Assembly: GCF_001187905.1 (NCBI RefSeq)
Contig: NZ_LGIS01000027.1
Span: forward strand, 1 to 64,000
Length of the DNA: 64,000 bases
DNA from: Pantoea sp. RIT-PI-b
GTDB lineage: Bacteria; Pseudomonadota; Gammaproteobacteria; Enterobacterales; Enterobacteriaceae
Direction of reading: 5' to 3'
Below are positions 1 through 64,000 of this stretch, piece by piece. A program made the translations under genes and the position numbers. The notes beneath the pieces are model-generated. The model did not search any database and had not been told where the DNA came from. It saw only the letters and a program-made list of their open reading frames with translations. Each line of letters starts with the position of its first letter. Within the stretch, counting starts at the first letter, position 1.

Positions 1-137
1 GGTTCAAATACACCGGCCTGAACGGCGCGATCGTCGGCATGACCACCTTCGGTGAGTCAGCGCCAGCGGATCAGCTGTTTAAAGCGTTTGGCTTCACCGT
101 TGAGAACGTGGTTAAAACGGCGAAATCCATTCTGTAA
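1..137 (+). CDS. tkt: Transketolase, C-terminal end (partial)
   Basis: Only the last 44 codons are present; the reading frame starts at base 3 and ends in TAA at 135-137. The visible residues ([19 protein letters not shown], then a [16 protein letters not shown] end) match the C-terminus of enteric transketolase, the thiamine-diphosphate enzyme that moves two-carbon ketol units in the pentose phosphate pathway. A strong terminator follows, so it does not run into the epd operon. TktA and TktB cannot be told apart from this fragment, although the position next to epd favours TktA. Confidence 0.9.
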
Positions 138-142
138 TAGGC

Positions 143-161
143 GGTCGCCATGAATGGCGAC
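143..161. repeat. Short dispersed palindrome (GGTCGCCAT family)
   Basis: An inverted repeat of the form GGTCGCC-N-GGCGAC just after the transketolase stop. Related copies lie near 10971, 26071, 26910 and 58245, always outside genes. It is REP-like in size and location. Confidence 0.55.
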
Positions 162-166
162 TCTAC

Positions 167-197
167 AGGGCAGCTCAATTGAGCTGCCCTCGTTTTA
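167..197 (+). terminator. Rho-independent terminator after tkt
   Basis: A perfect 10-bp stem (AGGGCAGCTC with its complement) around an AATT loop, followed by CGTTTTA. It separates tkt from the epd operon. Confidence 0.85.
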
Positions 198-217
198 TCC
201 GCTTTGTAACTTAAGGG

Positions 218-230
218 TGAAACGGTTCAA
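218..230 (+). promoter_or_regulatory. Cra (FruR)-like operator, distal
   Basis: TGAAACGGTTCAA fits the published Cra consensus TGAAWCSNTTHRW at every position. It lies about 250 bp upstream of epd. Cra control of the epd-pgk(-fbaA) operon is known in E. coli, so the placement is as expected. The rest of the 332-bp tkt-epd gap holds the tkt terminator and a second Cra-like site; no other gene is seen there. Confidence 0.7.
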
Positions 231-340
231 TTATTCCTGCAGTAATAATCCCTCAGCGCAAAATTTGTGACGCAGATCCAATATTCCGCCACTCAATTGA
301 TCGCAATCATTCCCGTTATTCCGCGCATGCATTACTCTAG

Positions 341-354
341 CTGAACCGTTTCAG
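341..354 (-). promoter_or_regulatory. Cra (FruR)-like operator, proximal
   Basis: On the minus strand this reads CTGAAACGGTTCAG, a near-perfect Cra site with one consensus mismatch at the last position. It lies about 115 bp before the epd start and about 124 bp from the distal site. Two sites on almost the same core suggest cooperative or looped repression. Confidence 0.65.
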
Positions 355-469
355 TTGTAAGCGAAAGACTGCATCTGGCCAGTGCTGACGGACAATAATT
401 CCCTGTACAAAACGGTGTGAAACGCTCAGGCTAATCGGCACGTTTTTTCGGGTGTGGTTGAAGGTAGAG

Positions 470-1489
470 ATGACCGTTCGCGTAGCAATAAATGGTTTTG
501 GCCGTATCGGGCGCAACGTGTTGCGAGCCCTGTATGAAACCGGCCGCCGCGCCGAGATCACCGTAGTGGCGATTAACGAACTGGCAGACGCTGCCGGTAT
601 GGCGCATTTGCTGAAGTACGACACCAGCCACGGCCGGTTTGCCTTTGATGTGCGCCAGGAGCGCGATCAGCTGTTTGTGGGCGATGACACCATCCGCATC
701 CTGCATCAGGCCGAAATTGATGTGCTGCCGTGGCGCGAACTGAATGTGGATATCGTACTGGATTGTACCGGTGTTTACGGTAGCCGCGCCGATGGTGAAG
801 CGCATCTGCAGGCGGGCGCGAAGAAGGTGTTGTTCTCGCATCCGGGCGGCAACGATCTCGATGCCACCGTCGTGTTCGGCGTAAACGAACAGGCTCTTAA
901 ACAAACTGACCGCATTGTCTCCAACGCATCCTGCACCACCAATTGCATTATTCCGGTGATCAAGTTGCTGGATGACGCCTTTGGCATTGAATCGGGCACT
1001 GTGACCACGATTCACTCGGCGATGCACGACCAGCAGGTGATTGACGCCTATCACAGCGACCTGCGTCGTACCCGCGCCGCCAGCCAATCGATCATCCCGG
1101 TAGATACGCGTCTTGCTGCTGGCATTACCCGTATTTTTCCGAAATTTAACGATCGCTTTGAAGCGATTGCGGTGCGCGTGCCCACCATCAACGTGACAGC
1201 CATTGATTTGAGCGTGTCGGTGCGCGAAGCGGTGAAGGCGTGTGAGGTCAATGCGTTGCTGCAAAACGCGTCAGAAGGGGCGTTTCGTGGTATAGTTGAC
1301 TATACGGAATTACCGTTAGTCTCAGTAGATTTTAACCATGATCCGCACAGTGCCATAGTCGATGGCACGCAAACGCGGGTTAGTGGTCATCACCTTATCA
1401 AAACGCTGGTTTGGTGTGACAACGAATGGGGCTTTGCTAACCGCATGATCGACACCACGTTAGCAATGGCCGCAAGCGGTTTCAGGTAA
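470..1489 (+). CDS. epd: D-erythrose-4-phosphate dehydrogenase
   Basis: NAD-dependent oxidation of erythrose 4-phosphate to 4-phosphoerythronate, the first step of the DXP-dependent pyridoxal phosphate pathway; cytoplasmic. The 339-aa product has the N-terminal Rossmann motif (INGFGRIGR, residues 7-15) and the GAPDH-family catalytic cysteine in SNASCTTN (Cys155). I chose ATG 470 because it gives the [14 protein letters not shown] start of the E. coli protein and follows AAGGTAGAG; an in-frame ATG at 452 would add six unconserved residues. It is the first gene of the epd-pgk-fbaA group, preceded by two Cra-like operators. It is distinguished from GapA by overall match to E. coli Epd. Confidence 0.95.
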
Positions 1490-1540
1490 GACGCGGACTG
1501 CGTCTGGCAAAACTTATGAGAATCAACGAGAGGGTTCACC

Positions 1541-2704
1541 ATGTCTGTAATTAAGATGACCGATCTGGATCTTGCTGGTAAACGCGTTCTGATCCGTGCC
1601 GATCTCAACGTGCCAGTGAAAGAAGGGAAAGTGACGTCAGATGCACGTATTCGTGCTTCTCTGCCTACCATCGAAGCGGCGTTGAAACAGGGCGCGAAAG
1701 TGATGGTTACCTCTCACCTGGGTCGTCCGACCGAAGGTGAATACAACGAAGAGTTCTCCCTGCTGCCGGTTGTTAACTACCTGAAAGACAAACTGAACGG
1801 CACCAATGTCACCCTGGCGAAAGACTATCTCGAAGGCGTAGAAGTGGGCGCGGGTGAGCTGGTGGTGCTGGAGAACGTACGCTTCAACAAAGGCGAGAAA
1901 AAAGACGAAGAAACCCTGTCGAAGAAATATGCCGCCCTGTGCGACGTCTTCGTCATGGATGCGTTCGGCACCGCGCACCGCGCGCAGGCGTCGACTCACG
2001 GTGTGGGCAAGTTCGCGCCAATCGCCTGTGCGGGTCCGCTGCTGTCAGCTGAGCTGGAAGCGCTGGGTAAAGTGATGAGCAATCCAGAGCGTCCGCTGGT
2101 TGCTGTGGTTGGCGGTTCTAAAGTTTCTACCAAATTTGATGTGCTGCAGTCGCTGGTTAAGATCGCCGACACCGTGATTGTGGGCGGCGGCATCGCCAAC
2201 ACCTTCGTGGCCATCGACAATAACGTCGGTAAATCTCTGTACGAGCCAGACTTCGTCGAAGCGGCGAAAAAGCTGCGTGACGAGCACGGCATTCCGGTTC
2301 CTACCGATTCCCGCGTAGGCACGGAATTCTCTGAAACTGCACCGGCAACCGTGAAAAAGGTTTCTGAAGTGGCGGATAACGAAGAGATTATGGACTTCGG
2401 CGACGAAACCGCTCAGGCAATGGCTGCGATCCTGAAAGGCGCAAAAACCATTCTGTGGAACGGCCCGGTTGGCGTGTTCGAGTTCCCGAACTTCCGTAAA
2501 GGCACCGAGATCGTGGCGAACGCCATCGCCGATAGCGAAGCGTTCTCTGTTGCAGGTGGCGGCGATACGCTGGCCGCTATCGACCTGTTCGGTATCGAAG
2601 ATAAGATCTCTTATATCTCTACCGGCGGCGGCGCATTCCTCGAGTTCGTGGAAGGCAAAAAACTGCCAGCTGTTGCTATGCTGGAAGAGCGCGCGAAGCA
2701 GTAA
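1541..2704 (+). CDS. pgk: Phosphoglycerate kinase
   Basis: Transfers phosphate between 1,3-bisphosphoglycerate and ADP in glycolysis and gluconeogenesis; cytoplasmic monomer. The 387-aa length equals E. coli Pgk. The N-terminal substrate region ([16 protein letters not shown]), the GGSKVSTK hinge region and the C-terminal nucleotide-binding loop with GGGDT near residue 340 are all present. It lies 51 bp after epd with no terminator between, so it is probably cotranscribed and under the same Cra-type control. Confidence 0.97.
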
Positions 2705-2808
2705 TTCTTTGGGGGCGGCGCTTTGGCGTCGCCTGAAGGCTAGCCCTTTCTTGGGCAATCAAATCGCAATCCCTTCGGGGATGAACGGTAACGAAACGGG
2801 ACACAACC

Positions 2809-3888
2809 ATGTCTAAAATTTTTGATTTCGTAAAACCCGGCGTTGTCACTGGTGACGACGTTCAGAAAATTTTCCAGGTAGCGAAAGAGAACAAATTCGC
2901 TCTGCCAGCAGTTAACTGCGTCGGCACGGACTCCATCAATGCAGTATTGGAAGCTGCGGCCAAAGTGAAAGCGCCGGTCATCGTTCAGTTCTCCAATGGT
3001 GGTGCTGCCTTCATCGCCGGTAAAGGTTTCAAAACCGATAAACCACAGGGCGCGGCAATTTTCGGCGCTATCGCGGGTGCTTACCATGTGCATCTGATGG
3101 CGGAACAATACGGCGTGCCGGTTATCCTGCACACCGACCACTGCGCGAAGAAACTGCTGCCGTGGATCGATGGTCTGCTGGATGCGGGTGAAGAGCACTT
3201 CAAGAAAACCGGTAAGCCGCTGTTCTCCTCACACATGATCGACCTGTCTGAAGAGTCACTGGAAGAGAACATTGAGATCTCTTCTAAGTATCTGGCGCGC
3301 ATGGCCAAGCTGGATATGACGCTGGAAATCGAACTGGGTTGCACCGGTGGCGAAGAAGACGGCGTGGACAACAGCCACATGGACGCTTCTGCACTGTACA
3401 CCCAGCCAGAAGACGTTGATTACGCTTACACCGAGCTGAGCAAAATCAGCCCACGTTTCACCATCGCTGCTTCCTTCGGTAACGTGCACGGTGTGTACAA
3501 GCCAGGCAACGTGAAACTGACCCCAACTATCCTGCGTGATTCTCAGGAATACGTAACCAAGAAACACAATCTGCCGCATAACGCGCTGGACTTCGTGTTC
3601 CACGGTGGTTCAGGTTCTTCTGCTGCAGAGATCGAAGAGTCTATCGGCTACGGCGTGATCAAGATGAACATCGATACCGATACCCAATGGGCAACATGGG
3701 ACGGTATTCTGCAGTACTACAAAAAGAACGAAGACTATCTGCAAGCGCAGTTGGGTAACCCTAACGGCGTGGATAGCCCGAACAAGAAATACTACGATCC
3801 ACGCGTATGGCTGCGTTCTGCTCAGGCATCAATGGTTGTTCGCCTCGAGCAAGCTTTCAAAGAGCTTAACGCTGTCGACGTACTGTAA
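2809..3888 (+). CDS. fbaA: Fructose-bisphosphate aldolase, class II
   Basis: Zinc-dependent reversible aldol cleavage of fructose 1,6-bisphosphate to dihydroxyacetone phosphate and glyceraldehyde 3-phosphate. At 359 aa it has the E. coli FbaA length, with the metal/catalytic motif LHTDHC (His108, Asp110, His111) and the glycine-rich phosphate loop FHGGSGSS near residue 265. It is the third gene of the epd-pgk-fbaA group, about 100 bp after pgk, and is followed by a strong terminator that closes the unit. Confidence 0.97.
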   Translation: MSKIFDFVKPGVVTGDDVQKIFQVAKENKFALPAVNCVGTDSINAVLEAAAKVKAPVIVQFSNGGAAFIAGKGFKTDKPQGAAIFGAIAGAYHVHLMAEQYGVPVILHTDHCAKKLLPWIDGLLDAGEEHFKKTGKPLFSSHMIDLSEESLEENIEISSKYLARMAKLDMTLEIELGCTGGEEDGVDNSHMDASALYTQPEDVDYAYTELSKISPRFTIAASFGNVHGVYKPGNVKLTPTILRDSQEYVTKKHNLPHNALDFVFHGGSGSSAAEIEESIGYGVIKMNIDTDTQWATWDGILQYYKKNEDYLQAQLGNPNGVDSPNKKYYDPRVWLRSAQASMVVRLEQAFKELNAVDVL

Positions 3889-3904
3889 TTTTTCCTTACA
3901 GTAC

Positions 3905-3931
3905 AAAAAAGGCCCGAAAGGGCCTTTTTTT
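3905..3931 (+). terminator. Rho-independent terminator after fbaA
   Basis: A GGCCC stem with GAAA loop and GGGCC, flanked by a run of A on one side and seven T on the other, so it may work in both directions. Confidence 0.9.
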
Positions 3932-4076
3932 ATGCGTCTCATCTGGAAAAGCCCGTAAATTCAGGCCATTTTTGGCGCTTCGCTCCATTATTGTTTACCC
4001 TTGTAGTCGGAGTGTCGGAGTCAATCTGGCAGTTTTTTGCATTTTCCTGCGGGAAACTCACTAACAGGGCTAACAA

Positions 4077-4952
4077 ATGGAAGACTTAGATGTCGTTAAT
4101 GGCATTAACAGTGCCGGTGGATGGCTGGTACGCAATCAGGAACTGATCCTGAGCTACGCGGTAAATATTGTGGCGGCAATCATTACCATCATTATCGGTA
4201 TGTTCATCGCCCGCATCATCTCTAATGCGATTAACCGCGTGCTGCTGGCGCGTCATATTGATGCCACAGTGGCCGATTTTCTCTCTGCCATGGTGCGTTA
4301 CGGCATTATCGCCTTCACCATTATTGCCGCACTGGGCCGCGTCGGGGTGCAAACCGCGTCGGTGATCGCCGTGCTGGGTGCCGCCGGTTTGGCCGTCGGT
4401 TTGGCATTGCAAGGTTCGCTGTCGAATCTCGCGGCGGGCGTACTGTTGGTTACCTTCCGTCCGTTCAAAACCGGTGAGTTTGTTGATCTTGGCGGCGTGA
4501 TGGGTACCGTACAGAATGTGCAGATTTTCTCTACCACGCTGAAAAGCGCCGATGGCAAAATCGTGGTGGTGCCAAACGGTAAAATCATCGCCGGCAATAT
4601 CATTAACTATTCGCGTGAGCCGATCCGCCGTAATGAATTCATTATTGGCGTGGCCTACGATGCGGATGTCGATCAGGTGATTGCGCTGTTCAAGGAAGTG
4701 GTTGAAGCGGATGAGCGCGTATTAAAAGATCTGGGCATCCAGATTGGCCTGAATGAACTGGCTGCATCGTCGCTCAATTTCGTGGTGCGCTGCTGGAGCA
4801 AAAGTAGCGATCTGCAGAACGTCTACTGGGATCTGATGAAGAACTTCAAACGTACGCTGGACGCGAACGGCATTGGTATTCCTTACCCGCAGATGGATGT
4901 GCATCTGCATCAGGTGAAGAGTGAGCAACAGTTGCCCGCCCGCACCGAGTAA
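4077..4952 (+). CDS. mscS: Small-conductance mechanosensitive channel MscS
   Basis: Inner-membrane channel that opens on membrane tension and releases solutes on hypo-osmotic shock. The 291-aa product (286 in E. coli) has three hydrophobic segments (about residues 28-50, 68-90, 95-125). The pore-lining TM3 is conserved with its alternating glycine/alanine pattern ([23 protein letters not shown]), followed by the cytoplasmic beta domain ([19 protein letters not shown]) and vestibule. The position between fbaA and argO is the enteric one. A short hairpin terminator follows. Confidence 0.96.
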
Positions 4953-4960
4953 TTAAGCAA

Positions 4961-4980
4961 GGCACCTGCGGGTGCCTTTA
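4961..4980 (+). terminator. Terminator after mscS
   Basis: GGCACC-TGCG-GGTGCC followed by TTTATTATT. Confidence 0.75.
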
Positions 4981-5081
4981 TTATTAATTAAGCTAATACC
5001 CAATTAATTTTTTCAATTTCCTCTAATAACCTCGCGTCACTATACTGCACAGCATCTCCCCCAATTTTCAGGAATATCGCT

Positions 5082-5705
5082 GTGTTATCTGTTTATTTAC
5101 AAGGGCTTGCTTTAGGTGCTGCGCTGATTCTGCCGCTAGGTCCGCAAAACGCTTTCGTAATGAATCAAGGCATTAAGCGCCACTACCATCTGATGACCGC
5201 TTCGCTCTGTACCCTCAGCGATATTGCGCTGATCTGCGGCGGCATTTTTGGCGGTAGCGCGTTGCTCAATCAATCACCGATGCTACTGATGCTGATTACC
5301 TGGGCGGGCGTAGCGTTTCTGCTGTGGTATGGCTGGGGTGCGCTGCGTAGTGCCTGGCAAGGTGATGTGTCGCTAACATCTGACGCGGAGTTGAAGCAGG
5401 GGCGCTGGCGCATCATCGCCACTATCCTTGCGGTCACCTGGCTTAATCCGCATGTCTATCTCGATACCTTTGTAGTGCTCGGCAGCCTCGGCAGCCAGCT
5501 GCCCTCCGCGGATGCACGACGCTGGTTTGCTCTGGGCACCGTAAGTGCATCGATCATCTGGTTCTTCGGCCTGGCTTTGCTGGCGGCATGGCTATCACCG
5601 CGCCTGCGTACCGTACGGGCGCAGCGGATTATCAATCTGTTAGTCGGCGGCGTAATGTGGTTTATCGCCATTCAGCTGGCGCGTCAGGGCATGGCTGCCT
5701 TTTAA
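5082..5705 (+). CDS. argO: Arginine exporter ArgO (LysE family)
   Basis: Exports arginine, and in related systems lysine or the toxic analogue canavanine, across the inner membrane. The 207-aa product is highly hydrophobic, with the LysE-family start [20 protein letters not shown] and the conserved [17 protein letters not shown] segment near residue 125. The start is GTG at 5082, the same start codon type as E. coli argO. In E. coli the gene is activated by ArgP, whose gene lies about 6 kb downstream here; the AT-rich 130 bp upstream would hold that site. The stop overlaps by four bases the stop of the convergent gene at 5702. Confidence 0.95.
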
Positions 5706-7963
5706 TCCAGATGCAGGCCATACAGTGCAGGCAGCGCGCCTGCACTGGCCAGCAGCTCGAGCCGAATCTGCTGGAAGGTCGCATCCTGCGGAACCCGGTG
5801 ATGGCAAAGCGAGTGGTGATTCTCCGTCACCTCGGCCAGCAACTTCTCATCCAGCCACAGGCGATAATGCGTGGTGCAGTGCGGCGTAACCGCCTGCGCA
5901 TGGCCCATTTGCACCGTTTCCATTGCATGATCAAAATCGTTATCAAACAGCAGGGTGATCTGGCGGGCCTGCTGCAGCTGCGGCCATTGCCAGCTGACGT
6001 TGGGATGCGGGTCATCCGGTGCGGGTACCCAGCAGTTGGTGTGCTGTTCCGGACGTAACTTGCCGTTGAGCAGATAGTCGCGGTGCCACAACTGCAGCGG
6101 TGTTTCCAGCGCAAAGGCCAGCAAGATTTGCTGTGGCGCTCGGCGCGGCAGCCAAAAATCAAACTCGTCGACGCCGTAATCGCCATCGTTAATTTGACGC
6201 GTGCGTTTCGCCACGCGTGGGTTAAGGCTATTGAACACCATCATGACACCCGGCAAGCGCTGGCTGGTGAGCGCTATCTCAATCGCTGGGTTTTCTGCGA
6301 AAGCGATAAACAGATAGCGATCGCAATCAGCGAGGTAATCAAAGCTCAGACGATAAGCGCCCTGATCGTTGACCTCAATATGCTGCGTGGCGATCGGGCG
6401 ATCGCCGCAGGTATTGGCAGGATTCTCGCTGGTAAGCAGCGATACCTGCAGTTTCTGCGTCTGTGCGGCACGCAGTTGCACACTGATCGCTGGCAAGCGC
6501 TCACCGGCTTTCAACGGCAGCAGTAGCGCACAGCGTGATTGCAGGGGTTGCCAGCCGGCACCGGCGGGCAGGGCGCGGAGTTCAAAAGTACTGCTGACGG
6601 TGACGTGGGCATTGCGCGCCGGATTCTCTAACCGATGTCGCGGGATAAACGCGCCGGCGCGCAGCAGATGCTGCTGCAACTGCCCCACGCGCTCCGGCTG
6701 TGCCAGTTCGGCGGGGGCGATCTGCTGTTGCTGGCAGAGCGCCGCCGCGCGACCCACGGCTTCACCCAGCACGCCGCAGGTGCACATCACGCGTGCGCTG
6801 CCAAAAGCGACGTGAGTGGCGGAGATGAGCCGGCCAGTTAACAACAGATTATCCAGTGATTGGCTGTACAACGCGCGGAATGGAATGGTGTAGGTGCCTT
6901 TGCTGTGAAACTGGCGGCAGCCATCGTGCTCGCTGTATACGCCATCGGCTGGATGCAGATCAATCGACCAGCCGCCATACGCGACCGCATCGTAATGATC
7001 GCGCTGCTCGATAATATCCTGCTGGCAGAGCATGGTATCGCCGAGAAAACGCCGACTTTCGCGCTTGCCGGGAATCAGGCCAACCCATTCGAGGGTGAGG
7101 TTGTCGGCATCGGGGAAGTCGCCGGAGTTTTTGATGTAATCCCACACGCCCCAAACGATTTTCCACAGCTCCCATTTGATGGTTTCGCTCTCATGCACGG
7201 TATCAAGCCGTCCGCCCCATTCCAGCCACCATAAGTCGCAGCCGTTCAGTGCTGAGGTCAGGCGTCTGTAACGCGGAATCGCGGTGATCTCTTTTAGCGC
7301 GAAAGAGGGCGGCACGAAGCGCACCGGCTGGGAAGAGCGCTTGGTGTAGAAGTAGATCGAGTGTCCGAGCTTGTGACCGAAATTTTCGCCCGGTGCCATC
7401 TTCTCGCCGAACTCTTCAATGGATTCTGCTCCCACGCGATGCGCCGCGCCAGCCAGATACCCCAACACGCCATCGCCGCTGGCATCGATAAACTGCGCCG
7501 CCGAGACGTGATACTGCGTTTGATTAATGGCGTTAAAAGCCCGCACCGCCTGCAGACTGCGGCCGGATTTTTCGATGTCGGTAACCACGGTGTTGAGCAG
7601 TAACGTTAGACCGGTCTGCGACTGCACGATATCCAGCAGCACCATATCGAACAGCACCGGATTTCCTTCTTTATTGCGCCACAGGTTCTCCTCCATGATC
7701 TCGCCCATGATACCGCCTTCGCGCGCCCAGCGATTATTATTACCCATGTGCGAGGTGGCGCCATTGGCCCACAAACGCACTTCGCTGGAGGCGTTGCCGC
7801 CTAATACCGGGCGATCCTGTATCAATATTACGCTAAGGCCATCACGCGCGGCGGCCAATGCCGCACACACGCCCGCTAATCCACCGCCAGCAATCAGTAA
7901 GTCCGCATGTAATCGCTGCTGCGGAAAGTGACGCGCATTTTGCGAAGAGAAAGTTTGCATCAT
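5702..7963 (-). CDS. FAD-dependent oxidoreductase of unknown substrate
   Basis: A 753-aa protein with an N-terminal dinucleotide-binding fold ([21 protein letters not shown], about residues 22-42), then [14 protein letters not shown] and a second FAD contact ([16 protein letters not shown]) near residue 155. This pattern belongs to the FAD_oxidored family (Pfam PF12831). The C-terminal 250 residues are beta-rich and lack motifs I recognise. There is no signal peptide, so it is probably cytoplasmic. ATG 7963 is preceded by GAGG at good spacing. It diverges by 54 bp from an IclR-type regulator and is followed on the same strand, beyond that regulator, by an MFS carrier. This suggests a catabolic cassette for an unknown acid or sugar acid. 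Specificity cannot be read from the sequence. Confidence 0.75.
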
Positions 7964-8017
7964 TTCATTCCTCTAACTCTAAGGCTAAGATTGAGTTTTC
8001 CCCGCCGCAGGTGATCT

Positions 8018-8716
8018 ATGTCTTCTCAACCCAACCAAAGCCTGATCGACGGTATTCGCTGCCTGCAATATCTGGTCTCCAGCGATAAAGCCGTGGGCTG
8101 TCGCGAACTGGCGCGTCAGATGGGGATGAACAGTACGCGCGTTAATCGCCTGCTGATGACCATGGCTTCCATCGGATTGACGACGCAGGATGAGCACCGG
8201 CGCTATCTGCCCGGTCCCGGCATTCACGCGCTGGCGGCGCAGGCGATTCGCGGCTCCTCGCTGTTTGCTCAGGCGCTGCCGCAGCTGGAAATGCACGCGC
8301 CGCGCGACATTGTGGTGGCGCTGGGCGTGCTGTGGGAAGATCAGGTGATCTATATCTGGCACTCCGAGCCGGGTGAGCGCACCAACGCCAGCCAGGCGCT
8401 GGCGGGTTTCCGCATGCTGCCTGCGTGGCAGTCGGTGATTGGCGTGTCGTTGCTGGCCGCCGAAAGTGATGAGGTGCTGCGCCCGCGTTTTAGCGACGAA
8501 CAGTGGCAGCAGATTGCGCCGCTGCTGGCACGCAAGCGTGCGGCAGATCATCTGATTTGGCATCGTGATGACGGTGAAATCAGCATGGCGCAGCCGATTA
8601 ATCACAATCGCGCGGCGCTGGCCTTTGCCAAAATCTGGCAGCACGATGAGGCGCATCTCGCGCAGCGGTTGCAACAGCTGCAATCGCTGGCGCAGATAGT
8701 TGTCAGCCCGCGCTAA
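8018..8716 (+). CDS. IclR-family transcriptional regulator
   Basis: 232 aa. An N-terminal winged helix (about residues 8-65, with the recognition-helix stretch CRELARQMGMNSTRVNRLLMTM) is followed by an effector-binding domain typical of the IclR family. It is divergently transcribed from the FAD oxidoreductase with only 54 bp between them. Its 3' end overlaps by 14 bp the 3' end of the convergent MFS gene. By position it is the local regulator of both neighbours; the effector is probably the substrate of the pathway. Family assignment is good, target assignment is inference. Confidence 0.8.
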   Translation: MSSQPNQSLIDGIRCLQYLVSSDKAVGCRELARQMGMNSTRVNRLLMTMASIGLTTQDEHRRYLPGPGIHALAAQAIRGSSLFAQALPQLEMHAPRDIVVALGVLWEDQVIYIWHSEPGERTNASQALAGFRMLPAWQSVIGVSLLAAESDEVLRPRFSDEQWQQIAPLLARKRAADHLIWHRDDGEISMAQPINHNRAALAFAKIWQHDEAHLAQRLQQLQSLAQIVVSPR

Positions 8717-10010
8717 CATGGTCGATTTTCCCGACGATAAACAGATAGCTGCAGATGCCAATCGCGGCCAGTACCGCAATAAATGCCAGTGCTGGCGCGA
8801 AGTTGTTGCCATCAATCAGCGCGCCGATGGCAATCGGCACGACGATCGATGACAGCGCGCCGGTAAAGTTAAACACCCCACCCGCCAGGCCAATCAAATG
8901 ACGCGGCGCCAGCGCCGTCACAAACACCCAGGTGATGGTTGCCAGACCGTTACCGAAGAACGCCAGCGACATAAACAGAATGATCAGCGCGGAATCATCG
9001 GTGTAATTGGCACCCAGGATAAACAGCGTCAGGAACAGGCCAAGAATCACCGGCAGCTTACGCGCCACGCTGGCGGACACGCCGCGTCGTATCATACGAT
9101 CTGAGGCAAAGCCGGCCAGCAAAACTCCGCAGAAGGCGGCGAAGTAGGGCACCGAGGCAACATAGCCGCTTTTGATGAATCCCATATGGCGATATTCCAC
9201 CAGATAGGTCGGGAACCAGGTGAGAAAGAACCAGAAGGTGGCAGAGATGGTGAACTGACCAATATAGATGCCGACCAATTTGCGGCTGCGGAACATCTGC
9301 GCCAAATCGCGCCAGCGCGCTTGCGGTGATTGATTCTTATGCTCACTTTCCAGGAGCGCACCGTTACTGCGCAGGTAGTTCAGTTCAGCGTCGGACACAC
9401 CTTTATGGTGGTTTGGCTCGCGGTAGAGCCAATACCACACCAGCGACCAAATCATGCCCGCCAAACCGGTAATCAAAAACAGTCCGCGCCAGCCAAACGC
9501 AGCCTGCACATGAAACAGCAGCGGTGTCATGCAGGCCAGGCCAACAAACTGCGCTGAAGAGTAGATACCAATGGCGCTGGCGCGCTCCTGTTCCGGGAAC
9601 CAGCTGGAGATCACCCGATTGTTGGCGGGCATCACTGGCGCTTCAAACGCGCCCACACCGAGCCGCAGGCCAAATAGCGCAGTAAAACTGTTGGCAAGCG
9701 CATGCAGCGCGGTGATTAAAGACCAGACGAACAGACCAACGCCATACACCACGCGCGCGCCAAGGCGATCAATCAGGAAGCCGCCGGGGATCTGCAAGGC
9801 GGCGTAAATCCAGCCGAACGCTGAGAAGATTAGCCCCATTTCCAGCGGCGTGAAGCGCAGCTCTCCGGCCATTTCCGTGGCGGCAACCGACAGGTTAGTG
9901 CGATCCATATAGTTGATGATGATGTTGATAAACACCAGGCCGAGCATCAGAAAGCGCGTACGTCCGGCGGGAAGGCTGGCAGCGGTTTGGCTCAGCGGCT
10001 GTTCTGTCAT
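8703..10010 (-). CDS. MFS transporter, anion:cation symporter type
   Basis: A 435-aa membrane protein with about 12 hydrophobic segments. The start region (NYMDRTNLSVA) and the loop after TM2 (GGFLIDRLGARVV) are characteristic of the ACS family, which includes the glucarate, galactarate and galactonate carriers and plant-bacterial tartrate or phthalate carriers. It most likely imports an organic or sugar acid together with protons. Linkage to an IclR regulator and an FAD oxidoreductase suggests that it feeds that enzyme. The exact substrate is not predictable. Confidence 0.8.
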   Translation of the reverse strand: MTEQPLSQTAASLPAGRTRFLMLGLVFINIIINYMDRTNLSVAATEMAGELRFTPLEMGLIFSAFGWIYAALQIPGGFLIDRLGARVVYGVGLFVWSLITALHALANSFTALFGLRLGVGAFEAPVMPANNRVISSWFPEQERASAIGIYSSAQFVGLACMTPLLFHVQAAFGWRGLFLITGLAGMIWSLVWYWLYREPNHHKGVSDAELNYLRSNGALLESEHKNQSPQARWRDLAQMFRSRKLVGIYIGQFTISATFWFFLTWFPTYLVEYRHMGFIKSGYVASVPYFAAFCGVLLAGFASDRMIRRGVSASVARKLPVILGLFLTLFILGANYTDDSALIILFMSLAFFGNGLATITWVFVTALAPRHLIGLAGGVFNFTGALSSIVVPIAIGALIDGNNFAPALAFIAVLAAIGICSYLFIVGKIDHVSAG

Positions 10011-10036
10011 AATGCAACTCTCCCGAATGCAGAGGT

Positions 10037-10053
10037 GTTTCTTTAATAGAAAC
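10037..10053. promoter_or_regulatory. Possible operator upstream of the MFS gene
   Basis: GTTTC-TTTAATA-GAAAC is a perfect inverted repeat 27 bp before the MFS start. It could be the binding site of the IclR-type regulator, or part of a degenerate Cra-like site that continues into AACGTTTAAG. No experiment or second copy supports either. Confidence 0.35.
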
Positions 10054-10229
10054 GTTTAAGTGAGGTTTCGGCCAACCTGTTCATTAAAATTTGCGATCGC
10101 GGCCAGGTTTAAACCGCAGCATGCCCGAACTTTTAGTCAGTTTAAAAATCAGATAAGCACACATGTTAATGTGTTTTAGGTTTAGCCATAGTGGCGACCT
10201 GTAAATTGAATCCCTCAAGGAGGACTTTC

Positions 10230-10958
10230 GTGAAACTGAAAGCACTGGCGCTGGCCGCCGTAATGAGCACCGGCGCACTGTCCGGTTTAGTCCACGCGGG
10301 TGAACTACCAAATGGACCGCATGTGGTGACGTCAGGACAGGCAAGCGTTGATGCCACGCCCGATATCGCTACGCTCGCTATTGTGGTGAATGTTTCGTCG
10401 AAAGACGCGGCGGAAGCGAAGAAACAGGCTGATGACCGCGTGGCGCAATATTTCGATTTCCTGCAAAAGAATGGCATCGAGAAAAAAGATATTGATGCGG
10501 CAAACCTCAGCACCCAGCCGGAGTATGACTACACCAAAGAAGGCAAATCGGTGCTGAAAGGTTATCGTGCGGAGCGTCAGGTACAGGTGACGCTGCGTCA
10601 GCTGGATAAGCTGAACGAGCTGCTGGATGGCGCGCTAAAATCCGGCCTTAATGAAATTCGTTCGGTAGAGTTGGGTGTGGCGAATCCTGACAGCTACAAA
10701 GAGAAGGCGCGTAAAGTGGCGATTGCTAACGCCACGCAGCAGGCCAATGCGCTGGCTGAAGGCTTCAACGCTAAACTGGGTTCGGTCTACAGCATTCGTT
10801 ACCACGTTGCTAACTACCAACCAATGCCGATGGCGCGGATGTACAAAGCCGCGGCAGCGCCGGCTGACACCACCGCACAGCAAACTTACGAGCAGCAGAG
10901 CATTCACTTTGACGATCAGGTGGATGTGGTGTTCGAGATTAAACCGAATACGCCGTAA
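10230..10958 (+). CDS. yggE: SIMPL-domain periplasmic protein YggE
   Basis: A 242-aa oxidative-stress-related protein. The N-terminus MKLKALALAAVMSTGALSGLVHAG is a Sec signal peptide cut after about residue 22. The rest is one SIMPL (DUF541) domain beginning PHVVTSGQASVDATPDIATL. I chose GTG 10230 because it has a strong AAGGAGG seven bases upstream and starts at the signal peptide; an in-frame ATG at 10191 has no ribosome site. Its biochemical activity is unknown. The position next to argP is conserved in enterics, and it is followed by a palindromic terminator. Confidence 0.92.
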   Translation: MKLKALALAAVMSTGALSGLVHAGELPNGPHVVTSGQASVDATPDIATLAIVVNVSSKDAAEAKKQADDRVAQYFDFLQKNGIEKKDIDAANLSTQPEYDYTKEGKSVLKGYRAERQVQVTLRQLDKLNELLDGALKSGLNEIRSVELGVANPDSYKEKARKVAIANATQQANALAEGFNAKLGSVYSIRYHVANYQPMPMARMYKAAAAPADTTAQQTYEQQSIHFDDQVDVVFEIKPNTP

Positions 10959-10967
10959 GGCTTTGAG

Positions 10968-10993
10968 TCAGGTCGCCGTTTATGGCGACCTGA
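10968..10993. terminator. Bidirectional terminator between yggE and argP
   Basis: TCAGGTCGCC-GTTTA-TGGCGACCTGA lies between two convergent stops. It resembles the dispersed GGTCGCC palindromes of the window. There is no long T run, so termination strength is uncertain. Confidence 0.5.
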
Positions 10994-10996
10994 TCA

Positions 10997-11902
10997 TTAT
11001 GCAGGCAAAACATCCTGGCGCAGCACGCGATGTCCGTGCGCAATCAGCGCATCCGTAACGCTGCGCATCAAACGGCTTTCTGGGGCAAAACGGTGCCAGT
11101 ACAGCATGCGTCGCTGATACAAACCTGGCGTCAAATCTACCAGCTCACCTTGCGCCAGCTCGCGTTCAATCTGCAGATGCGGAATCATACAGCACACCGA
11201 ACCTTGGCGCGCCAACTGCACAAAGGCTTCTGACGAGTTAACGATGTGGCAGGGCACGCTGCCTGGCGACAGGTCAAAGTTCTGCTGCAAAAACGCCTGA
11301 TGCATATCATCTAAATGATCAAATGCTACCGCCGGTGCTTTCAGCAATGCGGAGCGGGTCACGCCGTTGGGGAAATAACGTGCGGCGAAATCAGGCGAGG
11401 CGCAGAACAGATAGTCGAGCGCACCCAGCTGATCAACCAAACAGCTTGGCAAGGGTTGTGGCTGAATACTCACCGCGCCAACCACTTCACCGCGACGCAG
11501 ACGTTCCTGGGTGCGGGTTTCATCTTCTACCTGCAAATTCAGGCGCACCGGCGAATCGGCCAGCACATCTTTCAGGGCGGGCAGCAGCCAGGTGGCCAGG
11601 CTGTCTGCGTTAACCGCCAGCGACAGCAGCAGCGGCGTGGTACCGCCGTTATCGTCACCCAGCCACTCTTCTTCCAGCAGCTCAACCTGATGCAATAACG
11701 CCAGCAGTTTTTGTCCCTGCTCGGTGGGGCGTGGCGGCACGGTGCGCACCAGCAGCGGCTGACCGAATAAATTTTCCAGCTGTTTAATACGCTGCGAAAC
11801 CGCAGATTGCGTAATACAGAGTTTTTGCGCGGCGCGCTCGAAGCCGCGCTCGCGAATCACAGCATCCAGCGCCTGAAGCGTTCGATAATCCGGGCGTTTC
11901 AT
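10997..11902 (-). CDS. argP: LysR-type regulator ArgP (IciA)
   Basis: 301-aa transcription factor that activates argO and other genes of arginine and lysine metabolism according to the Arg/Lys balance. The N-terminal helix-turn-helix ([20 protein letters not shown] start, then [15 protein letters not shown]) and the effector domain match E. coli ArgP almost throughout. The start is ATG 11902, preceded by GAGAGAAC; a longer in-frame extension to 11953 is not conserved. It is convergent with yggE and divergent from rpiA. Confidence 0.96.
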
Positions 11903-12083
11903 TGTTGTTCTCTCTCGTTCAGGGTGGACGTTACTATGCCATAAAACGCTCAAATTGTGCTGTGGCGCTTTTTTGCGGGCTGGCTTCCAAAGACTTAAAT
12001 CGGCTGTTCAACAGTCGCGCTTTTTTACGACGCCTTGTTTTATACTACGCGCACTTCGATGTCGCACAGGTTTTAAACATACC

Positions 12084-12743
12084 ATGACCCAGGATGAACT
12101 GAAAAAAGCGGTAGGTTGGGCAGCGCTGCAGTACGTAGAGCCCGGCACGGTGGTTGGCGTGGGAACGGGATCCACTGCCGCGCATTTCATTGATGCGCTC
12201 GGCACCATGAAGAATCAGATTGAAGGCGCGGTTTCCAGTTCGGAAGCGTCGACAGAAAAACTGAAAGCTTTAGGTATCCACGTCTTCGATCTCAATGAAA
12301 TTGACGAACTGTCGGTTTATGTGGATGGCGCAGATGAAATCAATCCGCAGATGCAGATGATCAAAGGCGGTGGTGCAGCGCTAACGCGTGAGAAAATCGT
12401 TGCGGCGGTCGCAAAAAAATTCGTCTGTATTGCTGATGCATCGAAAGAAGTTGATGTGCTGGGCCACTTCCCGCTGCCGGTTGAAGTCATTCCCATGGCG
12501 CGTTCCTTTGTGGCTCGTGAACTGGTGAAGCTGGGCGGCTTGCCGGAGTATCGCCAGAACGTCATCACCGATAACGGCAACATTATTCTCGACGTGCATA
12601 ATCTGCGCATTCTTAATCCCATCGAGCTGGAAAAAACCATTAACGCGCTGCCGGGCGTGGTGACCGTGGGTCTGTTTGCCGGACGAGGTGCTGACGTCGC
12701 GCTGATTGGCACCGCTGACGGCGTAAAAACCATCGTAAAATGA
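12084..12743 (+). CDS. rpiA: Ribose-5-phosphate isomerase A
   Basis: Interconverts ribose 5-phosphate and ribulose 5-phosphate in the pentose phosphate pathway. At 219 aa it equals E. coli RpiA. Motifs include the phosphate-binding [15 protein letters not shown] (about 24-38), the active-site VDGADEIN (about 80-87) and [11 protein letters not shown] (about 93-103). ATG 12084 is the conserved start; an upstream in-frame extension to 11955 lies in the argP-rpiA promoter region and is not real. Confidence 0.97.
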
Positions 12744-12748
12744 TCTGT

Positions 12749-12773
12749 CCGGCGCCCGACATGCGCCGGTTAT
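12749..12773 (+). terminator. Hairpin after rpiA
   Basis: CCGGCGC-CCGACAT-GCGCCGG followed by TTATTT. Confidence 0.6.
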
Positions 12774-13022
12774 TTCCATCCGCAAAACATCTTTTCTCGC
12801 CAGGCTGAAATTTGGTGACTTATGTCACAAAAGATTCATCAGCAGTGGGTTCGTACTCCGTCCAACATAGATGCCACGATTTTGTACGGCATTGTGCTGC
12901 CTCCGCGTGGGCGCGTGCTGGCACGCAGGCAATCGTTTGTATTGCTGCGCACGAAATTTTTGATATTTTGACAGAAGGCTACCTTATGGTAGTCCTCATT
13001 GAATTCTGAATAGGGTCGGGAA

Positions 13023-14261
13023 ATGGCAAAGGTATCACTGGAAAAAGACAAGATTAAGTTCCTGCTGGTGGAAGGCGTTCACCAGAGTGCGCTGGAAAAC
13101 CTGCGTGCAGCAGGCTACACCAACATCGAGTTTCACAAAGGGGCGCTGGATGCGGAGTCGCTGAAATCCTCCATCCGCGATGCGCACTTCATTGGTATCC
13201 GTTCCCGTACCCAACTGACTGAAGAGATCTTTGCTGCCGCTGAAAAGCTGGTTGCAGTTGGCTGCTTCTGTATCGGTACTAACCAGGTTGATCTTGCTGC
13301 TGCGGCGAAACGCGGTGTGCCGGTGTTTAACGCACCGTTCTCCAACACCCGCTCCGTTGCTGAGCTGGTGATTGGCGAAATGCTGCTGATGCTGCGCGGT
13401 ATTCCTGAAGCGAACGCCAAAGCGCACCGAGGCATCTGGAATAAAGTTGCCAACGGCTCATTCGAAGCGCGTGGTAAGAAACTGGGCATCATTGGTTACG
13501 GCCATATCGGCATGCAGCTGGGTGTGTTGGCAGAAAGCCTGGGTATGCACGTGTTCTTCTACGATATCGAAAGCAAACTGCCGCTGGGTAACGCCACGCA
13601 GGTTCGCCACCTCTCCGATTTGCTCAATATGAGCGATGTGGTCAGCCTGCATGTGCCTGAAACCCAATCCACGCAGAACATGATCGGTGCTGAGGAGCTG
13701 GCATTAATGAAGCCGGGCTCGCTGCTGATTAATGCCGCGCGCGGTACCGTGATTGATATCCCGGCGCTGTGTGAAGCACTGGCGAACAAACATCTGGCTG
13801 GAGCCGCTATCGACGTGTTCCCGGTCGAGCCGGCGACTAACAGCGATCCGTTCAACTCGCCGCTGTGCGAATTCGACAACGTGATTTTGACTCCGCACAT
13901 TGGTGGTTCAACCCAGGAAGCGCAGGAAAACATCGGTCTGGAAGTGTCTGGCAAGCTGGCGAAATACTCGGACAACGGTTCTACGCTGTCTGCGGTCAAC
14001 TTCCCGGAAGTTTCGCTGCCAATGCATGCAGCGAGCGCCAGTCGTCTGCTGCATATCCATGAGAATCGTCCAGGTGTGCTGACGGCTATCAACCAGATCT
14101 TTGCTGAGCAGGGCATTAACATTGCCGCGCAGTATCTGCAAACCACGCCAATTATGGGCTACGTGGTGATCGATATTGATGCGACAGAAGAGGTGGCGGA
14201 TAAAGCGCTTCAGGCAATGAAAGCCATTCCGGGCACCATTCGCGCCCGTCTGCTGTACTAA
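13023..14261 (+). CDS. serA: D-3-phosphoglycerate dehydrogenase
   Basis: First enzyme of serine biosynthesis: NAD-linked oxidation of 3-phosphoglycerate, inhibited by serine. The 412-aa protein has the NAD fold (GKKLGIIGYGHIGMQLG near 150), the catalytic LTPHIGGST stretch near 290 and a C-terminal ACT domain (HENRPGVLTAINQIFAEQGINIAAQYLQ) that binds serine. It is two residues longer than E. coli SerA, from a small insertion in the linker before the ACT domain (LPMHAASASRLLHI). The 279-bp upstream gap contains a GGCTACC-TTAT-GGTAGTC hairpin near 12977 and no convincing gene. A strong terminator follows. Confidence 0.97.
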   Translation: MAKVSLEKDKIKFLLVEGVHQSALENLRAAGYTNIEFHKGALDAESLKSSIRDAHFIGIRSRTQLTEEIFAAAEKLVAVGCFCIGTNQVDLAAAAKRGVPVFNAPFSNTRSVAELVIGEMLLMLRGIPEANAKAHRGIWNKVANGSFEARGKKLGIIGYGHIGMQLGVLAESLGMHVFFYDIESKLPLGNATQVRHLSDLLNMSDVVSLHVPETQSTQNMIGAEELALMKPGSLLINAARGTVIDIPALCEALANKHLAGAAIDVFPVEPATNSDPFNSPLCEFDNVILTPHIGGSTQEAQENIGLEVSGKLAKYSDNGSTLSAVNFPEVSLPMHAASASRLLHIHENRPGVLTAINQIFAEQGINIAAQYLQTTPIMGYVVIDIDATEEVADKALQAMKAIPGTIRARLLY

Positions 14262-14267
14262 TCAATC

Positions 14268-14290
14268 AGGGCGCCACTGGCGCCCTTTTT
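14268..14290 (+). terminator. Rho-independent terminator after serA
   Basis: AGGGCGCC-ACT-GGCGCCCT followed by T5, directly against the convergent fau stop. Confidence 0.9.
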
Positions 14291-14295
14291 TATGC

Positions 14296-14892
14296 TTACG
14301 TTTCCCATTGCCACAGTTTTGATGGCGTCAGTATCGCCGGCAGCGGGACGTCCCATGCGGCGACGGGAAGTGTATCCACGCGCTGGCAATCATGCGCAAT
14401 GCCCACCGGAAGAAAACCGTGCTGCTGCCAGTTTTGCAGCGTGCGATCGTAGAATCCGCCGCCCATCCCCAAACGTTGGCCCTGGTGGTCAAACGCTACC
14501 AGCGGCACCAGCATCACATCTAATTGGTCCAGCGGGGCCAGCTGCGTGATATCTAACGGCGGCTCGGGAATACGCAGTTTATTTGGCGTGAGCGCGCTCG
14601 CGGGCGTATAGCGGATAAACAGCAGATTGCCTGGCGAGAAGGGGTGCAGCACGGGTAGATAAACCTGCTTTTTTTGCTGCCACAGTTTAGCGATCAGCGG
14701 GCGGGTGTTGATTTCACCATCAACAGACAAAAACAGCGCGATGCGCTGGGCATTGGCGATCGGTGCGATATTGATGGCGTGTTCAGCCAGCTGATCGGCG
14801 GCCTGTTCCTGCTGCTCAGACGTGAGATTACGGCGCAAATGGCGCACATGCTGACGGATGTCTTGACGGTCGAGAAAGGAGGGTGCTGACAT
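14296..14892 (-). CDS. fau: 5-formyltetrahydrofolate cyclo-ligase
   Basis: ATP-dependent conversion of 5-formyl-THF to 5,10-methenyl-THF, returning folate to the one-carbon pool. The 198-aa protein has the family motif LGMGGGFYDRTL near residue 145 and VPLVAFDHQGQRLG just before it. As in E. coli, where fau (ygfA) is processed from the 6S RNA transcript, it lies directly downstream of ssrS on the same strand; here an ERIC element sits between the two. Its product feeds the same folate pool as the gcvTHP genes further along. Confidence 0.95.
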   Translation of the reverse strand: MSAPSFLDRQDIRQHVRHLRRNLTSEQQEQAADQLAEHAINIAPIANAQRIALFLSVDGEINTRPLIAKLWQQKKQVYLPVLHPFSPGNLLFIRYTPASALTPNKLRIPEPPLDITQLAPLDQLDVMLVPLVAFDHQGQRLGMGGGFYDRTLQNWQQHGFLPVGIAHDCQRVDTLPVAAWDVPLPAILTPSKLWQWET

Positions 14893-14950
14893 GATATCCC
14901 CGGCAGAGTGGGCTGTTGCAAGCCACTATATCATGCGAACCGGGGGATTC

Positions 14951-15070
14951 GCGTCATACTTCAATCTGCAGCCGCGTTGGCTGCTTTCGTTAACCCGAAT
15001 CACTTACTTAAGTAAGCTCACTGGGATTCTCTCGATTGCCGCCTTGCTGCAGACTGAATTATTTAGCGAG
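14951..15070. repeat. ERIC element, copy 1
   Basis: An imperfect palindrome with the core CACTTACTTAAGTAAGCTCA and the arm GCGTTGGCTGC, matching the enterobacterial repetitive intergenic consensus (core ...AAGTAAGTGACTGGGGTGAGCG). It lies between ssrS and fau and would be transcribed with them. Ends are approximate. Confidence 0.85.
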
Positions 15071-15081
15071 TAAAACTAAGT

Positions 15082-15266
15082 GGAGATCTCCGAGATGCCG
15101 CCGCAGGCTGTAACCCTTGAACCCTTGGTTCAAGGTGAACATGCCGTCACAACTATTAGGCTTCTCGGACGGACCGAGCATGCGCACAAATTGTGGAGCG
15201 TCACATTCTGTTGGTATGAAATATCGGCTCAGGGGACTGGCCCGCTTGCAAACATCTCAGAGAAAA
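15082..15266 (-). ncRNA. ssrS: 6S RNA
   Basis: About 185 nt on the minus strand, reading from ATTTTCTCTGAGATGTTTGC to ...GGCATCTCGGAGATCTCC. The complementary 5' and 3' ends (TCTCTGAGATG with CATCTCGGAGA) form the closing stem. The internal CCAGTCCCCTGAGCCGATAT and the TTGAACCAAGGGTTCAAGGG hairpin are those of E. coli 6S RNA. 6S RNA mimics an open promoter and sequesters sigma70 RNA polymerase in stationary phase. It lies downstream of zapA and upstream of fau, as in enterics. Confidence 0.95.
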
Positions 15267-15305
15267 TTTACTTCACCGTCACTCTAGCATGAGGACCATG
15301 AAGTG

Positions 15306-15635
15306 TTATTCAAAATTAGGGCCCTGGCGGTCAGTTATGCGACCTTGCTCAACTAACGCTTGTTCAATGGTCTGCTGCAGCATGCGGATACGTTGTTCCA
15401 TATTTGCTGCATAGTCGCGCGTCTTACCTTTCTCTTGTGCCAGCTCGTGGCAGATGTTTAACGCGGCGATGAACACCAGTTGCTCTGTATTGGTGACTCT
15501 AGTGCGAACTTTTAAATCTTGCAACCGTTGATTGAGATCCTCTGCGGCCAGATTCAGCGCATCTTGCTGTTCAGGCGGACAATTCACTCTCAATGAACGA
15601 CCAAAAATTTGAATATCTACTGGTTGTGCAGACAT
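15306..15635 (-). CDS. zapA: Cell division protein ZapA
   Basis: A 109-aa Z-ring associated protein that cross-links FtsZ filaments. The sequence from [20 protein letters not shown] to the C-terminal coiled coil (about residues 60-105) matches E. coli ZapA. ATG 15635 follows CAGGATGG; a 55-residue N-terminal extension in the same frame is not conserved. It is divergent from ygfB. Confidence 0.95.
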
Positions 15636-15805
15636 GCCACCATCCTGACTGATTACTTCGATCGCATCTCCCTTACCGGTCAATGGGTTGGGAGGTGCGA
15701 AACTATATATACCCGAGTTATAAGTTACAACCCCTTTTCTGGAAACCCAGAGGCACCTGGTGGTAGCATAACACGAACTTATTCCGCCAACGACGACCAA
15801 AGCTT

Positions 15806-16387
15806 ATGTCTTTACAGAACGCAACGCCTAGTTACAACGCGCTGGCCGCGGCCCTTTCTCAGCAGGGCGTGGGCATGACGCCGGCCGAAATGCACGGACT
15901 CCTTTCCGGGATTCTGTGCGGTGGCAATCAGGATACCAGCTGGAAAACCATGGTTCACGATCTCACCAACGAAGGCATGGCGTTTTCGCAGAGCCTGTCT
16001 CAGCCGTTACAGGCGCTGCACGAGAGCCTGGCGACCACGCTGGAAGACGAAGGCTTTATGTTCCAGCTGATGTTGCCGGAAGATGATGACATCACGGTGT
16101 TCGATCGCGCCGATGCGCTGGCCGGCTGGGTCAATCACTTCCTGCTCGGTTTGGGCGTTACGCAGCCTAAGCTTGAGAAAGTAACCGGCGAAACCGGTGA
16201 AGCGATTGACGATCTGCGCACCATCGCGCAGCTCGGCTATGACGAAGATGAAGACCAGGAGGAGCTGGAGCAGTCGCTGGAAGAGGTGATCGAGTACGTG
16301 CGTGTTGCCGCCTTACTGTGCCACGACACCTTCACGCGTCAGCATCAGCCAACGGCACCTGAAGTACAGAAACCTACGTTACACTAA
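15806..16387 (+). CDS. ygfB: UPF0149 family protein YgfB
   Basis: A 193-aa acidic cytoplasmic protein (192 in E. coli) of the UPF0149/YecA-like family. It has the family segment [20 protein letters not shown] near residue 100 and an acidic stretch [17 protein letters not shown] near 150. YgfB is reported as a regulator in Pseudomonas (AmpDh3, resistance), but its enteric role is not settled. It is first in a run with pepP, ubiH and ubiI. Confidence 0.93.
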
Positions 16388-16437
16388 GCGCGTCAATGCG
16401 GGTACGTTGTGGCCCGTCTTCAACAGGGAGTGCAAAC

Positions 16438-17760
16438 ATGATTACTCTGGAAACGTTCCAGCAACGTCGTCAGGCGCTAATTGCCCGCATGGCGCCAGGC
16501 AGTGCCGCTTTGATTTTTGCTGCACCTGAAGTGACGCGCAGCAACGATACTGAATATAACTTTCGGCAAAACAGTGATTTCTGGTACTTCACCGGTTTTA
16601 ACGAACCGCAGGCGCTGCTGGTTTTAATCAAAAGCGATGACAAGCACAATCACAGCGTGTTGTTCAATCGTGTGCGCGATCTGACCGCGGAAATCTGGTT
16701 TGGTCGCCGCCTTGGCCAGGATGCCGCTCCGGCCAGGCTGGGTGTTGATCGTGCTTTGCCGTGGGATGACATTGATGAGCAGCTGCATCAACTGCTTAAC
16801 GGCCTTGATGTGGTTTATCACGCGCAGGGCGAATACGCCGAAGCCGATCAACGGGTGTTTAGCGCGCTGGAAAAACTGCGTCGCGGGTTCCGCCAAAATC
16901 TTAGCGCACCGAATACGGTCACTGACTGGCGTCCGTGGGTGCATGAGATGCGCCTGTTCAAAAGCGCGGAAGAGATTGAGATTCTGCGCCGTGCCGGAAA
17001 AATCAGCGCACTGGCGCATACCCGAGCGATGCAAACCTGCCGTCCGGGCATGTTCGAATATCAGCTGGAAGGCGAAATTCACCACGAATTCAATCGCCAC
17101 GGCGCGCGTTTCCCCTCTTACAACACCATTGTCGGTGCTGGCGAAAACGGCTGCATTCTGCACTACACCGAAAACGAATGTGAAATGCGCGATGGCGACC
17201 TGGTGCTGATTGACGCTGGCTGTGAATTCCACGGCTACGCGGGCGATATCACCCGCACCTTCCCGGTCAACGGTAAGTTCAGCGAGCCGCAACGTGCCAT
17301 CTACGACATCGTGCTGGCCTCGCTCTACAAAGCGCTGTCGATGTTCCGCCCGGGTATTAGCATCCATGATGTTAACGACGAAGTGGTGCGCATCATGATT
17401 ACCGGCCTGGTCGACCTCGGCATTCTGGATGGCAATATCGATACGCTGTTTGAAGAGCAGGCACACCGCCCGTTCTTTATGCACGGTTTAAGCCACTGGC
17501 TGGGGCTTGATGTGCATGACGTGGGACATTACGGCACGCCGAGCCGCGATCGCACTCTTGAGCCGGGCATGGTGCTAACCGTTGAGCCAGGCTTGTATAT
17601 CGCTCCAGATGCCAACGTGCCGCCGCAATATCGTGGCATTGGTATTCGCATTGAAGATGACATCGTCATCACCGCGGACGGCAACGAGAATCTCACCGAC
17701 AGCGTGGTGAAAGACGCCGATGCGATTGAAGCCCTGATGGCGGCGGCACGTCAGGCATGA
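16438..17760 (+). CDS. pepP: Xaa-Pro aminopeptidase P
   Basis: Manganese-dependent enzyme that removes the N-terminal residue next to proline. The 440-aa protein has the creatinase-like N-terminal domain and a pita-bread catalytic domain with the five metal ligands in IDAGCEFHGYAGDITRTF, GLSHWLGLDVHDVG, TVEPGLYI and GIRIEDDI. ATG 16438 follows CAGGGAGTG; the frame is open further up but that extension overlaps the end of ygfB and is not conserved. Its stop overlaps the ubiH start by four bases, so translation is coupled. Confidence 0.96.
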   Translation: MITLETFQQRRQALIARMAPGSAALIFAAPEVTRSNDTEYNFRQNSDFWYFTGFNEPQALLVLIKSDDKHNHSVLFNRVRDLTAEIWFGRRLGQDAAPARLGVDRALPWDDIDEQLHQLLNGLDVVYHAQGEYAEADQRVFSALEKLRRGFRQNLSAPNTVTDWRPWVHEMRLFKSAEEIEILRRAGKISALAHTRAMQTCRPGMFEYQLEGEIHHEFNRHGARFPSYNTIVGAGENGCILHYTENECEMRDGDLVLIDAGCEFHGYAGDITRTFPVNGKFSEPQRAIYDIVLASLYKALSMFRPGISIHDVNDEVVRIMITGLVDLGILDGNIDTLFEEQAHRPFFMHGLSHWLGLDVHDVGHYGTPSRDRTLEPGMVLTVEPGLYIAPDANVPPQYRGIGIRIEDDIVITADGNENLTDSVVKDADAIEALMAAARQA

Positions 17761-18935
17761 GCATTTTAATTGCTGGCGGCGGTATGACTGGCGCCACCCT
17801 GGCGCTGGCGATTTCGCACCTGACGCAAGGTCAGCTGCCGGTAACGCTGATTGAGCGTAGCCAGCCCGACAGCCGTGCACATCCCGGCTTCGATGGACGC
17901 GCGATTGCCCTGGCGGCGGGCACCTGCCAGCAGTTAGCCGATATCGATGTGTGGCGCTCGCTGGCGGATTGCGCCACGCCTATCACTGATATCCACGTCT
18001 CCGATCGCGGCCATACCGGTTTCGTCTCGCTCAAAGCGCAAGATCACCAGTTGCCCGCACTGGGTCAGGTCGTGGAACTTTTCGATGTCGGCCAGCGCTT
18101 GTTCCAGCGTTTGCAACAGGCACCGGGCATCAGCGTGCGCTGCCCGGATCACGCCACGGCGGTGTCACGTAGCGCCGATAGCGTGCAGGTTACACTCAAC
18201 AGCGGTGAGCGATTAACCGGTGATTTACTGGTGGCCGCCGATGGATCGCGATCGCCTTTAGGCGCATCCTGCGGTATGACCTGGCAGCGTGACGATTATC
18301 ATCAGGTAGCGGTTATCGCCAATGTCTCGACCCAGCTGCCGCATCAGGGACGCGCATTTGAGCGTTTTACCGAGCATGGCCCGCTGGCGCTGTTGCCGAT
18401 GTCCGGTAACCGCATGTCATTGGTGTGGTGCCATCCGCTTGACGCGCAAGCAACGATTAAACAGTGGGATGATGCGACCTTCCTGCAAGAACTGCAGCAG
18501 GCATTTGGCTGGCGCCTTGGGCGCTTTACGCACGCGGGTCAACGCGAGCTTTATCCGCTGGCGCTGCAAACCGCCGAACGTCAGGTCACACATCGGCTGG
18601 CGCTAGTAGGCAATGCGGCGCAAACGCTGCATCCGATTGCCGGACAAGGCTTTAACCTTGGCCTGCGCGATGTGATGTCGCTGGCAGAAACGCTGGCGGG
18701 CGCATGGCGTCAGCAGCAGGACCCAGGCAGCTACGCGGTGTTGCAGCATTTTGCCGCGCGGCGTCAACCCGATCGTGCCGCCACCATTGGCGTCACCGAC
18801 GGTTTAGTCAAACTGTTTGCTAACCGTTATGCGCCATTAGTGGCGGGACGAAATCTTGGGCTGGTGGCAATGGACCATCTGCCATGGCTGCGAAACCCAC
18901 TTGCCGCGCGAACGCTCGGCTGGGTTAAGCGTTAA
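17757..18935 (+). CDS. ubiH: 2-octaprenyl-6-methoxyphenol hydroxylase
   Basis: FAD monooxygenase of ubiquinone synthesis. The 392-aa length equals E. coli UbiH. It has the N-terminal FAD fold (ILIAGGGMTGATLALA), the GFDGRAIALAAGTCQQL family stretch near residue 45 and the second FAD motif LVGNAAQTLHPIAGQGFNLG near 282. It overlaps pepP by ATGA and is followed 20 bp later by the paralogue ubiI. Confidence 0.95.
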   Translation: MSILIAGGGMTGATLALAISHLTQGQLPVTLIERSQPDSRAHPGFDGRAIALAAGTCQQLADIDVWRSLADCATPITDIHVSDRGHTGFVSLKAQDHQLPALGQVVELFDVGQRLFQRLQQAPGISVRCPDHATAVSRSADSVQVTLNSGERLTGDLLVAADGSRSPLGASCGMTWQRDDYHQVAVIANVSTQLPHQGRAFERFTEHGPLALLPMSGNRMSLVWCHPLDAQATIKQWDDATFLQELQQAFGWRLGRFTHAGQRELYPLALQTAERQVTHRLALVGNAAQTLHPIAGQGFNLGLRDVMSLAETLAGAWRQQQDPGSYAVLQHFAARRQPDRAATIGVTDGLVKLFANRYAPLVAGRNLGLVAMDHLPWLRNPLAARTLGWVKR

Positions 18936-18955
18936 GCACCAATTAAGGGGCAGCA

Positions 18956-20158
18956 ATGCAAACTTTCGATGTGGCAATCGCCGGTGGCGGCATGGTGGGC
19001 TTGGCCGTCGCCTGCGGATTACAGGGCAGCGGCTTACGCGTTGCCGTGCTGGAAAAAGCACCCGAGCCACAATTTGATCCGGCGGCTAACGCGTCGATTC
19101 GCGTCTCCGCCATCAACGCTGCCAGTGAACGTCTGCTGCAAAAGCTCGATGTCTGGTCGAGCATTCTGGCCCTGCGCGCCAGCGCCTATCACGGCATGGA
19201 AGTGTGGGATCAGGATAGCTTTGGCTCCATCAGTTTTGATGATGAGCAGCAGGGCCTGTCGCATCTCGGTCATATTATTGAAAACGAAGTGATTCATAGT
19301 GCCTTGTGGCAACGAGCCAGCAACAGCAGCGACATCACGCTGTTCGCTCCGGCGCAGTTGCAGCAGGTGGCATTTGGCGACAACGAAGCCTTCATTACCT
19401 TGCAGGATGGCAGCATGATGAGCGCGCGTTTGCTGGTTGCTGCTGACGGCGCTAATTCGTGGCTGCGTGACAAAGCCGATATCCCGCTGACCTTCTGGGA
19501 TTACGAGCATCATGCGTTAGTGGCAAATATCCGCACCGATATGCCGCATGATGCCATCGCGCGTCAGGTGTTCCACGGCGATGGCATTCTGGCATTCCTG
19601 CCGATGCAGGATCCTCATCTCTGCTCGATCGTTTGGTCGCTCTCGCCGCAGGAAGCGACGCGCATGCAATCGATGCCGGAAGCGCTGTTCAACCAGCAGC
19701 TGTCGGTAGCGTTTGATATGCGTCTTGGCCTGTGTCAGGTCGAGAGCGAGCGCAAAACCTTCCCGCTGACGGCGCGTTATGCGCGTAACTTCGCCGCGCA
19801 CCGTTTGGCGCTGGTTGGCGATGCCGCACACACCATTCATCCGCTGGCCGGGCAGGGCGTCAATCTTGGCTTTATGGATGCGGCCGAACTGATTGGTGAA
19901 ATTCGCCGTCTGCACCAGGAAGGCAAAGACATTGGTCAGCATCTCTATCTGCGTCGCTATGAACGTAGCCGCAAGCACAGCGCGGCGATGATGCTGGCGG
20001 GGATGCAGGGGTTCCGCGAGCTATTTGCCGGCACGCATCCGGCGAAAAAGCTGTTGCGTGATGTCGGCCTCAAGCTAGCCGATACTTTACCGGGCGTTAA
20101 ACCGCTGATGCTGAAGCAGGCGATGGGGCTCAACGATCTACCCAGCTGGATACGTTAA
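18956..20158 (+). CDS. ubiI: 2-octaprenylphenol hydroxylase UbiI (VisC)
   Basis: FAD monooxygenase for C5 hydroxylation in aerobic ubiquinone synthesis. The 400-aa length equals E. coli UbiI. Motifs include VAIAGGGMVGLAVACGLQGSG at the N-terminus and LVGDAAHTIHPLAGQGVNLGFMDA near residue 285. The start follows AGGGGCAGCA. It is the last gene of the pepP-ubiH-ubiI unit and is closed by a strong terminator. Confidence 0.95.
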   Translation: MQTFDVAIAGGGMVGLAVACGLQGSGLRVAVLEKAPEPQFDPAANASIRVSAINAASERLLQKLDVWSSILALRASAYHGMEVWDQDSFGSISFDDEQQGLSHLGHIIENEVIHSALWQRASNSSDITLFAPAQLQQVAFGDNEAFITLQDGSMMSARLLVAADGANSWLRDKADIPLTFWDYEHHALVANIRTDMPHDAIARQVFHGDGILAFLPMQDPHLCSIVWSLSPQEATRMQSMPEALFNQQLSVAFDMRLGLCQVESERKTFPLTARYARNFAAHRLALVGDAAHTIHPLAGQGVNLGFMDAAELIGEIRRLHQEGKDIGQHLYLRRYERSRKHSAAMMLAGMQGFRELFAGTHPAKKLLRDVGLKLADTLPGVKPLMLKQAMGLNDLPSWIR

Positions 20159-20170
20159 TTTTTTCCGCTG

Positions 20171-20196
20171 ACGGCGCCCAACTGGGCGCCGTTTTT
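20171..20196 (+). terminator. Rho-independent terminator after ubiI
   Basis: ACGGCGCCC-AACT-GGGCGCCGT followed by TTTTC. Confidence 0.9.
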
Positions 20197-20254
20197 CTTT
20201 GCTGCACCGCCATGATGCAGCACTGCACCGCAATCGCGCCTCGTTTGATTTATT

Positions 20255-20393
20255 CTAATTTCACCCCTAAATTCGCATTAGATTAATTCATGTTATGGCA
20301 ATGCGAACACCGGACCATTTCTTAATCCTGCGGCGTCTATTCCTTCATTTTGCTGCATGAAAGTAATTTAGTCGTATTTTGTGCGAGGCTAAT
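20255..20393. promoter_or_regulatory. gcvTHP control region with CTAAT motifs
   Basis: The 384-bp gap between the ubiI terminator and gcvT contains no gene. Three copies of the GcvA half-site CTAAT are present: plus strand at 20255 and 20389, minus strand at 20277. E. coli gcvTHP is controlled from a long upstream region by GcvA, GcvR and Lrp, with CTAAT in the GcvA sites, so a similar arrangement is likely. Five-base motifs are weak evidence on their own. Confidence 0.4.
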
Positions 20394-20580
20394 CACAATA
20401 ATGTAGTGATTTATGCTGGTCGCTGTTCGGTGCTTCGTTGAAAGGTGGTAGTGTTTCACCCTCGTTTTCCTCATGGTTAATTGCCGCATTAGGTGATAAC
20501 TTCAGCACAAAGAGAACGTTTGCGTCAGCCAGCAAAGGCGACGCAGGCGCGTCACACTCACTTGTTTTCACAGGATGGTT

Positions 20581-21678
20581 ATGACTCAGCAAACGCCTCT
20601 ATTCGAACAGCATCAGGCATGTGGTGCACGCATGGTGGATTTCCACGGTTGGATGATGCCGCTGCATTACGGCTCGCAAATGGATGAACATCACGCGGTG
20701 CGTAACGATGCCGGCATGTTTGATGTTTCCCACATGACCATCGTCGATCTACGCGGCGCACGTACCCGCGAATTCCTGCGTTATCTGTTAGCCAACGATG
20801 TCGCTAAATTGACCCAGCCGGGCAAAGCACTTTACACCGGCATGTTGAATGCCTCCGCTGGCGTCATCGATGATTTGATTGTTTACTTTATGAGCGAAGA
20901 TTTCTTCCGCCTGGTGGTGAACTCCGCCACGCGTGAGAAAGATTTGGCGTGGATTAAACAGCATGCACAACCGTTTGGCGTCGAGCTGACCGAGCGTGAC
21001 GATCTGGCGCTGATTGCGGTGCAGGGCCCGAACGCGCAGCAAAAAGCGCAAACGCTGTTCAGTGCCGCTCAGCGTGACGCCGTTGCTGGCATGAAGCCGT
21101 TCTTTGGCGTGCAGGCAGAAAACCTGTTCATCGCTACTACCGGCTACACCGGCGAAGCGGGCTACGAGATTGCAATGCCTGCCACGGAAGCCGCCGCTTT
21201 CTGGCAGCAGCTGTTAGCTGCAGGTGTTAAGCCGGCGGGTCTGGGTGCGCGTGACACGCTGCGTCTGGAAGCGGGCATGAACCTGTACGGCCAGGAGATG
21301 GATGAAGGCGTGTCGCCGCTGGCTGCCAACATGGGCTGGACCATCAGTTGGGAACCTGCCGACCGCGATTTCATCGGTCGTGACGCACTGCAAGCGCAGC
21401 GCGAAAAGGGCACCGAGAAGCTGGTTGGTCTGGTGATGACCGAAAAAGGGGTGCTGCGTAACGGTTTGACTGTGCGTTTCACCGATGAACAAGGTCAGCC
21501 GCAGCAAGGTATTATTACCAGTGGCTCCTTCTCGCCAACGCTGGGTTACAGCATCGCGCTGGCACGTGTGCCTGCGGGGATTGGCGAGCAGGCGATTGTG
21601 GAAATCCGCAACCGTGAAATGCCAGTGAAAGTGACAAAACCGATTTTTGTTCGCGCCGGTAAGCCGGTCGCCCAGTAA
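20581..21678 (+). CDS. gcvT: Glycine cleavage system T protein (aminomethyltransferase)
   Basis: Takes the aminomethyl group from lipoyl-GcvH, releases ammonia and gives 5,10-methylene-THF. 365 aa from ATG 20581 (364 in E. coli), with [14 protein letters not shown] near residue 18, the GYTGEAGYE loop near 185 and [23 protein letters not shown] near 218. Two ATG codons six bases apart are possible. I prefer the second because the AGGA at 20572-20575 overlaps the first (20575) but is well spaced for 20581, giving [11 protein letters not shown] as in E. coli MAQQTPLYEQH. Confidence 0.96.
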
Positions 21679-21700
21679 TTTTTTTCAGGAGAAATGGCCA

Positions 21701-22087
21701 ATGAGCAATGTGCCAAGTGAATTGAAATACCGCGATAGCCACGAGTGGGTCCGTAAAGAAGCCGACGGCACCTTCACGGTAGGTATCACCGAACATGCGC
21801 AGGAACTGCTGGGCGACATGGTATTTGTCGATCTGCCAGACGTCGGCGCCTCCTTCGCGGCCGGTGATGATTGCGCGGTAGCGGAATCGGTGAAAGCCGC
21901 TTCTGACATCTATGCACCCTTGAGCGGTGAAATCGTCGAGGTGAACGATCAGCTAGGCGATTCACCAGAGCTGGTTAACAGCGCGCCGTATGCCGATGGT
22001 TGGTTGTTCCGCATCAAAGCCAGCGACGAGTCAGAGCTCGACTCCATGCTGGATGCCGATGCCTACAAAGCCGCGATCGACGAGTAA
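21701..22087 (+). CDS. gcvH: Glycine cleavage system H protein
   Basis: 128-aa lipoyl carrier that shuttles the aminomethyl group between GcvP and GcvT. The lipoylated lysine is Lys65 in [16 protein letters not shown] 21701 gives [10 protein letters not shown] and follows AGGAG. It lies 22 bp after gcvT. A hairpin with a T run separates it from gcvP. Confidence 0.97.
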
Positions 22088-22098
22088 CCGGTAGTGAC

Positions 22099-22131
22099 AG
22101 AAGGTGACGCACAGCGGCACCTTCTTTTTTA
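22099..22131 (+). terminator. Hairpin with T run between gcvH and gcvP
   Basis: AGAAGGTG-N11-CACCTTCT followed by T5. It lies inside the gcvTHP operon, so it should be a partial terminator or an mRNA-stabilising structure that sets the H to P ratio. Confidence 0.7.
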
Positions 22132-22186
22132 TCTGCCTGACTTAACGCCATTTTTGTAACCCAGCCCGATTCAGGATTTACTGCAA

Positions 22187-25060
22187 ATGACCCAGACTCT
22201 CAGCCAGCTCGAACATAACGGTGCTTTCATTGAGCGCCACATTGGTCCTACGCCGGAACAACAGGCCTTAATGCTGAAAGCGATTGGTGCCAGTTCGCTC
22301 TCATCATTGATTAGCTCTATCGTCCCGGCCGACATCCAGCTGCCAGGCCCGCCTGCGGTTGGCGACGCCGCGACCGAGCAGCAAGCGCTGGCAGAGCTGA
22401 AGGCCATTGCCAGTCAGAATCAACGCTACAAATCCTGGATCGGCATGGGCTACAGCGCGGTAATTACGCCGCCGGTTATCCTGCGTAACATGCTGGAAAA
22501 TCCGGGCTGGTACACCGCGTATACGCCGTATCAGCCAGAAGTGTCGCAGGGGCGTCTTGAAGCGCTGCTGAACTTCCAAACCCTGACGCTGGATCTGACC
22601 GGTCTGGACATCGCTTCCGCATCACTGCTGGACGAAGCCACCGCCGCTGCAGAAGCCATGGCAATGGCCAAACGTGTTAGCAAACTGAAAAACGCCACTA
22701 AATTCTTCATCGCCAATGACATCCATCCCCAGACGTTGGATGTGGTGCGCACGCGTGCCGAAACCTTTGGTTTTGAACTGATTATCGATAGCGTTGATAA
22801 AGCATTAGATCACGACGATCTGTTCGGCGTATTGCTGCAGCAGGTTGGTACGCACGGTGAAGTGCACGATTACCGTTCACTGATTGCCGAGCTGAAAAAC
22901 CGCAAAGTGGTGGTGAGCGTCGCGGCAGACTTTATGGCGCTGGTGCAGTTAGAAGCGCCAGGCAAGCAGGGCGCAGATATCGTCTTTGGTTCGGCCCAGC
23001 GTTTCGGCGTGCCAATGGGTTACGGCGGACCACACGCTGCGTTCTTCGCCAGCCGCGACGAACACAAGCGCTCAATGCCTGGACGTATCATTGGCGTATC
23101 ACGCGATGCCGCCGGTAACACCGCGCTGCGCATGGCGATGCAAACCCGCGAGCAGCATATTCGTCGTGAAAAAGCCAACTCCAACATCTGTACATCGCAG
23201 GTGCTGCTGGCGAATATCGCCGGTCTCTATGCGGTGTATCACGGCCCGGTTGGCCTGAAGCGCATTGCTTCCCGCATTCACCGTCTGACCAGCATTCTGG
23301 CCGCTGGCCTGCAAAATGGCGGTCTGAAACTGCGCCACAACAGCTGGTTCGATACGCTGACGGTAGAAGTCGCTGATAAAGCAGCGGTTCTGAACCGTGC
23401 AATGAGCTTTGGCGTCAATCTGCGCAGTGACATCCATAATGCCGTGGGCATTACGCTGGATGAAACCACCGCGCGTGAAGACGTGCTGGCGCTGTTCGCC
23501 ATCCTGCTGGGCGATGCGCATGGCCAGGATATTGATGCACTGGATACAGCAGTTGCGGCGGAAAACAGTGCCATCCCAGCCGGTCAGGTGCGTGAGAGCG
23601 CCTTCCTGACGCATCCGGTGTTCAATCGTCATCACAGCGAAACTGAGATGATGCGTTATATGCACAGCCTGGAGAAAAAGGATCTGGCGCTGAACCAGGC
23701 GATGATCCCACTCGGCTCGTGCACCATGAAGCTCAACGCCGCGGCGGAAATGATTCCGATCACCTGGCCAGAATTTGCTGAGCTGCATCCGTTCTGCCCG
23801 GCTGAGCAGGCGTCGGGTTACCTGCAGATGATTGCTCAGCTGTCGCAATGGCTGGTACAGCTAACCGGCTACGACGCACTGTGCATGCAGCCAAACTCCG
23901 GCGCGCAGGGGGAATATGCGGGTCTGTTGGCGATTCGTCGTTACCACGAAAGCCGCAATGAAGGCGGCCGCAATGTTTGCCTGATTCCAAGCTCGGCACA
24001 CGGTACCAACCCGGCGTCTGCACAAATGGCCGGTATGTCCGTTGTGGTGGTGGCATGCGATAAACAAGGCAACATCGACCTCGGCGATCTGCGTGAGAAA
24101 GCCGCACAGGTCGGCGAGCAGCTGTCGTGCATCATGGTGACTTACCCGTCAACACACGGCGTTTACGAAGAGACCATTCGCGAAGTGTGCCAGATTGTGC
24201 ATCAGCACGGCGGCCAGGTGTATCTTGACGGCGCTAACATGAATGCGCAGGTGGGAATCACCACGCCAGGTTACATCGGCGCGGATGTCTCGCACCTCAA
24301 CCTGCATAAAACCTTCTGCATCCCACACGGCGGTGGCGGCCCAGGCATGGGGCCAATCGGCGTGAAAGCGCACCTGGCGCCGTTTGTTCCGGGCCACAGC
24401 GTGGTACAAATTGATGGCGTGCTGACGCAGCAGGGCGCGGTTTCTGCGGCACCTTTCGGCAGCGCATCGATTCTGCCAATCAGCTGGATGTATATCCGCA
24501 TGATGGGCGCGGAAGGCCTGAAGCAAGCGAGTTCAGTAGCGATTTTGAACGCCAACTACATCGCCAGTCGTCTGCAATCGGCTTATCCCATTCTCTATGC
24601 TGGCCGCGATGGTCGCGTGGCACACGAATGTATTCTCGACATTCGTCCGCTGAAAGAGCAAACCGGCATTAGCGAACTGGATATCGCCAAGCGTCTGATC
24701 GATTACGGTTTCCACGCCCCAACCATGTCATTCCCGGTAGCGGGCACGCTGATGGTTGAGCCAACGGAATCGGAAAGCAAAATCGAGCTGGATCGCTTTA
24801 TCGATGCGATGCTGGCAATCCGCATGGAGATCGACCGCGTAGCCGATGGCGAATGGCCGCTGGAAGATAACCCGCTTGTTAACGCGCCGCACACGCAGAC
24901 GGAAATCGTCGGCGACTGGGCACATCCTTACACCCGCGAGCTGGCGGTGTTCCCGGCAGGCAGCGCTAACAAATACTGGCCGACCGTTAAACGTCTGGAC
25001 GATGTATTTGGTGACCGCAACGTGTTCTGTTCGTGTGTACCCATGAGCGAATACCAGTAA
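22187..25060 (+). CDS. gcvP: Glycine dehydrogenase (decarboxylating), P protein
   Basis: PLP enzyme that decarboxylates glycine and loads the remaining aminomethyl group onto lipoyl-GcvH. 957 aa, equal to E. coli GcvP, made of two homologous halves. The PLP lysine is in the [20 protein letters not shown] segment around residue 706. The glycine-rich [16 protein letters not shown] stretch is also conserved. Last gene of gcvTHP; an ERIC element follows immediately. Confidence 0.97.
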
Positions 25061-25061
25061 T

Positions 25062-25187
25062 TTAGCCGTCATACTTTGAGCCTTAGCGGCGTTGGCTGCG
25101 CTCATTCACCCCGGTCACTTACCGAAGTAAGTTTCCGGGGATGAACGAGTTTACCGCCTTGCTGCAGCGCAAATTATTTAGGCTAAA
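25062..25187. repeat. ERIC element, copy 2
   Basis: About 126 bp with inverted ends (TTTAGCC...GGCTAAA), the arm GCGTTGGCTGCGCTCATTCACC and the core GGTCACTTACCGAAGTAAGTTTCCGGGG. It begins two bases after the gcvP stop. In E. coli bglA occupies this interval; here it is absent. Confidence 0.9.
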
Positions 25188-25206
25188 GTTATGGGGAGTA
25201 TTTATG

Positions 25207-25236
25207 AAAAGGGCCGATTATTCGGCCCTTTTTTTT
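25207..25236 (+). terminator. Rho-independent terminator before ygfF
   Basis: AAAAGGGCCGA-TTAT-TCGGCCC followed by eight T. It probably ends the gcvTHP transcript after the ERIC element. The ygfF ribosome site begins right at its end. Confidence 0.9.
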
Positions 25237-25246
25237 GGAGGCAAAA

Positions 25247-25990
25247 ATGGATCTGGCTTTGGTAACGGGCGGGAGTCGCGGGATTGGACGTGCAACCGCC
25301 TTATTGCTGGCGCAGGCTGGTTATCGTGTAGCGATTAACTATCGTCAGCGTGCAGCTGAAGCGGCTGCGGTAGTAACAGAAATTGAAGCGCAGGGCGGAA
25401 GCGCCTTTGCGCTGCAGGCCGATATCGCTGATGAGGCACAGGTGATGCGCATGTTTGCCCAACTGGATGAGCAAGCCGGCGCGCTGCGGGTGCTGGTGAA
25501 TAATGCCGGCATTTTGTTTACTCAATGTCGGGTAGAAGAGTTAGATGCCGAGCGAATTCAGCGCGTGTTCGCCACCAACGTCACCGGCACCTTTATTTGC
25601 TGCCGCGAGGCGGTAAAACGCATGGGTACGCATCATGGCGGAAAAGGTGGCGCCATCGTCAATGTATCATCCGCCGCGTCACGTCTCGGTGCGCCGGGTG
25701 AGTATGTGGATTACGCCGCGTCAAAAGGGGCGATGGATACACTAACTAAAGGCTTATCGCTGGAAGTGGCGGAGCACGGAATCCGCGTTAACAGCGTGCG
25801 ACCGGGCCTGATTTATACCGAAATGCACGCCGATGGCGGCGAAGCGGGCCGAGTGGATCGTCTTGCCAGCGCGTTGCCGATGGGGCGCGGCGGCCAGGCT
25901 GAAGAGATCGCCGAAGCGATTGTCTGGCTGGCGAGCGATGCTGCGTCATACGTGACGGGCACCTTTATTGACGCCGCTGGCGGCAGATAA
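25247..25990 (+). CDS. ygfF: Short-chain dehydrogenase YgfF
   Basis: A 247-aa SDR-family oxidoreductase, NADP- or NAD-dependent, of unknown substrate. It has the cofactor motif TGGSRGIGRATALLL (about 7-21), the NNAG motif near residue 86, Ser in VNVSSAAS and the catalytic YxxxK as YAASK near 157. ATG 25247 follows GGAGG, which itself starts at the end of the upstream terminator's T run; an in-frame TTG at 25235 has no ribosome site. It matches E. coli YgfF throughout. The upstream terminator implies a promoter inside or before the hairpin, or read-through. Confidence 0.9.
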   Translation: MDLALVTGGSRGIGRATALLLAQAGYRVAINYRQRAAEAAAVVTEIEAQGGSAFALQADIADEAQVMRMFAQLDEQAGALRVLVNNAGILFTQCRVEELDAERIQRVFATNVTGTFICCREAVKRMGTHHGGKGGAIVNVSSAASRLGAPGEYVDYAASKGAMDTLTKGLSLEVAEHGIRVNSVRPGLIYTEMHADGGEAGRVDRLASALPMGRGGQAEEIAEAIVWLASDAASYVTGTFIDAAGGR

Positions 25991-26070
25991 GTAACCTGCT
26001 CGGCACAAATGCCGATCCAAAAAACAGCCCAATATTCCTGTATCGACAAAACCATATCTGAATATCGTAG

Positions 26071-26090
26071 GGTCGCCATTGATGGCGACC
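26071..26090. repeat. Short dispersed palindrome (GGTCGCCAT family)
   Basis: GGTCGCCATT-GATGGCGACC, the most perfect copy of the family, in the 254-bp gap between ygfF and yqfA. Nothing else is recognised in that gap. Confidence 0.6.
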
Positions 26091-26244
26091 GATGTCAGTC
26101 AATGCAGTCAAAATTGAGTTCAAGCCGTTCACACCCGCTGACAGATTTATTTTAGCGTACATGTGTACACTGAAATTTATCTTCGTTACTCTGATTGCTC
26201 AGAAATAGCACACTCGCTTTTTCCGTTGTTCAGGAATCCCCTTC

Positions 26245-26898
26245 ATGGCACAAAACCGAATTATGGCCCAGGGCTATTCATTGGCTGAAGAGATTGCCAA
26301 TAGTATTAGTCACGGAATTGGCTGCATTTTCGGCATCATCGGCTTGGTGCTAATGCTGACCCAAGCCGTTGAATCACAAGCTAACCTTACCGCAATTACC
26401 AGTTACAGTTTGTACGGCGGCAGCATCATTTTGCTGTATCTCGCTTCAACTCTTTATCACGCTATTCCACATCAGAAAGCCAAATATTGGCTGAAGAAAT
26501 TTGACCATTGCGCTATCTACGTGTTGATTGCGGGCACCTACACGCCATTTTTGCTGGTCGGGCTCAATTCGCCGCTGGCACAGGGTTTGATGGCGGTGAT
26601 CTGGGGCCTGGCGCTGATGGGCATCCTGTTCAAAATCGCCTTTGCCCATCGCTTTGAAGCGCTGTCGCTGGTGACCTATCTCGGTATGGGATGGTTGTCA
26701 TTGGTGGTGATTTACCAACTGGCGATTAAGCTGTCGCCGGGCGGGATTTGGCTGCTGGCAGCCGGAGGGGTTGTCTACTCGCTCGGCGTGATTTTTTACG
26801 TCTCGCGCCGTATTCCATACAGTCACGCCATCTGGCATGGCTTCGTGCTGGGCGGCAGCGTGCTGCACTTCTGCGCTATCTATTTTTATGTGATGTAG
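26245..26898 (+). CDS. yqfA: Hemolysin III / PAQR-family membrane protein YqfA
   Basis: 217-aa inner-membrane protein with seven hydrophobic segments. It carries the family motifs [13 protein letters not shown] near residue 14, STLYHAIPH near 70 and the C-terminal [16 protein letters not shown]. These histidines resemble a metal site in the PAQR superfamily. E. coli YqfA has the same start spacing ([12 protein letters not shown]). The old hemolysin name is not evidence of haemolysis; molecular function is unknown. Confidence 0.92.
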
Positions 26899-26909
26899 TT
26901 TGTGGTCCC

Positions 26910-26928
26910 GGTCGCCCTGAATGGCGCC
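26910..26928. repeat. Short dispersed palindrome (GGTCGCC family, degenerate)
   Basis: GGTCGCCCTGAATGGCGCC between the convergent yqfA and ygfZ stops; it may help terminate transcription. Confidence 0.45.
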
Positions 26929-26996
26929 CCTATAACAGAACCGCGCGGATTTCGTCGGGTGCGCATTCAGGCGCACCCGGATTAAAACAGCGGCAA

Positions 26997-27980
26997 TCAA
27001 TCAGCCAATGAATACGGCAGTGGCTGAATCGTCAGTTGGCCACTTTCGTCACCTTCCACGCGCAGTACGCTATCCGGTTCCAGATCGTTGTTCATCACCA
27101 CCTGCACCCACACATTGCCATCATCCAGCTGCACGCCGCTCAAGACTGTGCCGGTGCGGCGCCACTTATCGCCCATCTGCAGCTCAAGTGAACCACCCAC
27201 TTCCGGCACTTTGCTGGCTTTGCCTGCCAGCCAGTAAAGCGCACGTTTGTTCGCACCGCGGAATTTGGCGCGCGCCACCATCTCCTGGCCGGTGTAACAG
27301 CCTTTTTTAAAGCTGATGGCATCCAGCGCCTGCAGGTTAGTGGCTTGTGGAATCAGTTGCGCGCTAGTGGTGCTTTCAATCACTGGAATGCCAGCTTCGA
27401 TATCCAGCGCCAGCCATTGCAGGCTGTCGTTGAACTGCGCTTCCCCCGCCAGGTTCTCTTTCAACACATTCGCTTGCTCTGGCGTCGTCACCAGCATGAA
27501 ACGCTCAGCAGGATGTGCAAACCACAGCAGCGTATTCTCGCCGTGCTGTACAACCGGTGTTTCTGCATCGGGCAGGGTGCTGAAAAGATTCGCCAGCGCG
27601 GCGCGCGCCTGAAAACCGGCGACGCCCAGCAGTACCGCATCATCATCGGCCACGATGGTCACTTTGGCGAACACCGCGTATTTTTTCAGTTCGGTAAGCT
27701 GCTGTTCACGCAGATTACGACGCACCGTGTAAGCGTAACCTTCGCCGCGATGGAACAGGCGAATATTGCTCCACATTTTGCCTTTAGCGTCGCAGTGCGC
27801 GGCCGGGCGATGTTGCGTTGCGCCCATGGCGGCGACGTCCAACGTTAACTGACCTTGCAGATAAGACGTGCTGTCGTTGCCCTGCACCTTAACCAACGCC
27901 CATTCGTCGAGCGAAATCAGGGTTAAAGGCAGGCGTGACGAAGCAGCGGGCTGGCGGGGTGGAAGGGTAAAAATCGACAT
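26997..27980 (-). CDS. ygfZ: Folate-dependent Fe-S cluster protein YgfZ
   Basis: A 327-aa paralogue of GcvT that binds tetrahydrofolate and helps maintain certain Fe-S enzymes such as MiaB. The diagnostic [12 protein letters not shown] motif is present with the conserved Cys228. ATG 27980 follows AGGAAAG; a 61-residue upstream extension in frame is not conserved. It is divergent from sdhE, as in E. coli, so the two assembly factors share a 218-bp promoter region. Confidence 0.95.
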
Positions 27981-28198
27981 ATGTCTTTCCTGATTAATGA
28001 GGTAATAGGTAGCAATGGTAAAAGAGCAGTGCGGCTTTGCAACCTGTTTACTGAATCTGGCGCACAAATCGCGTGATGTCCTTTGCAAATCAGGGGCCGT
28101 AACGCCGTGACATTGCACAGGGATAAGCACAGCGCCTGCAGCGAGAAAAAAAAGCAGGTACACTGAGCCCCACTGTTTTTAGCCATGGAATGAGAGAC

Positions 28199-28465
28199 AT
28201 GGAAATTAATGACAAAGCCCGCGTCCAGTGGGCGTGCCGTCGCGGCATGCTGGAGCTGGATATCGCTATCATGCCGTTTTTCAAATACGAATATGATTCG
28301 CTGAACGATACCGATAAGCAGGTGTTTATTGCCCTGCTGAAGAGTGACGATCCGGATCTGTTCAACTGGTTGATGAATCACGGCGAACCGGTGGATCCCG
28401 AGTTCAAACGTATGGTGAAACTGATTCAGCAGCGCAACCGTGAACGCGGTCCGGTGGCAATGTAA
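28199..28465 (+). CDS. sdhE: FAD assembly factor SdhE
   Basis: 88-aa factor required for covalent flavinylation of succinate dehydrogenase (and fumarate reductase). The active RGxxE motif is present as RGMLE (residues 15-19), followed by [12 protein letters not shown] and [15 protein letters not shown] 28199 gives the conserved [15 protein letters not shown]; an in-frame ATG at 28190 is also possible. Its 3' end overlaps ygfX by 26 bases. Confidence 0.95.
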
Positions 28466-28859
28466 TTTGCGGGCGTCACCCAGTGCGCGCGCGCTGAATG
28501 TGACGCTGTCGCTGCTGTGTGCCGGTTTGCTGCTGAGCCTGAGTTGGCCAGACGAATGGGCGTGGGGCAAAGCGGCCATCTTACTGTTACTGCTGGCGGA
28601 GTGCTGGCGTAATGAACGGCGCTTAGTGCAGCGCGTGGGTTGCCTGATGCTGGACGTAAAGGGCGATTGGCTGTGGCGCGGCGTGCGCTGGCAAGCCCAG
28701 CGTAAAGCGGATTGGCTGCCGTACGGCGTGTTGCTGGTATTACGTAACCAGCAGGGGAAACGCTGGCGGCTGTGGTTGATGCACGATAGCCTGCCGCCCG
28801 GTGAATGGCGCACGCTGCGCGCCTGCTGTTTTCTGCGTGATGGGCAAACGCTGCCTTAA
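28440..28859 (+). CDS. ygfX: Inner-membrane protein YgfX (CptA-like)
   Basis: A 139-aa protein with two hydrophobic helices (about residues 19-35 and 41-56) and a basic, tryptophan-rich cytoplasmic tail, like E. coli YgfX (135 aa). YgfX has been reported as a toxin-like partner of SdhE affecting FtsZ and MreB, and also as a membrane factor without toxicity. The start is GTG 28440 inside sdhE, so the pair is translationally coupled. The exact start is not certain. Its stop overlaps by four bases the convergent fldB stop. Confidence 0.85.
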
Positions 28860-29374
28860 AGCAGCGCCGCGGTTTCGGTCAGAATCTGTTCGCACCACTG
28901 TTCGACGCGCTCATCGCTCAGGTCGAATTGGTTCACATCATCAAGCGCTAAACCAACGAACTGCGAGCCGTCAGCGGTCAGCGGTTTTTTACTGGTGAAC
29001 TCGTAGCCTTCCAGCGGCCAGTAGCCGACAAACTGCACGCCCATCGGCTGCAGCAATTCGTGCAACATGCCTAGCGCATCGAGAAACCATTCGGCGTACT
29101 CGCCCTGATCGCCCATGCCATATAGCGCCACGATTTTACCGCGCAGATTCAGTGCCGGGATTTGCGGCCAAATCGCTTCCCAATCTTCCTGCAGCTCACC
29201 AAAATCCCACGTTGGAATCCCGAGGATCAGCAGATCGTACTGCTCCATCAGCGACGGATCGTCATCTTTCAGATTGTGCAGCGTGACTAACTCTTCGCCG
29301 ATAAAGTCGCGAATCTTCTCCGCCGTCATCTCGGTGTAACAGGTACTGGAACCGTAAAATAGACCAATATTCAT
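28856..29374 (-). CDS. fldB: Flavodoxin 2
   Basis: 172-aa FMN electron carrier. The phosphate loop near the N-terminus ([12 protein letters not shown]) and FMN-binding loops ([35 protein letters not shown]) match E. coli FldB rather than FldA; the GSSTCYTE loop is the FldB form. Start ATG 29374. It is divergent from xerD with 99 bp between. In E. coli fldB is SoxRS-induced; I did not find a clear soxbox here. Confidence 0.93.
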
Positions 29375-29473
29375 GCAATTAATGCTCTGACTGAAACTGA
29401 CTCGGGGGCAATTGTACCAGAAGCAGGCTACATTCAGGCATAATGAGCACGATTTCACACGGCGGAGATAACA

Positions 29474-30367
29474 GTGCAGGACAGCGATCTGATCGAACAG
29501 TTTCTCGATGCGCTTTGGATTGAACGTAATCTGGCGCAGAACACGCTCGCCTCCTACCGGCAAGATCTCCAGACGCTCACCGGCTGGCTGCATCATCACG
29601 ATCGCACACTGCTAACGCTGGAAGCGCTTGATTTGCAGCAGTTTCTCGCCGAGCGCGTTGAGGGCGGCTATAAGGCCACCAGCTCGGCGCGCACCCTCAG
29701 CGCCATCCGCCGCCTTTGCCAATATCTCTATCGGGAAAAAGTGCGCAGCGACGATCCCAGCGCGCTGCTTGCCGCGCCAAAGCTGCCGCAGCGTTTGCCG
29801 AAAGATCTCAGCGAGAATCAGGTCGAGCGCCTGCTGCAGGCGCCGAGTATTGATGTACCACTCGAACTGCGTGACAAAGCGATGCTGGAGCTGCTGTACG
29901 CCACCGGATTGCGCGTCACGGAACTGGTCGGGCTAACCATCAGTGATATCAGCCTGCGCCAGGGCGTGGTGCGCGTAATCGGTAAAGGCAACAAAGAGCG
30001 CCTTGTGCCGTTAGGTGAAGAAGCGGTTTACTGGATTGAATACTATATGGAACATGGCCGGCCGTGGTTGCTGAATGGGCAAACGCTGGACGTCATGTTC
30101 CCCAGCCAGCGCGCGCAGCAAATGACGCGGCAGACCTTCTGGCATCGCATTAAACACTATGCGACCCTTGCCGGTATCGATAGCGAAAAACTGTCGCCGC
30201 ACGTGCTGCGCCACGCATTTGCCACACATTTACTGAACCACGGCGCCGATTTACGCGTCGTACAGATGTTGCTGGGCCACAGCGACCTTTCGACTACGCA
30301 AATTTATACGCACGTCGCTACCGAGCGTCTGCGTCTGTTACATCAACAGCATCATCCGCGCGCTTGA
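29474..30367 (+). CDS. xerD: Tyrosine recombinase XerD
   Basis: With XerC it resolves chromosome dimers at dif. 297 aa, one shorter than E. coli. The SAM-like N-domain is followed by the catalytic domain with Arg in ATGLRVTEL (about 147), [12 protein letters not shown] (His about 243, Arg about 246), GHSDLSTTQ (His about 269) and the nucleophile Tyr in QIYTHV (about 278). The start is GTG 29474 after CGGAGATAAC. First gene of xerD-dsbC-recJ, with gaps of 22 and 6 bp. Confidence 0.97.
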
Positions 30368-30389
30368 GTTGCGGTAACAAGGATTTAAG

Positions 30390-31103
30390 ATGAAAAAGCA
30401 GCTTACGATGCTGGCTCTGCTGGTCAGTGCATTCACTGGATTGGCACACGCCGATGACAATGCCATTCAGCAAACCCTGAAGAAAATTGGGCTGCAGCAG
30501 GCGGAAATCCAGCCGTCACCGCTGCCAGGCATGAAAACCGTGCTGACCGAAAGCGGCGTGCTGTACGTTTCCGAAGACGGCAAGCATATGATTCAGGGCC
30601 CGCTGTATGATGTCAGCGGCAGCCAGCCGGTCAACGTCACCAACCAGCTGCTGGACAAAAAAGTCAGCGCGCTGGCGCCAGACATGATTGTCTATAAAGC
30701 GCCAAAAGAGCAGCACGTAATCACCGTGTTCACCGACATCACCTGCGGCTACTGCCGCAAGCTGCATGAGCAGATGGCGGACTACAACGCGCTTGGCATC
30801 ACCGTGCGCTATCTCGCCTTCCCGCGTGAAGGTCTGAACGGCCAGGTGGAAAAAGCCATGCGCGCCATCTGGTGCAGCGCCGATCGTAAAAAAGCCTTTG
30901 ATGCCGCGATGAAAGGCGATGCGCCGCAGATGGATGCGCCGGCTACCTGCAAAATCAATATTGAGCAGCAGTACAAACTCGGCATCCTGTTTGGGATTCA
31001 GGGCACGCCAGCCATTCTTACCGATAGCGGCATGATGATTCCCGGCTATCAGGGACCGCAAGAGCTGAAGCAAGTGCTCGACGGTCAGAAGCGTGGCGGT
31101 TAA
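30390..31103 (+). CDS. dsbC: Thiol:disulfide isomerase DsbC
   Basis: Periplasmic homodimer that corrects wrong disulfides, kept reduced by DsbD. 237 aa with a Sec signal peptide (MKKQLTMLALLVSAFTGLAHA, cut after Ala21), an N-terminal dimerisation domain and a thioredoxin fold with the active site CGYC (Cys119 and Cys122 in the precursor) and the cis-Pro loop GTPAIL near 211. It lies in the xerD-dsbC-recJ unit. Confidence 0.97.
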   Translation: MKKQLTMLALLVSAFTGLAHADDNAIQQTLKKIGLQQAEIQPSPLPGMKTVLTESGVLYVSEDGKHMIQGPLYDVSGSQPVNVTNQLLDKKVSALAPDMIVYKAPKEQHVITVFTDITCGYCRKLHEQMADYNALGITVRYLAFPREGLNGQVEKAMRAIWCSADRKKAFDAAMKGDAPQMDAPATCKINIEQQYKLGILFGIQGTPAILTDSGMMIPGYQGPQELKQVLDGQKRGG

Positions 31104-31109
31104 CGCACA

Positions 31110-32837
31110 GTGATGCACTCTGTTGAACTGCGTCGGCGTGAAGCCGAGGCCGACGCCAGCCTACCCGCTGATTTACCGCCTTTGCTGCGTCGTTTATATC
31201 TGCAGCGCGGCGTTAAAGACGCGCAGGAGCTGGAGCGCGGCGCCAAACACTTGCTACCGTGGCAAACGCTGGGGGGGATTGAAGCCGCAGTAACGCTGCT
31301 GCATCAGATGCTGCAAGCGGGCAAGCGCATTGTGGTGGTGGGCGATTTCGATGCCGATGGCGCCACCAGTACGGCGTTAACCGTGCTAGCGTTGCGCAGC
31401 CTGGGCGGCAATGTTGATTACCTGGTGCCGAACCGCTTCGAAGATGGCTACGGATTAAGTCCGGAAGTGGTCGAGCAGGCCAAAGCGCGCGGTGCGGAGA
31501 TGATCCTCACCGTCGATAACGGCATCTCTTCGCATGCCGGTGTTGATACCGCACATCAGCATGGTATTCCGGTGCTGGTTACCGATCACCATCTGCCGGG
31601 CGAAACCTTGCCTGCCGCCGAAGCGATTGTGAACCCCAATCTTCATGACAGCGCATTTCCTTCGCGCTCGCTGGCGGGTGTCGGCGTTGCCTTCTATCTG
31701 ATGCTGGCGCTGCGTGCGCATCTGCGTCAGCAAAACTGGTTTAGCGATGGCCGCGCGGAGCCGAACCTGGCGGAACTGCTCGATCTGGTGGCGCTGGGTA
31801 CGGTGGCGGATGTGGTGCCGCTGGATGCCAATAATCGCATTCTGGTGTGGCAAGGCTTAAGTCGCATCCGTGCGGGCAAATGCCGCGCCGGTATCCGCGC
31901 GCTGCTGGAGATCGCCAACCGCGATGCCCGCCAGCTCGCCGCCAGTGATCTTGGCTTTGCCGTCGGTCCGCGCCTCAACGCCGCCGGTCGCCTGGATGAT
32001 ATGTCGGTCGGCGTGGCGCTGCTGCTCACCGAGGATATTTCTCAGGCACGCATGCTGGCTAATGAACTTGATGCGCTCAATCAGACGCGTAAAGAGATTG
32101 AGCAGGGCATGAAGAGCGAAGCGCTGGCGCTATGTGATGAGCTCGAACGTCAGCACACCGATCTGCCGCTGGGCCTGGCGTTCTACCATCCGGAGTGGCA
32201 TCAGGGCGTGGTGGGCATCCTCGCGTCGCGTCTCAAAGAGCGTTTCCATCGTCCGGTGATCGCCTTCGCACCCGCCGGTGACGGCACGCTGAAGGGCTCC
32301 GGTCGCTCGATCGCCGGTTTGCATCTGCGCGATGCGCTGGAGCGTCTCGATACGCTCTACCCCGGCATGATGATCAAGTTTGGTGGCCACGCCATGGCGG
32401 CCGGTTTGTCACTGCAAAGCGAAAAGTATGAGCAATTTCGTGAGCGTTTTGCCGCACTGATTGATGAGTGGCTGGATGGTGAAGCGTTGCAGGGCGTGAT
32501 TTGGTCTGATGGCGAGCTGCACGCGCAGGAGTTTACGCTGCACACCGCTGAAATGCTGCGCGAAGCCGGTCCGTGGGGCCAGGCGTTCCCGGAACCGGTG
32601 TTTGATGGCAAGTTCAAGCTATTGCAACAGCGGCTGGTGGGCGAGCGCCATTTAAAAGTGATGGTCGAGCCGCTCGGTGGCGGCCCGCTATTAGATGGCA
32701 TTGCCTTCAACGTGGATACCACGCTGTGGCCGGACAGCAGCGTGCGTCAGGTGCAGCTGGCCTATAAGCTGGATATTAACGAGTACCGCGGCAACCGTTC
32801 AGTACAGTTGATCATCGATCACATCTGGCCGATGTAG
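31110..32837 (+). CDS. recJ: Single-stranded-DNA-specific exonuclease RecJ
   Basis: 5' to 3' ssDNA exonuclease of RecFOR recombination and mismatch repair. 575 aa with the DHH-family motifs VVGDFDADGATST (near 74), VTVDNGISSH and VTDHHLPG (near 155), and the C-terminal GGHAMAAGLSL (DHHA1). The GTG at 31110 reproduces the E. coli GTG start and spacing to LRRRE; the adjacent ATG at 31113 is equally possible. It starts 6 bp after dsbC. In E. coli prfB follows directly; here an autotransporter gene intervenes. Confidence 0.95.
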   Translation: MMHSVELRRREAEADASLPADLPPLLRRLYLQRGVKDAQELERGAKHLLPWQTLGGIEAAVTLLHQMLQAGKRIVVVGDFDADGATSTALTVLALRSLGGNVDYLVPNRFEDGYGLSPEVVEQAKARGAEMILTVDNGISSHAGVDTAHQHGIPVLVTDHHLPGETLPAAEAIVNPNLHDSAFPSRSLAGVGVAFYLMLALRAHLRQQNWFSDGRAEPNLAELLDLVALGTVADVVPLDANNRILVWQGLSRIRAGKCRAGIRALLEIANRDARQLAASDLGFAVGPRLNAAGRLDDMSVGVALLLTEDISQARMLANELDALNQTRKEIEQGMKSEALALCDELERQHTDLPLGLAFYHPEWHQGVVGILASRLKERFHRPVIAFAPAGDGTLKGSGRSIAGLHLRDALERLDTLYPGMMIKFGGHAMAAGLSLQSEKYEQFRERFAALIDEWLDGEALQGVIWSDGELHAQEFTLHTAEMLREAGPWGQAFPEPVFDGKFKLLQQRLVGERHLKVMVEPLGGGPLLDGIAFNVDTTLWPDSSVRQVQLAYKLDINEYRGNRSVQLIIDHIWPM

Positions 32838-32852
32838 GTTGCATCAGTTGCA

Positions 32853-32916
32853 TCGCGCAATGAATTGCGCCGCTACAAAATTTGCACGTATTTGTAGCGG
32901 CGCGTTTTATCGCGCT
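32853..32916. repeat. Dispersed palindrome, GTAGCGGCGC family, copy A
   Basis: GCGCAATGAATTGCGCCGCTACAAA is followed after a short loop by its near complement TTTGTAGCGGCGCG and then TTTTATCGCGC. It lies between the convergent recJ and autotransporter genes and could terminate both. Copies B and C are at 49453 and 58306. Confidence 0.65.
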
Positions 32917-32938
32917 CTTTTGACCTTCATAACGCTTT

Positions 32939-35683
32939 TCAGAAACTCACATCCACGCCGCCGCGCAGCACTTTCTCGTCACCGCGATCGGCGAAGTGCT
33001 GATCGGCACGCAAGAACAGCCGCGCGCGCGCCGCTTGCACCACGTCCAACCGTACGCCTAACCACTGCGAACGGCGATCGAGCTGCATGCCGGGAATCTG
33101 GAAGCTATTCTGTTCAGCGCCAAAACCGCTCCAGCGCGCGCTGACATCCATTGACGGATTGTTCAGCGCGTACTGATATTCGCCATACAGACTCAACATG
33201 CTCCACCAATTCGCCGACCAATCCTGTCGTGCGCTGAGATTTAAGCCGCTGTAACCGACGCGGCGATGATAGCTATCGCCGTCGCCGCTCAAGCCGAACG
33301 CGCTGCCTTTATCGGTAAACGCGCCGGTTTCCAGCCCGGTTTCGCGCCAGCCGAGATACGGTTCCAGGCGATAGTTATCCGCAATCATCCAGCGATAGCC
33401 GCTTTGCAGCGCCGCCTGCCAGCTGTTGCTGCTGGTGGTGGAGGAGACCGGTGCGGCCTCATCCAGCAGCACCAAACGTTTTAACTCATCGCGGCCGTGT
33501 TGGTAGCTAAGATTGCCCTGCAGATACCATGCCGGCGTCAGGTCGTAACGCCCATACAGCACGGCGCCCTGCAGGCGGTTGCGGCTGGTGCCGCCGGTTT
33601 GATCGTATGTTGAATCGATCTGATTCTGCGTCCAGGCCACACCCACGCGCAGACCGGAAATGCCCAAATCACTGTCCACGCCTAAGGCCGTCAAAGTATT
33701 GCGATAATCGCTGCCGAGATAGCCATCCTGATTGAGCGAACCGCGTAGTTGGCCGCTCTCCAGCCAGAATCCGTAACGCTTATCGGCGCTGGCATCGGCG
33801 ATGCGGTTGCTCAGCAGACGCGTTTGATAATCCAGCGCATTAAACAGCGCCGCGTTGCTGGAGGCGTGCGCCTGGCCGGAAAGCGAATTGATAGCAGATT
33901 GCGCGCTGCTGGGATCGGCCAGCGTCTGGAATGCACCAGCGGCACCCAGCGCACTCTGCTGTGAGCGGCTGAGCGAACCCTGTTGCTGCCAGTTATCCGC
34001 CACGCTGAATGCCTGCTCCAGATTGGCCGCCGTTTGCTGCGTGCTGGCAGCGCTTAAGCCGAGTGCCGCCGCAGTAGCAGCGGTATTTTTGCGAGTAAGC
34101 TGGCCGCTAACGCTAGTGGCGTTATAGCTGACGGAACCCTCAAGGAATACGCCGGTGTTCACCTGGCTGAACTGCCCGCTGACGCCCGCATCGCTGGTCA
34201 GCAGCGTCTCCTGCTGTTTCACCACATAGGCCGATGAGGGCGGCGCAAGATTCAGCGTGCCGTCCAGCGTCGAGTGGCCTGCGATGCGCAGCGGGCTATC
34301 CAGCGCGATATTCAGCGCGCCGTTGCTGCCTTGCTGATAATCGCCTTGTACCTGTAAGCCGCCGTTAACCGAGCCCTGATTCAGCAGGCTGCCGCCAATC
34401 ACGCCGCTGCCGCCCAGGGTGCCGCTGCCGCTGACGCTGGCACTTCCGGCGATAGCCCCCGCGATCAGCAAGGTGTTGGCCGCGACGCGCGTCTGGCCGA
34501 GATAGCTGTTATTCGCAGTTAACTGCAGTACGCCGCCACGCTCTGTGCCGTCCAGCACTAATCCATGGTCGCCGCTAATCGCATTGGCAAACTGATAACG
34601 ACCGCCATCGAGGCTGGCATGAAAATCATCGGCCCAGAACATCGCCGGACCGTTCAGCGCTTTGGCCTGGTTTAGATCGCCCCAGCCGAAGGTGTCGTTG
34701 TAAGGTCGCCCGTTGGCGCTATCCGCCACGTTCGCGTAAGCATCGCTGCGGTAACTGGCGGTGGTCAGCAGGGTTTGCTGCAGGTTGTAGCCGCTCATCC
34801 ACGGAAAGCGCTGTAACACCTGCGAGGCCGCCGCTGCGGCACGTGGTGCAGCAAACGAGGTGCCGTAGCTACGCACGTTTGACCCGCTGCCATCGGCATT
34901 TTGAAAGCGATAATCGGTATAACCGGGCGCACTCAGACACCAGGCCGCAGCATTGCCGCAGGCATCAAACGGGCCGGTTAATGGAGCGCGATTTGCCGTG
35001 TCATAGGAAGTGCTGTCCATCACGCCGGTGACGGCCAGCATGTTTTTTTGCAGCGTACTCTCCTGATAAATCAGCGGTAGCTGGGCATTAGGGGAAGGGG
35101 TTGAGGTACCACCGTTGCCGGTGATCACTACCGCCAGACCGTCAGCGGCGGCAATAGCGCGCAGGCTTTGCACCAGCACCTGATAGCGCGGCTGTGCATC
35201 AGTTAACGCCTGCGCCGTGGTCAGGCGCTCGGTTGAGGCAAACGACATATTGAAAACGCGCACGCCCTGACTCAGCAGGCCGTTAACCGCGCGCTCGGTG
35301 TCATCATAGTTAAACAGATTATTCTGCGATCCCTGAGCCACATACAGCGCGCTGCTGGATGACAAACCCAGCAGCGTCAGCGCCACAACTGTGCCGTGGC
35401 CGTTGATGCCCTGATTATCATTTAAGCCGGAGCCACCGCCGACATAGCTGGCGAAATGCACGTTGGCGTAGTTGATTTCGTTGCGATCCGGCGACAATCC
35501 TGAATCAATAATGCCCACTTTGCTGGCATTAGCCGCGCTGCTGGGCTGTTCCGGCGGTTTAGGCGTGCCGGTGGTGGGTGAGGGGGCCGAACTACTGCCG
35601 CCTCCACCGCCGCCACAGGCGGCGAGTAACAAGGGAATTAACAAGGCAAGTAAGCGTGGTGAAGTGCGCAAACCGGTATACAT
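32939..35683 (-). CDS. Subtilisin-like autotransporter lipoprotein
   Basis: 914 aa, predicted type V secreted serine protease. The N-terminus is a lipoprotein signal (LLALLIPLLLAAC, lipid Cys23) followed by a Gly/Ser/Pro linker. The S8 peptidase domain (about 55-330) has the triad Asp60 (GIIDSGL), His96 (NGHGTVV) and Ser276 (GTSFAAP). A passenger with autotransporter-type repeats (NSYLGQTRVAANTLLIAGAIAGSASVSGSGTLGG) precedes a C-terminal beta-barrel of about 280 residues ending in Phe (GGVDVSF). ATG 35683 follows AAGGAG; an adjacent upstream TTG in frame is less likely. The layout is that of NalP/SphB1-type surface-anchored maturation proteases. It is inserted between recJ and prfB. Substrates are unknown. 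Confidence 0.88.
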   Translation of the reverse strand: MYTGLRTSPRLLALLIPLLLAACGGGGGGSSSAPSPTTGTPKPPEQPSSAANASKVGIIDSGLSPDRNEINYANVHFASYVGGGSGLNDNQGINGHGTVVALTLLGLSSSSALYVAQGSQNNLFNYDDTERAVNGLLSQGVRVFNMSFASTERLTTAQALTDAQPRYQVLVQSLRAIAAADGLAVVITGNGGTSTPSPNAQLPLIYQESTLQKNMLAVTGVMDSTSYDTANRAPLTGPFDACGNAAAWCLSAPGYTDYRFQNADGSGSNVRSYGTSFAAPRAAAAASQVLQRFPWMSGYNLQQTLLTTASYRSDAYANVADSANGRPYNDTFGWGDLNQAKALNGPAMFWADDFHASLDGGRYQFANAISGDHGLVLDGTERGGVLQLTANNSYLGQTRVAANTLLIAGAIAGSASVSGSGTLGGSGVIGGSLLNQGSVNGGLQVQGDYQQGSNGALNIALDSPLRIAGHSTLDGTLNLAPPSSAYVVKQQETLLTSDAGVSGQFSQVNTGVFLEGSVSYNATSVSGQLTRKNTAATAAALGLSAASTQQTAANLEQAFSVADNWQQQGSLSRSQQSALGAAGAFQTLADPSSAQSAINSLSGQAHASSNAALFNALDYQTRLLSNRIADASADKRYGFWLESGQLRGSLNQDGYLGSDYRNTLTALGVDSDLGISGLRVGVAWTQNQIDSTYDQTGGTSRNRLQGAVLYGRYDLTPAWYLQGNLSYQHGRDELKRLVLLDEAAPVSSTTSSNSWQAALQSGYRWMIADNYRLEPYLGWRETGLETGAFTDKGSAFGLSGDGDSYHRRVGYSGLNLSARQDWSANWWSMLSLYGEYQYALNNPSMDVSARWSGFGAEQNSFQIPGMQLDRRSQWLGVRLDVVQAARARLFLRADQHFADRGDEKVLRGGVDVSF

Positions 35684-36235
35684 CAATGCTCCTTCATGTC
35701 TCTCAGGACATGTCGTGCCCGCTCACGTTAACGGGCGCTGATTACGGTGTCGTTCCTTGTCGGGGCGGCGCGTTCCTGGCGGGCGTGGTGACAAACGATC
35801 GGGACGGTAGTGATGTTGGATAGGGGATAGTCACTGAGCAAAATGATAAAGGCGGACGCATAAATTGATGGTCGAAGTATCAGCTGCTTAATGGCGTTAT
35901 TTGAGACGCTTCTGCTTTATTGCAGGAAATTTCTCACGCAGTATTTTTGATGAAATTGTCTTAAAAATCATGATCTTTAATGAATGCATTCGGCATTAAC
36001 TATCCGGGATTTATACGAAATTTCTTAAGCGATGTCTGAAGCTGTTGGGCCAGCGGAGGATTTTTGGAAAGGGTCGCGCGGGGAGCTTTCCAGAAGTTGG
36101 CGAACTTTTTTTCTTTTCGCTGACAGATACCCTCGTCAGCCGCGTGCAATGCTACAAAGTACGCACACTTTCGGGTAAACTAGCGCGTTAGTTTTTATCT
36201 CCTTTCACCGAATCGTCAAAAAAGACTGAAAAGCC
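35684..36235. promoter_or_regulatory. Divergent intergenic region, autotransporter / prfB
   Basis: 552 bp without a convincing gene. It contains a GCCCG-N10-CGGGC hairpin at about 35717-35736 in the autotransporter leader, an AT-rich block at about 35900-36030, and TAAACT at 36175-36180 as a possible prfB -10 box. I see no operator I can name. Confidence 0.4.
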
Positions 36236-37334
36236 ATGTTTGAAATTAATCCGGTCAAAAATCGTATTCAGGACCTCAGTGAGCGCAGCGACGTTCTTCG
36301 GGGGTATCTTTGACTACGATGCCAAGAAAGAACGCCTTGAAGAAGTAAACGCCGAGCTGGAACAGCCTGACGTCTGGAACGAACCTGAGCGCGCACAAGC
36401 GCTGGGTAAAGAACGCGCTTCCCTGGAAGCGGTGGTAGAAACCTTAGATCACATGCGTCAGGGCCTGGAAGATGTGCAGGGCTTGCTGGATCTGGCGGTA
36501 GAAGCCGACGACGAAGAGACCTTCAACGAAGCCGTGGCCGAGCTGGATGCACTGGAAGTGAAGCTGGGCGAACTGGAGTTCCGTCGTATGTTCTCCGGCG
36601 AATATGACAGCGCTGACTGCTACATGGATATTCAGGCCGGTTCCGGCGGTACCGAAGCGCAGGATTGGGCCAGCATGCTGCTGCGTATGTATCTGCGCTG
36701 GGCCGAAGCCAAAGGCTACAAAACCGAAATCATCGAAGAGTCAGACGGTGAAGTGGCCGGAACCAAATCCGCCACCATTAAAATCATCGGCGACTACGCG
36801 TTTGGCTGGCTGCGTACCGAAACCGGCGTGCACCGCCTGGTACGTAAGAGCCCGTTCGATTCCGGTGGCCGTCGTCATACCTCATTCAGTTCGGTGTTTA
36901 TCTACCCGGAAGTGGATGACAACATCGATATCGATATCAACCCCGCCGATCTGCGTATCGACGTTTACCGTGCCTCCGGTGCGGGCGGCCAGCACGTCAA
37001 CAAAACCGAGTCTGCGGTGCGTATTACCCACTTGCCGACCAACATTGTGGTGCAGTGCCAGAACGACCGTTCACAGCACAAGAACAAAGATCAGGCCTTT
37101 AAGCAGTTACGCGCCAAGCTGTACGAATATGAGATGCAGAAGAAAAACGCGGACAAGCAGGCAGCGGAAGATAACAAGTCTGATATCGGCTGGGGCAGCC
37201 AGATCCGTTCTTATGTTCTCGACGATTCACGCATCAAGGATCTGCGCACCGGCGTAGAGACCCGCAACACCCAGGCGGTGTTGGATGGCGATATCGATCG
37301 TTTTATTGAAGCAAGTTTAAAAGCAGGGCTATAA
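36236..37334 (+). CDS. prfB: Peptide chain release factor 2 (programmed +1 frameshift)
   Basis: Recognises UGA and UAA stop codons. Translation starts at ATG 36236, reads 25 codons and meets in-frame TGA at 36311-36313. A +1 shift on CTT-TGA-C continues in the frame of GAC 36312 to TAA 37334, giving 365 aa as in E. coli RF2. The slippery GGGGGTATCTTTGAC, with its internal Shine-Dalgarno-like G run, is conserved; the shift autoregulates RF2. The protein has SPF in VRKSPFDSG (stop-codon recognition) and GGQ at 250-252. Residue 246 is alanine, not the threonine of E. coli K-12. CDS is join(36236..36310,36312..37334). lysS follows after 9 bp. Confidence 0.97.
36298..36314 (+). promoter_or_regulatory. 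prfB programmed frameshift site
   Basis: CGGGGGTATCTTTGAC: the G-rich Shine-Dalgarno-like element, CTT slip codon and UGA followed by C (a poor termination context) are placed exactly as in E. coli. Confidence 0.97.
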
Positions 37335-37343
37335 GGAACCGAC

Positions 37344-38864
37344 ATGTCTGAACAACAACCGCAGAGCGCTGATGCCGCCCTTGAGTTAAATAACGAACTG
37401 AAAGCGCGTCGCGAAAAACTCAACGCGCTGCGTGAAAAAGGCGTGGCGTTCCCTAACGATTTCCGCCGTGATACCACGTCAGATCTACTGCACGCCAGCT
37501 ATGACGCCAAAGAGAACGAAGAGCTGGAAGCGCTCGGCGTCGAAGTGAGCGTGGCGGGTCGTATGATGACGCGCCGCATCATGGGTAAAGCGTCTTTCGC
37601 TACCCTGCAGGATGTTGGCGGCCAGATTCAGATCTACGTATCACGCGACGATCTGCCAGAAGGCGTCTACAACGAGCAGTTTAAGAAGTGGGACCTTGGC
37701 GATATCCTCGGTGCGCGCGGCAAGCTGTTCAAAACCAAAACCGGTGAGCTGTCGATCCACATCTCTGAGCTGCGTCTGCTGACCAAAGCGCTGCGTCCGC
37801 TGCCGGATAAATTCCACGGCCTGGCCGATCAGGAAACCCGTTATCGTCAGCGTTATCTTGATCTGATCTCCAACGATGAATCGCGTAACACTTTCAAAGT
37901 ACGCTCAAAAATCATGGCCGGCATTCGCCAGTTCATGGTTAACCGCGACTTTATGGAAGTGGAAACCCCGATGATGCAGGTGATTCCTGGCGGTGCTTCT
38001 GCGCGTCCGTTCATTACCCATCACAATGCGCTCGACATCGATATGTACCTGCGTATTGCGCCAGAACTGTATCTGAAGCGTCTGGTGGTAGGCGGTTTTG
38101 ATCGCGTGTTCGAGATCAACCGTAACTTCCGTAACGAAGGTATTTCACCGCGTCATAATCCAGAGTTCACCATGATGGAACTCTATATGGCGTATGCGGA
38201 TTACAAAGATCTGATCGAGCTGACCGAAAGCCTGTTCCGTACTCTGGCGCAGGATGTTTTGGGCACCACCGAAGTGCCGTATGGCGATCACAGCTTCGAT
38301 TTCGGTAAGCCGTTCGAGAAGCTCACCATGCGTGAAGCGATCAAGAAATACCGTCCGGAAACCGACCTGAGCGATCTGGAAGACTTCGATAAAGCGGTGG
38401 CGATTGCCAAATCGCTGCATATCAAAGTTGAGAAGAGCTGGGGCCTGGGCCGTGTGGTCACGGAGATCTTCGAAGAGACCGCCGAAGCACACCTGATTCA
38501 GCCAACCTTCATCACTGAATATCCGGCTGAGGTTTCCCCGCTGGCGCGTCGTAACGACGAGAACCCGGAAATCACCGATCGTTTCGAGTTCTTCATCGGC
38601 GGCCGTGAAATCGGTAACGGCTTCTCGGAGCTGAACGATGCAGAAGATCAGGCTGAGCGTTTCCTGCAGCAGGTGAATGCGAAAGATGCCGGCGATGACG
38701 AAGCGATGTTCTACGACGAAGACTACGTCACCGCGCTGGAGCACGGTTTGCCGCCAACCGCAGGTTTGGGTATTGGTATTGACCGTATGGTGATGTTGTT
38801 TACCAACAGCCACACCATCCGCGACGTAATCCTGTTCCCGGCACTGCGCCCGACCGGTAAGTAA
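37344..38864 (+). CDS. lysS: Lysyl-tRNA synthetase, class II
   Basis: 506 aa. The N-terminal OB-fold anticodon-binding domain (about 65-150, [21 protein letters not shown]) precedes the catalytic core. Class II motif 2 is [20 protein letters not shown] and motif 3 is [13 protein letters not shown] near the C-terminus. It is paired with prfB as in all enterics. A composite palindromic element follows instead of a simple terminator. Confidence 0.97.
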
Positions 38865-38898
38865 TTCGGCGTCGCTGTCCCCCATCCCGGTCGGTGCC

Positions 38899-39030
38899 TG
38901 CTGTCCCCCTCCTCGGTCCTCCCCCACAAGTGGGGGAGGAAGATGCTGCCACATGTTAGTTCTGAGTTGCATGTGGCAGCGTCTCCTTCCCCCGCTTGCG
39001 GGGGAAGGCCGGGATGGGGGACAGCCAGCA
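38899..39030 (-). repeat. Composite palindromic element, copy 1
   Basis: About 132 bp in the opposite orientation to the other three copies. Two strong hairpins (TCCTCCCCCAC-AA-GTGGGGGAGGA and CCTTCCCCCGC-TT-GCGGGGGAAGG) flank an inner stem CTGCCACATG...CATGTGGCAG, with complementary outer arms (GCTGTCCCCC...GGGGGACAGC). An extra half-arm precedes it at 38871-38892. It lies between lysS and the RpiR gene. Confidence 0.85.
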
Positions 39031-39137
39031 CAGACCGAGTAGTGAGACAGCCAGCACACTCCCCCCAACACAAAATTCCTGATGACAACCCGGCACGCTC
39101 TGTGCAGGATGGTTTTTTTCATTTTCAGGGAATCACC

Positions 39138-39989
39138 ATGAGTGCAAAAGCGGCAACGTTAGAGGGCCGGATTCGTCAGCACTGGGATCAACTCTCCAGC
39201 CATGAACAGCGCTTAGCCGATGTGCTTCTTGCCGCACCTGGCCAGTTAGCCATGAACACCGCCACCGAACTGGCGCACAGCGCCGGCGTCTCGAAAGCTA
39301 CCACCACGCGTTTCTTCCGCCATCTTGGCTATGAAAGCTATGAAGCCGCACGTCGCCAGGCGCGTGAGATGCAGAGCAGCGGTTCGCCGCTCTACCTGCA
39401 ACCGGCGCCCAGCGCATCACCGCTGGCCAGCATCATGCAGCAGCACCTGGAAAAAGAGATCGCCAACCTGGTCAACAGCTATCGCACGCTGGATAGCGAA
39501 CAGCTGCAGCAAGCGGTTACCGCCATCAGCGCGGCGCGGCGCGTGGTGGTGATGGGCTGGCGCCACAGCCAAACCATCGCCCATTTGATCTACCGCGACC
39601 TGATCCATATTCATTCCGATGTCCGTCTGCTGCCGCGTCCCGGCGATTCGCTGGCGGAGCATATGGCGGCGCTGACGGCGGAAGATGTGGTGATTTGCGT
39701 CGGTCTGCGGCGACGCATGCCGGCGCTGGAAGCGGCAATGAACGCGCTGGCCGAGCGCAATGTCCCGATGCTGTATATCGCCGATGTGCTCTCCGGCAAA
39801 CCGGTGCGTCACGCGCAATGGGTGATCCGCTGCCACACCGACAGCAGCCTGATCTTCGACAGCACCGCCGCGCTCTCTGGCGTGTGCAATCTGCTCTGTT
39901 CATTGGTGGCCCGACAAATGGGTAAAGCCAGCAACGATCATCTCGCGCAAATTGAAGCGCTGCACCAATCCCTCGACGAGCTTGAATAG
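39138..39989 (+). CDS. MurR/RpiR-family transcriptional regulator
   Basis: 283 aa. N-terminal helix-turn-helix of the RpiR type (TELAHSAGVSKATTTRFFRHLGY, about residues 36-58) and a SIS sugar/ligand-binding domain (about 115-255, RVVVMGWRHSQTIAHLIYRDL and later segments). ATG 39138 follows CAGGGA; the open frame upstream runs into the repeat element and is not real. It lies 262 bp upstream of the binding-protein/DUF1989 operon on the same strand, so it is the likely local regulator. The SIS domain would bind a phosphorylated sugar in most relatives; here the effector is unknown. Confidence 0.85.
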   Translation: MSAKAATLEGRIRQHWDQLSSHEQRLADVLLAAPGQLAMNTATELAHSAGVSKATTTRFFRHLGYESYEAARRQAREMQSSGSPLYLQPAPSASPLASIMQQHLEKEIANLVNSYRTLDSEQLQQAVTAISAARRVVVMGWRHSQTIAHLIYRDLIHIHSDVRLLPRPGDSLAEHMAALTAEDVVICVGLRRRMPALEAAMNALAERNVPMLYIADVLSGKPVRHAQWVIRCHTDSSLIFDSTAALSGVCNLLCSLVARQMGKASNDHLAQIEALHQSLDELE

Positions 39990-40017
39990 TGCGCCGTGCT
40001 GGCGCATTTTGCGCCAG
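39990..40017. promoter_or_regulatory. Overlapping dyads: possible NtrC site or weak terminator
   Basis: TGCGCCGTGCTGGCGCA (39990-40006) is a perfect dyad whose TGCRCC-N5-GGYGCA form resembles NtrC sites. The overlapping CTGGCGC-ATTTT-GCGCCAG (39999-40017) is a hairpin without a T run that could end the regulator transcript. The NtrC reading gains some weight from the sigma54-like promoter about 190 bp downstream. Confidence 0.3.
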
Positions 40018-40116
40018 AAGTCGCCCCAAAACAGTGCAATCCTGCCAACTCTCTCTCCAGCAATAGCCGCCGTCCCGCTCGTCAGTGAAACCTAAGAAAT
40101 TAAAAATAAAAACGAA

Positions 40117-40130
40117 GAAACAATTGTTTC
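40117..40130. promoter_or_regulatory. Palindromic operator candidate
   Basis: GAAACAATTGTTTC, a perfect 14-bp palindrome in AT-rich DNA, 64 bp upstream of the sigma54-like promoter. It is the best candidate for the RpiR-type regulator's operator. Confidence 0.45.
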
Positions 40131-40193
40131 CAGTTGATTTTATTCACTAAACATTGACCTGGCGTTATGCACTCTGCGTAGTGGTGAAAAAAC

Positions 40194-40209
40194 TGGCACA
40201 AAACATGCT
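40194..40209 (+). promoter_or_regulatory. Sigma54 (RpoN)-type promoter
   Basis: TGGCACAAAACATGCT has GG and GC at the exact -24/-12 spacing of the consensus TGGCACG-N4-TTGCW and differs at only two of its defined positions (A for G at position 7 and A for T at position 12). It is 43 bp before the start of the binding-protein gene. It implies control by RpoN with an enhancer protein such as NtrC. Confidence 0.65.
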
Positions 40210-40251
40210 CAGTAGAAAAAGACATTTCACCAACACCAGGGAAACACCATA

Positions 40252-41088
40252 ATGAAAAAAACAGCACTGCTGATCGCCGCACTTCTTTCCGTTGGCACCA
40301 TGGCGCAGGCGCAAGCCGATACGCTGGCCGACATCAAAAGCAGCGGCAAAATCACCGTCGGTATCGATCCAACCTTTCCTCCCTATGAATACACCGATGA
40401 CAAAGGTGAGATCACCGGCTACAGCGTGGCGATCATGCAATCCTTTGCAAAAGATCTCGGTGTGAAACTGGAGTTTCAGAAAACCGCCTTCAGCGGCATT
40501 TTGCCGGGGCTGATCTCTGGCTCGTTCAACGCCGAAGGTTCCTCCCTTAACGTCACTGCTGAACGCGCGAAGAAAGTGCTGTTCACCGTGCCGTACAGCA
40601 AAACCGTTAACGGCGTGCTGGTGCGTGAAGACGCAGCCAAAGCGTTCAGTGGCAAAACCCTCAGCCCGGAAAGCTTGTCAGGCCTGCGCGGTGCGGTGAA
40701 AACCGCCAGCGTGCCGGAGCAGTTGCTGAAAGGCTTTAACGAGCAGCTGAAGAAAGAGGGCAAAAAACCGATCACCATTATTAACGTTGATTCGCTGGAT
40801 CAAACCGTCAGCACGCTGATGACCAAACGCGCCGATTTCGTCTATGACGACATCTCAGTACTGGCACCAGTAGCGAAAAAATACGCCGGTAAAGTGGCGC
40901 AGGTGGGCGAAGTCGGCCCGTCGCAGTGGATGGGTTGGGCGACGCGTAAAGAAGATGGCAGCCTGAACCAGGCGATTAGCGCGCATATCCTGGCGATGCA
41001 GAAAGATGGCGAGCTGACAAAACTGCAGCAGCAGTATCTCGGCACCACCTTCACCGTACCCGCCAGCGACTTCATTCCGCAGGAGTAA
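40252..41088 (+). CDS. ABC transporter periplasmic binding protein, amino-acid type
   Basis: 278 aa, SBP_bac_3 family. A Sec signal peptide (MKKTALLIAALLSVGTMAQAQA, cut about residue 22) is followed by the two-lobe fold with GKITVGIDPTFPPYEYTDDKGEITGYSVAIM near 31-61 and YDDISVLAPVAKKYAG near 200. First gene of a six-gene operon with two permeases and three DUF1989 proteins. Such proteins bind amino acids or small nitrogen compounds. The promoter type and the DUF1989 partners suggest a nitrogenous ligand, identity unknown. Confidence 0.85.
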   Translation: MKKTALLIAALLSVGTMAQAQADTLADIKSSGKITVGIDPTFPPYEYTDDKGEITGYSVAIMQSFAKDLGVKLEFQKTAFSGILPGLISGSFNAEGSSLNVTAERAKKVLFTVPYSKTVNGVLVREDAAKAFSGKTLSPESLSGLRGAVKTASVPEQLLKGFNEQLKKEGKKPITIINVDSLDQTVSTLMTKRADFVYDDISVLAPVAKKYAGKVAQVGEVGPSQWMGWATRKEDGSLNQAISAHILAMQKDGELTKLQQQYLGTTFTVPASDFIPQE

Positions 41089-41090
41089 TT

Positions 41091-41723
41091 ATGTGCCAGT
41101 CCAACCTGACGGTGCCCGCCGGCTTTGGCAAAACCTTCCGCGTGCGTAAAGGCCAGTTCATTACCGTGATTGATAGTGAAGGGCAGCAGGCGGCCGATTT
41201 TGTCGCGGTAAACGCCGACGATCTCAACGAGAAGCTGTCGCCGGTCCATACGCGCCAGCAGCTGCGTTCGCTGTTCTTTAAACCCGGCGATGCGCTGTGG
41301 TCGAGTGAAAACCGCCCGATGCTGCGCATTCTTGCCGACAGCATCGGCATTCACGATGCCAACGTACCGGCGTGCGATCGCACCCGTTTTAGCGTCGATT
41401 TCGGCGTAGAAGGGCATCGCAACTGCGTTGATAACCTGTTGGAGGGGATGAAGGCATTTGGCGTGACCTACTTCTCGCTGCCGGAACCGTTCAACCTGTT
41501 CCAGAACGGCCCGGTCACCGCCGATGGCCGCATGGAAGTCACCGATCCCAACAGCGTCGCGGGCGATAGCATCACCTTTGAAGCGCTGTGCGACCTGATC
41601 TGCTCGGTGTCATCCTGCCCGCAGGACATCATTCCCGGCAACGGCCTGCAGGTGACGCCAATTGACATCGTGGTCAGCGACCATTTTCACGCTCAGGAGA
41701 TGAATCATGCTGTTAATGCGTGA
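41091..41723 (+). CDS. DUF1989 protein (carboxyguanidine-deiminase-like), first copy
   Basis: 210 aa, starting 3 bp after the binding-protein gene with AGGAG before the ATG. DUF1989 proteins were long annotated as urea-carboxylase-associated; characterised members CgdA and CgdB form a carboxyguanidine deiminase. Probable metal ligands are conserved: Cys95 (PACDRTRF), HRNC at 109-112 and Cys176 (SSCPQD). No urea/guanidine carboxylase or allophanate hydrolase is in the window, so the substrate may differ. The 3' end overlaps the next DUF1989 gene by 17 bases, suggesting a heteromeric pair. Confidence 0.8.
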   Translation: MCQSNLTVPAGFGKTFRVRKGQFITVIDSEGQQAADFVAVNADDLNEKLSPVHTRQQLRSLFFKPGDALWSSENRPMLRILADSIGIHDANVPACDRTRFSVDFGVEGHRNCVDNLLEGMKAFGVTYFSLPEPFNLFQNGPVTADGRMEVTDPNSVAGDSITFEALCDLICSVSSCPQDIIPGNGLQVTPIDIVVSDHFHAQEMNHAVNA

Positions 41724-42354
41724 AAGTTATGAAGAAACCGCCGTGCGCACGCTGGCTGAACCGGTGCAGGTTGCGGCGGGCAGCGTGGGTTCGATTCGCG
41801 TGCTGCGCGGTCAGCTACTGCGCATCACCGCGCTGGGCGAAGGTGCCGTTGCGTCGCTGTTTGGCTTTAGCCTTGTCGATTCCGCCGTATGGTTGTCGGT
41901 GCACCATACGCGGGTGTTCAGCAACAGTTATCTGCTCGGTTCCGGTATGCGTCTGGTGAATAACCGTCGCCGTCCAATGATGGTGCTGGGCAAAGACAGC
42001 GTAAAGCGTCACGACCTGCTGCTACCGGCATCTACCACCGCGTTTCTCGCCGAGCGCGGTTATCAGGGCGAAGGTTGCGTTGAGGGTGTGCGCGGCGAGC
42101 TGGCGCGTCTTGGTCGGGTGGTGCCGAAGCTGCCGGATCCGATCAACTTGTTTATGCACGTCAAGCTCACGCGCGAGGGCGATATTCTGCCGGAAACCAA
42201 TCTGACCAAAGCCGACGACAGCATTACCTGTCGCGTGGTGATGGATACGGAATTCATCGTCTCCGCCTGCAACACCGGCATTGAGGGTAACGATAAACCC
42301 GCGCCGCTGCTGCTGTCGGTGGCGGAAAACTTGCACGACTTTAACGCGGAGTAA
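41707..42354 (+). CDS. DUF1989-like protein, divergent second copy
   Basis: 215 aa. ATG 41707 follows AGGAG and lies inside the end of the preceding gene. The overall DUF1989 pattern can be followed (PDPINLFMHVKLTREGDI near 143-160, then DDSITCRVVMDTEFIVSACNTG). The HRNC ligand motif is missing (GCVEGVRGE in its place) and CPQD has become CNTG at 188-191. It may therefore be a non-catalytic or structural partner of the first copy. Family membership is by alignment by eye to its neighbours, so moderately sure. Confidence 0.65.
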   Translation: MLLMRESYEETAVRTLAEPVQVAAGSVGSIRVLRGQLLRITALGEGAVASLFGFSLVDSAVWLSVHHTRVFSNSYLLGSGMRLVNNRRRPMMVLGKDSVKRHDLLLPASTTAFLAERGYQGEGCVEGVRGELARLGRVVPKLPDPINLFMHVKLTREGDILPETNLTKADDSITCRVVMDTEFIVSACNTGIEGNDKPAPLLLSVAENLHDFNAE

Positions 42355-42357
42355 CGC

Positions 42358-43008
42358 ATGGGGCTGGATCAACAGGTGGTGGCCGCGCTGCCGGAACTCG
42401 GACGCGGACTGCTAATGACGCTGATGCTGACCGTGCTGGCGTCGTTAGTCAGCGTGGTAATGGGGCAGCTCGGCTGCTACCTGCAGCTGCGCCGAGCCTG
42501 GATCTGGCGCGCCATCGGCCGCGGCTACGTCAGTGTGATGCGCGGCACGCCAGCGATCGTGCAGCTGTTTGTGGTGTTTTTCACGCTGCCACGGCTGGGA
42601 TTGGGTGGGCAGCCGATGCTGGCGGCGGTGATTGCCATTGGCCTCAATAGCGGCGCATACGTGGCGGAAATCCTGCGCGTTAATCGCAGCCTGGTGACGC
42701 GCGGCCAGCTTGAAGCCGCGCGCACGCTGGGGTTGAGCCGTTTTCTCAGCTGGTGGTATGTGATTAATCCCCAGGTGATGCGCGCCAGCCTGCCGATGCT
42801 GGTCAATGAATTCACCATTCTGCTGAAAACCACGCCGCTGGCCTCGGTGGTGGCGCTGACCGAACTGACCTATGCCGGACAGATCGTCATCGCCCGCACC
42901 TACGAAGCCACCCAGGTGTTGCTGCTGGTGGCGGCGGGTTACCTGCTCATCGCCATGCCGTTGATTGCGGCGGCGCGACGTCTGGAAGCGAAACGGAGGA
43001 TGGCGTAA
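42358..43008 (+). CDS. ABC transporter permease, polar amino-acid type
   Basis: 216 aa, HisM/GlnP family, with about five hydrophobic helices. It has the family segment VMRGTPAIVQLFVVFF near residue 59 and the EAA loop GQLEAARTLGLSR near 117. It starts 3 bp after the second DUF1989 gene and its stop overlaps the next permease start (TAATG). It partners the 43008 permease as a heterodimer. Confidence 0.88.
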   Translation: MGLDQQVVAALPELGRGLLMTLMLTVLASLVSVVMGQLGCYLQLRRAWIWRAIGRGYVSVMRGTPAIVQLFVVFFTLPRLGLGGQPMLAAVIAIGLNSGAYVAEILRVNRSLVTRGQLEAARTLGLSRFLSWWYVINPQVMRASLPMLVNEFTILLKTTPLASVVALTELTYAGQIVIARTYEATQVLLLVAAGYLLIAMPLIAAARRLEAKRRMA

Positions 43009-43673
43009 TGGATTGGCAGGCAATTACCACCTCGTTGCCGTCGCTGGCTGACGGCCTGGTCGCTACCTTGCAGCTCTGTCTGGTGGCGGCGCTCTGTTCG
43101 CTGCTGTGGGGCGCGCTGCTGGCCGTACTGCTGATGCGCGCCTCGCCGTTCTGGCTGCGTTTGCTCAATCTTTACAGCGGTTTAACCCTCGCGCTGCCGC
43201 TGCTGGTGGTGATCTATCTGCTCTATTTTGTGCTGCCGGAATATGACATCACGCTGTCGTCGCCGGTGGTGGGCGTGCTGGCGCTAACGCTCTACTACGC
43301 GCCCTATATCGCGCAGGTGATCCGCTCGGCCATTGATGCGCTGCCGAAAGGGCAGTGGGAAGCGTGCCGCGTGCTCGGCTTAAGCCGTAGCGAACAGCTG
43401 CGCGATGTGGTGCTGCCGCAAACCCTGCCGCAGATGTTATCGCCGCTGGTGGGGCTGATGATCGGTTTGATTAAAGACTCGGCGCTGCTGTCGATTGTCT
43501 CGGTGCAGGAGTTTATGTACGCCGCCAAACAGGCGATTTCGGATACCTACGCGCCGCTGGAGATCTATCTCACCGTGGCGCTCTGTTACTGGCTGCTCAA
43601 CAGCGCGATCGACTGGCTGGCGCGCGGCCTTGAATCTCGCATGACGCGCTACCGTCGCGCCATGCAGCACTAA
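43008..43673 (+). CDS. ABC transporter permease, polar amino-acid type (second)
   Basis: 221 aa, same family as the preceding gene, with the EAA loop GQWEACRVLGLSRSEQLRDVVLPQ near residue 119 and about five membrane helices. No ATP-binding subunit follows; no Walker motif is present in any gene of the operon. An ATPase encoded elsewhere, perhaps shared with another importer, must be assumed. Confidence 0.88.
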   Translation: MDWQAITTSLPSLADGLVATLQLCLVAALCSLLWGALLAVLLMRASPFWLRLLNLYSGLTLALPLLVVIYLLYFVLPEYDITLSSPVVGVLALTLYYAPYIAQVIRSAIDALPKGQWEACRVLGLSRSEQLRDVVLPQTLPQMLSPLVGLMIGLIKDSALLSIVSVQEFMYAAKQAISDTYAPLEIYLTVALCYWLLNSAIDWLARGLESRMTRYRRAMQH

Positions 43674-43686
43674 TGTGGAGAACAAC

Positions 43687-44358
43687 ATGTCAGCGGAATT
43701 TCAGCATCGTGAAGTGATAACTATTCCGGCGCGCTTTGGTAAAGCGGTGCGACTGAAGAAGGGGGAAGCGGTACAGGTGATTAACCTGCACGGCACCCAG
43801 GTGGTGGATTGCTGGGCGTATAACGCTGAGGATGTGAGTGAATATATGTGTATGGAGGCGACGCGGGTGTGGAATCAGCGTCTCAATCCGAAAGTGGGCG
43901 ACAGCTTTATTACCAGCCAGCGCCACCCGATTTTGACGCTGGTGGCGGATACCTCGCCGGGCGTGCACGACACCTTTATGGCCGCCTGCGATGCGCGGCG
44001 TTATGAGTTGCTGGGTTGCACTGAACCGCATCGCAACTGCCATGACAACCTGTTTGAAGGCATGAGCGAGCTGGGCGTGACGCTGCCGCACGGCAATCTG
44101 GCATCGTTTAATATTTTTATGAATATTCAGGTGCAGCCGGACGGCATCACGCTGAAGACGCTGCCGGTGGTGACTAAGCCGGGCGACTATATTGTGCTGC
44201 GCGCCGAGATGGATTGTTTGGTGGCGTTCTCAGCCTGCCCGCAGGATATCGTCAGCATTCAGGGGCAGGGCGACAACACGCCGCGCGATGCTGAACTGCG
44301 CATTTTGACCGATGGCTTCCCGCAGGTGCAGCTGCAGGGCGCGTGGGTTCCGGCTTGA
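43687..44358 (+). CDS. DUF1989 protein, third copy
   Basis: 223 aa from ATG 43687 (GTGGAGAAC upstream; a GTG at 43675 would add four residues). It has all the ligand residues of the family: Cys101 (AACDARRY), HRNC at 115-118, and Cys184 (SACPQD), and VHDTF at 93-97, as in characterised carboxyguanidine deiminase subunits. It is closer to the first copy than to the second. Last gene of the operon; composite element copy 2 follows 8 bp later. Confidence 0.8.
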   Translation: MSAEFQHREVITIPARFGKAVRLKKGEAVQVINLHGTQVVDCWAYNAEDVSEYMCMEATRVWNQRLNPKVGDSFITSQRHPILTLVADTSPGVHDTFMAACDARRYELLGCTEPHRNCHDNLFEGMSELGVTLPHGNLASFNIFMNIQVQPDGITLKTLPVVTKPGDYIVLRAEMDCLVAFSACPQDIVSIQGQGDNTPRDAELRILTDGFPQVQLQGAWVPA

Positions 44359-44365
44359 CTGTGCA

Positions 44366-44498
44366 TGCTGTCCCCCATCCCGGCCTTCCCCCATAAATGG
44401 GGGAAGGAGACGCTGCCACATGCAGCTCCCCAACTATCATATTGCAGCATCTTCCTCCCCCATTTATGGGGGAGGACCGAGGAGGGGGACAGCCAGCA
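44366..44498 (+). repeat. Composite palindromic element, copy 2
   Basis: 133 bp. Hairpins CCTTCCCCCAT-AA-ATGGGGGAAGG and TCCTCCCCCAT-TT-ATGGGGGAGGA flank CTGCCACATGCAGCTCCCC...CATATTGCAGCA; outer arms TGCTGTCCCCC...GGGGGACAGCCAGCA. A partial extra arm (GGGATGGGGGACAGCCAGCAC) follows at 44505-44525. It lies between convergent genes. Confidence 0.85.
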
Positions 44499-44549
44499 CC
44501 GACCGGGATGGGGGACAGCCAGCACAATCTCAATCAGCCCGCAGCAAAT

Positions 44550-45176
44550 CTACGACTTCACCACCCCATCCAGCCACGCCTGGAACCGCGCATACGGCAC
44601 ATACAGCGCCACATTCTTAAACAGCGTCTTACCGCTCTTATTGTCATCAATCTGGCTGCTATAACCGACAATCACTCCCGCCAGCGTATCGTCGCTGGCG
44701 TTATACACCGCACCGCCGGACATGCCTTTCACCACGCCAGCATTAGCCGCTACCACCACACAGCTGGCCTTATTCCAGTCATTCGCCAGCGTGGTATTGA
44801 TCAGATTCTTACCGCTCGATGCCACCGGCATCGCCGAAATAAAGCTGTAGCCATATAAATTCACGTTGTCGCCAATATGACTATTACGAAATGGCGGCGG
44901 CAGATTGGCTTCACTGTTCTTGTGGTACACCACCGCAATATCACACTCAGGATGCCAGGCTTTCACCCGATACAGCGAATACTTCGCCACGTGCGCCGCC
45001 GTCAGGCTGTATTCGGGCGTGAGAGGAATGGTGGTGCCGAGTGCGCCAATGCCCAGCACCGTGGGAATGCCGGTCACGGTCATATCAACGCGTTTTGCTG
45101 CTTCTTTACTGTATTCGTAGTGCCCAACAGAGCAGCCACTCAGGCAGCCAACCGTTAGCGCGATGAGCCATCGCAT
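44550..45176 (-). CDS. Trypsin-like (S1) serine protease lipoprotein
   Basis: 208 aa. A lipoprotein signal (MRWLIALTVGCLSGC, lipid Cys15) is followed by a compact trypsin-like domain with the triad His62 (LTAAHVA), Asp79 (ECDIAVV) and Ser153 (GMSGGAV). There is no PDZ domain, so it is not DegP-like. ATG 45176 follows GGGGAGAG; a 15-residue upstream extension would spoil the signal peptide. Expected to be membrane-anchored and periplasm-facing. Substrate unknown. Confidence 0.78.
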   Translation of the reverse strand: MRWLIALTVGCLSGCSVGHYEYSKEAAKRVDMTVTGIPTVLGIGALGTTIPLTPEYSLTAAHVAKYSLYRVKAWHPECDIAVVYHKNSEANLPPPFRNSHIGDNVNLYGYSFISAMPVASSGKNLINTTLANDWNKASCVVVAANAGVVKGMSGGAVYNASDDTLAGVIVGYSSQIDDNKSGKTLFKNVALYVPYARFQAWLDGVVKS

Positions 45177-45539
45177 ACGCTCTCCCCTCGATTTTTGACA
45201 CCGCATAACCGGGCAATCCATTGAGGTATCGGCAGTGCTCGTCCATCCTTTACTGATTGATTTAGCGTCAAAAGCCGTGCTGCTGTGACAGCGATCACAA
45301 CCTGCTTCAAGCGTAGCGCGGAAACATCAATCTGTCTCAATGGTTCGCTGCCGTCATTTTCCCACGCTGCGATTATTGCTGCAGGCGCAACATAGCCTTG
45401 CGGCGCGCGGGGTGGTTGCGGTGAAAAGGCTATGCTTTAATAACAATGTGACGCAGTTCAAATTTTAATAAGCGTCCGTTGTAACCGCACTGCGTTCGCC
45501 GTGCGGCCTGCCTGCAAAAAATATTTGGGAGAGTGTGTT
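45177..45539. other. Divergent intergenic region, S1 protease / MFS exporter
   Basis: 363 bp between divergent genes. I see AT-rich promoter-like sequence near 45435-45470 (GCTATGCTTTAATAAC) but no operator, RNA or gene that I can support. Confidence 0.3.
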
Positions 45540-46703
45540 ATGCCTGTTGCATTACTGGCGCTGGCGCTGAGTGCGTTCGCCATCGGCACCACGGAGTTCG
45601 TCATCATGGGATTACTGCCGGACGTGGCGGGCGATCTGCAGGTGACCATTCCTTCGGCGGGATGGCTGATCAGCGGTTACGCGCTGGGCGTGGCCATCGG
45701 CGCGCCGATCATGGCGCTGCTGACCGCCAAACTGCCGCGGAAAAAGACGCTGATTCTGCTGATGATTATCTTCATCATCGGCAACGTGCTCTGTGCGTTG
45801 GCCTACACCTACAACCTGCTGATGCTGGCGCGTGTGGTGACCGCGCTGTGTCACGGCGCCTTCTTCGGCATTGGCGCGGTGGTCGCGGCGAGTCTGGTGG
45901 CACCGAGTCGTCAGGCTTCTGCCGTGGCGCTGATGTTCACCGGCCTGACGCTGGCTAACGTGCTTGGCGTGCCGCTCGGCACCTGGTTTGGTCAGATGTT
46001 TGGCTGGCGCGCCACCTTCTGGGGCGTGGCGATTATCGGCATCTTCGCCTTTATCGCGCTGATTGTTAGCCTGCCGAACAACAAAGAAGAGAAGCCGGTG
46101 CATCTGGCGAGTGAAATCAGCGCGCTGGCGAATGGCAAACTGTGGCTGTCGCTGTTGATGACGGTATTCTTTGCCGCCGCGATGTTTGCGCTGTTCAGCT
46201 ACATCGCCCCGCTGCTGTTGCAGGTGACCGGCATCTCGGATCGTGGTGTGAGCTGGACGCTGTTCCTGATCGGTGCCGGTTTAACCGTCGGCAATATCCT
46301 CGGCGGCAAGCTGGCCGACTGGAAAGTGTCGTTTAGCCTGATCCTCAGCTTTGTGCTGATTGCGCTGTTCTCGCTGCTGTTCAGCTGGACCAGCCATGCG
46401 CTGTGGCTGGCGGAGATCACCTTGTTCCTGTGGGCGATGGCGACTTTTGCCACCGTGCCAGGCCTGCAGATTAACGTGGTGCGCCACGGTAAAGATGCGC
46501 CAAACCTGGTTTCCACGCTCAACATCTCCGCCTTCAACGTCGGTAACGCGCTCGGCGCGTGGGTCGGCGGCGCGGTGATCGAGAAAGGTTACGGCCTGAC
46601 GTCGGTGCCGGTTGCTGCAGCCGCGCTGGCAGTCATCGGTTTGGTGATCTGCCTGATTACCTTCCGCAAATCGGGCGGGCAGGGCGAAGCGGTTAACGCT
46701 TAA
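45540..46703 (+). CDS. MFS efflux transporter, AraJ/YdhP type
   Basis: A 387-aa membrane protein with 12 hydrophobic segments, DHA1 drug-proton antiporter group. Markers are the N-terminal IGTTEFVIMGLLPDVA, RVVTALCHGAFFGIGAVVAASLV near residue 100, and GLTLANVLGVPLGTW near 138, as in E. coli AraJ and YdhP. ATG 45540 follows GGGAGAGTG. It is convergent with lysR, overlapping its stop by four bases. Probable exporter of a metabolite or toxic compound; substrate unknown. Confidence 0.85.
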   Translation: MPVALLALALSAFAIGTTEFVIMGLLPDVAGDLQVTIPSAGWLISGYALGVAIGAPIMALLTAKLPRKKTLILLMIIFIIGNVLCALAYTYNLLMLARVVTALCHGAFFGIGAVVAASLVAPSRQASAVALMFTGLTLANVLGVPLGTWFGQMFGWRATFWGVAIIGIFAFIALIVSLPNNKEEKPVHLASEISALANGKLWLSLLMTVFFAAAMFALFSYIAPLLLQVTGISDRGVSWTLFLIGAGLTVGNILGGKLADWKVSFSLILSFVLIALFSLLFSWTSHALWLAEITLFLWAMATFATVPGLQINVVRHGKDAPNLVSTLNISAFNVGNALGAWVGGAVIEKGYGLTSVPVAAAALAVIGLVICLITFRKSGGQGEAVNA

Positions 46704-47620
46704 GCTAATTGCTCGGCAATACGTTGTGGAAATGCGGCCACTTGCTGTTGCAGGTGGTCGCAGAAGTGATCGACCAGCGCTGAAGCCGGTCGATGCTGTG
46801 GCCGCACCAGACTGACGGTAAACGGCACGGCGATACTGAAGCGACGCATCACCACCCCGCTGGCGGCGTAATCAAGCGCCGTCAGCGGATTCACAATCGA
46901 AATCCCCACGCCCGCGCGCACCATCGCGCACACCGACGCCGCACTGTGCGTCTCCAGCACCAACCGTCGCTCCACCTCCTGCTCATGAAACAGCGAATCC
47001 AGTAGCTGGCGATAGCTATCGCTGCGCGACAGGCTGACGTAGTTCTCGCCGTGGAAATCCTGCGGCGTCAGCACCGCGCGCTGGCACAGCGGATGCTGTG
47101 GCGGCAGCACGCATACTTCATCGCAGGTCAGCAGCGGCAGACGCTCGGTGCCGGCGGGCGCATGCTGGGTTTCAGTCAGACCTAGATCGTAGCGCTGCGC
47201 CGACAGCCACTCTTCCAGCAGCGGCGACTCCTGCGGAATGATATTCAGGCTGACCTGCGGATAGCGCTGCATAAAGGGCTGCAACAGCGGCGGCAGCAGT
47301 GACTGGGAAAACACCGGCAAACAGGCGATCGACAGTTCGCCCTGACGAAACTGCCGCAGCCCTTCGGCGGCATCCATAATGCGATCGAGCCCGTACCACG
47401 AGCGCTGCACCTCTTCGTACAGCCGCAGGCCTTGCACCGTCGGCTGCAAGCGTCCGCGCACCCGCTCGAACAGCTGCAAGCCGAGCTGCTGCTCCAGCCG
47501 CGCCAGCTCGCGGCTTACCGTCGGCTGCGAGGTGTGCAGCAGCGTCGCCGCCTGCGTCAGGTTGCCGCTGGTCATCACCGCGTGAAAAATTTCGATATGT
47601 CGCCAGTTAATTTTTGCCAT
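46700..47620 (-). CDS. lysR: LysR, activator of lysA
   Basis: 306 aa; founding member of the LTTR family. It activates lysA in response to diaminopimelate and lysine. Helix-turn-helix at the N-terminus (LTQAATLLHTSQPTVSRELARLE), and a core that matches E. coli LysR closely (QGELSIACLPVFSQS, CAMVRAGVGIS). ATG 47620 has a strong GGAGGG just upstream; the frame extends seven codons further but without a ribosome site. It is divergent from lysA with 110 bp between, the classic arrangement. Confidence 0.95.
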   Translation of the reverse strand: MAKINWRHIEIFHAVMTSGNLTQAATLLHTSQPTVSRELARLEQQLGLQLFERVRGRLQPTVQGLRLYEEVQRSWYGLDRIMDAAEGLRQFRQGELSIACLPVFSQSLLPPLLQPFMQRYPQVSLNIIPQESPLLEEWLSAQRYDLGLTETQHAPAGTERLPLLTCDEVCVLPPQHPLCQRAVLTPQDFHGENYVSLSRSDSYRQLLDSLFHEQEVERRLVLETHSAASVCAMVRAGVGISIVNPLTALDYAASGVVMRRFSIAVPFTVSLVRPQHRPASALVDHFCDHLQQQVAAFPQRIAEQLA

Positions 47621-47730
47621 TGCACCCTCCGCTAAAGCCATATCATATTTGTATAGATGTCGCTAAAACAGATATTTTTCTGAATCGCTGCGCTGTGGCT
47701 AAATAGGGGTAATGACACAGGAGAATTGAG

Positions 47731-48984
47731 ATGCCACGTCCACTGAACAACACCGAAACGGCGTTAACCGCCGCCCATTTACTGCCGCTGGCACAGCGTT
47801 ATAGCGGTCCATTCTGGGCTTATGACGCGGCGATTATTCAGCAGCGTATTGCCCAGCTGAGCGCGTTCGACGTGGTGCGTTTTGCGCAGAAGGCCTGCTC
47901 AAATATTCACATCCTGCGCCTGATGCGCGCTGCCGGCGTCAAAGTCGATTCGGTCTCGCTGGGTGAGATCGAGCGCGCCATTGCCGCCGGTTATCAGCCG
48001 GGTGGCGAAGATATTGTTTTCACCGCCGACGTGTTCGACCAGCCCACGCTGGCGCGCATTGCCGAACTGAAGGTGCCGGTTAACGCCGGTTCAGTAGATA
48101 TGCTGCATCAGTTAGGTGACGTGTCGCCGGGCCACGCGGTGTGGCTGCGCATCAATCCCGGATTTGGTCACGGCCACAGCCAGAAAACCAACACCGGCGG
48201 TGAGAACAGCAAGCACGGCATCTGGCACAGCGATCTGCCGCTGGCGCTGGCGGCGATTCAGCAGCACGGCCTGCGTCTGGTTGGTTTGCATATGCATATC
48301 GGTTCTGGCGTTGATTACGGCCACCTGCAGCAGGTGTGCGACGCGATGGTCGATCAGGTGGTGGCATTTGGTCAGGATCTGGCCGCGATCTCGGCGGGTG
48401 GCGGCTTGTCGATTCCGTATCGTTATGATGAAGAAGCGATTGATACCCAGCACTATTACGGCTTGTGGAACGGCGCGCGCGAGCGCATTGCCGCACATCT
48501 TGGTCATCCCGTGAAGCTGGAGATTGAGCCGGGCCGTTTCCTCGTGGCTGAGTCGGGCGTGCTGGTGTCACAGGTGCGGGCGGTGAAAGCGATGGGCAGC
48601 CGTCACTTTGTGCTGGTCGATGCCGGTTTCAGCGATTTGATGCGTCCGTCGATGTACGGCAGCTACCACCACATTTCGCTGCTGCCGGTTGACGGTCGCG
48701 CGCTGGGTGATGCAACGATTGAAAGCGTGGTGGCCGGTCCGCTGTGCGAATCGGGCGATGTGTTTACGCAGCTGGAAGGCGGCAAAGTGGAAACCCGCGC
48801 GCTGCCTGCGGCGCAGGTGGGCGATTATCTGGTGTTCCACGATACCGGTGCGTACGGCGCGTCGATGTCGTCGAACTACAACAGCCGCCCGCTGATTCCG
48901 GAAGTGCTGTTTGAAAATGGAGAGGCGCGGGAGATTCGTCGTGCGCAGACCATTCAGGAGCTGCTGGCGCTGGAACTGAACTGA
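47731..48984 (+). CDS. lysA: Diaminopimelate decarboxylase
   Basis: Last step of lysine synthesis: PLP-dependent decarboxylation of meso-diaminopimelate. 417 aa, alanine-racemase-type barrel with the PLP lysine at Lys54 (RFAQKACSNIHIL), GFGHGHSQKTNTGGENSKHG near 150, EPGRF near 267 and the active-site GPLCESGDVF near 335. It is regulated by the divergent lysR. Its TGA overlaps the start of the GNAT gene (ATGA), so the two are cotranscribed. Confidence 0.96.
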   Translation: MPRPLNNTETALTAAHLLPLAQRYSGPFWAYDAAIIQQRIAQLSAFDVVRFAQKACSNIHILRLMRAAGVKVDSVSLGEIERAIAAGYQPGGEDIVFTADVFDQPTLARIAELKVPVNAGSVDMLHQLGDVSPGHAVWLRINPGFGHGHSQKTNTGGENSKHGIWHSDLPLALAAIQQHGLRLVGLHMHIGSGVDYGHLQQVCDAMVDQVVAFGQDLAAISAGGGLSIPYRYDEEAIDTQHYYGLWNGARERIAAHLGHPVKLEIEPGRFLVAESGVLVSQVRAVKAMGSRHFVLVDAGFSDLMRPSMYGSYHHISLLPVDGRALGDATIESVVAGPLCESGDVFTQLEGGKVETRALPAAQVGDYLVFHDTGAYGASMSSNYNSRPLIPEVLFENGEAREIRRAQTIQELLALELN

Positions 48985-49433
48985 TGAAGATCGTTGCGCT
49001 CAGCGCGGTGCCGCACCACGCCACGCAGATCACCGATTGGCTGTGGCAGGCGTTTGGCGATGGCACCTCGCGCGAGTTTTACGACAGCATTGTGCGCAGC
49101 AGCCTCAACGGCGCCGATTTCCCGGTGACCTTTGTGGCGCTCGACGGCGATACGCCGCTGGGTACGGTGGGATTTTGGCGCTGCGATTTGATCAGCCGCC
49201 AGGATCTGACGCCGTGGGTGGCGGCGCTGTACGTTGAGGAGTCGGCGCGCGGCAAGGGTTTGAGCGAAGCGCTGCAGCAGCATGTGATTGCGTTCGCGCA
49301 GCAGCGTGGTTATGACAAGTTGTGGTTATGGTCGACGTTTGGTGGTTATTACGAACGTTTTGGCTGGCAGTATCAGTGCGAGGCGCTGGAGTTCCCGGAT
49401 GTGCGGGTGAAGGTGTACGCGCGGGAGTTGTAG
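48984..49433 (+). CDS. GNAT-family N-acetyltransferase
   Basis: 149 aa with the acetyl-CoA loop region AALYVEESARGKGLSEALQQHVIAFA (about 84-110; R-G-K-G-L for the usual R/Q-x-x-G-x-G/A) and the C-terminal GGYYERFGWQ. Translationally coupled to lysA through ATGA. The acceptor is unknown; the linkage hints at an amino-acid-related small molecule but does not prove it. Confidence 0.82.
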   Translation: MKIVALSAVPHHATQITDWLWQAFGDGTSREFYDSIVRSSLNGADFPVTFVALDGDTPLGTVGFWRCDLISRQDLTPWVAALYVEESARGKGLSEALQQHVIAFAQQRGYDKLWLWSTFGGYYERFGWQYQCEALEFPDVRVKVYAREL

Positions 49434-49452
49434 TTGCACAACGCACTGAATC

Positions 49453-49492
49453 GTAGCGGCGCGATTTATCGCGCAATAAATTGCGCCGCTAC
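49453..49492. repeat. Dispersed palindrome, GTAGCGGCGC family, copy B
   Basis: GTAGCGGCGCGATTTATCGC followed by GCAATAAATTGCGCCGCTAC: a near-perfect 40-bp palindrome between the convergent GNAT gene and galR, likely acting as their terminator. Confidence 0.75.
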
Positions 49493-49516
49493 AAATTGTG
49501 CGGCGCGCAATCTTGC

Positions 49517-50518
49517 TTAACCCGGCCCACTCACCGAATGCCGTCTCACCAGCGTTGGGCTAAACATATTCGTCACTTCCGGCATCTCGCCGCCATTGGC
49601 TAACGCCAGCGCCAGCTGCGCGGCCTGTTGCGCCATGGTGACAATCGGATAGCGCACCGTGGTCAATCTTGGACGCACATAGCGCGACACCAGCACATCA
49701 TCAAAACCAATCAGCGACATCTCTTCCGGCACGCGAATACCGTTATCGCTTAGCACCGCCAGCGCACCGGCCGCCATTGAATCGTTGTAGCAGGCCACTG
49801 CGGTAAACTGCTTGCCGCGTCCCATCAACTCGGTCATCGCCTGCTCGCCGCCGACTTCGTCCGGTTCGCCCCACGCCACTAAACGATCGTTACACGGCAA
49901 ACCGTGCTCTTTCAGTGCATCGTAATAACCCTGCAGGCGATCTTCAGCATCCGAAATAGTGTGCGTAGAACAGATAAAGGCGATCTGCGTGTGGCCTTGC
50001 TGAATCAGATGACGGGTTGCCAGCCACGCGCCGTAGCGGTCATCCAGCGCGATGCAGCGCGTTTCAAAACCTTTCAACAGGCGATTCAGCAGCACCATGC
50101 CTGGCACCTGCTTCATCAGCATCTCTAAATCGTCGTCGGGGATTTTCTTGGCGTGCACCACTAGCGCGGCGCAGCGATGACGCATCAGCTGCTCAATGGC
50201 CTGACGCTCTTTTTGCTCATTGTGGTAACCGTTACCAATCAGCAAAAAGTTGCCGGTCTGGCCCGCAACCTCATCCACCGCTTTGACCATCGCGCCAAAA
50301 AACGGATCGGACACATCGCCCACCACTAAACCGAGGGTTTCGGTAGATTGCTGCGCCAGGGCGCGCGCATTGGCGTTCGGGTGATACTGCAACTGCTCCA
50401 TTGCCTGGGTTACGGCGAGGCGCGAACTCTCGCTGGCTTTGGGCGAATTATTGATGACGCGGGAAACGGTCGCGACCGAAACCCCCGCCATGCGGGCAAC
50501 ATCCTTAATGGTAGCCAT
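49517..50518 (-). CDS. galR: Galactose operon repressor GalR
   Basis: 333-aa LacI-family repressor of galactose genes. The N-terminus MATIKDVARMAGVSVATVSR is the DNA-binding motif; FTAVACYNDSMAAGALAVL and SLIGFDDVLVSRYVRPRLTTVRYP are GalR core segments. ATG 50518; an upstream in-frame extension crosses the gal operator and is not real. Closer to E. coli GalR than GalS. A gal-type operator at 50535-50550 suggests autoregulation. Confidence 0.94.
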   Translation of the reverse strand: MATIKDVARMAGVSVATVSRVINNSPKASESSRLAVTQAMEQLQYHPNANARALAQQSTETLGLVVGDVSDPFFGAMVKAVDEVAGQTGNFLLIGNGYHNEQKERQAIEQLMRHRCAALVVHAKKIPDDDLEMLMKQVPGMVLLNRLLKGFETRCIALDDRYGAWLATRHLIQQGHTQIAFICSTHTISDAEDRLQGYYDALKEHGLPCNDRLVAWGEPDEVGGEQAMTELMGRGKQFTAVACYNDSMAAGALAVLSDNGIRVPEEMSLIGFDDVLVSRYVRPRLTTVRYPIVTMAQQAAQLALALANGGEMPEVTNMFSPTLVRRHSVSGPG

Positions 50519-50534
50519 GCGATTATCGACATCC

Positions 50535-50550
50535 GGGAAAACGTTTACAC
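50535..50550 (-). promoter_or_regulatory. gal operator upstream of galR
   Basis: On the minus strand GTGTAAACGTTTTCCC, matching 14 of 16 positions of the symmetric gal operator GTGTAANCGNTTACAC. It is 16 bp before the galR start. Confidence 0.65.
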
Positions 50551-50714
50551 ATGCCATCAGTGTTACGGAAAAGCCACCCTGTAGCAACCCGCCAGAATGC
50601 CAGCGCTGTCGCAAAAGCACGGAAAATCAGGCGCTCACGGCCGCGCTTTAGCTCAGTCACAGGCTCATGTTATGCTGCCAGACATCATCACACCTGCCTG
50701 CCGGACCCAAAACC

Positions 50715-52988
50715 ATGAAAACTCGCGTGCCACATCTGGCGCACTGGGGCGCTTTTACCGCCGTCACCGAAAACCATCGCCTGATTGGCTGTGAACCGTT
50801 CTTCGCCGATGCCGATCCGTCGCCAATGCTTCACACCATTCCTGAACTGGTCTATTCGGATAAACGTATTCGTCAGCCGATGGTGCGTCGATCCTGGCTC
50901 AAGTCACGCGAGAACAGCGATCGCAGCTTGCGTGGTCGGGAAGATTTCGTCGCGGTGGATTGGGATACCGCGCTGGATCTGGTGGCGGAAGAGAATCGCC
51001 GCGTGCGCGATCGCTACGGCGCATCGGGCATTTTCAACGGCTCTTACGGCTGGTCATCGGCGGGCCGCGTCAACCATGCGCGCACGCTGATTCGTCGCTT
51101 CTATTTCCAGGGCGGCGGCGGGGTTGATCAGCAAGGCAACTACAGCTGGGGCGCGGCGCAGTTCTTTCTGCCGTATGTGATTGGCACCTACATGCCGCTG
51201 ACCGGCCGCGTCACCGACTGGCCGGAAGTGGTGGAGCACGCCGAGATCTTCATCGCCTTTGGCGGCCTGGCGCTGAAAAATGCGCAGGTGGCGTCCGGCG
51301 GAGCAGGGCAGCACAGCCTGAAACCGGCGCTGGAGCAGCTTAGCGCCAAAGGCACGCCGATCATCAACATCAGCCCGATGCGCGATGACTGTCCGGCGTT
51401 CGTTAATGCCGAGTGGATTGCCATTCGCCCGAACACCGACGTGGCGCTGATGCTGGCGCTGGGTTATGACATCACCCGCCGCAACGGCATTGATGAAGGC
51501 TTCCTTGCCAGCCACTGCACCGGCTGGCCGCAGCTGCGCGGCTATCTGCTGGGCGAAAGCGATGGCATCGCCAAAACGCCAGAGTGGGCGAGCGCGATTA
51601 CCGGCATTCCGGCGGCGCGCATCGCCCTGTTGGCGCAGCAGCTGATGGGCAAACGCAGCTTTATTACCTGCTCCTATTCGGTGCAGCGCGCCCATCGCGG
51701 CGAGCAGCCGTACTGGATGATGATTGCGCTGTCGTCGATGCTCGGCCAGCCGGGCTTGCCGGGCGGCGGCTTCTCGTTTGGTCACGGTTCGATGAACAGC
51801 GTCGGCAATCCGCGTCAGGATGGCCCAGCGCCGATGATGAGCACTGGCCCGAATCCGGGCAATTTGTCGATTCCGGTAGCGCGCATTAGCGATATGCTGC
51901 TCAATCCCGGCCAGCCGTATCACTTCCAGGGCGAAACCCAGCACTATCCGGATATTCACTTAGTGCACTGGGCGGGCGGCAATCCGTTCCATCATCACCA
52001 GCAGCTCAATCGTCTGGTGGAGGGCTGGCAGCGCCCGGATACCGTGATTGTGCAGGATATTGTCTGGACGCCGGCGGCGCAGATGGCGGATATCGTGTTA
52101 CCCGCCACCACCACGCTGGAACGCAACGACATCGGCGGATCGTCACGCGATCGCTTTGTGCTGGCGATGCATCAGGCGATCAAGCCGCAGCATCAGGCGC
52201 GTAACGATTTCGATATTTTTGCCGATATCGCCGATCGTCTCGGCTATCGCGATGTGTTTACCGAAGGGCGCAACGAGATGCAGTGGATTGAGCATCTGTA
52301 TCAGCAGTGCGCCACCGCGCATGCGCGCCGGGATATCCATTTCCCGGAGTTTGGCGAATTTTGGCAGCGCGGTTTTGTCGAGATCCCCGCAGGCGGCAAG
52401 CCGTTCGTGTTTATGGATGATTTCCGCGCCAATCCAGAAACTCACCCGATTCAAACCGCCAGCGGCAAGATTGAGCTGTTTTGCCAGACCATCGCCGATT
52501 ATCAGCTGGACGATTTCGCCGGACATCCCGAATGGCGCGAGCCGCAGGAGTGGCTCGGTGCGCCGCTCAGCGCGCAGTTCCCGCTGCATATGATCTCTAT
52601 TCAGCCGTCGGATCGTCTGCACAGCCAGATGGACGCCACCGCCACGGTGCAGGGCAATAAAACCGCCGGCCATGAAACGCTGTATATGCATCCGCAGGAT
52701 GCGGCAATACGCGATATTCAGGACGGCGATGAGATTGAAGTCAGCAACGCGCGGGGCCGCATGCTGGCTGGCGTGCGCCTCACCGACGGTTTAACGCCGG
52801 GCGTGGTGATTATCGCCACCGGCGCCTGGTTCGATCCCGGATTTGGTCGCGCGTGGCAGCCGTGGGATCGCGCCGGCAACCCGAATGTGCTGACGCTGGA
52901 TATCGGCACCTCGTCGTTAACTCAGGGGCCGAACGCCATGAGTTGCCTGGTGGAAATCAAAAAACATCGGATTTGCACAAACGGTTAA
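50715..52988 (+). CDS. bisC: Biotin sulfoxide reductase-type molybdoenzyme
   Basis: 757 aa, DMSO-reductase family, bis-MGD cofactor. It lacks a Tat signal and an N-terminal Fe-S motif, which fits cytoplasmic BisC (reducing biotin or methionine sulfoxides) better than TorA/TorZ. The Mo-coordinating serine lies in GNYSWGAAQ near residue 147. Family segments include FNGSYGWSSAGRVNHA, GESDGIAKTPEWA and VLPATTTLERND. ATG 50715 gives the conserved MKTRVPHLAHWG; upstream in-frame sequence lacks conservation. It lies between divergent galR and an OmrB-type sRNA, where E. coli has no such gene. Confidence 0.82.
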   Translation: MKTRVPHLAHWGAFTAVTENHRLIGCEPFFADADPSPMLHTIPELVYSDKRIRQPMVRRSWLKSRENSDRSLRGREDFVAVDWDTALDLVAEENRRVRDRYGASGIFNGSYGWSSAGRVNHARTLIRRFYFQGGGGVDQQGNYSWGAAQFFLPYVIGTYMPLTGRVTDWPEVVEHAEIFIAFGGLALKNAQVASGGAGQHSLKPALEQLSAKGTPIINISPMRDDCPAFVNAEWIAIRPNTDVALMLALGYDITRRNGIDEGFLASHCTGWPQLRGYLLGESDGIAKTPEWASAITGIPAARIALLAQQLMGKRSFITCSYSVQRAHRGEQPYWMMIALSSMLGQPGLPGGGFSFGHGSMNSVGNPRQDGPAPMMSTGPNPGNLSIPVARISDMLLNPGQPYHFQGETQHYPDIHLVHWAGGNPFHHHQQLNRLVEGWQRPDTVIVQDIVWTPAAQMADIVLPATTTLERNDIGGSSRDRFVLAMHQAIKPQHQARNDFDIFADIADRLGYRDVFTEGRNEMQWIEHLYQQCATAHARRDIHFPEFGEFWQRGFVEIPAGGKPFVFMDDFRANPETHPIQTASGKIELFCQTIADYQLDDFAGHPEWREPQEWLGAPLSAQFPLHMISIQPSDRLHSQMDATATVQGNKTAGHETLYMHPQDAAIRDIQDGDEIEVSNARGRMLAGVRLTDGLTPGVVIIATGAWFDPGFGRAWQPWDRAGNPNVLTLDIGTSSLTQGPNAMSCLVEIKKHRICTNG

Positions 52989-53073
52989 CAATCTCACCGC
53001 TGGTTACATTTTGCGGGTAACTGTTGCGTTTAGGCGATGGTTTCTCATCGTGCCGCCTTGCTACAGTCAGGGT

Positions 53074-53150
53074 CCCAGAGGTATTGATGGGTGAACATCA
53101 AAAAGTTTTCTTGATTACACCGACCTGCGCAGATGCGCAGGTTTTTTTTT
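53074..53150 (+). ncRNA. omrB: OmrA/OmrB-type small RNA, upstream copy
   Basis: About 77 nt. The 5' end CCCAGAGGTATTGATGGGTG is the conserved pairing region of OmrA/OmrB. TACAGT at 53062-53067 is a suitable -10 box, seven bases before +1. The 3' end ATTACACCGACCTGCGC-AGAT-GCGCAGGT plus nine T is the OmrB-like terminator. In E. coli these Hfq sRNAs are induced by OmpR and repress outer-membrane and curli genes, and lie next to galR. The middle part is variable, so A versus B naming rests on the 3' half. Confidence 0.9.
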
Positions 53151-53233
53151 GAAACATAGTTTTCCTGTCAACTCGCTTTACGTTTCTTTATAACTGCTGG
53201 CATTAAGCCTGATTTTCGCCTCAGTGGATTACC

Positions 53234-54964
53234 ATGCCTCCTATTAAAAAACTTCTGGGAAAAGACCAGATAAAAGCGCCCTTCAACCCGTTTCGTTTTC
53301 GCCTGATCTGCCTTGGCGTTTTCTGCTGTCTGGTTCTGTTACTGATCTGCGTGGGCGACCTGCAGCTGATCAAGCATCCGATGCTGGAGCACGAAGCCGA
53401 TCAGCGCTCGCTGCGCACCGTGACGCTGCCGACCAACCGTGGCACGCTGCTGGATCGTGACGGCCAGGCGCTGGCGCTCAGCGTACCGGCGCGCGATATC
53501 ATCGCCGATCCGATGCGCGTGCTGGAGGCCAATCCTGATTTCACCAGCGCCAAATGGGCCTATCTGGCGGCGGCGCTCAATCAGCGGCCGGAAGATCTGC
53601 GCGCCGCCATCACCGCCAACCCGAAAAAGCGCTTCCTCTATCTGGGCCGTAAAATCGAACTTGGCATCGCCAAAGACATCGCCGAGCTGAAACTGAAAGG
53701 CATCAGCTCGGTGTATAACGACAGCCGTTTCTATCCGATGAGTGAAGCGGCGGCGCCGTTGATTGGCATTGTTGGCGCCGACAGCAACGGCCTGAACGGC
53801 ATCGAAAAAGGCTTCGACCATGTGTTGCAGGGCGATCCGGGCAAGGAGGTTTATCGTCAGGATGGTGAAGGCAACATCATCGCGATGATCGATTACCAGC
53901 CGCCACAACAACCGCCGACGGTGCAGCTGAGCATCGATAAGTTCGACCAGTTCACGCTCTACAGCAAACTGCGCGATGGCGTGCTGCTGAACAAAGCGGA
54001 TTCGGGCGCGGCGGTGCTGGTGAAGATCGATACCGGCGAGATTCTGGCGATGGCCTCTTATCCGTCGTTCAACCCGAACAACTATGAAAACGCCACGCCA
54101 GCGCAGATGCGTAACTCGGCGATCAACGACAGCTACGAACCCGGCTCCACGGTAAAACCGCTGGTGGTGATGGAAGGGCTGGAGCGCCATCTGGTGCGCG
54201 CCGATTCGGTGATCGATACCACGCCGTATAGCGTCAATGGCCACCTGATCCGCGACGTCGGCCACTGGCCGCGCCTCACCATGACCGGCATTCTGCAGAA
54301 ATCGAGTGATATCGGCGTGTCGCACATTGCGCTGGCGATGCCCGCCGAAGCGCTGGTGAATACCTATCAGGCGTTTGGTTTGGGTAAACCGACCGGGCTG
54401 GGATTGACCGGCGAAAGCGTCGGTTACTTCCCGCTGCACCGCGAGCGCTGGGCGGATATCGAACGTGCCACCTTTGCTTTCGGCTACGGCCTGCGTGTCA
54501 CGCCGCTGCAGATTGCGCGTGAATACGCCACGCTCGGTTCGTATGGCGTGTATCGTCCGCTGTCGATCACCAAAGTGACGCCGCCGGTGCTGGGCAAGCA
54601 GGTGGCGAATCCGCAGGTGGTACAAACCGTGGTGCATATGCTGGAGAGCGACGTGCTGCCGGGCGGCACCGGGGTGCGCGCGGCGGTGCCGGGTTATCGA
54701 CTGGCGACCAAAACCGGTACGGCGGAGAAGATGGGCAGCAGCGGCAAGTACGATGGCGGCTATATCAACTACACCGCGGGCATCGCACCGGCCAGCCATC
54801 CGGAAGTGGCGCTGGTGGTGATGATCAACCATCCTACGGCGGGCGATCACTTTGGTGGTTCGGTGGCGGCACCGATTTTCGGCAATATCATGGGCCCGGT
54901 GCTGAAGCATATGAACGTGGCGCCGGATGCGATTTACAGTAAACCGACCTCGGATAAATCTTAG
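53234..54964 (+). CDS. Class B penicillin-binding protein, FtsI/PBP3 paralogue
   Basis: 576-aa septal-type transpeptidase: short cytoplasmic tail, one membrane helix (about residues 23-41), dimerisation domain (starting TLPTNRGTLLDRDGQALALS), then transpeptidase domain with the nucleophile Ser305 (STVK 305-308), second motif SSD at 357-359 and KTGT at 493-496. E. coli FtsI has SSN in the second motif. The usual ftsI sits in the dcw cluster, so this is probably an extra PBP3, comparable to Salmonella PBP3SAL used in acid or inside host cells. It is bracketed by the two Omr sRNAs. Confidence 0.88.
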   Translation: MPPIKKLLGKDQIKAPFNPFRFRLICLGVFCCLVLLLICVGDLQLIKHPMLEHEADQRSLRTVTLPTNRGTLLDRDGQALALSVPARDIIADPMRVLEANPDFTSAKWAYLAAALNQRPEDLRAAITANPKKRFLYLGRKIELGIAKDIAELKLKGISSVYNDSRFYPMSEAAAPLIGIVGADSNGLNGIEKGFDHVLQGDPGKEVYRQDGEGNIIAMIDYQPPQQPPTVQLSIDKFDQFTLYSKLRDGVLLNKADSGAAVLVKIDTGEILAMASYPSFNPNNYENATPAQMRNSAINDSYEPGSTVKPLVVMEGLERHLVRADSVIDTTPYSVNGHLIRDVGHWPRLTMTGILQKSSDIGVSHIALAMPAEALVNTYQAFGLGKPTGLGLTGESVGYFPLHRERWADIERATFAFGYGLRVTPLQIAREYATLGSYGVYRPLSITKVTPPVLGKQVANPQVVQTVVHMLESDVLPGGTGVRAAVPGYRLATKTGTAEKMGSSGKYDGGYINYTAGIAPASHPEVALVVMINHPTAGDHFGGSVAAPIFGNIMGPVLKHMNVAPDAIYSKPTSDKS

Positions 54965-55079
54965 TTAAATCAAAAGTGTAATTGCGCTGTGGAGAATATT
55001 CACACCTCGTTTCACTTCGCCGAACACCGTTGCTTTTTGCACCTGTCTTTCAGCGGCTCATCGGTGCCAATATGGTCAT

Positions 55080-55168
55080 CCCAGAGGTATTGATGGGTGT
55101 GAAAACAACGCTGCCGTGCAGCACCCCTGTTATTACACCAACCCACGCAGATGCGTGGGTTTTTTTTG
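55080..55168 (+). ncRNA. omrA: OmrA/OmrB-type small RNA, downstream copy
   Basis: About 89 nt. The 5' end is identical to the upstream copy over 20 bases, TATGGT at 55071-55076 is the -10 box, and the 3' end is TTATTACACCAACCCACGC-AGAT-GCGTGGGT followed by T8. The terminator stem differs from that of the other copy by compensatory changes, so it is a functional paralogue and not a recent duplicate. The internal GAAAACAACGCTGCCGTGCAGC region is specific to this copy. Confidence 0.88.
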
Positions 55169-55250
55169 CCTGTAATTTGGTGGGTGTTGTGGGTTGGGAT
55201 GTGTGAGCGGGTCGCCATGCAGTGACAAACCGGGCTGATAGGTTTCAGTT

Positions 55251-55300
55251 TGCTCGCTGTAGTTAGAATGTGCTCGCTGTAGTTAGAATGTGCTCGCTGT
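55251..55300. repeat. 20-bp tandem repeat, 2.5 copies
   Basis: The unit TGCTCGCTGTAGTTAGAATG occurs twice and is followed by TGCTCGCTGT, which is the left end of composite element copy 3. One copy of the same unit precedes element copy 4 at 61199. Confidence 0.85.
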
Positions 55301-55426
55301 CCCCCATCCCGGCCTTCCCCCGCAAGCGGGGGAAGGAGACGCTGCCACATGCCACTCCCCAACTAACATATGGCACATCTTCCTCCCCCGCTCGCGGGGG
55401 AGGACCGAGGAGGGGGGCAGCGAGCA
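55291..55426 (+). repeat. Composite palindromic element, copy 3
   Basis: 136 bp. Hairpins CCTTCCCCCGC-AA-GCGGGGGAAGG and TCCTCCCCCGC-TC-GCGGGGGAGGA around CTGCCACATGCCACTCCCC...CATATGGCACA. Together with the OmrA-type RNA and the tandem repeats it fills the 638-bp gap after the PBP gene. Confidence 0.88.
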
Positions 55427-55495
55427 CGTACCGAGGAGGGGGACAGCGAGCACGTACCGAGGAGGGGGACAGCGAGCACGGACCGAGGTAGGAGA
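55418..55495. repeat. 26-bp tandem repeat, 3 copies
   Basis: Two perfect and one diverged copy of a 26-bp unit beginning CAGCGAGCACGTACCGAGG. The unit is the right arm of the composite element, so the arm itself has been amplified. Confidence 0.88.
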
Positions 55496-55520
55496 CAGCC
55501 AGCCCACCCACCCCAAAACC

Positions 55521-55547
55521 AAAAAAAGCCACACCGAAGTGTGGCTT
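55521..55547 (-). terminator. Terminator of Ig-like gene 1
   Basis: On the minus strand AAAGCCACAC-TTCG-GTGTGGCTTTTTTT, a strong tetraloop terminator. Near-identical hairpins follow Ig-like genes 2 and 3. Confidence 0.9.
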
Positions 55548-55602
55548 TGGGTTATTGCTGTGTGCGTCTGAAAACATAGACGAAGTTAAGGGTACTGCTT
55601 TG

Positions 55603-58110
55603 TTACACCAGTTCGGTTTTAACGCCTTGCTGGATGAGGAGCTCGGCGTCATCGCCGTGGCTGTAAACGTTGTACTCAACACCGGCAACGGTGACGGTGC
55701 CGTCCTGATGCACCCACTCGCTGACGTCGCTGCCTTCCGGCAGGATGTCGGCCAGTTGAACTACATCACCTTCGTCACCTTGTACTACCAGCTGAGTTTT
55801 ACCGTCATCGATAAATAGATCTTTCTCGCCGTGCGCCAGCAGCGCAGCGAGATCCAGTTTCAGGGTGTTATCGCCGGTGCCGGTGAGGTCAATGGTATTC
55901 ACCTGATCGGTATTAGCGCTGGCAACGGTCAGATCGATTAACTGATCTTTTCCGGATATGTGCAAAATAGTATCTTCACTGGAAAGTGCAAAGGCACTTA
56001 TTTCATCTGCAAAGTTATCCACTGAGCTGATATTACTTTCCTGAACACTCTTAATAGTGCTGTCAATATAACTATAGCTGATATTATCAATCTGATACCA
56101 GGCAGACCAAATCGTAAATCCGGTAATTTTGAGCCTGGCAATCTCATCTGGGGTGTAAAAGTCATGTATACTAATCGTTCTTTTTTCATTTGCTCCAAGT
56201 ATTATTGGGATATCTATGTGTCTGCTATCGCCTAAGTATGAAGTTATCTCAATCTTACAAATTTTATCCAATTTATTTGTTATTTCGAAGCTAAATTCTT
56301 TAAGTTTTAGGTTTTTTCTTTCTAATTTTGTTCTGTCTAGTTCAAAACCTACAGTGGTGTTTTCAAAATCAAGATATCCCCCGGAACCATCTATTTCAGA
56401 GTTCTTGTGATATTTTGCATGAGCACCATTTGTCGCCATTCTGATATCTTGGTTAATATTGTACCAAGTATTAAAATCAAAACTTTCACGTAAGTCTAAA
56501 TTTTCAAAATCAATCAATCCTTCAGTATAACTAGGCTTTATGATGTTTAGATCAAAAGCATTCCCCCACTCAGTGCTGCCTTCTTTTTGAAGTTTAAATG
56601 CCCACGCGCCCAGCTCCAGCCCTTCTTGTGGTGTCCAATTCCATTCGCCATTGGCATTAACTTTTACGCTATAAATCGTCGCTTCATCCGCTCCGTGTTG
56701 CGCGCTCAGGTAAATAATTGCGTTTGGTTCGCCATGTCCGTGCAGCGTCGGTGTGGTGTCATCTGTTGGCTCGCCGCTGGCGCGCTTACCTTTATCACCC
56801 ACATCATCCCACGCATAATCAATGGTCGCGCCAAAACTGTCAGCGTCAGTGATGTTAACCACAAACGCATCACTCCACTCGGTTTCACCGACTGGCTGAA
56901 CGAAGAACTCCCAGCGACCAATGCCCAGATCGTCTTGCGGCGTCCAGCTCCAGTTGCCCTTAGCGTCAACATCCACGGTAACGGATGCTTCAGATCCATC
57001 CAGCAGCGTATAGCGCAGGAGAACCTGGCTGTTGGCTTCGGCGCGACCGCGCAGGGTTGGCGTCAGGTCATCGGTGTAAGCGCCGTTGCCGAGCGAGCCG
57101 GTGGCGCTGCCTGCGTCATCATAGGCTGAGACGATGCGTGCGGAACGGGCGTAATCGTCCGGTCCATAGATCTCCAGATTAAACAGCGCAGAGGAGGTGT
57201 CGCCGATGCTGGCCTGGAACTCGTAGTTACCGCTGCTCAACGCTGCGGACGGCGTCCATGACCACTGCTGACCGGTCAATGTGGCGGTGGCGCTGCCTGC
57301 CCAGTTATTGCTGCCCACTTCACGGTACATAATCACCACGGTGCTGCCCGCCGAGGCGAAGCCGCGCAGTTCAGGCGTATCGTCATCGGTCAGCGCGCCG
57401 TTTTTCAGGATGCCGGTGTTGGTGCCCGCATTATCAAACGCGTGGTTAATCAGAATGGTATCCGGTGGCAGGGTGCCGATATCGGCATCCGGCGCGACGT
57501 TAATCACAAACGCCTCGGAAGGCGCGCTTTCACGGAATTGACCGGCGAATTTTTCCACTGCGGTCAGCGTCAGGCTGTTGGTGCCGTCCTGCAGTTCAAC
57601 GGTGGGGATAATCACCCATTCACCGCTATCTTTGTCAGCCACCGCGCTGCCGATGGTTTCGCCATCCGCGTTTTTCAGCAGAACTTTACTGCCTTTCTGC
57701 GCAACGCCGGTGAGCTGTGGGGTTTTGTCGTCGGTGGTGCCGCCCTTGTCAAAGCTGCCGACTTTGCCGCCGACATCGTCGTACAGGTTATGCAGAATCG
57801 GCGCATCTGGCGGCGTGCTGTCAACCACGATGCTGAGCGGGGTGTAGTCTTCCGACTGCAAGCCGCCCTTATCAACGTTGTACATCACGGCGTTGTAGGT
57901 GCCGTCCGGTAAATCTTCCGGCGCAGTCCAGTGCCAGTTGCCGTCTTCCTCAATGATGGTGCTGAAGTGCTGATCGTTGATGATGATGTGCACTACGACA
58001 CCTGCTTCTTCAGGGTCGCGAGCATCCTCCCGGGATTCAAAGGCGATCTTGCCGGTGGCGAACTCTACAACAACGGTTTCGATCGGGTCGAAAAGCTTAT
58101 TAATTTTCAT
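55603..58110 (-). CDS. Ig-like repeat protein 1, probable secreted/surface protein
   Basis: 835 aa. No signal peptide. N-terminal domain (about 1-97; MKINKLFDPIETVVVEFATG, later GNWHWTAPEDLPDGTYN), then four bacterial Ig-like repeats each marked by a GxxTDDxTPxLxG segment (about 100-530). A module of about 170 residues (about 535-705, starting IKPSYTEGLIDFENLDLRES) unrelated to that in genes 2 and 3, encoded by clearly AT-richer DNA, comes next. A C-terminal domain shared by all three ends GDDAELLIQQGVKTELV. Such repeats and C-termini occur in large Bap-type adhesins exported by type I systems; export here is inference and no T1SS gene is in view. Confidence 0.8.
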   Translation of the reverse strand: MKINKLFDPIETVVVEFATGKIAFESREDARDPEEAGVVVHIIINDQHFSTIIEEDGNWHWTAPEDLPDGTYNAVMYNVDKGGLQSEDYTPLSIVVDSTPPDAPILHNLYDDVGGKVGSFDKGGTTDDKTPQLTGVAQKGSKVLLKNADGETIGSAVADKDSGEWVIIPTVELQDGTNSLTLTAVEKFAGQFRESAPSEAFVINVAPDADIGTLPPDTILINHAFDNAGTNTGILKNGALTDDDTPELRGFASAGSTVVIMYREVGSNNWAGSATATLTGQQWSWTPSAALSSGNYEFQASIGDTSSALFNLEIYGPDDYARSARIVSAYDDAGSATGSLGNGAYTDDLTPTLRGRAEANSQVLLRYTLLDGSEASVTVDVDAKGNWSWTPQDDLGIGRWEFFVQPVGETEWSDAFVVNITDADSFGATIDYAWDDVGDKGKRASGEPTDDTTPTLHGHGEPNAIIYLSAQHGADEATIYSVKVNANGEWNWTPQEGLELGAWAFKLQKEGSTEWGNAFDLNIIKPSYTEGLIDFENLDLRESFDFNTWYNINQDIRMATNGAHAKYHKNSEIDGSGGYLDFENTTVGFELDRTKLERKNLKLKEFSFEITNKLDKICKIEITSYLGDSRHIDIPIILGANEKRTISIHDFYTPDEIARLKITGFTIWSAWYQIDNISYSYIDSTIKSVQESNISSVDNFADEISAFALSSEDTILHISGKDQLIDLTVASANTDQVNTIDLTGTGDNTLKLDLAALLAHGEKDLFIDDGKTQLVVQGDEGDVVQLADILPEGSDVSEWVHQDGTVTVAGVEYNVYSHGDDAELLIQQGVKTELV

Positions 58111-58305
58111 CTATGCGTTACCTGATGTGGAATGGGTAAAAGTTGTGGATTTAGCGGCCTCTAGTGACCTGGATTAGGAGAATGCCTAAAAACGACGCAA
58201 GGGACGTATGAGAAATGTCTGCTCCTTGCGGGGAGATGTGGGCTGGTCGCCATTAATGGCGCAATCGCATTCAGATAAGCGCGCAATTCAGTCACCGCAG
58301 GTTTT

Positions 58306-58383
58306 GTAGCGGCGAGATTTATCGCGCGTATTTATGGCGGCACCGTGCCCATCCGGGTATTGCGCAATAAATTGCGCCGCTAC
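58306..58383. repeat. Dispersed palindrome, GTAGCGGCG family, copy C
   Basis: GTAGCGGCGAGATTTATCGC at one end and GCGCAATAAATTGCGCCGCTAC at the other, with about 36 bp inserted between the arms compared with copy B. Confidence 0.7.
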
Positions 58384-58402
58384 GGTTGGTGCAAATATCA
58401 AT

Positions 58403-58430
58403 AAAAAAAGCCACAACGAAGTGTGGCTTT
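58403..58430 (-). terminator. Terminator of Ig-like gene 2
   Basis: Minus-strand hairpin AAAGCCACAC-TTCG-TTGTGGC followed by seven T; one mismatch compared with gene 1's terminator. Confidence 0.85.
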
Positions 58431-58484
58431 GGGTTATTGCTGTGTGCGTCTGAATACATAGACGAAGTTAAGGGTACTGCTTTG

Positions 58485-61022
58485 TTACACCAGTTCGGTT
58501 TTAACGCCTTGCTGGATAAGGAGCTCGGCGTCATCGCCGTGGCTATAAACGTTGTACTGAACACCGGCAACGGTGACGGTGCCATCCTGATGCACCCACT
58601 CGCTGACGTCGCTGCCTTCCGGCAGAATATCTTTCAGCTGCACGGTATCGCCTGCATCACCGCGCACCAGCAGCTGGGTTTTGCCATCGTCGATAAACAG
58701 GTTTTTCTCGCCGTGCTGCAGCAGACTGTTGATATCGACCACCAGGGTGTTATCGCCGTCGCCGCTGATATCGAACACTTCAATCGACTGGATGTTGGCG
58801 CTGTGCGCGCTGAGATCGAGCAGCTGATCGTGACCGGTCAGATACAGTTCGTCGGTCTGACCTTCGTGACCAATAATGGCGGACGAAGTGAGATCGTCGA
58901 TGGTATCTACTGTGTGGATGGTGTCGTCTGAAAAAACAATGCTTGCGGTTTTCGAATCAGGATATCCATATTTAACATTATCCATCCAGAAAGGTTGTGC
59001 TGGACCAACAAAACCTAATTTGTATATATATGTATTCCCATCAAGCTCAATGAAGTTATTGTTATTCACGGTTAAAGCCGACTTTGCATTTAAGGTTACA
59101 TTTTTATGTACGGTTTTTTCACCTGAACCATTAGATAGATAATAAGTTAGATTAAGCGTTATCGTTATTGCCTCGTTGTTAGGGTTGTACAAATCGACAC
59201 TCAAATTAGTCGGAGGGGTTTTAGTGAATTGTACTACCATGGCAGTAGTAGGCTTGTTTATATCAACTTTTGTGCTTAATGCCGTTCTATTAAACGTTGC
59301 TGGCCCATTAACCGCGTCAACATACTCGAAGCCATATTGGTTAGCCCATATTTGAACGTTATTATTATCAAAGTGAAGAGTTCCGGCAATACTTCCACCT
59401 TCATGAAGGGTTTCAAAATCAATCATTTTCGAATAATTCCCACCAGAAGTTTCACTTTCTAACGTCAAATCAAACGCGCTTACCCATTGCGTCCCGCCTT
59501 CTTTTTGGACCTCAAATTTCCAATGTCCCTGCGCCATATCTGCAGTCGGAGACCACTCCCAATCGCCGTATTGATCTACCTCAACGCTCACGGTTTTACT
59601 GGCCCCGACATCAGGTTTGGCACGCACTTTTATAGTTGTGTTCGCCGTACCGGTGCCGTAAAGCGTTGGAGTGAGATCGTCGGTGGTATCACCGCGCTTC
59701 AGATTTACCGGATTTCTTACGTCAGTATCATCTTCCGCGATAATAATTCGTGGTGCACTTGCGTTTGCAGGCTCCAGAATCAGCTTAAACGCAGTGCTCG
59801 GCGTTGCGCTGGCATCTTTCTTCACCTGGAATGACCAGCTGCCGGTGGTCAGGTTAGCGTCTGGCGTAAATTTCCAGTTGCCGAATGCATCAACCTTTGC
59901 CGAGTATTTATTGGGGGTTGCCAGCAGTGGATGAGCCGCATCTATATAGACAATGCTGTTGGCTTCGCCGCGACCGCGCAGGGTCGGTGTAAAGTCGTCG
60001 GTGATCGCGCCGTTTGTCAGTTTGCCGGTGGTTCCCACGTCATCCCAGGCGTCATCGATAGTGGTTTTCGTACCGATATTGCTGCTCTCGACCAGCTCCA
60101 GCACAAACTGCGCCGAGCTGACGTCGCCGTTGCGCGCCTCGAAATCGTACTTGCCAGCGGCGATATTGCTGCCCGCTTCCCAGCTCCAGCTGTTGCCGGT
60201 CACGGTGGCCGCGCCGCCGGGGATCCACGCGCCGGACGTGCCTGTAAGGCGGTAGTAAACGGTAACGGAATCGCCGCCGGTGACGGTGCCTTTGAGGATT
60301 GGTGTCTGGTCATCGGTGATGGCGCCGTTTTCCAGGTCGCCGGTGGCGGTGCCGAAGTTATCCTCTGCGCCGGTAATCTCAACGGTCACCGGTTGTGGCA
60401 CGCCGCCCTCGACGTTAATCACGAACGCATCAGAAACTACGCCTTCACGCAGATTACCGGCGAATATCTCGTCGGCGCGCAGGCGCAGCGTGTTGGTGCC
60501 TTCTTTCAGATCTGCAGACGGCTCGATGGTCCAGATACCGCTTTCTTTGTCCGCCACGGCGCTGCCGAGCTTGTTGCCTGCTTCATCCAACAGATAAACG
60601 ATGGTGCCTTTTTGCGCCACGCCAGTCAGGGTTGGACGGGTGTCATCAGTGATGCCACCTTTGTCGAAGCTGCCGGTTTCGCCTACGTCATCAAACAGAT
60701 TAAGCAGGGTTGGTGCGACGGGCGGCTTGGTATCAACCACGATGCTGAGCGGGGTGTAGTCTTCCGACTGCAAGCCGCCCTTGTCAACGTTGTACATCAC
60801 GGCGTTGTAGGTGCCGTCCGGTAAATCTTCCGGCGCGGTCCAGTGCCAGTTGCCGTCTGCCTCGATGATGGTGGAGAAGTGCTGTTCGTTGATGATGATG
60901 TGCACCACGACGCCTGCTTCGTCAGGGTCGCGAGCATCTTCCCGGGATTCAAAGGCGATCTTGCCGGTGGCGAACTCTGCAACAACGGTTTCGATCGGGT
61001 CGAAAAGCTTATTGATTTTCAT
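58485..61022 (-). CDS. Ig-like repeat protein 2
   Basis: 845-aa paralogue of genes 1 and 3. The N-terminal domain is nearly identical (MKINKLFDPIETVVAEFATG). Four Ig-like repeats follow, the first three close to gene 3 (DDVGETGSFDKGGITDD, EDNFGTATGDLENGAITDD, DDVGTTGKLTNGAITDD). The fourth is private (DDTDVRNPVNLKRGDTTDD). A lectin-like beta-rich module (about 530-715, starting KMIDFETLHEGGSIAGTLHFDN) is shared with gene 3 but not gene 1. The C-terminal domain ends like gene 1. No signal peptide. Function is unknown beyond a likely surface or secreted role. Confidence 0.8.
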   Translation of the reverse strand: MKINKLFDPIETVVAEFATGKIAFESREDARDPDEAGVVVHIIINEQHFSTIIEADGNWHWTAPEDLPDGTYNAVMYNVDKGGLQSEDYTPLSIVVDTKPPVAPTLLNLFDDVGETGSFDKGGITDDTRPTLTGVAQKGTIVYLLDEAGNKLGSAVADKESGIWTIEPSADLKEGTNTLRLRADEIFAGNLREGVVSDAFVINVEGGVPQPVTVEITGAEDNFGTATGDLENGAITDDQTPILKGTVTGGDSVTVYYRLTGTSGAWIPGGAATVTGNSWSWEAGSNIAAGKYDFEARNGDVSSAQFVLELVESSNIGTKTTIDDAWDDVGTTGKLTNGAITDDFTPTLRGRGEANSIVYIDAAHPLLATPNKYSAKVDAFGNWKFTPDANLTTGSWSFQVKKDASATPSTAFKLILEPANASAPRIIIAEDDTDVRNPVNLKRGDTTDDLTPTLYGTGTANTTIKVRAKPDVGASKTVSVEVDQYGDWEWSPTADMAQGHWKFEVQKEGGTQWVSAFDLTLESETSGGNYSKMIDFETLHEGGSIAGTLHFDNNNVQIWANQYGFEYVDAVNGPATFNRTALSTKVDINKPTTAMVVQFTKTPPTNLSVDLYNPNNEAITITLNLTYYLSNGSGEKTVHKNVTLNAKSALTVNNNNFIELDGNTYIYKLGFVGPAQPFWMDNVKYGYPDSKTASIVFSDDTIHTVDTIDDLTSSAIIGHEGQTDELYLTGHDQLLDLSAHSANIQSIEVFDISGDGDNTLVVDINSLLQHGEKNLFIDDGKTQLLVRGDAGDTVQLKDILPEGSDVSEWVHQDGTVTVAGVQYNVYSHGDDAELLIQQGVKTELV

Positions 61023-61218
61023 ACATGCGTTACCTGATGTGGAATGGGTAATAATTTGTGGATTTAGCGGCCGCTAGTGACCTGGATTAGGAGAATGCCT
61101 AAAAACGACGCAAAGCACGTATGAGAAACGTCTGCTCCTGACGGAGAGAAGTGGGCTGGTCGCTATGAAGGTACAAACCGGGCTGATAGGTAACAGTTTG
61201 CTCGCTGTAGTTAGAATG

Positions 61219-61354
61219 TGCTTGCTGCCCCCCATCCCGGCCTTCCCCCGCAAGCGGGGGAAGGAGATGCTGCCACATGCCGCTTTAACACTCACATATG
61301 GCACATCTTCCTCCCCCGCTCGCGGGGGAGGACCGAGGAGGGGGACAGCCAGCA
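61219..61354 (+). repeat. Composite palindromic element, copy 4
   Basis: 136 bp, same orientation as copies 2 and 3. Both hairpins are of the GC-AA-GC and GC-TC-GC form; the centre is CTGCCACATGCCGCTTTAACACTCACATATGGCACA. Confidence 0.87.
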
Positions 61355-61392
61355 CGGATCGAGGGGGGACAGCCAGCACTCATCTCAAAACG

Positions 61393-61417
61393 AAAAAAGC
61401 CACACCGAAGTGTGGCC
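61393..61417 (-). terminator. Terminator of Ig-like gene 3
   Basis: Minus-strand GGCCACAC-TTCG-GTGTGGC followed by TTTTTTCG. Confidence 0.85.
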
Positions 61418-61464
61418 TGGATTATTGCTGTGTGCGTCTAAAGAATCGACGAACAAATGCGGTG

Positions 61465-63993
61465 TTACACCAGTTCGGTTTTCACGCCTTGCTGGATAAG
61501 GAGCTCGGCGTCATCGCCGTGGCTGTAAACGTTGTACTCAACACCGGCAACGGTGACGGTGCCATCCTGATGCACCCACTCGCTGACGTCGCTGCCTTCC
61601 GGCAGGATATCTTTCAGCTGCACGGTATCGCCTGCATCACCGCGCACCAGCAGCTGGGTTTTGCCATCGTCGATAAACAGGTTTTTCTCGCCGTGCTGCA
61701 GCAGGCTGTTGATATCTACCACCAGGGTGTTATCGCCGTCGCCGCTGATATCGAACACTTCCACCGACTGGATGTCAGCGCTGTGCGCGCTGAGATCGAG
61801 CACCTGATCGTGGCCGGTTAGGTACAGCGTATCGATCTGATCTTCGTGGCCGATAATGGCGGACGAGGTGAGATCGTCGATGGCATCTACTGTGTGGATG
61901 GTGTCGTCTGTAAAAATAATGCTTGAGGTTTTAGAGTCAGGATATCCATATTTAATGTTATCCATCCAGAAAGGTTGTGCTGGACCAACAAAAGATAATT
62001 TGTGTATATATGTATTTCCATCAAGCTCAGTGAAGCTACCGTTATTAACGGTTAACACTGCTTTTGCATTTAAGGTTACATCTTTATATACGGTTGTTTC
62101 ACCTGAACCATTAGATAGATAAAAAGTTAGGCCAAGCTTTATCGTTATTTTCTCGTTGTTAGGATTGTACAAATCGACACTTAAATTAGTCGGAGGTGTT
62201 TTGATAAATTGCAATACCATGGCAGTAGTAGGCTTGTTTATATCAACTTTTGTGCTTAATGCCGTTCTATTAAACGTTGCTGGCCCATTAACCGCGTCAA
62301 CATACTCGAAGCCATATTGGTTAGCCCATATTTCAACATTATGATTATCAAAGTGAAGAGTTCCGGCAATACTTCCACCTTCATGGAGGGTTTCAAAATC
62401 AATCATTTTCGAATAATTTCCACCAGAAGTTTCACTTTTTAGCGTCAAATCAAACGCACTTTCCCAACGGGTCCCGCCTTCTTTTTTAACTTCAAAGGTC
62501 CAGTCGCCTTCTGTCAGCTTTTTAGGCGGTGTCCATAACCATGTACCTTGCGAATTGACGTCCACGTCATAGGTTTTTGAATTGTCACCCGTTACACGTA
62601 CCTGAATGGTGGTGTTCGCCGTACCGGTGCCGTTCAGCGTCGGGGTCAGGTCGTCGGTGATACCACCGTCATAAACTTTCCCTTTCTTATCTCCGAAGTT
62701 ATCACGGGCATAATCAATCTCTGGACCCGCCGCATTATCACCTTCCAGAATCAGCTTAAACGCGGTGCCCGGCGTGGCATTGGCGTCTTTCTTCACCTGG
62801 AATGACCAGCGGCCGGTGGTCAGGTTAGCGTCTGGCGTAAATTCCCAGTTGCCGGATGCATCAACCTTTGCCGAATATTTGTTGGGGGTCGCCAGCAGTG
62901 GATGGGACGCATCTATATAGACAATGCTGTTGGCTTCGCCGCGGCCGCGCAGGGTCGGTGTAAAGTCGTCGGTGATATCGCCGTTCGTCAGCTTGCCGGT
63001 GGTGCCCACGTCATCCCAGGCGTCAACGATGGTGGTTTTAGTGCTCAAACCGCTGCCTGTCGCCAGCTCCAGCACAAACTGCGCCGAGCTGACGTCGCCG
63101 TTGCGCGCCTCGAAATCGTACTTGCCGGCGGCGATGTTGCTGCCCGCTTCCCAGCTCCAGCTGTTGCCGGTCACGGTGGCCGCGCCGCCGGGGATCCACG
63201 CGCCGGACGTGCCTGTAAGGCGGTAGTAAACGGTAACGGCATCGCCGCCAGTGACGGTGCCTTTGAGGATTGGCGTCTGGTCATCGGTGATGGCGCCGTT
63301 TTCCAGGCCGCCGGTGGCGGTGCCGAAGTTGTCCTCTGCGCCGGTAATCTCAACGGTCACCGGTTGTGGCGTGCCGCCCTCGACGTTAATCACGAACGCA
63401 TCAGAAACCACACCTTCACGCAGGTCGCCGGCGAAGATTTCGTCGGCGCGCAGGCGCAGCGTGTTGGTGCCTTCTTTCAGGTCTGCGGACGGCTCGATGG
63501 TCCAGATACCGCTTTCTTTATCCGCCACGGCGCTGCCGAGCTTGTTGCCTGCTTCATCCAACAGATAAACGGTGGTGCCTTTTTGCGCCACGCCGGTCAG
63601 GGTTGGACGGGTGTCATCGGTGATGCCGCCTTTGTCGAAGCTGCCGGTTTCGCCGACGTCATCGAACAGATTAAGCAGTGTTGGTGCGACTGGCGGCGTG
63701 GTATCAACCACGATGCTGAGCGGGGTGTAGTCTTCCGACTGCAAGCCGCCCTTATCAACGGTGTACATCACGGCGTTGTAGGTACCGTCCGGTAAATCTT
63801 CCGGCGCGGTCCAGTGCCAGTTACCGTCTGCCTCGATGATAGCGGTGAAGTGCTGTTCGTTGATGATGATGTGCACCACCGAGTCCGCTTCTGTAGGATC
63901 GCGAGCATCCTCCCGGGATTCAAAGGCGATCTTGCCGGTGGCGAACTCTACAACAACGGTTTCGATCGGGTCGAAAAGCTTATTGATTTTCAT
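61465..63993 (-). CDS. Ig-like repeat protein 3
   Basis: 842-aa paralogue; complete, with its ATG seven bases from the window end. Domain order is as in gene 2: N-terminal domain, four Ig-like repeats, the FETLHEGGSIAGTLHFDN beta-rich module (about 525-715, AT-richer DNA at about 61910-62450), and the shared C-terminal domain (GDNTLVVDINSLLQHGEKNLFIDD to GVKTELV). The fourth repeat (ARDNFGDKKGKVYDGGITDD) differs from gene 2's fourth, so cassettes have been swapped. No signal peptide is visible. Confidence 0.8.
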   Translation of the reverse strand: MKINKLFDPIETVVVEFATGKIAFESREDARDPTEADSVVHIIINEQHFTAIIEADGNWHWTAPEDLPDGTYNAVMYTVDKGGLQSEDYTPLSIVVDTTPPVAPTLLNLFDDVGETGSFDKGGITDDTRPTLTGVAQKGTTVYLLDEAGNKLGSAVADKESGIWTIEPSADLKEGTNTLRLRADEIFAGDLREGVVSDAFVINVEGGTPQPVTVEITGAEDNFGTATGGLENGAITDDQTPILKGTVTGGDAVTVYYRLTGTSGAWIPGGAATVTGNSWSWEAGSNIAAGKYDFEARNGDVSSAQFVLELATGSGLSTKTTIVDAWDDVGTTGKLTNGDITDDFTPTLRGRGEANSIVYIDASHPLLATPNKYSAKVDASGNWEFTPDANLTTGRWSFQVKKDANATPGTAFKLILEGDNAAGPEIDYARDNFGDKKGKVYDGGITDDLTPTLNGTGTANTTIQVRVTGDNSKTYDVDVNSQGTWLWTPPKKLTEGDWTFEVKKEGGTRWESAFDLTLKSETSGGNYSKMIDFETLHEGGSIAGTLHFDNHNVEIWANQYGFEYVDAVNGPATFNRTALSTKVDINKPTTAMVLQFIKTPPTNLSVDLYNPNNEKITIKLGLTFYLSNGSGETTVYKDVTLNAKAVLTVNNGSFTELDGNTYIHKLSFVGPAQPFWMDNIKYGYPDSKTSSIIFTDDTIHTVDAIDDLTSSAIIGHEDQIDTLYLTGHDQVLDLSAHSADIQSVEVFDISGDGDNTLVVDINSLLQHGEKNLFIDDGKTQLLVRGDAGDTVQLKDILPEGSDVSEWVHQDGTVTVAGVEYNVYSHGDDAELLIQQGVKTELV

Positions 63994-64000
63994 CTATGCG

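Follow-up and report, generated by a model that had tools for sequence, protein, structure and literature searches.

A trio of DUF1989 genes encoded together with a transporter is a conserved and apparently so far undescribed bacterial gene set, a member of which lies in the 64,000 nucleotides of Pantoea sp. RIT-PI-b DNA analyzed here (the window). On balance, we favor a nitrogen-starvation operon that would import and hydrolyze a carboxylic acid bearing a ureido or guanidino group. No description of the trio occurs in the literature passages available from PMC12560246, PMC11271267, PMC8319176, PMC12508155, PMC11410670, PMC5979394, and PMC5491218.

A sequence-only reading of the window had listed an RpiR regulator, a binding protein, two permeases, and three DUF1989 proteins. 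Every gene was found at the coordinates it gave, and the Pfam families agree. The RpiR/MurR-type regulator (39138..39989, plus strand; 283 aa from ATG, with HTH_6 and SIS above cut-off) sits in an open frame beginning upstream of that ATG, at 38943. On the same strand follow the genes for a periplasmic binding protein of the PAAT type (SBP_bac_3; 40252..41088), D1 (41091..41723), D2 (41707..42354), permease A (42358..43008), permease B (43008..43673), and D3 (43687..44358, with an alternative GTG start at 43675). The D1 and D2 genes overlap by 17 bases, and both permeases belong to the HEQRo_perm_3TM type and match Pfam BPD_transp_1. DUF1989 (PF09347) is the sole Pfam match in each of D1, D2, and D3 (210-227 aa), with scores of 169.5, 101.1, and 154.4 bits, all above the gathering score of 27 bits; these are the only three DUF1989 matches genome-wide. 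The operon indeed encodes neither an ATPase nor a carboxylase, as had been claimed. A search for conserved extra enzymes adjoining the Enterobacterales operons returned flanking genes as the common neighbors. Release factor 2 and lysyl-tRNA synthetase, identified by eye, are among these.

The gene set is old. Scanning for relatives with D2 as the query yielded 64 loci, in all of which D1 and D2 are adjacent. A third DUF1989 gene lies nearby in 61 of them, the remaining three running out at contig ends, and an RpiR gene falls within the cluster, on either strand, in 57. In the five pairs compared, dN/dS was at most 0.113 for all six genes, and D2 is under purifying selection.

Conservation upstream of the binding protein gene points to nitrogen control. 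A sigma-54 (-24/-12) promoter-like element, TGGCACAAAACATGCT (40194..40209, plus strand), stands 58 bp before the SBP start, and its counterparts lie 53-58 bases before the start in 26/28 Enterobacterales/Vibrio rows. Among alphaproteobacterial rows, just 2/9 show the element. Since six equally good matches occur in the 64 kb, it is this conservation and not the score that constitutes the evidence. The palindrome GAAACAATTGTTTC (40117..40130), a probable RpiR operator, is the sole match of at least 11/12 in the 64 kb; it recurs at 11-12/12 in all 28 Enterobacterales/Vibrio rows and at 11/12 in none of the nine alphaproteobacterial rows. A tentative NtrC-like site (40022..40038) is weak in the window, with 8/10 consensus bases; sites of 9-10/10 are found in 7/28 Enterobacterales/Vibrio, 14/17 Burkholderiales, and 0/4 Pseudomonas rows. 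A second 8/10 candidate lies further upstream. The shuffles applied to these upstream elements permuted single bases and ignored the relatedness of loci, and scans for sigma-70 promoters and terminators gave nothing beyond chance. Which regulator would bind where is a putative assignment.

D1 and D3 retain the set of metal ligands described for TMAO demethylase (six equivalent positions by alignment), and binding of zinc by both is likely. D2 lacks the HRNC and CPQD motifs, as the sequence-only reading had it; nevertheless, alignment places the motif cysteines in 49/66 and 53/66 rows, and it is instead the residues corresponding to D198 and C263 of TMAO demethylase that are lost, each being retained in 0/66 aligned rows. 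Despite this ligand loss, D2 is a true DUF1989 fold, which disposes of the concern that the protein encoded at 41707 might be unrelated to the family. From the ligand pattern and the D2 fold, we judge the suggested complex of catalytic and noncatalytic subunits plausible as a metal-binding plus non-metal-binding arrangement, presumably formed by D1 and D2. In DUF1989 trees of 146 and 78 rows, accompanied by two AU tests, D1, D2, and D3 form three clades apart from CgdA/CgdB, and D3 falls in the same wider clade as proteins from single-DUF1989 ABC operons.

We propose that the sigma-54 promoter would drive SBP-D1-D2-permease-permease-D3, with NtrC probably activating and RpiR repressing at the GAAACANNTGTTTC palindrome. 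An amino-acid-type ABC importer, using a borrowed ATPase in the window lineage, would bring the substrate in. D1 would act as a zinc enzyme working with D2, a selection-kept DUF1989 subunit lacking the metal site, and D3 would be a second zinc enzyme for the following step. The most likely chemistry would be removal of an amidino or ureido nitrogen, comparable to the action of CgdAB on carboxyguanidine, after which NH3 or urea would enter metabolism; in the window genome, Urt, urea carboxylase, and allophanate hydrolase could take over the urea. As substrate class we would, by a modest preference, name carboxylic acids with a ureido or guanidino substituent; a deiminase-type reaction is possible but doubtful.

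In some Burkholderiales and Pseudomonas, allantoicase would process a ureide intermediate. The gene, which joined the operon at least twice, lies inside it in 12/64 loci; it is absent from 8/18 Burkholderiales loci (L105 and L106 among them end before its place) and from 2/4 Pseudomonas loci. Neither allantoicase nor ureidoglycolate lyase (AllA) has a match in the window genome or in the 14 other scanned Enterobacterales/Vibrio trio genomes, so the link to allantoicase may be an extension peculiar to certain lineages. It also bears on a different chemistry, in which D3 and/or D1-D2 would be hemiaminal-type lyases that split ureidoglycolate-like carbinolamides into glyoxylate and urea, replacing AllA behind allantoicase. 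AllA is beside none of the 11 operon-linked allantoicase copies in scanned genomes but within about 220 bases of all 23 other copies, and the DUF1989-bearing TMAO demethylase frees an aldehyde through C-N cleavage, according to PMC12560246. However, each of the 10 scanned genomes in which allantoicase is linked to the operon encodes AllA elsewhere, so its replacement would be unneeded, and the M20- and arginase-linked relatives suit hydrolysis better. We regard such a lyase as unlikely. Among relatives of D3, some have a carbamoylase-type M20 enzyme as a linked gene or fusion partner, and others are linked to an arginase-family enzyme. M20 carbamoylase-type genes occur in 18/18 scanned trio genomes and none adjoins the window trio; their presence thus does not discriminate.

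The ligands shared with TMAO demethylase would also fit a TMAO-like demethylation acting on N-methyl or N-oxide compounds. D1 matches the DUF1989 domain of that enzyme (E 3.9e-25) with the same ligands, and the enzyme also has a DUF1989-like domain without cysteines, as described in PMC12560246. Yet the GcvT domain is absent from D1-D3 and their relatives adjoin ureide or amidine hydrolases, which makes this reaction very unlikely.

More improbable still is a divergent guanidine route with D1-D2 in place of CgdAB. In its favor, the CgdAB pair is likewise described with an inactive partner in PMC11271267, and the active/inactive ligand pattern recurs in the aligned Cgd rows. Against it, AU clade tests reject the groupings of D2 with Cgd_lo (p 0.0005) and of D1 with Cgd_hi (p 0.001), and in genome G196 the trio coexists with a Cgd-like pair. 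The only full-length carboxylase of the window genome lies outside the operon, beside UrtA and allophanate hydrolase. At the position occupied by Asp in L051, the single Cgd-linked carboxylase used for comparison, it carries Asn; it seems to be of the urea type, and a guanidine-type enzyme with Asp was not found, this being the genome's only full-length match. The 64-kb window holds no guanidine riboswitch at the Rfam gathering score. A standard guanidine pathway with its ATPase and carboxylase genes encoded elsewhere, envisaged as grounds for abandoning the sequence-only reading, did not materialize, and placing the operon outside the CgdAB guanidine route gains support from the clades, the urea-type carboxylase, and the window without a riboswitch match. 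The TIGR03424 and TIGR03425 equivalog cut-offs are missed (best scores of 126.8 versus 284.7 and 76.4 versus 205.95). On these missed cut-offs, the separate clades, and the urea-type carboxylase, membership in the guanidine pathway was rejected.

Absence of the ATPase, put forward as a defining feature, proved to be confined to certain lineages: in Enterobacterales, Vibrio, and Pseudomonas, 31/31 operons lack the gene, which is encoded with the transporter, beside the permeases, in 28/33 loci of other lineages, so its absence is not part of the design. Two of the 31 loci do have an ATPase-like gene close to the trio that was not counted in the operon, one downstream of the L075 trio on the opposite strand and the other upstream of rpiR in L086 with its own binding protein and permease. 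The suggested orphan HisP-type ATPase was not found: of 192 candidates, 150 were scored, and the best 18 of 154 ATPase matches in the genome, which were inspected, all adjoin transporter genes (partners recognized by phmmer, or for L174 by eye in the ORF list). An ATPase borrowed from another transporter would complete the importer. That the operon is instead decaying, with the ATPase lost and the remainder drifting, is barely credible: the lineage-wide loss and transporter genes split into two frames in 3/31 loci (L072 permease B, L073 binding protein, L086 permease A; decay or sequencing error) speak for it, but the low dN/dS of all six genes in five pairs and the conserved promoter parts speak against it.

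DUF1989 is widespread, yet only two activities are attached to the family in the portions of the literature covered here. Because the conserved version with three proteins comes with a transporter and signals of nitrogen control, it narrows the search to a small, testable set of substrates. Tentatively, the trio may represent a new DUF1989-run catabolism of ureide or guanidino amino acids, with an active/inactive pair independent of CgdA/CgdB and a borrowed ATPase. If true, DUF1989 active/inactive subunit pairs would have evolved more than once. The operon also exemplifies an ABC importer that lacks its ATPase gene lineage-wide while the remaining genes show no decay.

The nitrogen-starvation operon favored here shares parts with several known systems. 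Like PAAT ABC importers, it encodes a family 3 binding protein and two permeases, although in the window lineage it has no ATPase gene. Some trio operons contain the allantoicase of the allantoin/allantoate pathway, but AllA is not beside it and the window genome has neither gene. D1 and D3 share the six equivalent ligand positions with the TMAO demethylase Tdm (DUF1989 plus GcvT); unlike Tdm, D1-D3 are single-domain proteins, without GcvT, in a transport operon. In most single-DUF1989 ABC operons, which carry an M20 or arginase-family enzyme, a PAAT-type transporter likewise adjoins the DUF1989 gene, whereas these operons have one DUF1989 only, their own ATPase, and a binding protein with Ser, not Asp, at position 200 (11 compared). 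CgdA/CgdB have the same fold and the same arrangement of two adjacent genes, one with most metal ligands and one without the set; the trio operon differs in placing D1-D2 in separate clades and in having an extra D3 and its own transporter.

The DUF1989 three-gene transport operon singled out by the sequence-only reading proved real and conserved (64 loci), and the known guanidine pathway does not explain it. The most fitting view is of a DUF1989-based operon for ABC uptake and degradation. No description of a three-protein DUF1989 set was found in the portions of the literature covered by our search. One scan of named genome contigs, in which five aligned D2 proteins served as the query, yielded the 64 loci; it relied on two D2 peptide patterns that remoter relatives can escape. 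The hosts of the loci are Pantoea, Erwinia, Kosakonia, Mangrovibacter, Rahnella, Rouxiella, Winslowiella, Vibrio, Pseudomonas, Burkholderiales, Alphaproteobacteria, and a few unplaced assemblies. The gene for D1 (41091..41723, + strand, in the window) adjoins that for D2 (41707..42354, +) in every locus, and a third DUF1989 gene, represented in the window by D3 (43687..44358, +), lies inside the cluster in 61/64. The loci lacking it (L105, L106, and L113) each stop at a contig end. In L114, one of the 61, the gene is on the opposite strand at a distance of about 3 kb. An RpiR gene is nearby in 57 of the 64. In a family sample of 246 genomes, the window's own included, DUF1989 matches occur in 48 and the trio layout, judged by coordinates, in four (G000, G240, G196, and G068).

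Several copies deserve separate mention. The trio of Vibrio xiamenensis (L087) is nested within Enterobacterales copies in trees of 146 and 78 rows, which suggests horizontal transfer. D2 proteins from contigs labeled Enterobacter ludwigii (L065) and E. cancerogenus (L070) are 93% and 88% identical to that of the window and fall among Pantoea ones, and these organism labels may be wrong. A Caballeronia locus carries a fourth DUF1989-like gene with altered ligand positions close to the trio (L099:10206), and DUF1989 matches with internal stop codons in another genome (G028:C1:3396549-3397781) are apparently decayed. A transporter gene is split into two frames in L072 (permease B), L073 (binding protein), and L086 (permease A), by decay or sequencing error.

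Absence of an ABC ATPase had been proposed as a mark of the system, but this did not hold. In the 31 loci from Enterobacterales, Vibrio, and Pseudomonas (L063-L093), D3 directly follows a permease gene and the operon has no ATPase, although L075 and L086 carry an ATPase-like gene nearby, outside the operon. Of the remaining 33 loci, 28 encode an ATPase together with the transporter, and in three of these (L112, L117, and L119) the transporter belongs to an arginase-type operon just upstream. Of the five exceptions, L106, L113, L122, and L126 stop at a contig end, and the L114 stretch has no transporter genes. ATPase absence thus characterizes a single lineage rather than the system as a whole. 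A Palleronia plasmid has the same gene set with the ATPase placed between the second permease and D3. The suggested check for an orphan ATPase elsewhere in the genome found none among the best 18 of 154 ATPase matches; since all 18 adjoin permease or binding-protein genes, we infer that an ATPase is shared with another transporter.

The suggested search of the genome for a guanidine carboxylase turned up no carboxylase that looks guanidine-type. At residue 706, the sole full-length TIGR02712 match (1970 bits) carries Asn, where the Cgd-linked carboxylase of L051 has Asp (705); its neighbors are UrtA and allophanate hydrolase, each scoring above its cut-off. A residue of this kind, at model position 701, separates urea-type from guanidine-type carboxylases according to the available part of one report (PMC11410670), residues 706 and 705 being equated with that position by approximate correspondence. 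Urea freed by the system could be used via this UrtA/carboxylase/allophanate hydrolase route.

Upstream of the binding protein gene, 58 bases before its start, lies a sigma-54-like element, TGGCACAAAACATGCT (40194-40209), scored against what we take to be the sigma-54 consensus. Matches of at least 9/12 occur in 28/28 Enterobacterales/Vibrio rows (window included), 4/4 Pseudomonas, 16/17 Burkholderiales, and 2/9 alphaproteobacterial rows, and in 2-7% of single-base shuffles; 7 of 65 rows (L097, L112-L114, L117, L119, and L122) were left out for want of a usable binding-protein start. By score alone, six matches at least this good, TGGCACAAAACATGCT counted, occur on both strands of the 64 kb. 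The case for this putative element lies in its conserved place, not its score: it stands 53-58 bases before the start in 26/28 Enterobacterales/Vibrio rows, and the deviating distance in the others (L073 and L078) may come from the choice of start codon. The best candidate for an RpiR site is the palindrome GAAACANNTGTTTC, which begins 77 bases before the sigma-54 element, is unique in the 64-kb window, and is matched at 11/12 or better in 28/28 Enterobacterales/Vibrio, 3/4 Pseudomonas, 15/17 Burkholderiales, and 0/9 alphaproteobacterial rows. NtrC-like sites further upstream reach 9-10/10 in 14/17 Burkholderiales and 7/28 Enterobacterales/Vibrio rows, and only 8/10 in the window. Because the rows share ancestry, their counts are not independent events; the weight of the conservation is its span from Pantoea to Burkholderiales. 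In Burkholderia cenocepacia, NtrC and sigma-54 control urea, allantoin, and allantoicase genes, as stated in the accessible text of PMC5491218, and like control of a ureide operon is therefore unsurprising.

A nitrogen-scavenging role is well supported by the anatomy of the operon. D3-like proteins share ABC operons with hydantoinase/carbamoylase-class M20 enzymes (TIGR01879 above cut-off in L040 and L039), one M20 carbamoylase-type enzyme being fused to DUF1989 in a single 687-residue protein (L039:7937-10000, - strand). They also occur alongside arginase-family enzymes; in L112, L117, and L113, arginase-family genes adjoin the trio or else the D1-D2 pair. Others are accompanied by an amidase gene and one resembling polysaccharide deacetylases, in some cases with a cytosine permease or PucR regulator as well. 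The partners come from families whose substrates are ureido, amidino, or amide compounds. In the binding protein, Arg105 is kept in 61/61 rows and Asp200 in 57/61 (Ser in three, a gap in one), whereas binders of M20- and arginase-type operons have Ser at 200 in 11/11 compared. Placed by alignment, these are presumably the positions at which amino-acid binders bind the carboxylate and the ammonium group, and their retention suggests an amino-acid-like, carboxylate-bearing ligand. The substrate and reaction of the system are matters on which we infer.

An allantoicase gene directly follows D3 in 10/18 Burkholderiales and 2/4 Pseudomonas loci; two of the proteins were scanned (L095 and L091) and score above the cut-off of TIGR02961, and the remaining ones fall into a cluster with these two. 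In a tree of 26 allantoicases, which includes part of the known copies and omits the duplicates L150 and L160, Pseudomonas operon copies group with other Pseudomonas and Burkholderiales ones with Burkholderiales. Since the two operon-linked groups were joined in 0/200 bootstrap trees, allantoicase entered the operon at least twice. Across 39 genomes scanned, ureidoglycolate lyase (AllA) adjoins 23/23 other allantoicase genes versus 0/11 operon-linked ones, and lies elsewhere in 10/10 genomes with an operon-linked allantoicase. The window's genome gave no allantoicase match and no AllA match.

The window also holds two small RNA genes of the OmrA/B type, separated by about 2 kb (53074-53149 and 55080-55167), a 6S RNA gene (15083-15266, -), and a 915-residue open frame resembling, by eye, a subtilase-type autotransporter (32939-35686, -). 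A protein of 223 residues that contains a GMSGGAV motif (44550-45221, -) looks protease-like by eye, and neither Pfam nor NCBIfam gave a match to it at E 0.001.

In both trees (146 rows, and 78 rows under a mixture model), D1, D2, and D3 form one clade each (support in the latter, 100/99, 100/100, and 100/99), separate from two clades of the carboxyguanidine deiminase Cgd, whose rows were assigned by score, the G146 pair (L051) being the only one with an adjoining carboxylase in view and the other loci being short of flank. Grouping D2 with the ligand-less Cgd subunit was rejected (p-AU 0.0005), as was grouping D1 with the ligand-bearing one (p-AU 0.001).

Metal ligands were read by alignment to those of TMAO demethylase, listed in the available portion of PMC12560246 as C263, C279, C343, H276, D198, and D346, the last three being proposals of that paper or of earlier work. 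All six are present in 66/67 D1 rows (the exception is the extra copy L099_10206), 56/60 D3 rows (Glu at D346 in the other four), and 3/3 rows labeled D3x; the D3y rows have Glu at D346 in 3/3. The D198 and C263 equivalents are both missing from D2 in 66/66 rows, with cysteines often retained at the two remaining places. Across five pairings with the window's genes, dN/dS was 0.075-0.113 for D2, 0.025-0.070 for D1, and 0.032-0.060 for D3; selection on D2 is slightly looser, yet clearly present. D1 and D2 may form a complex, and the idea of a ligand-less subunit has a precedent in CgdAB, described with an inactive partner in the part of PMC11271267 available. Independent origins of the ligand-less D2 and the ligand-less Cgd subunit are likely rather than certain, because the tree contains long branches, including that of D2. 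The ligand-bearing Cgd rows differ as well, with H276 and D346 missing in 30/30.
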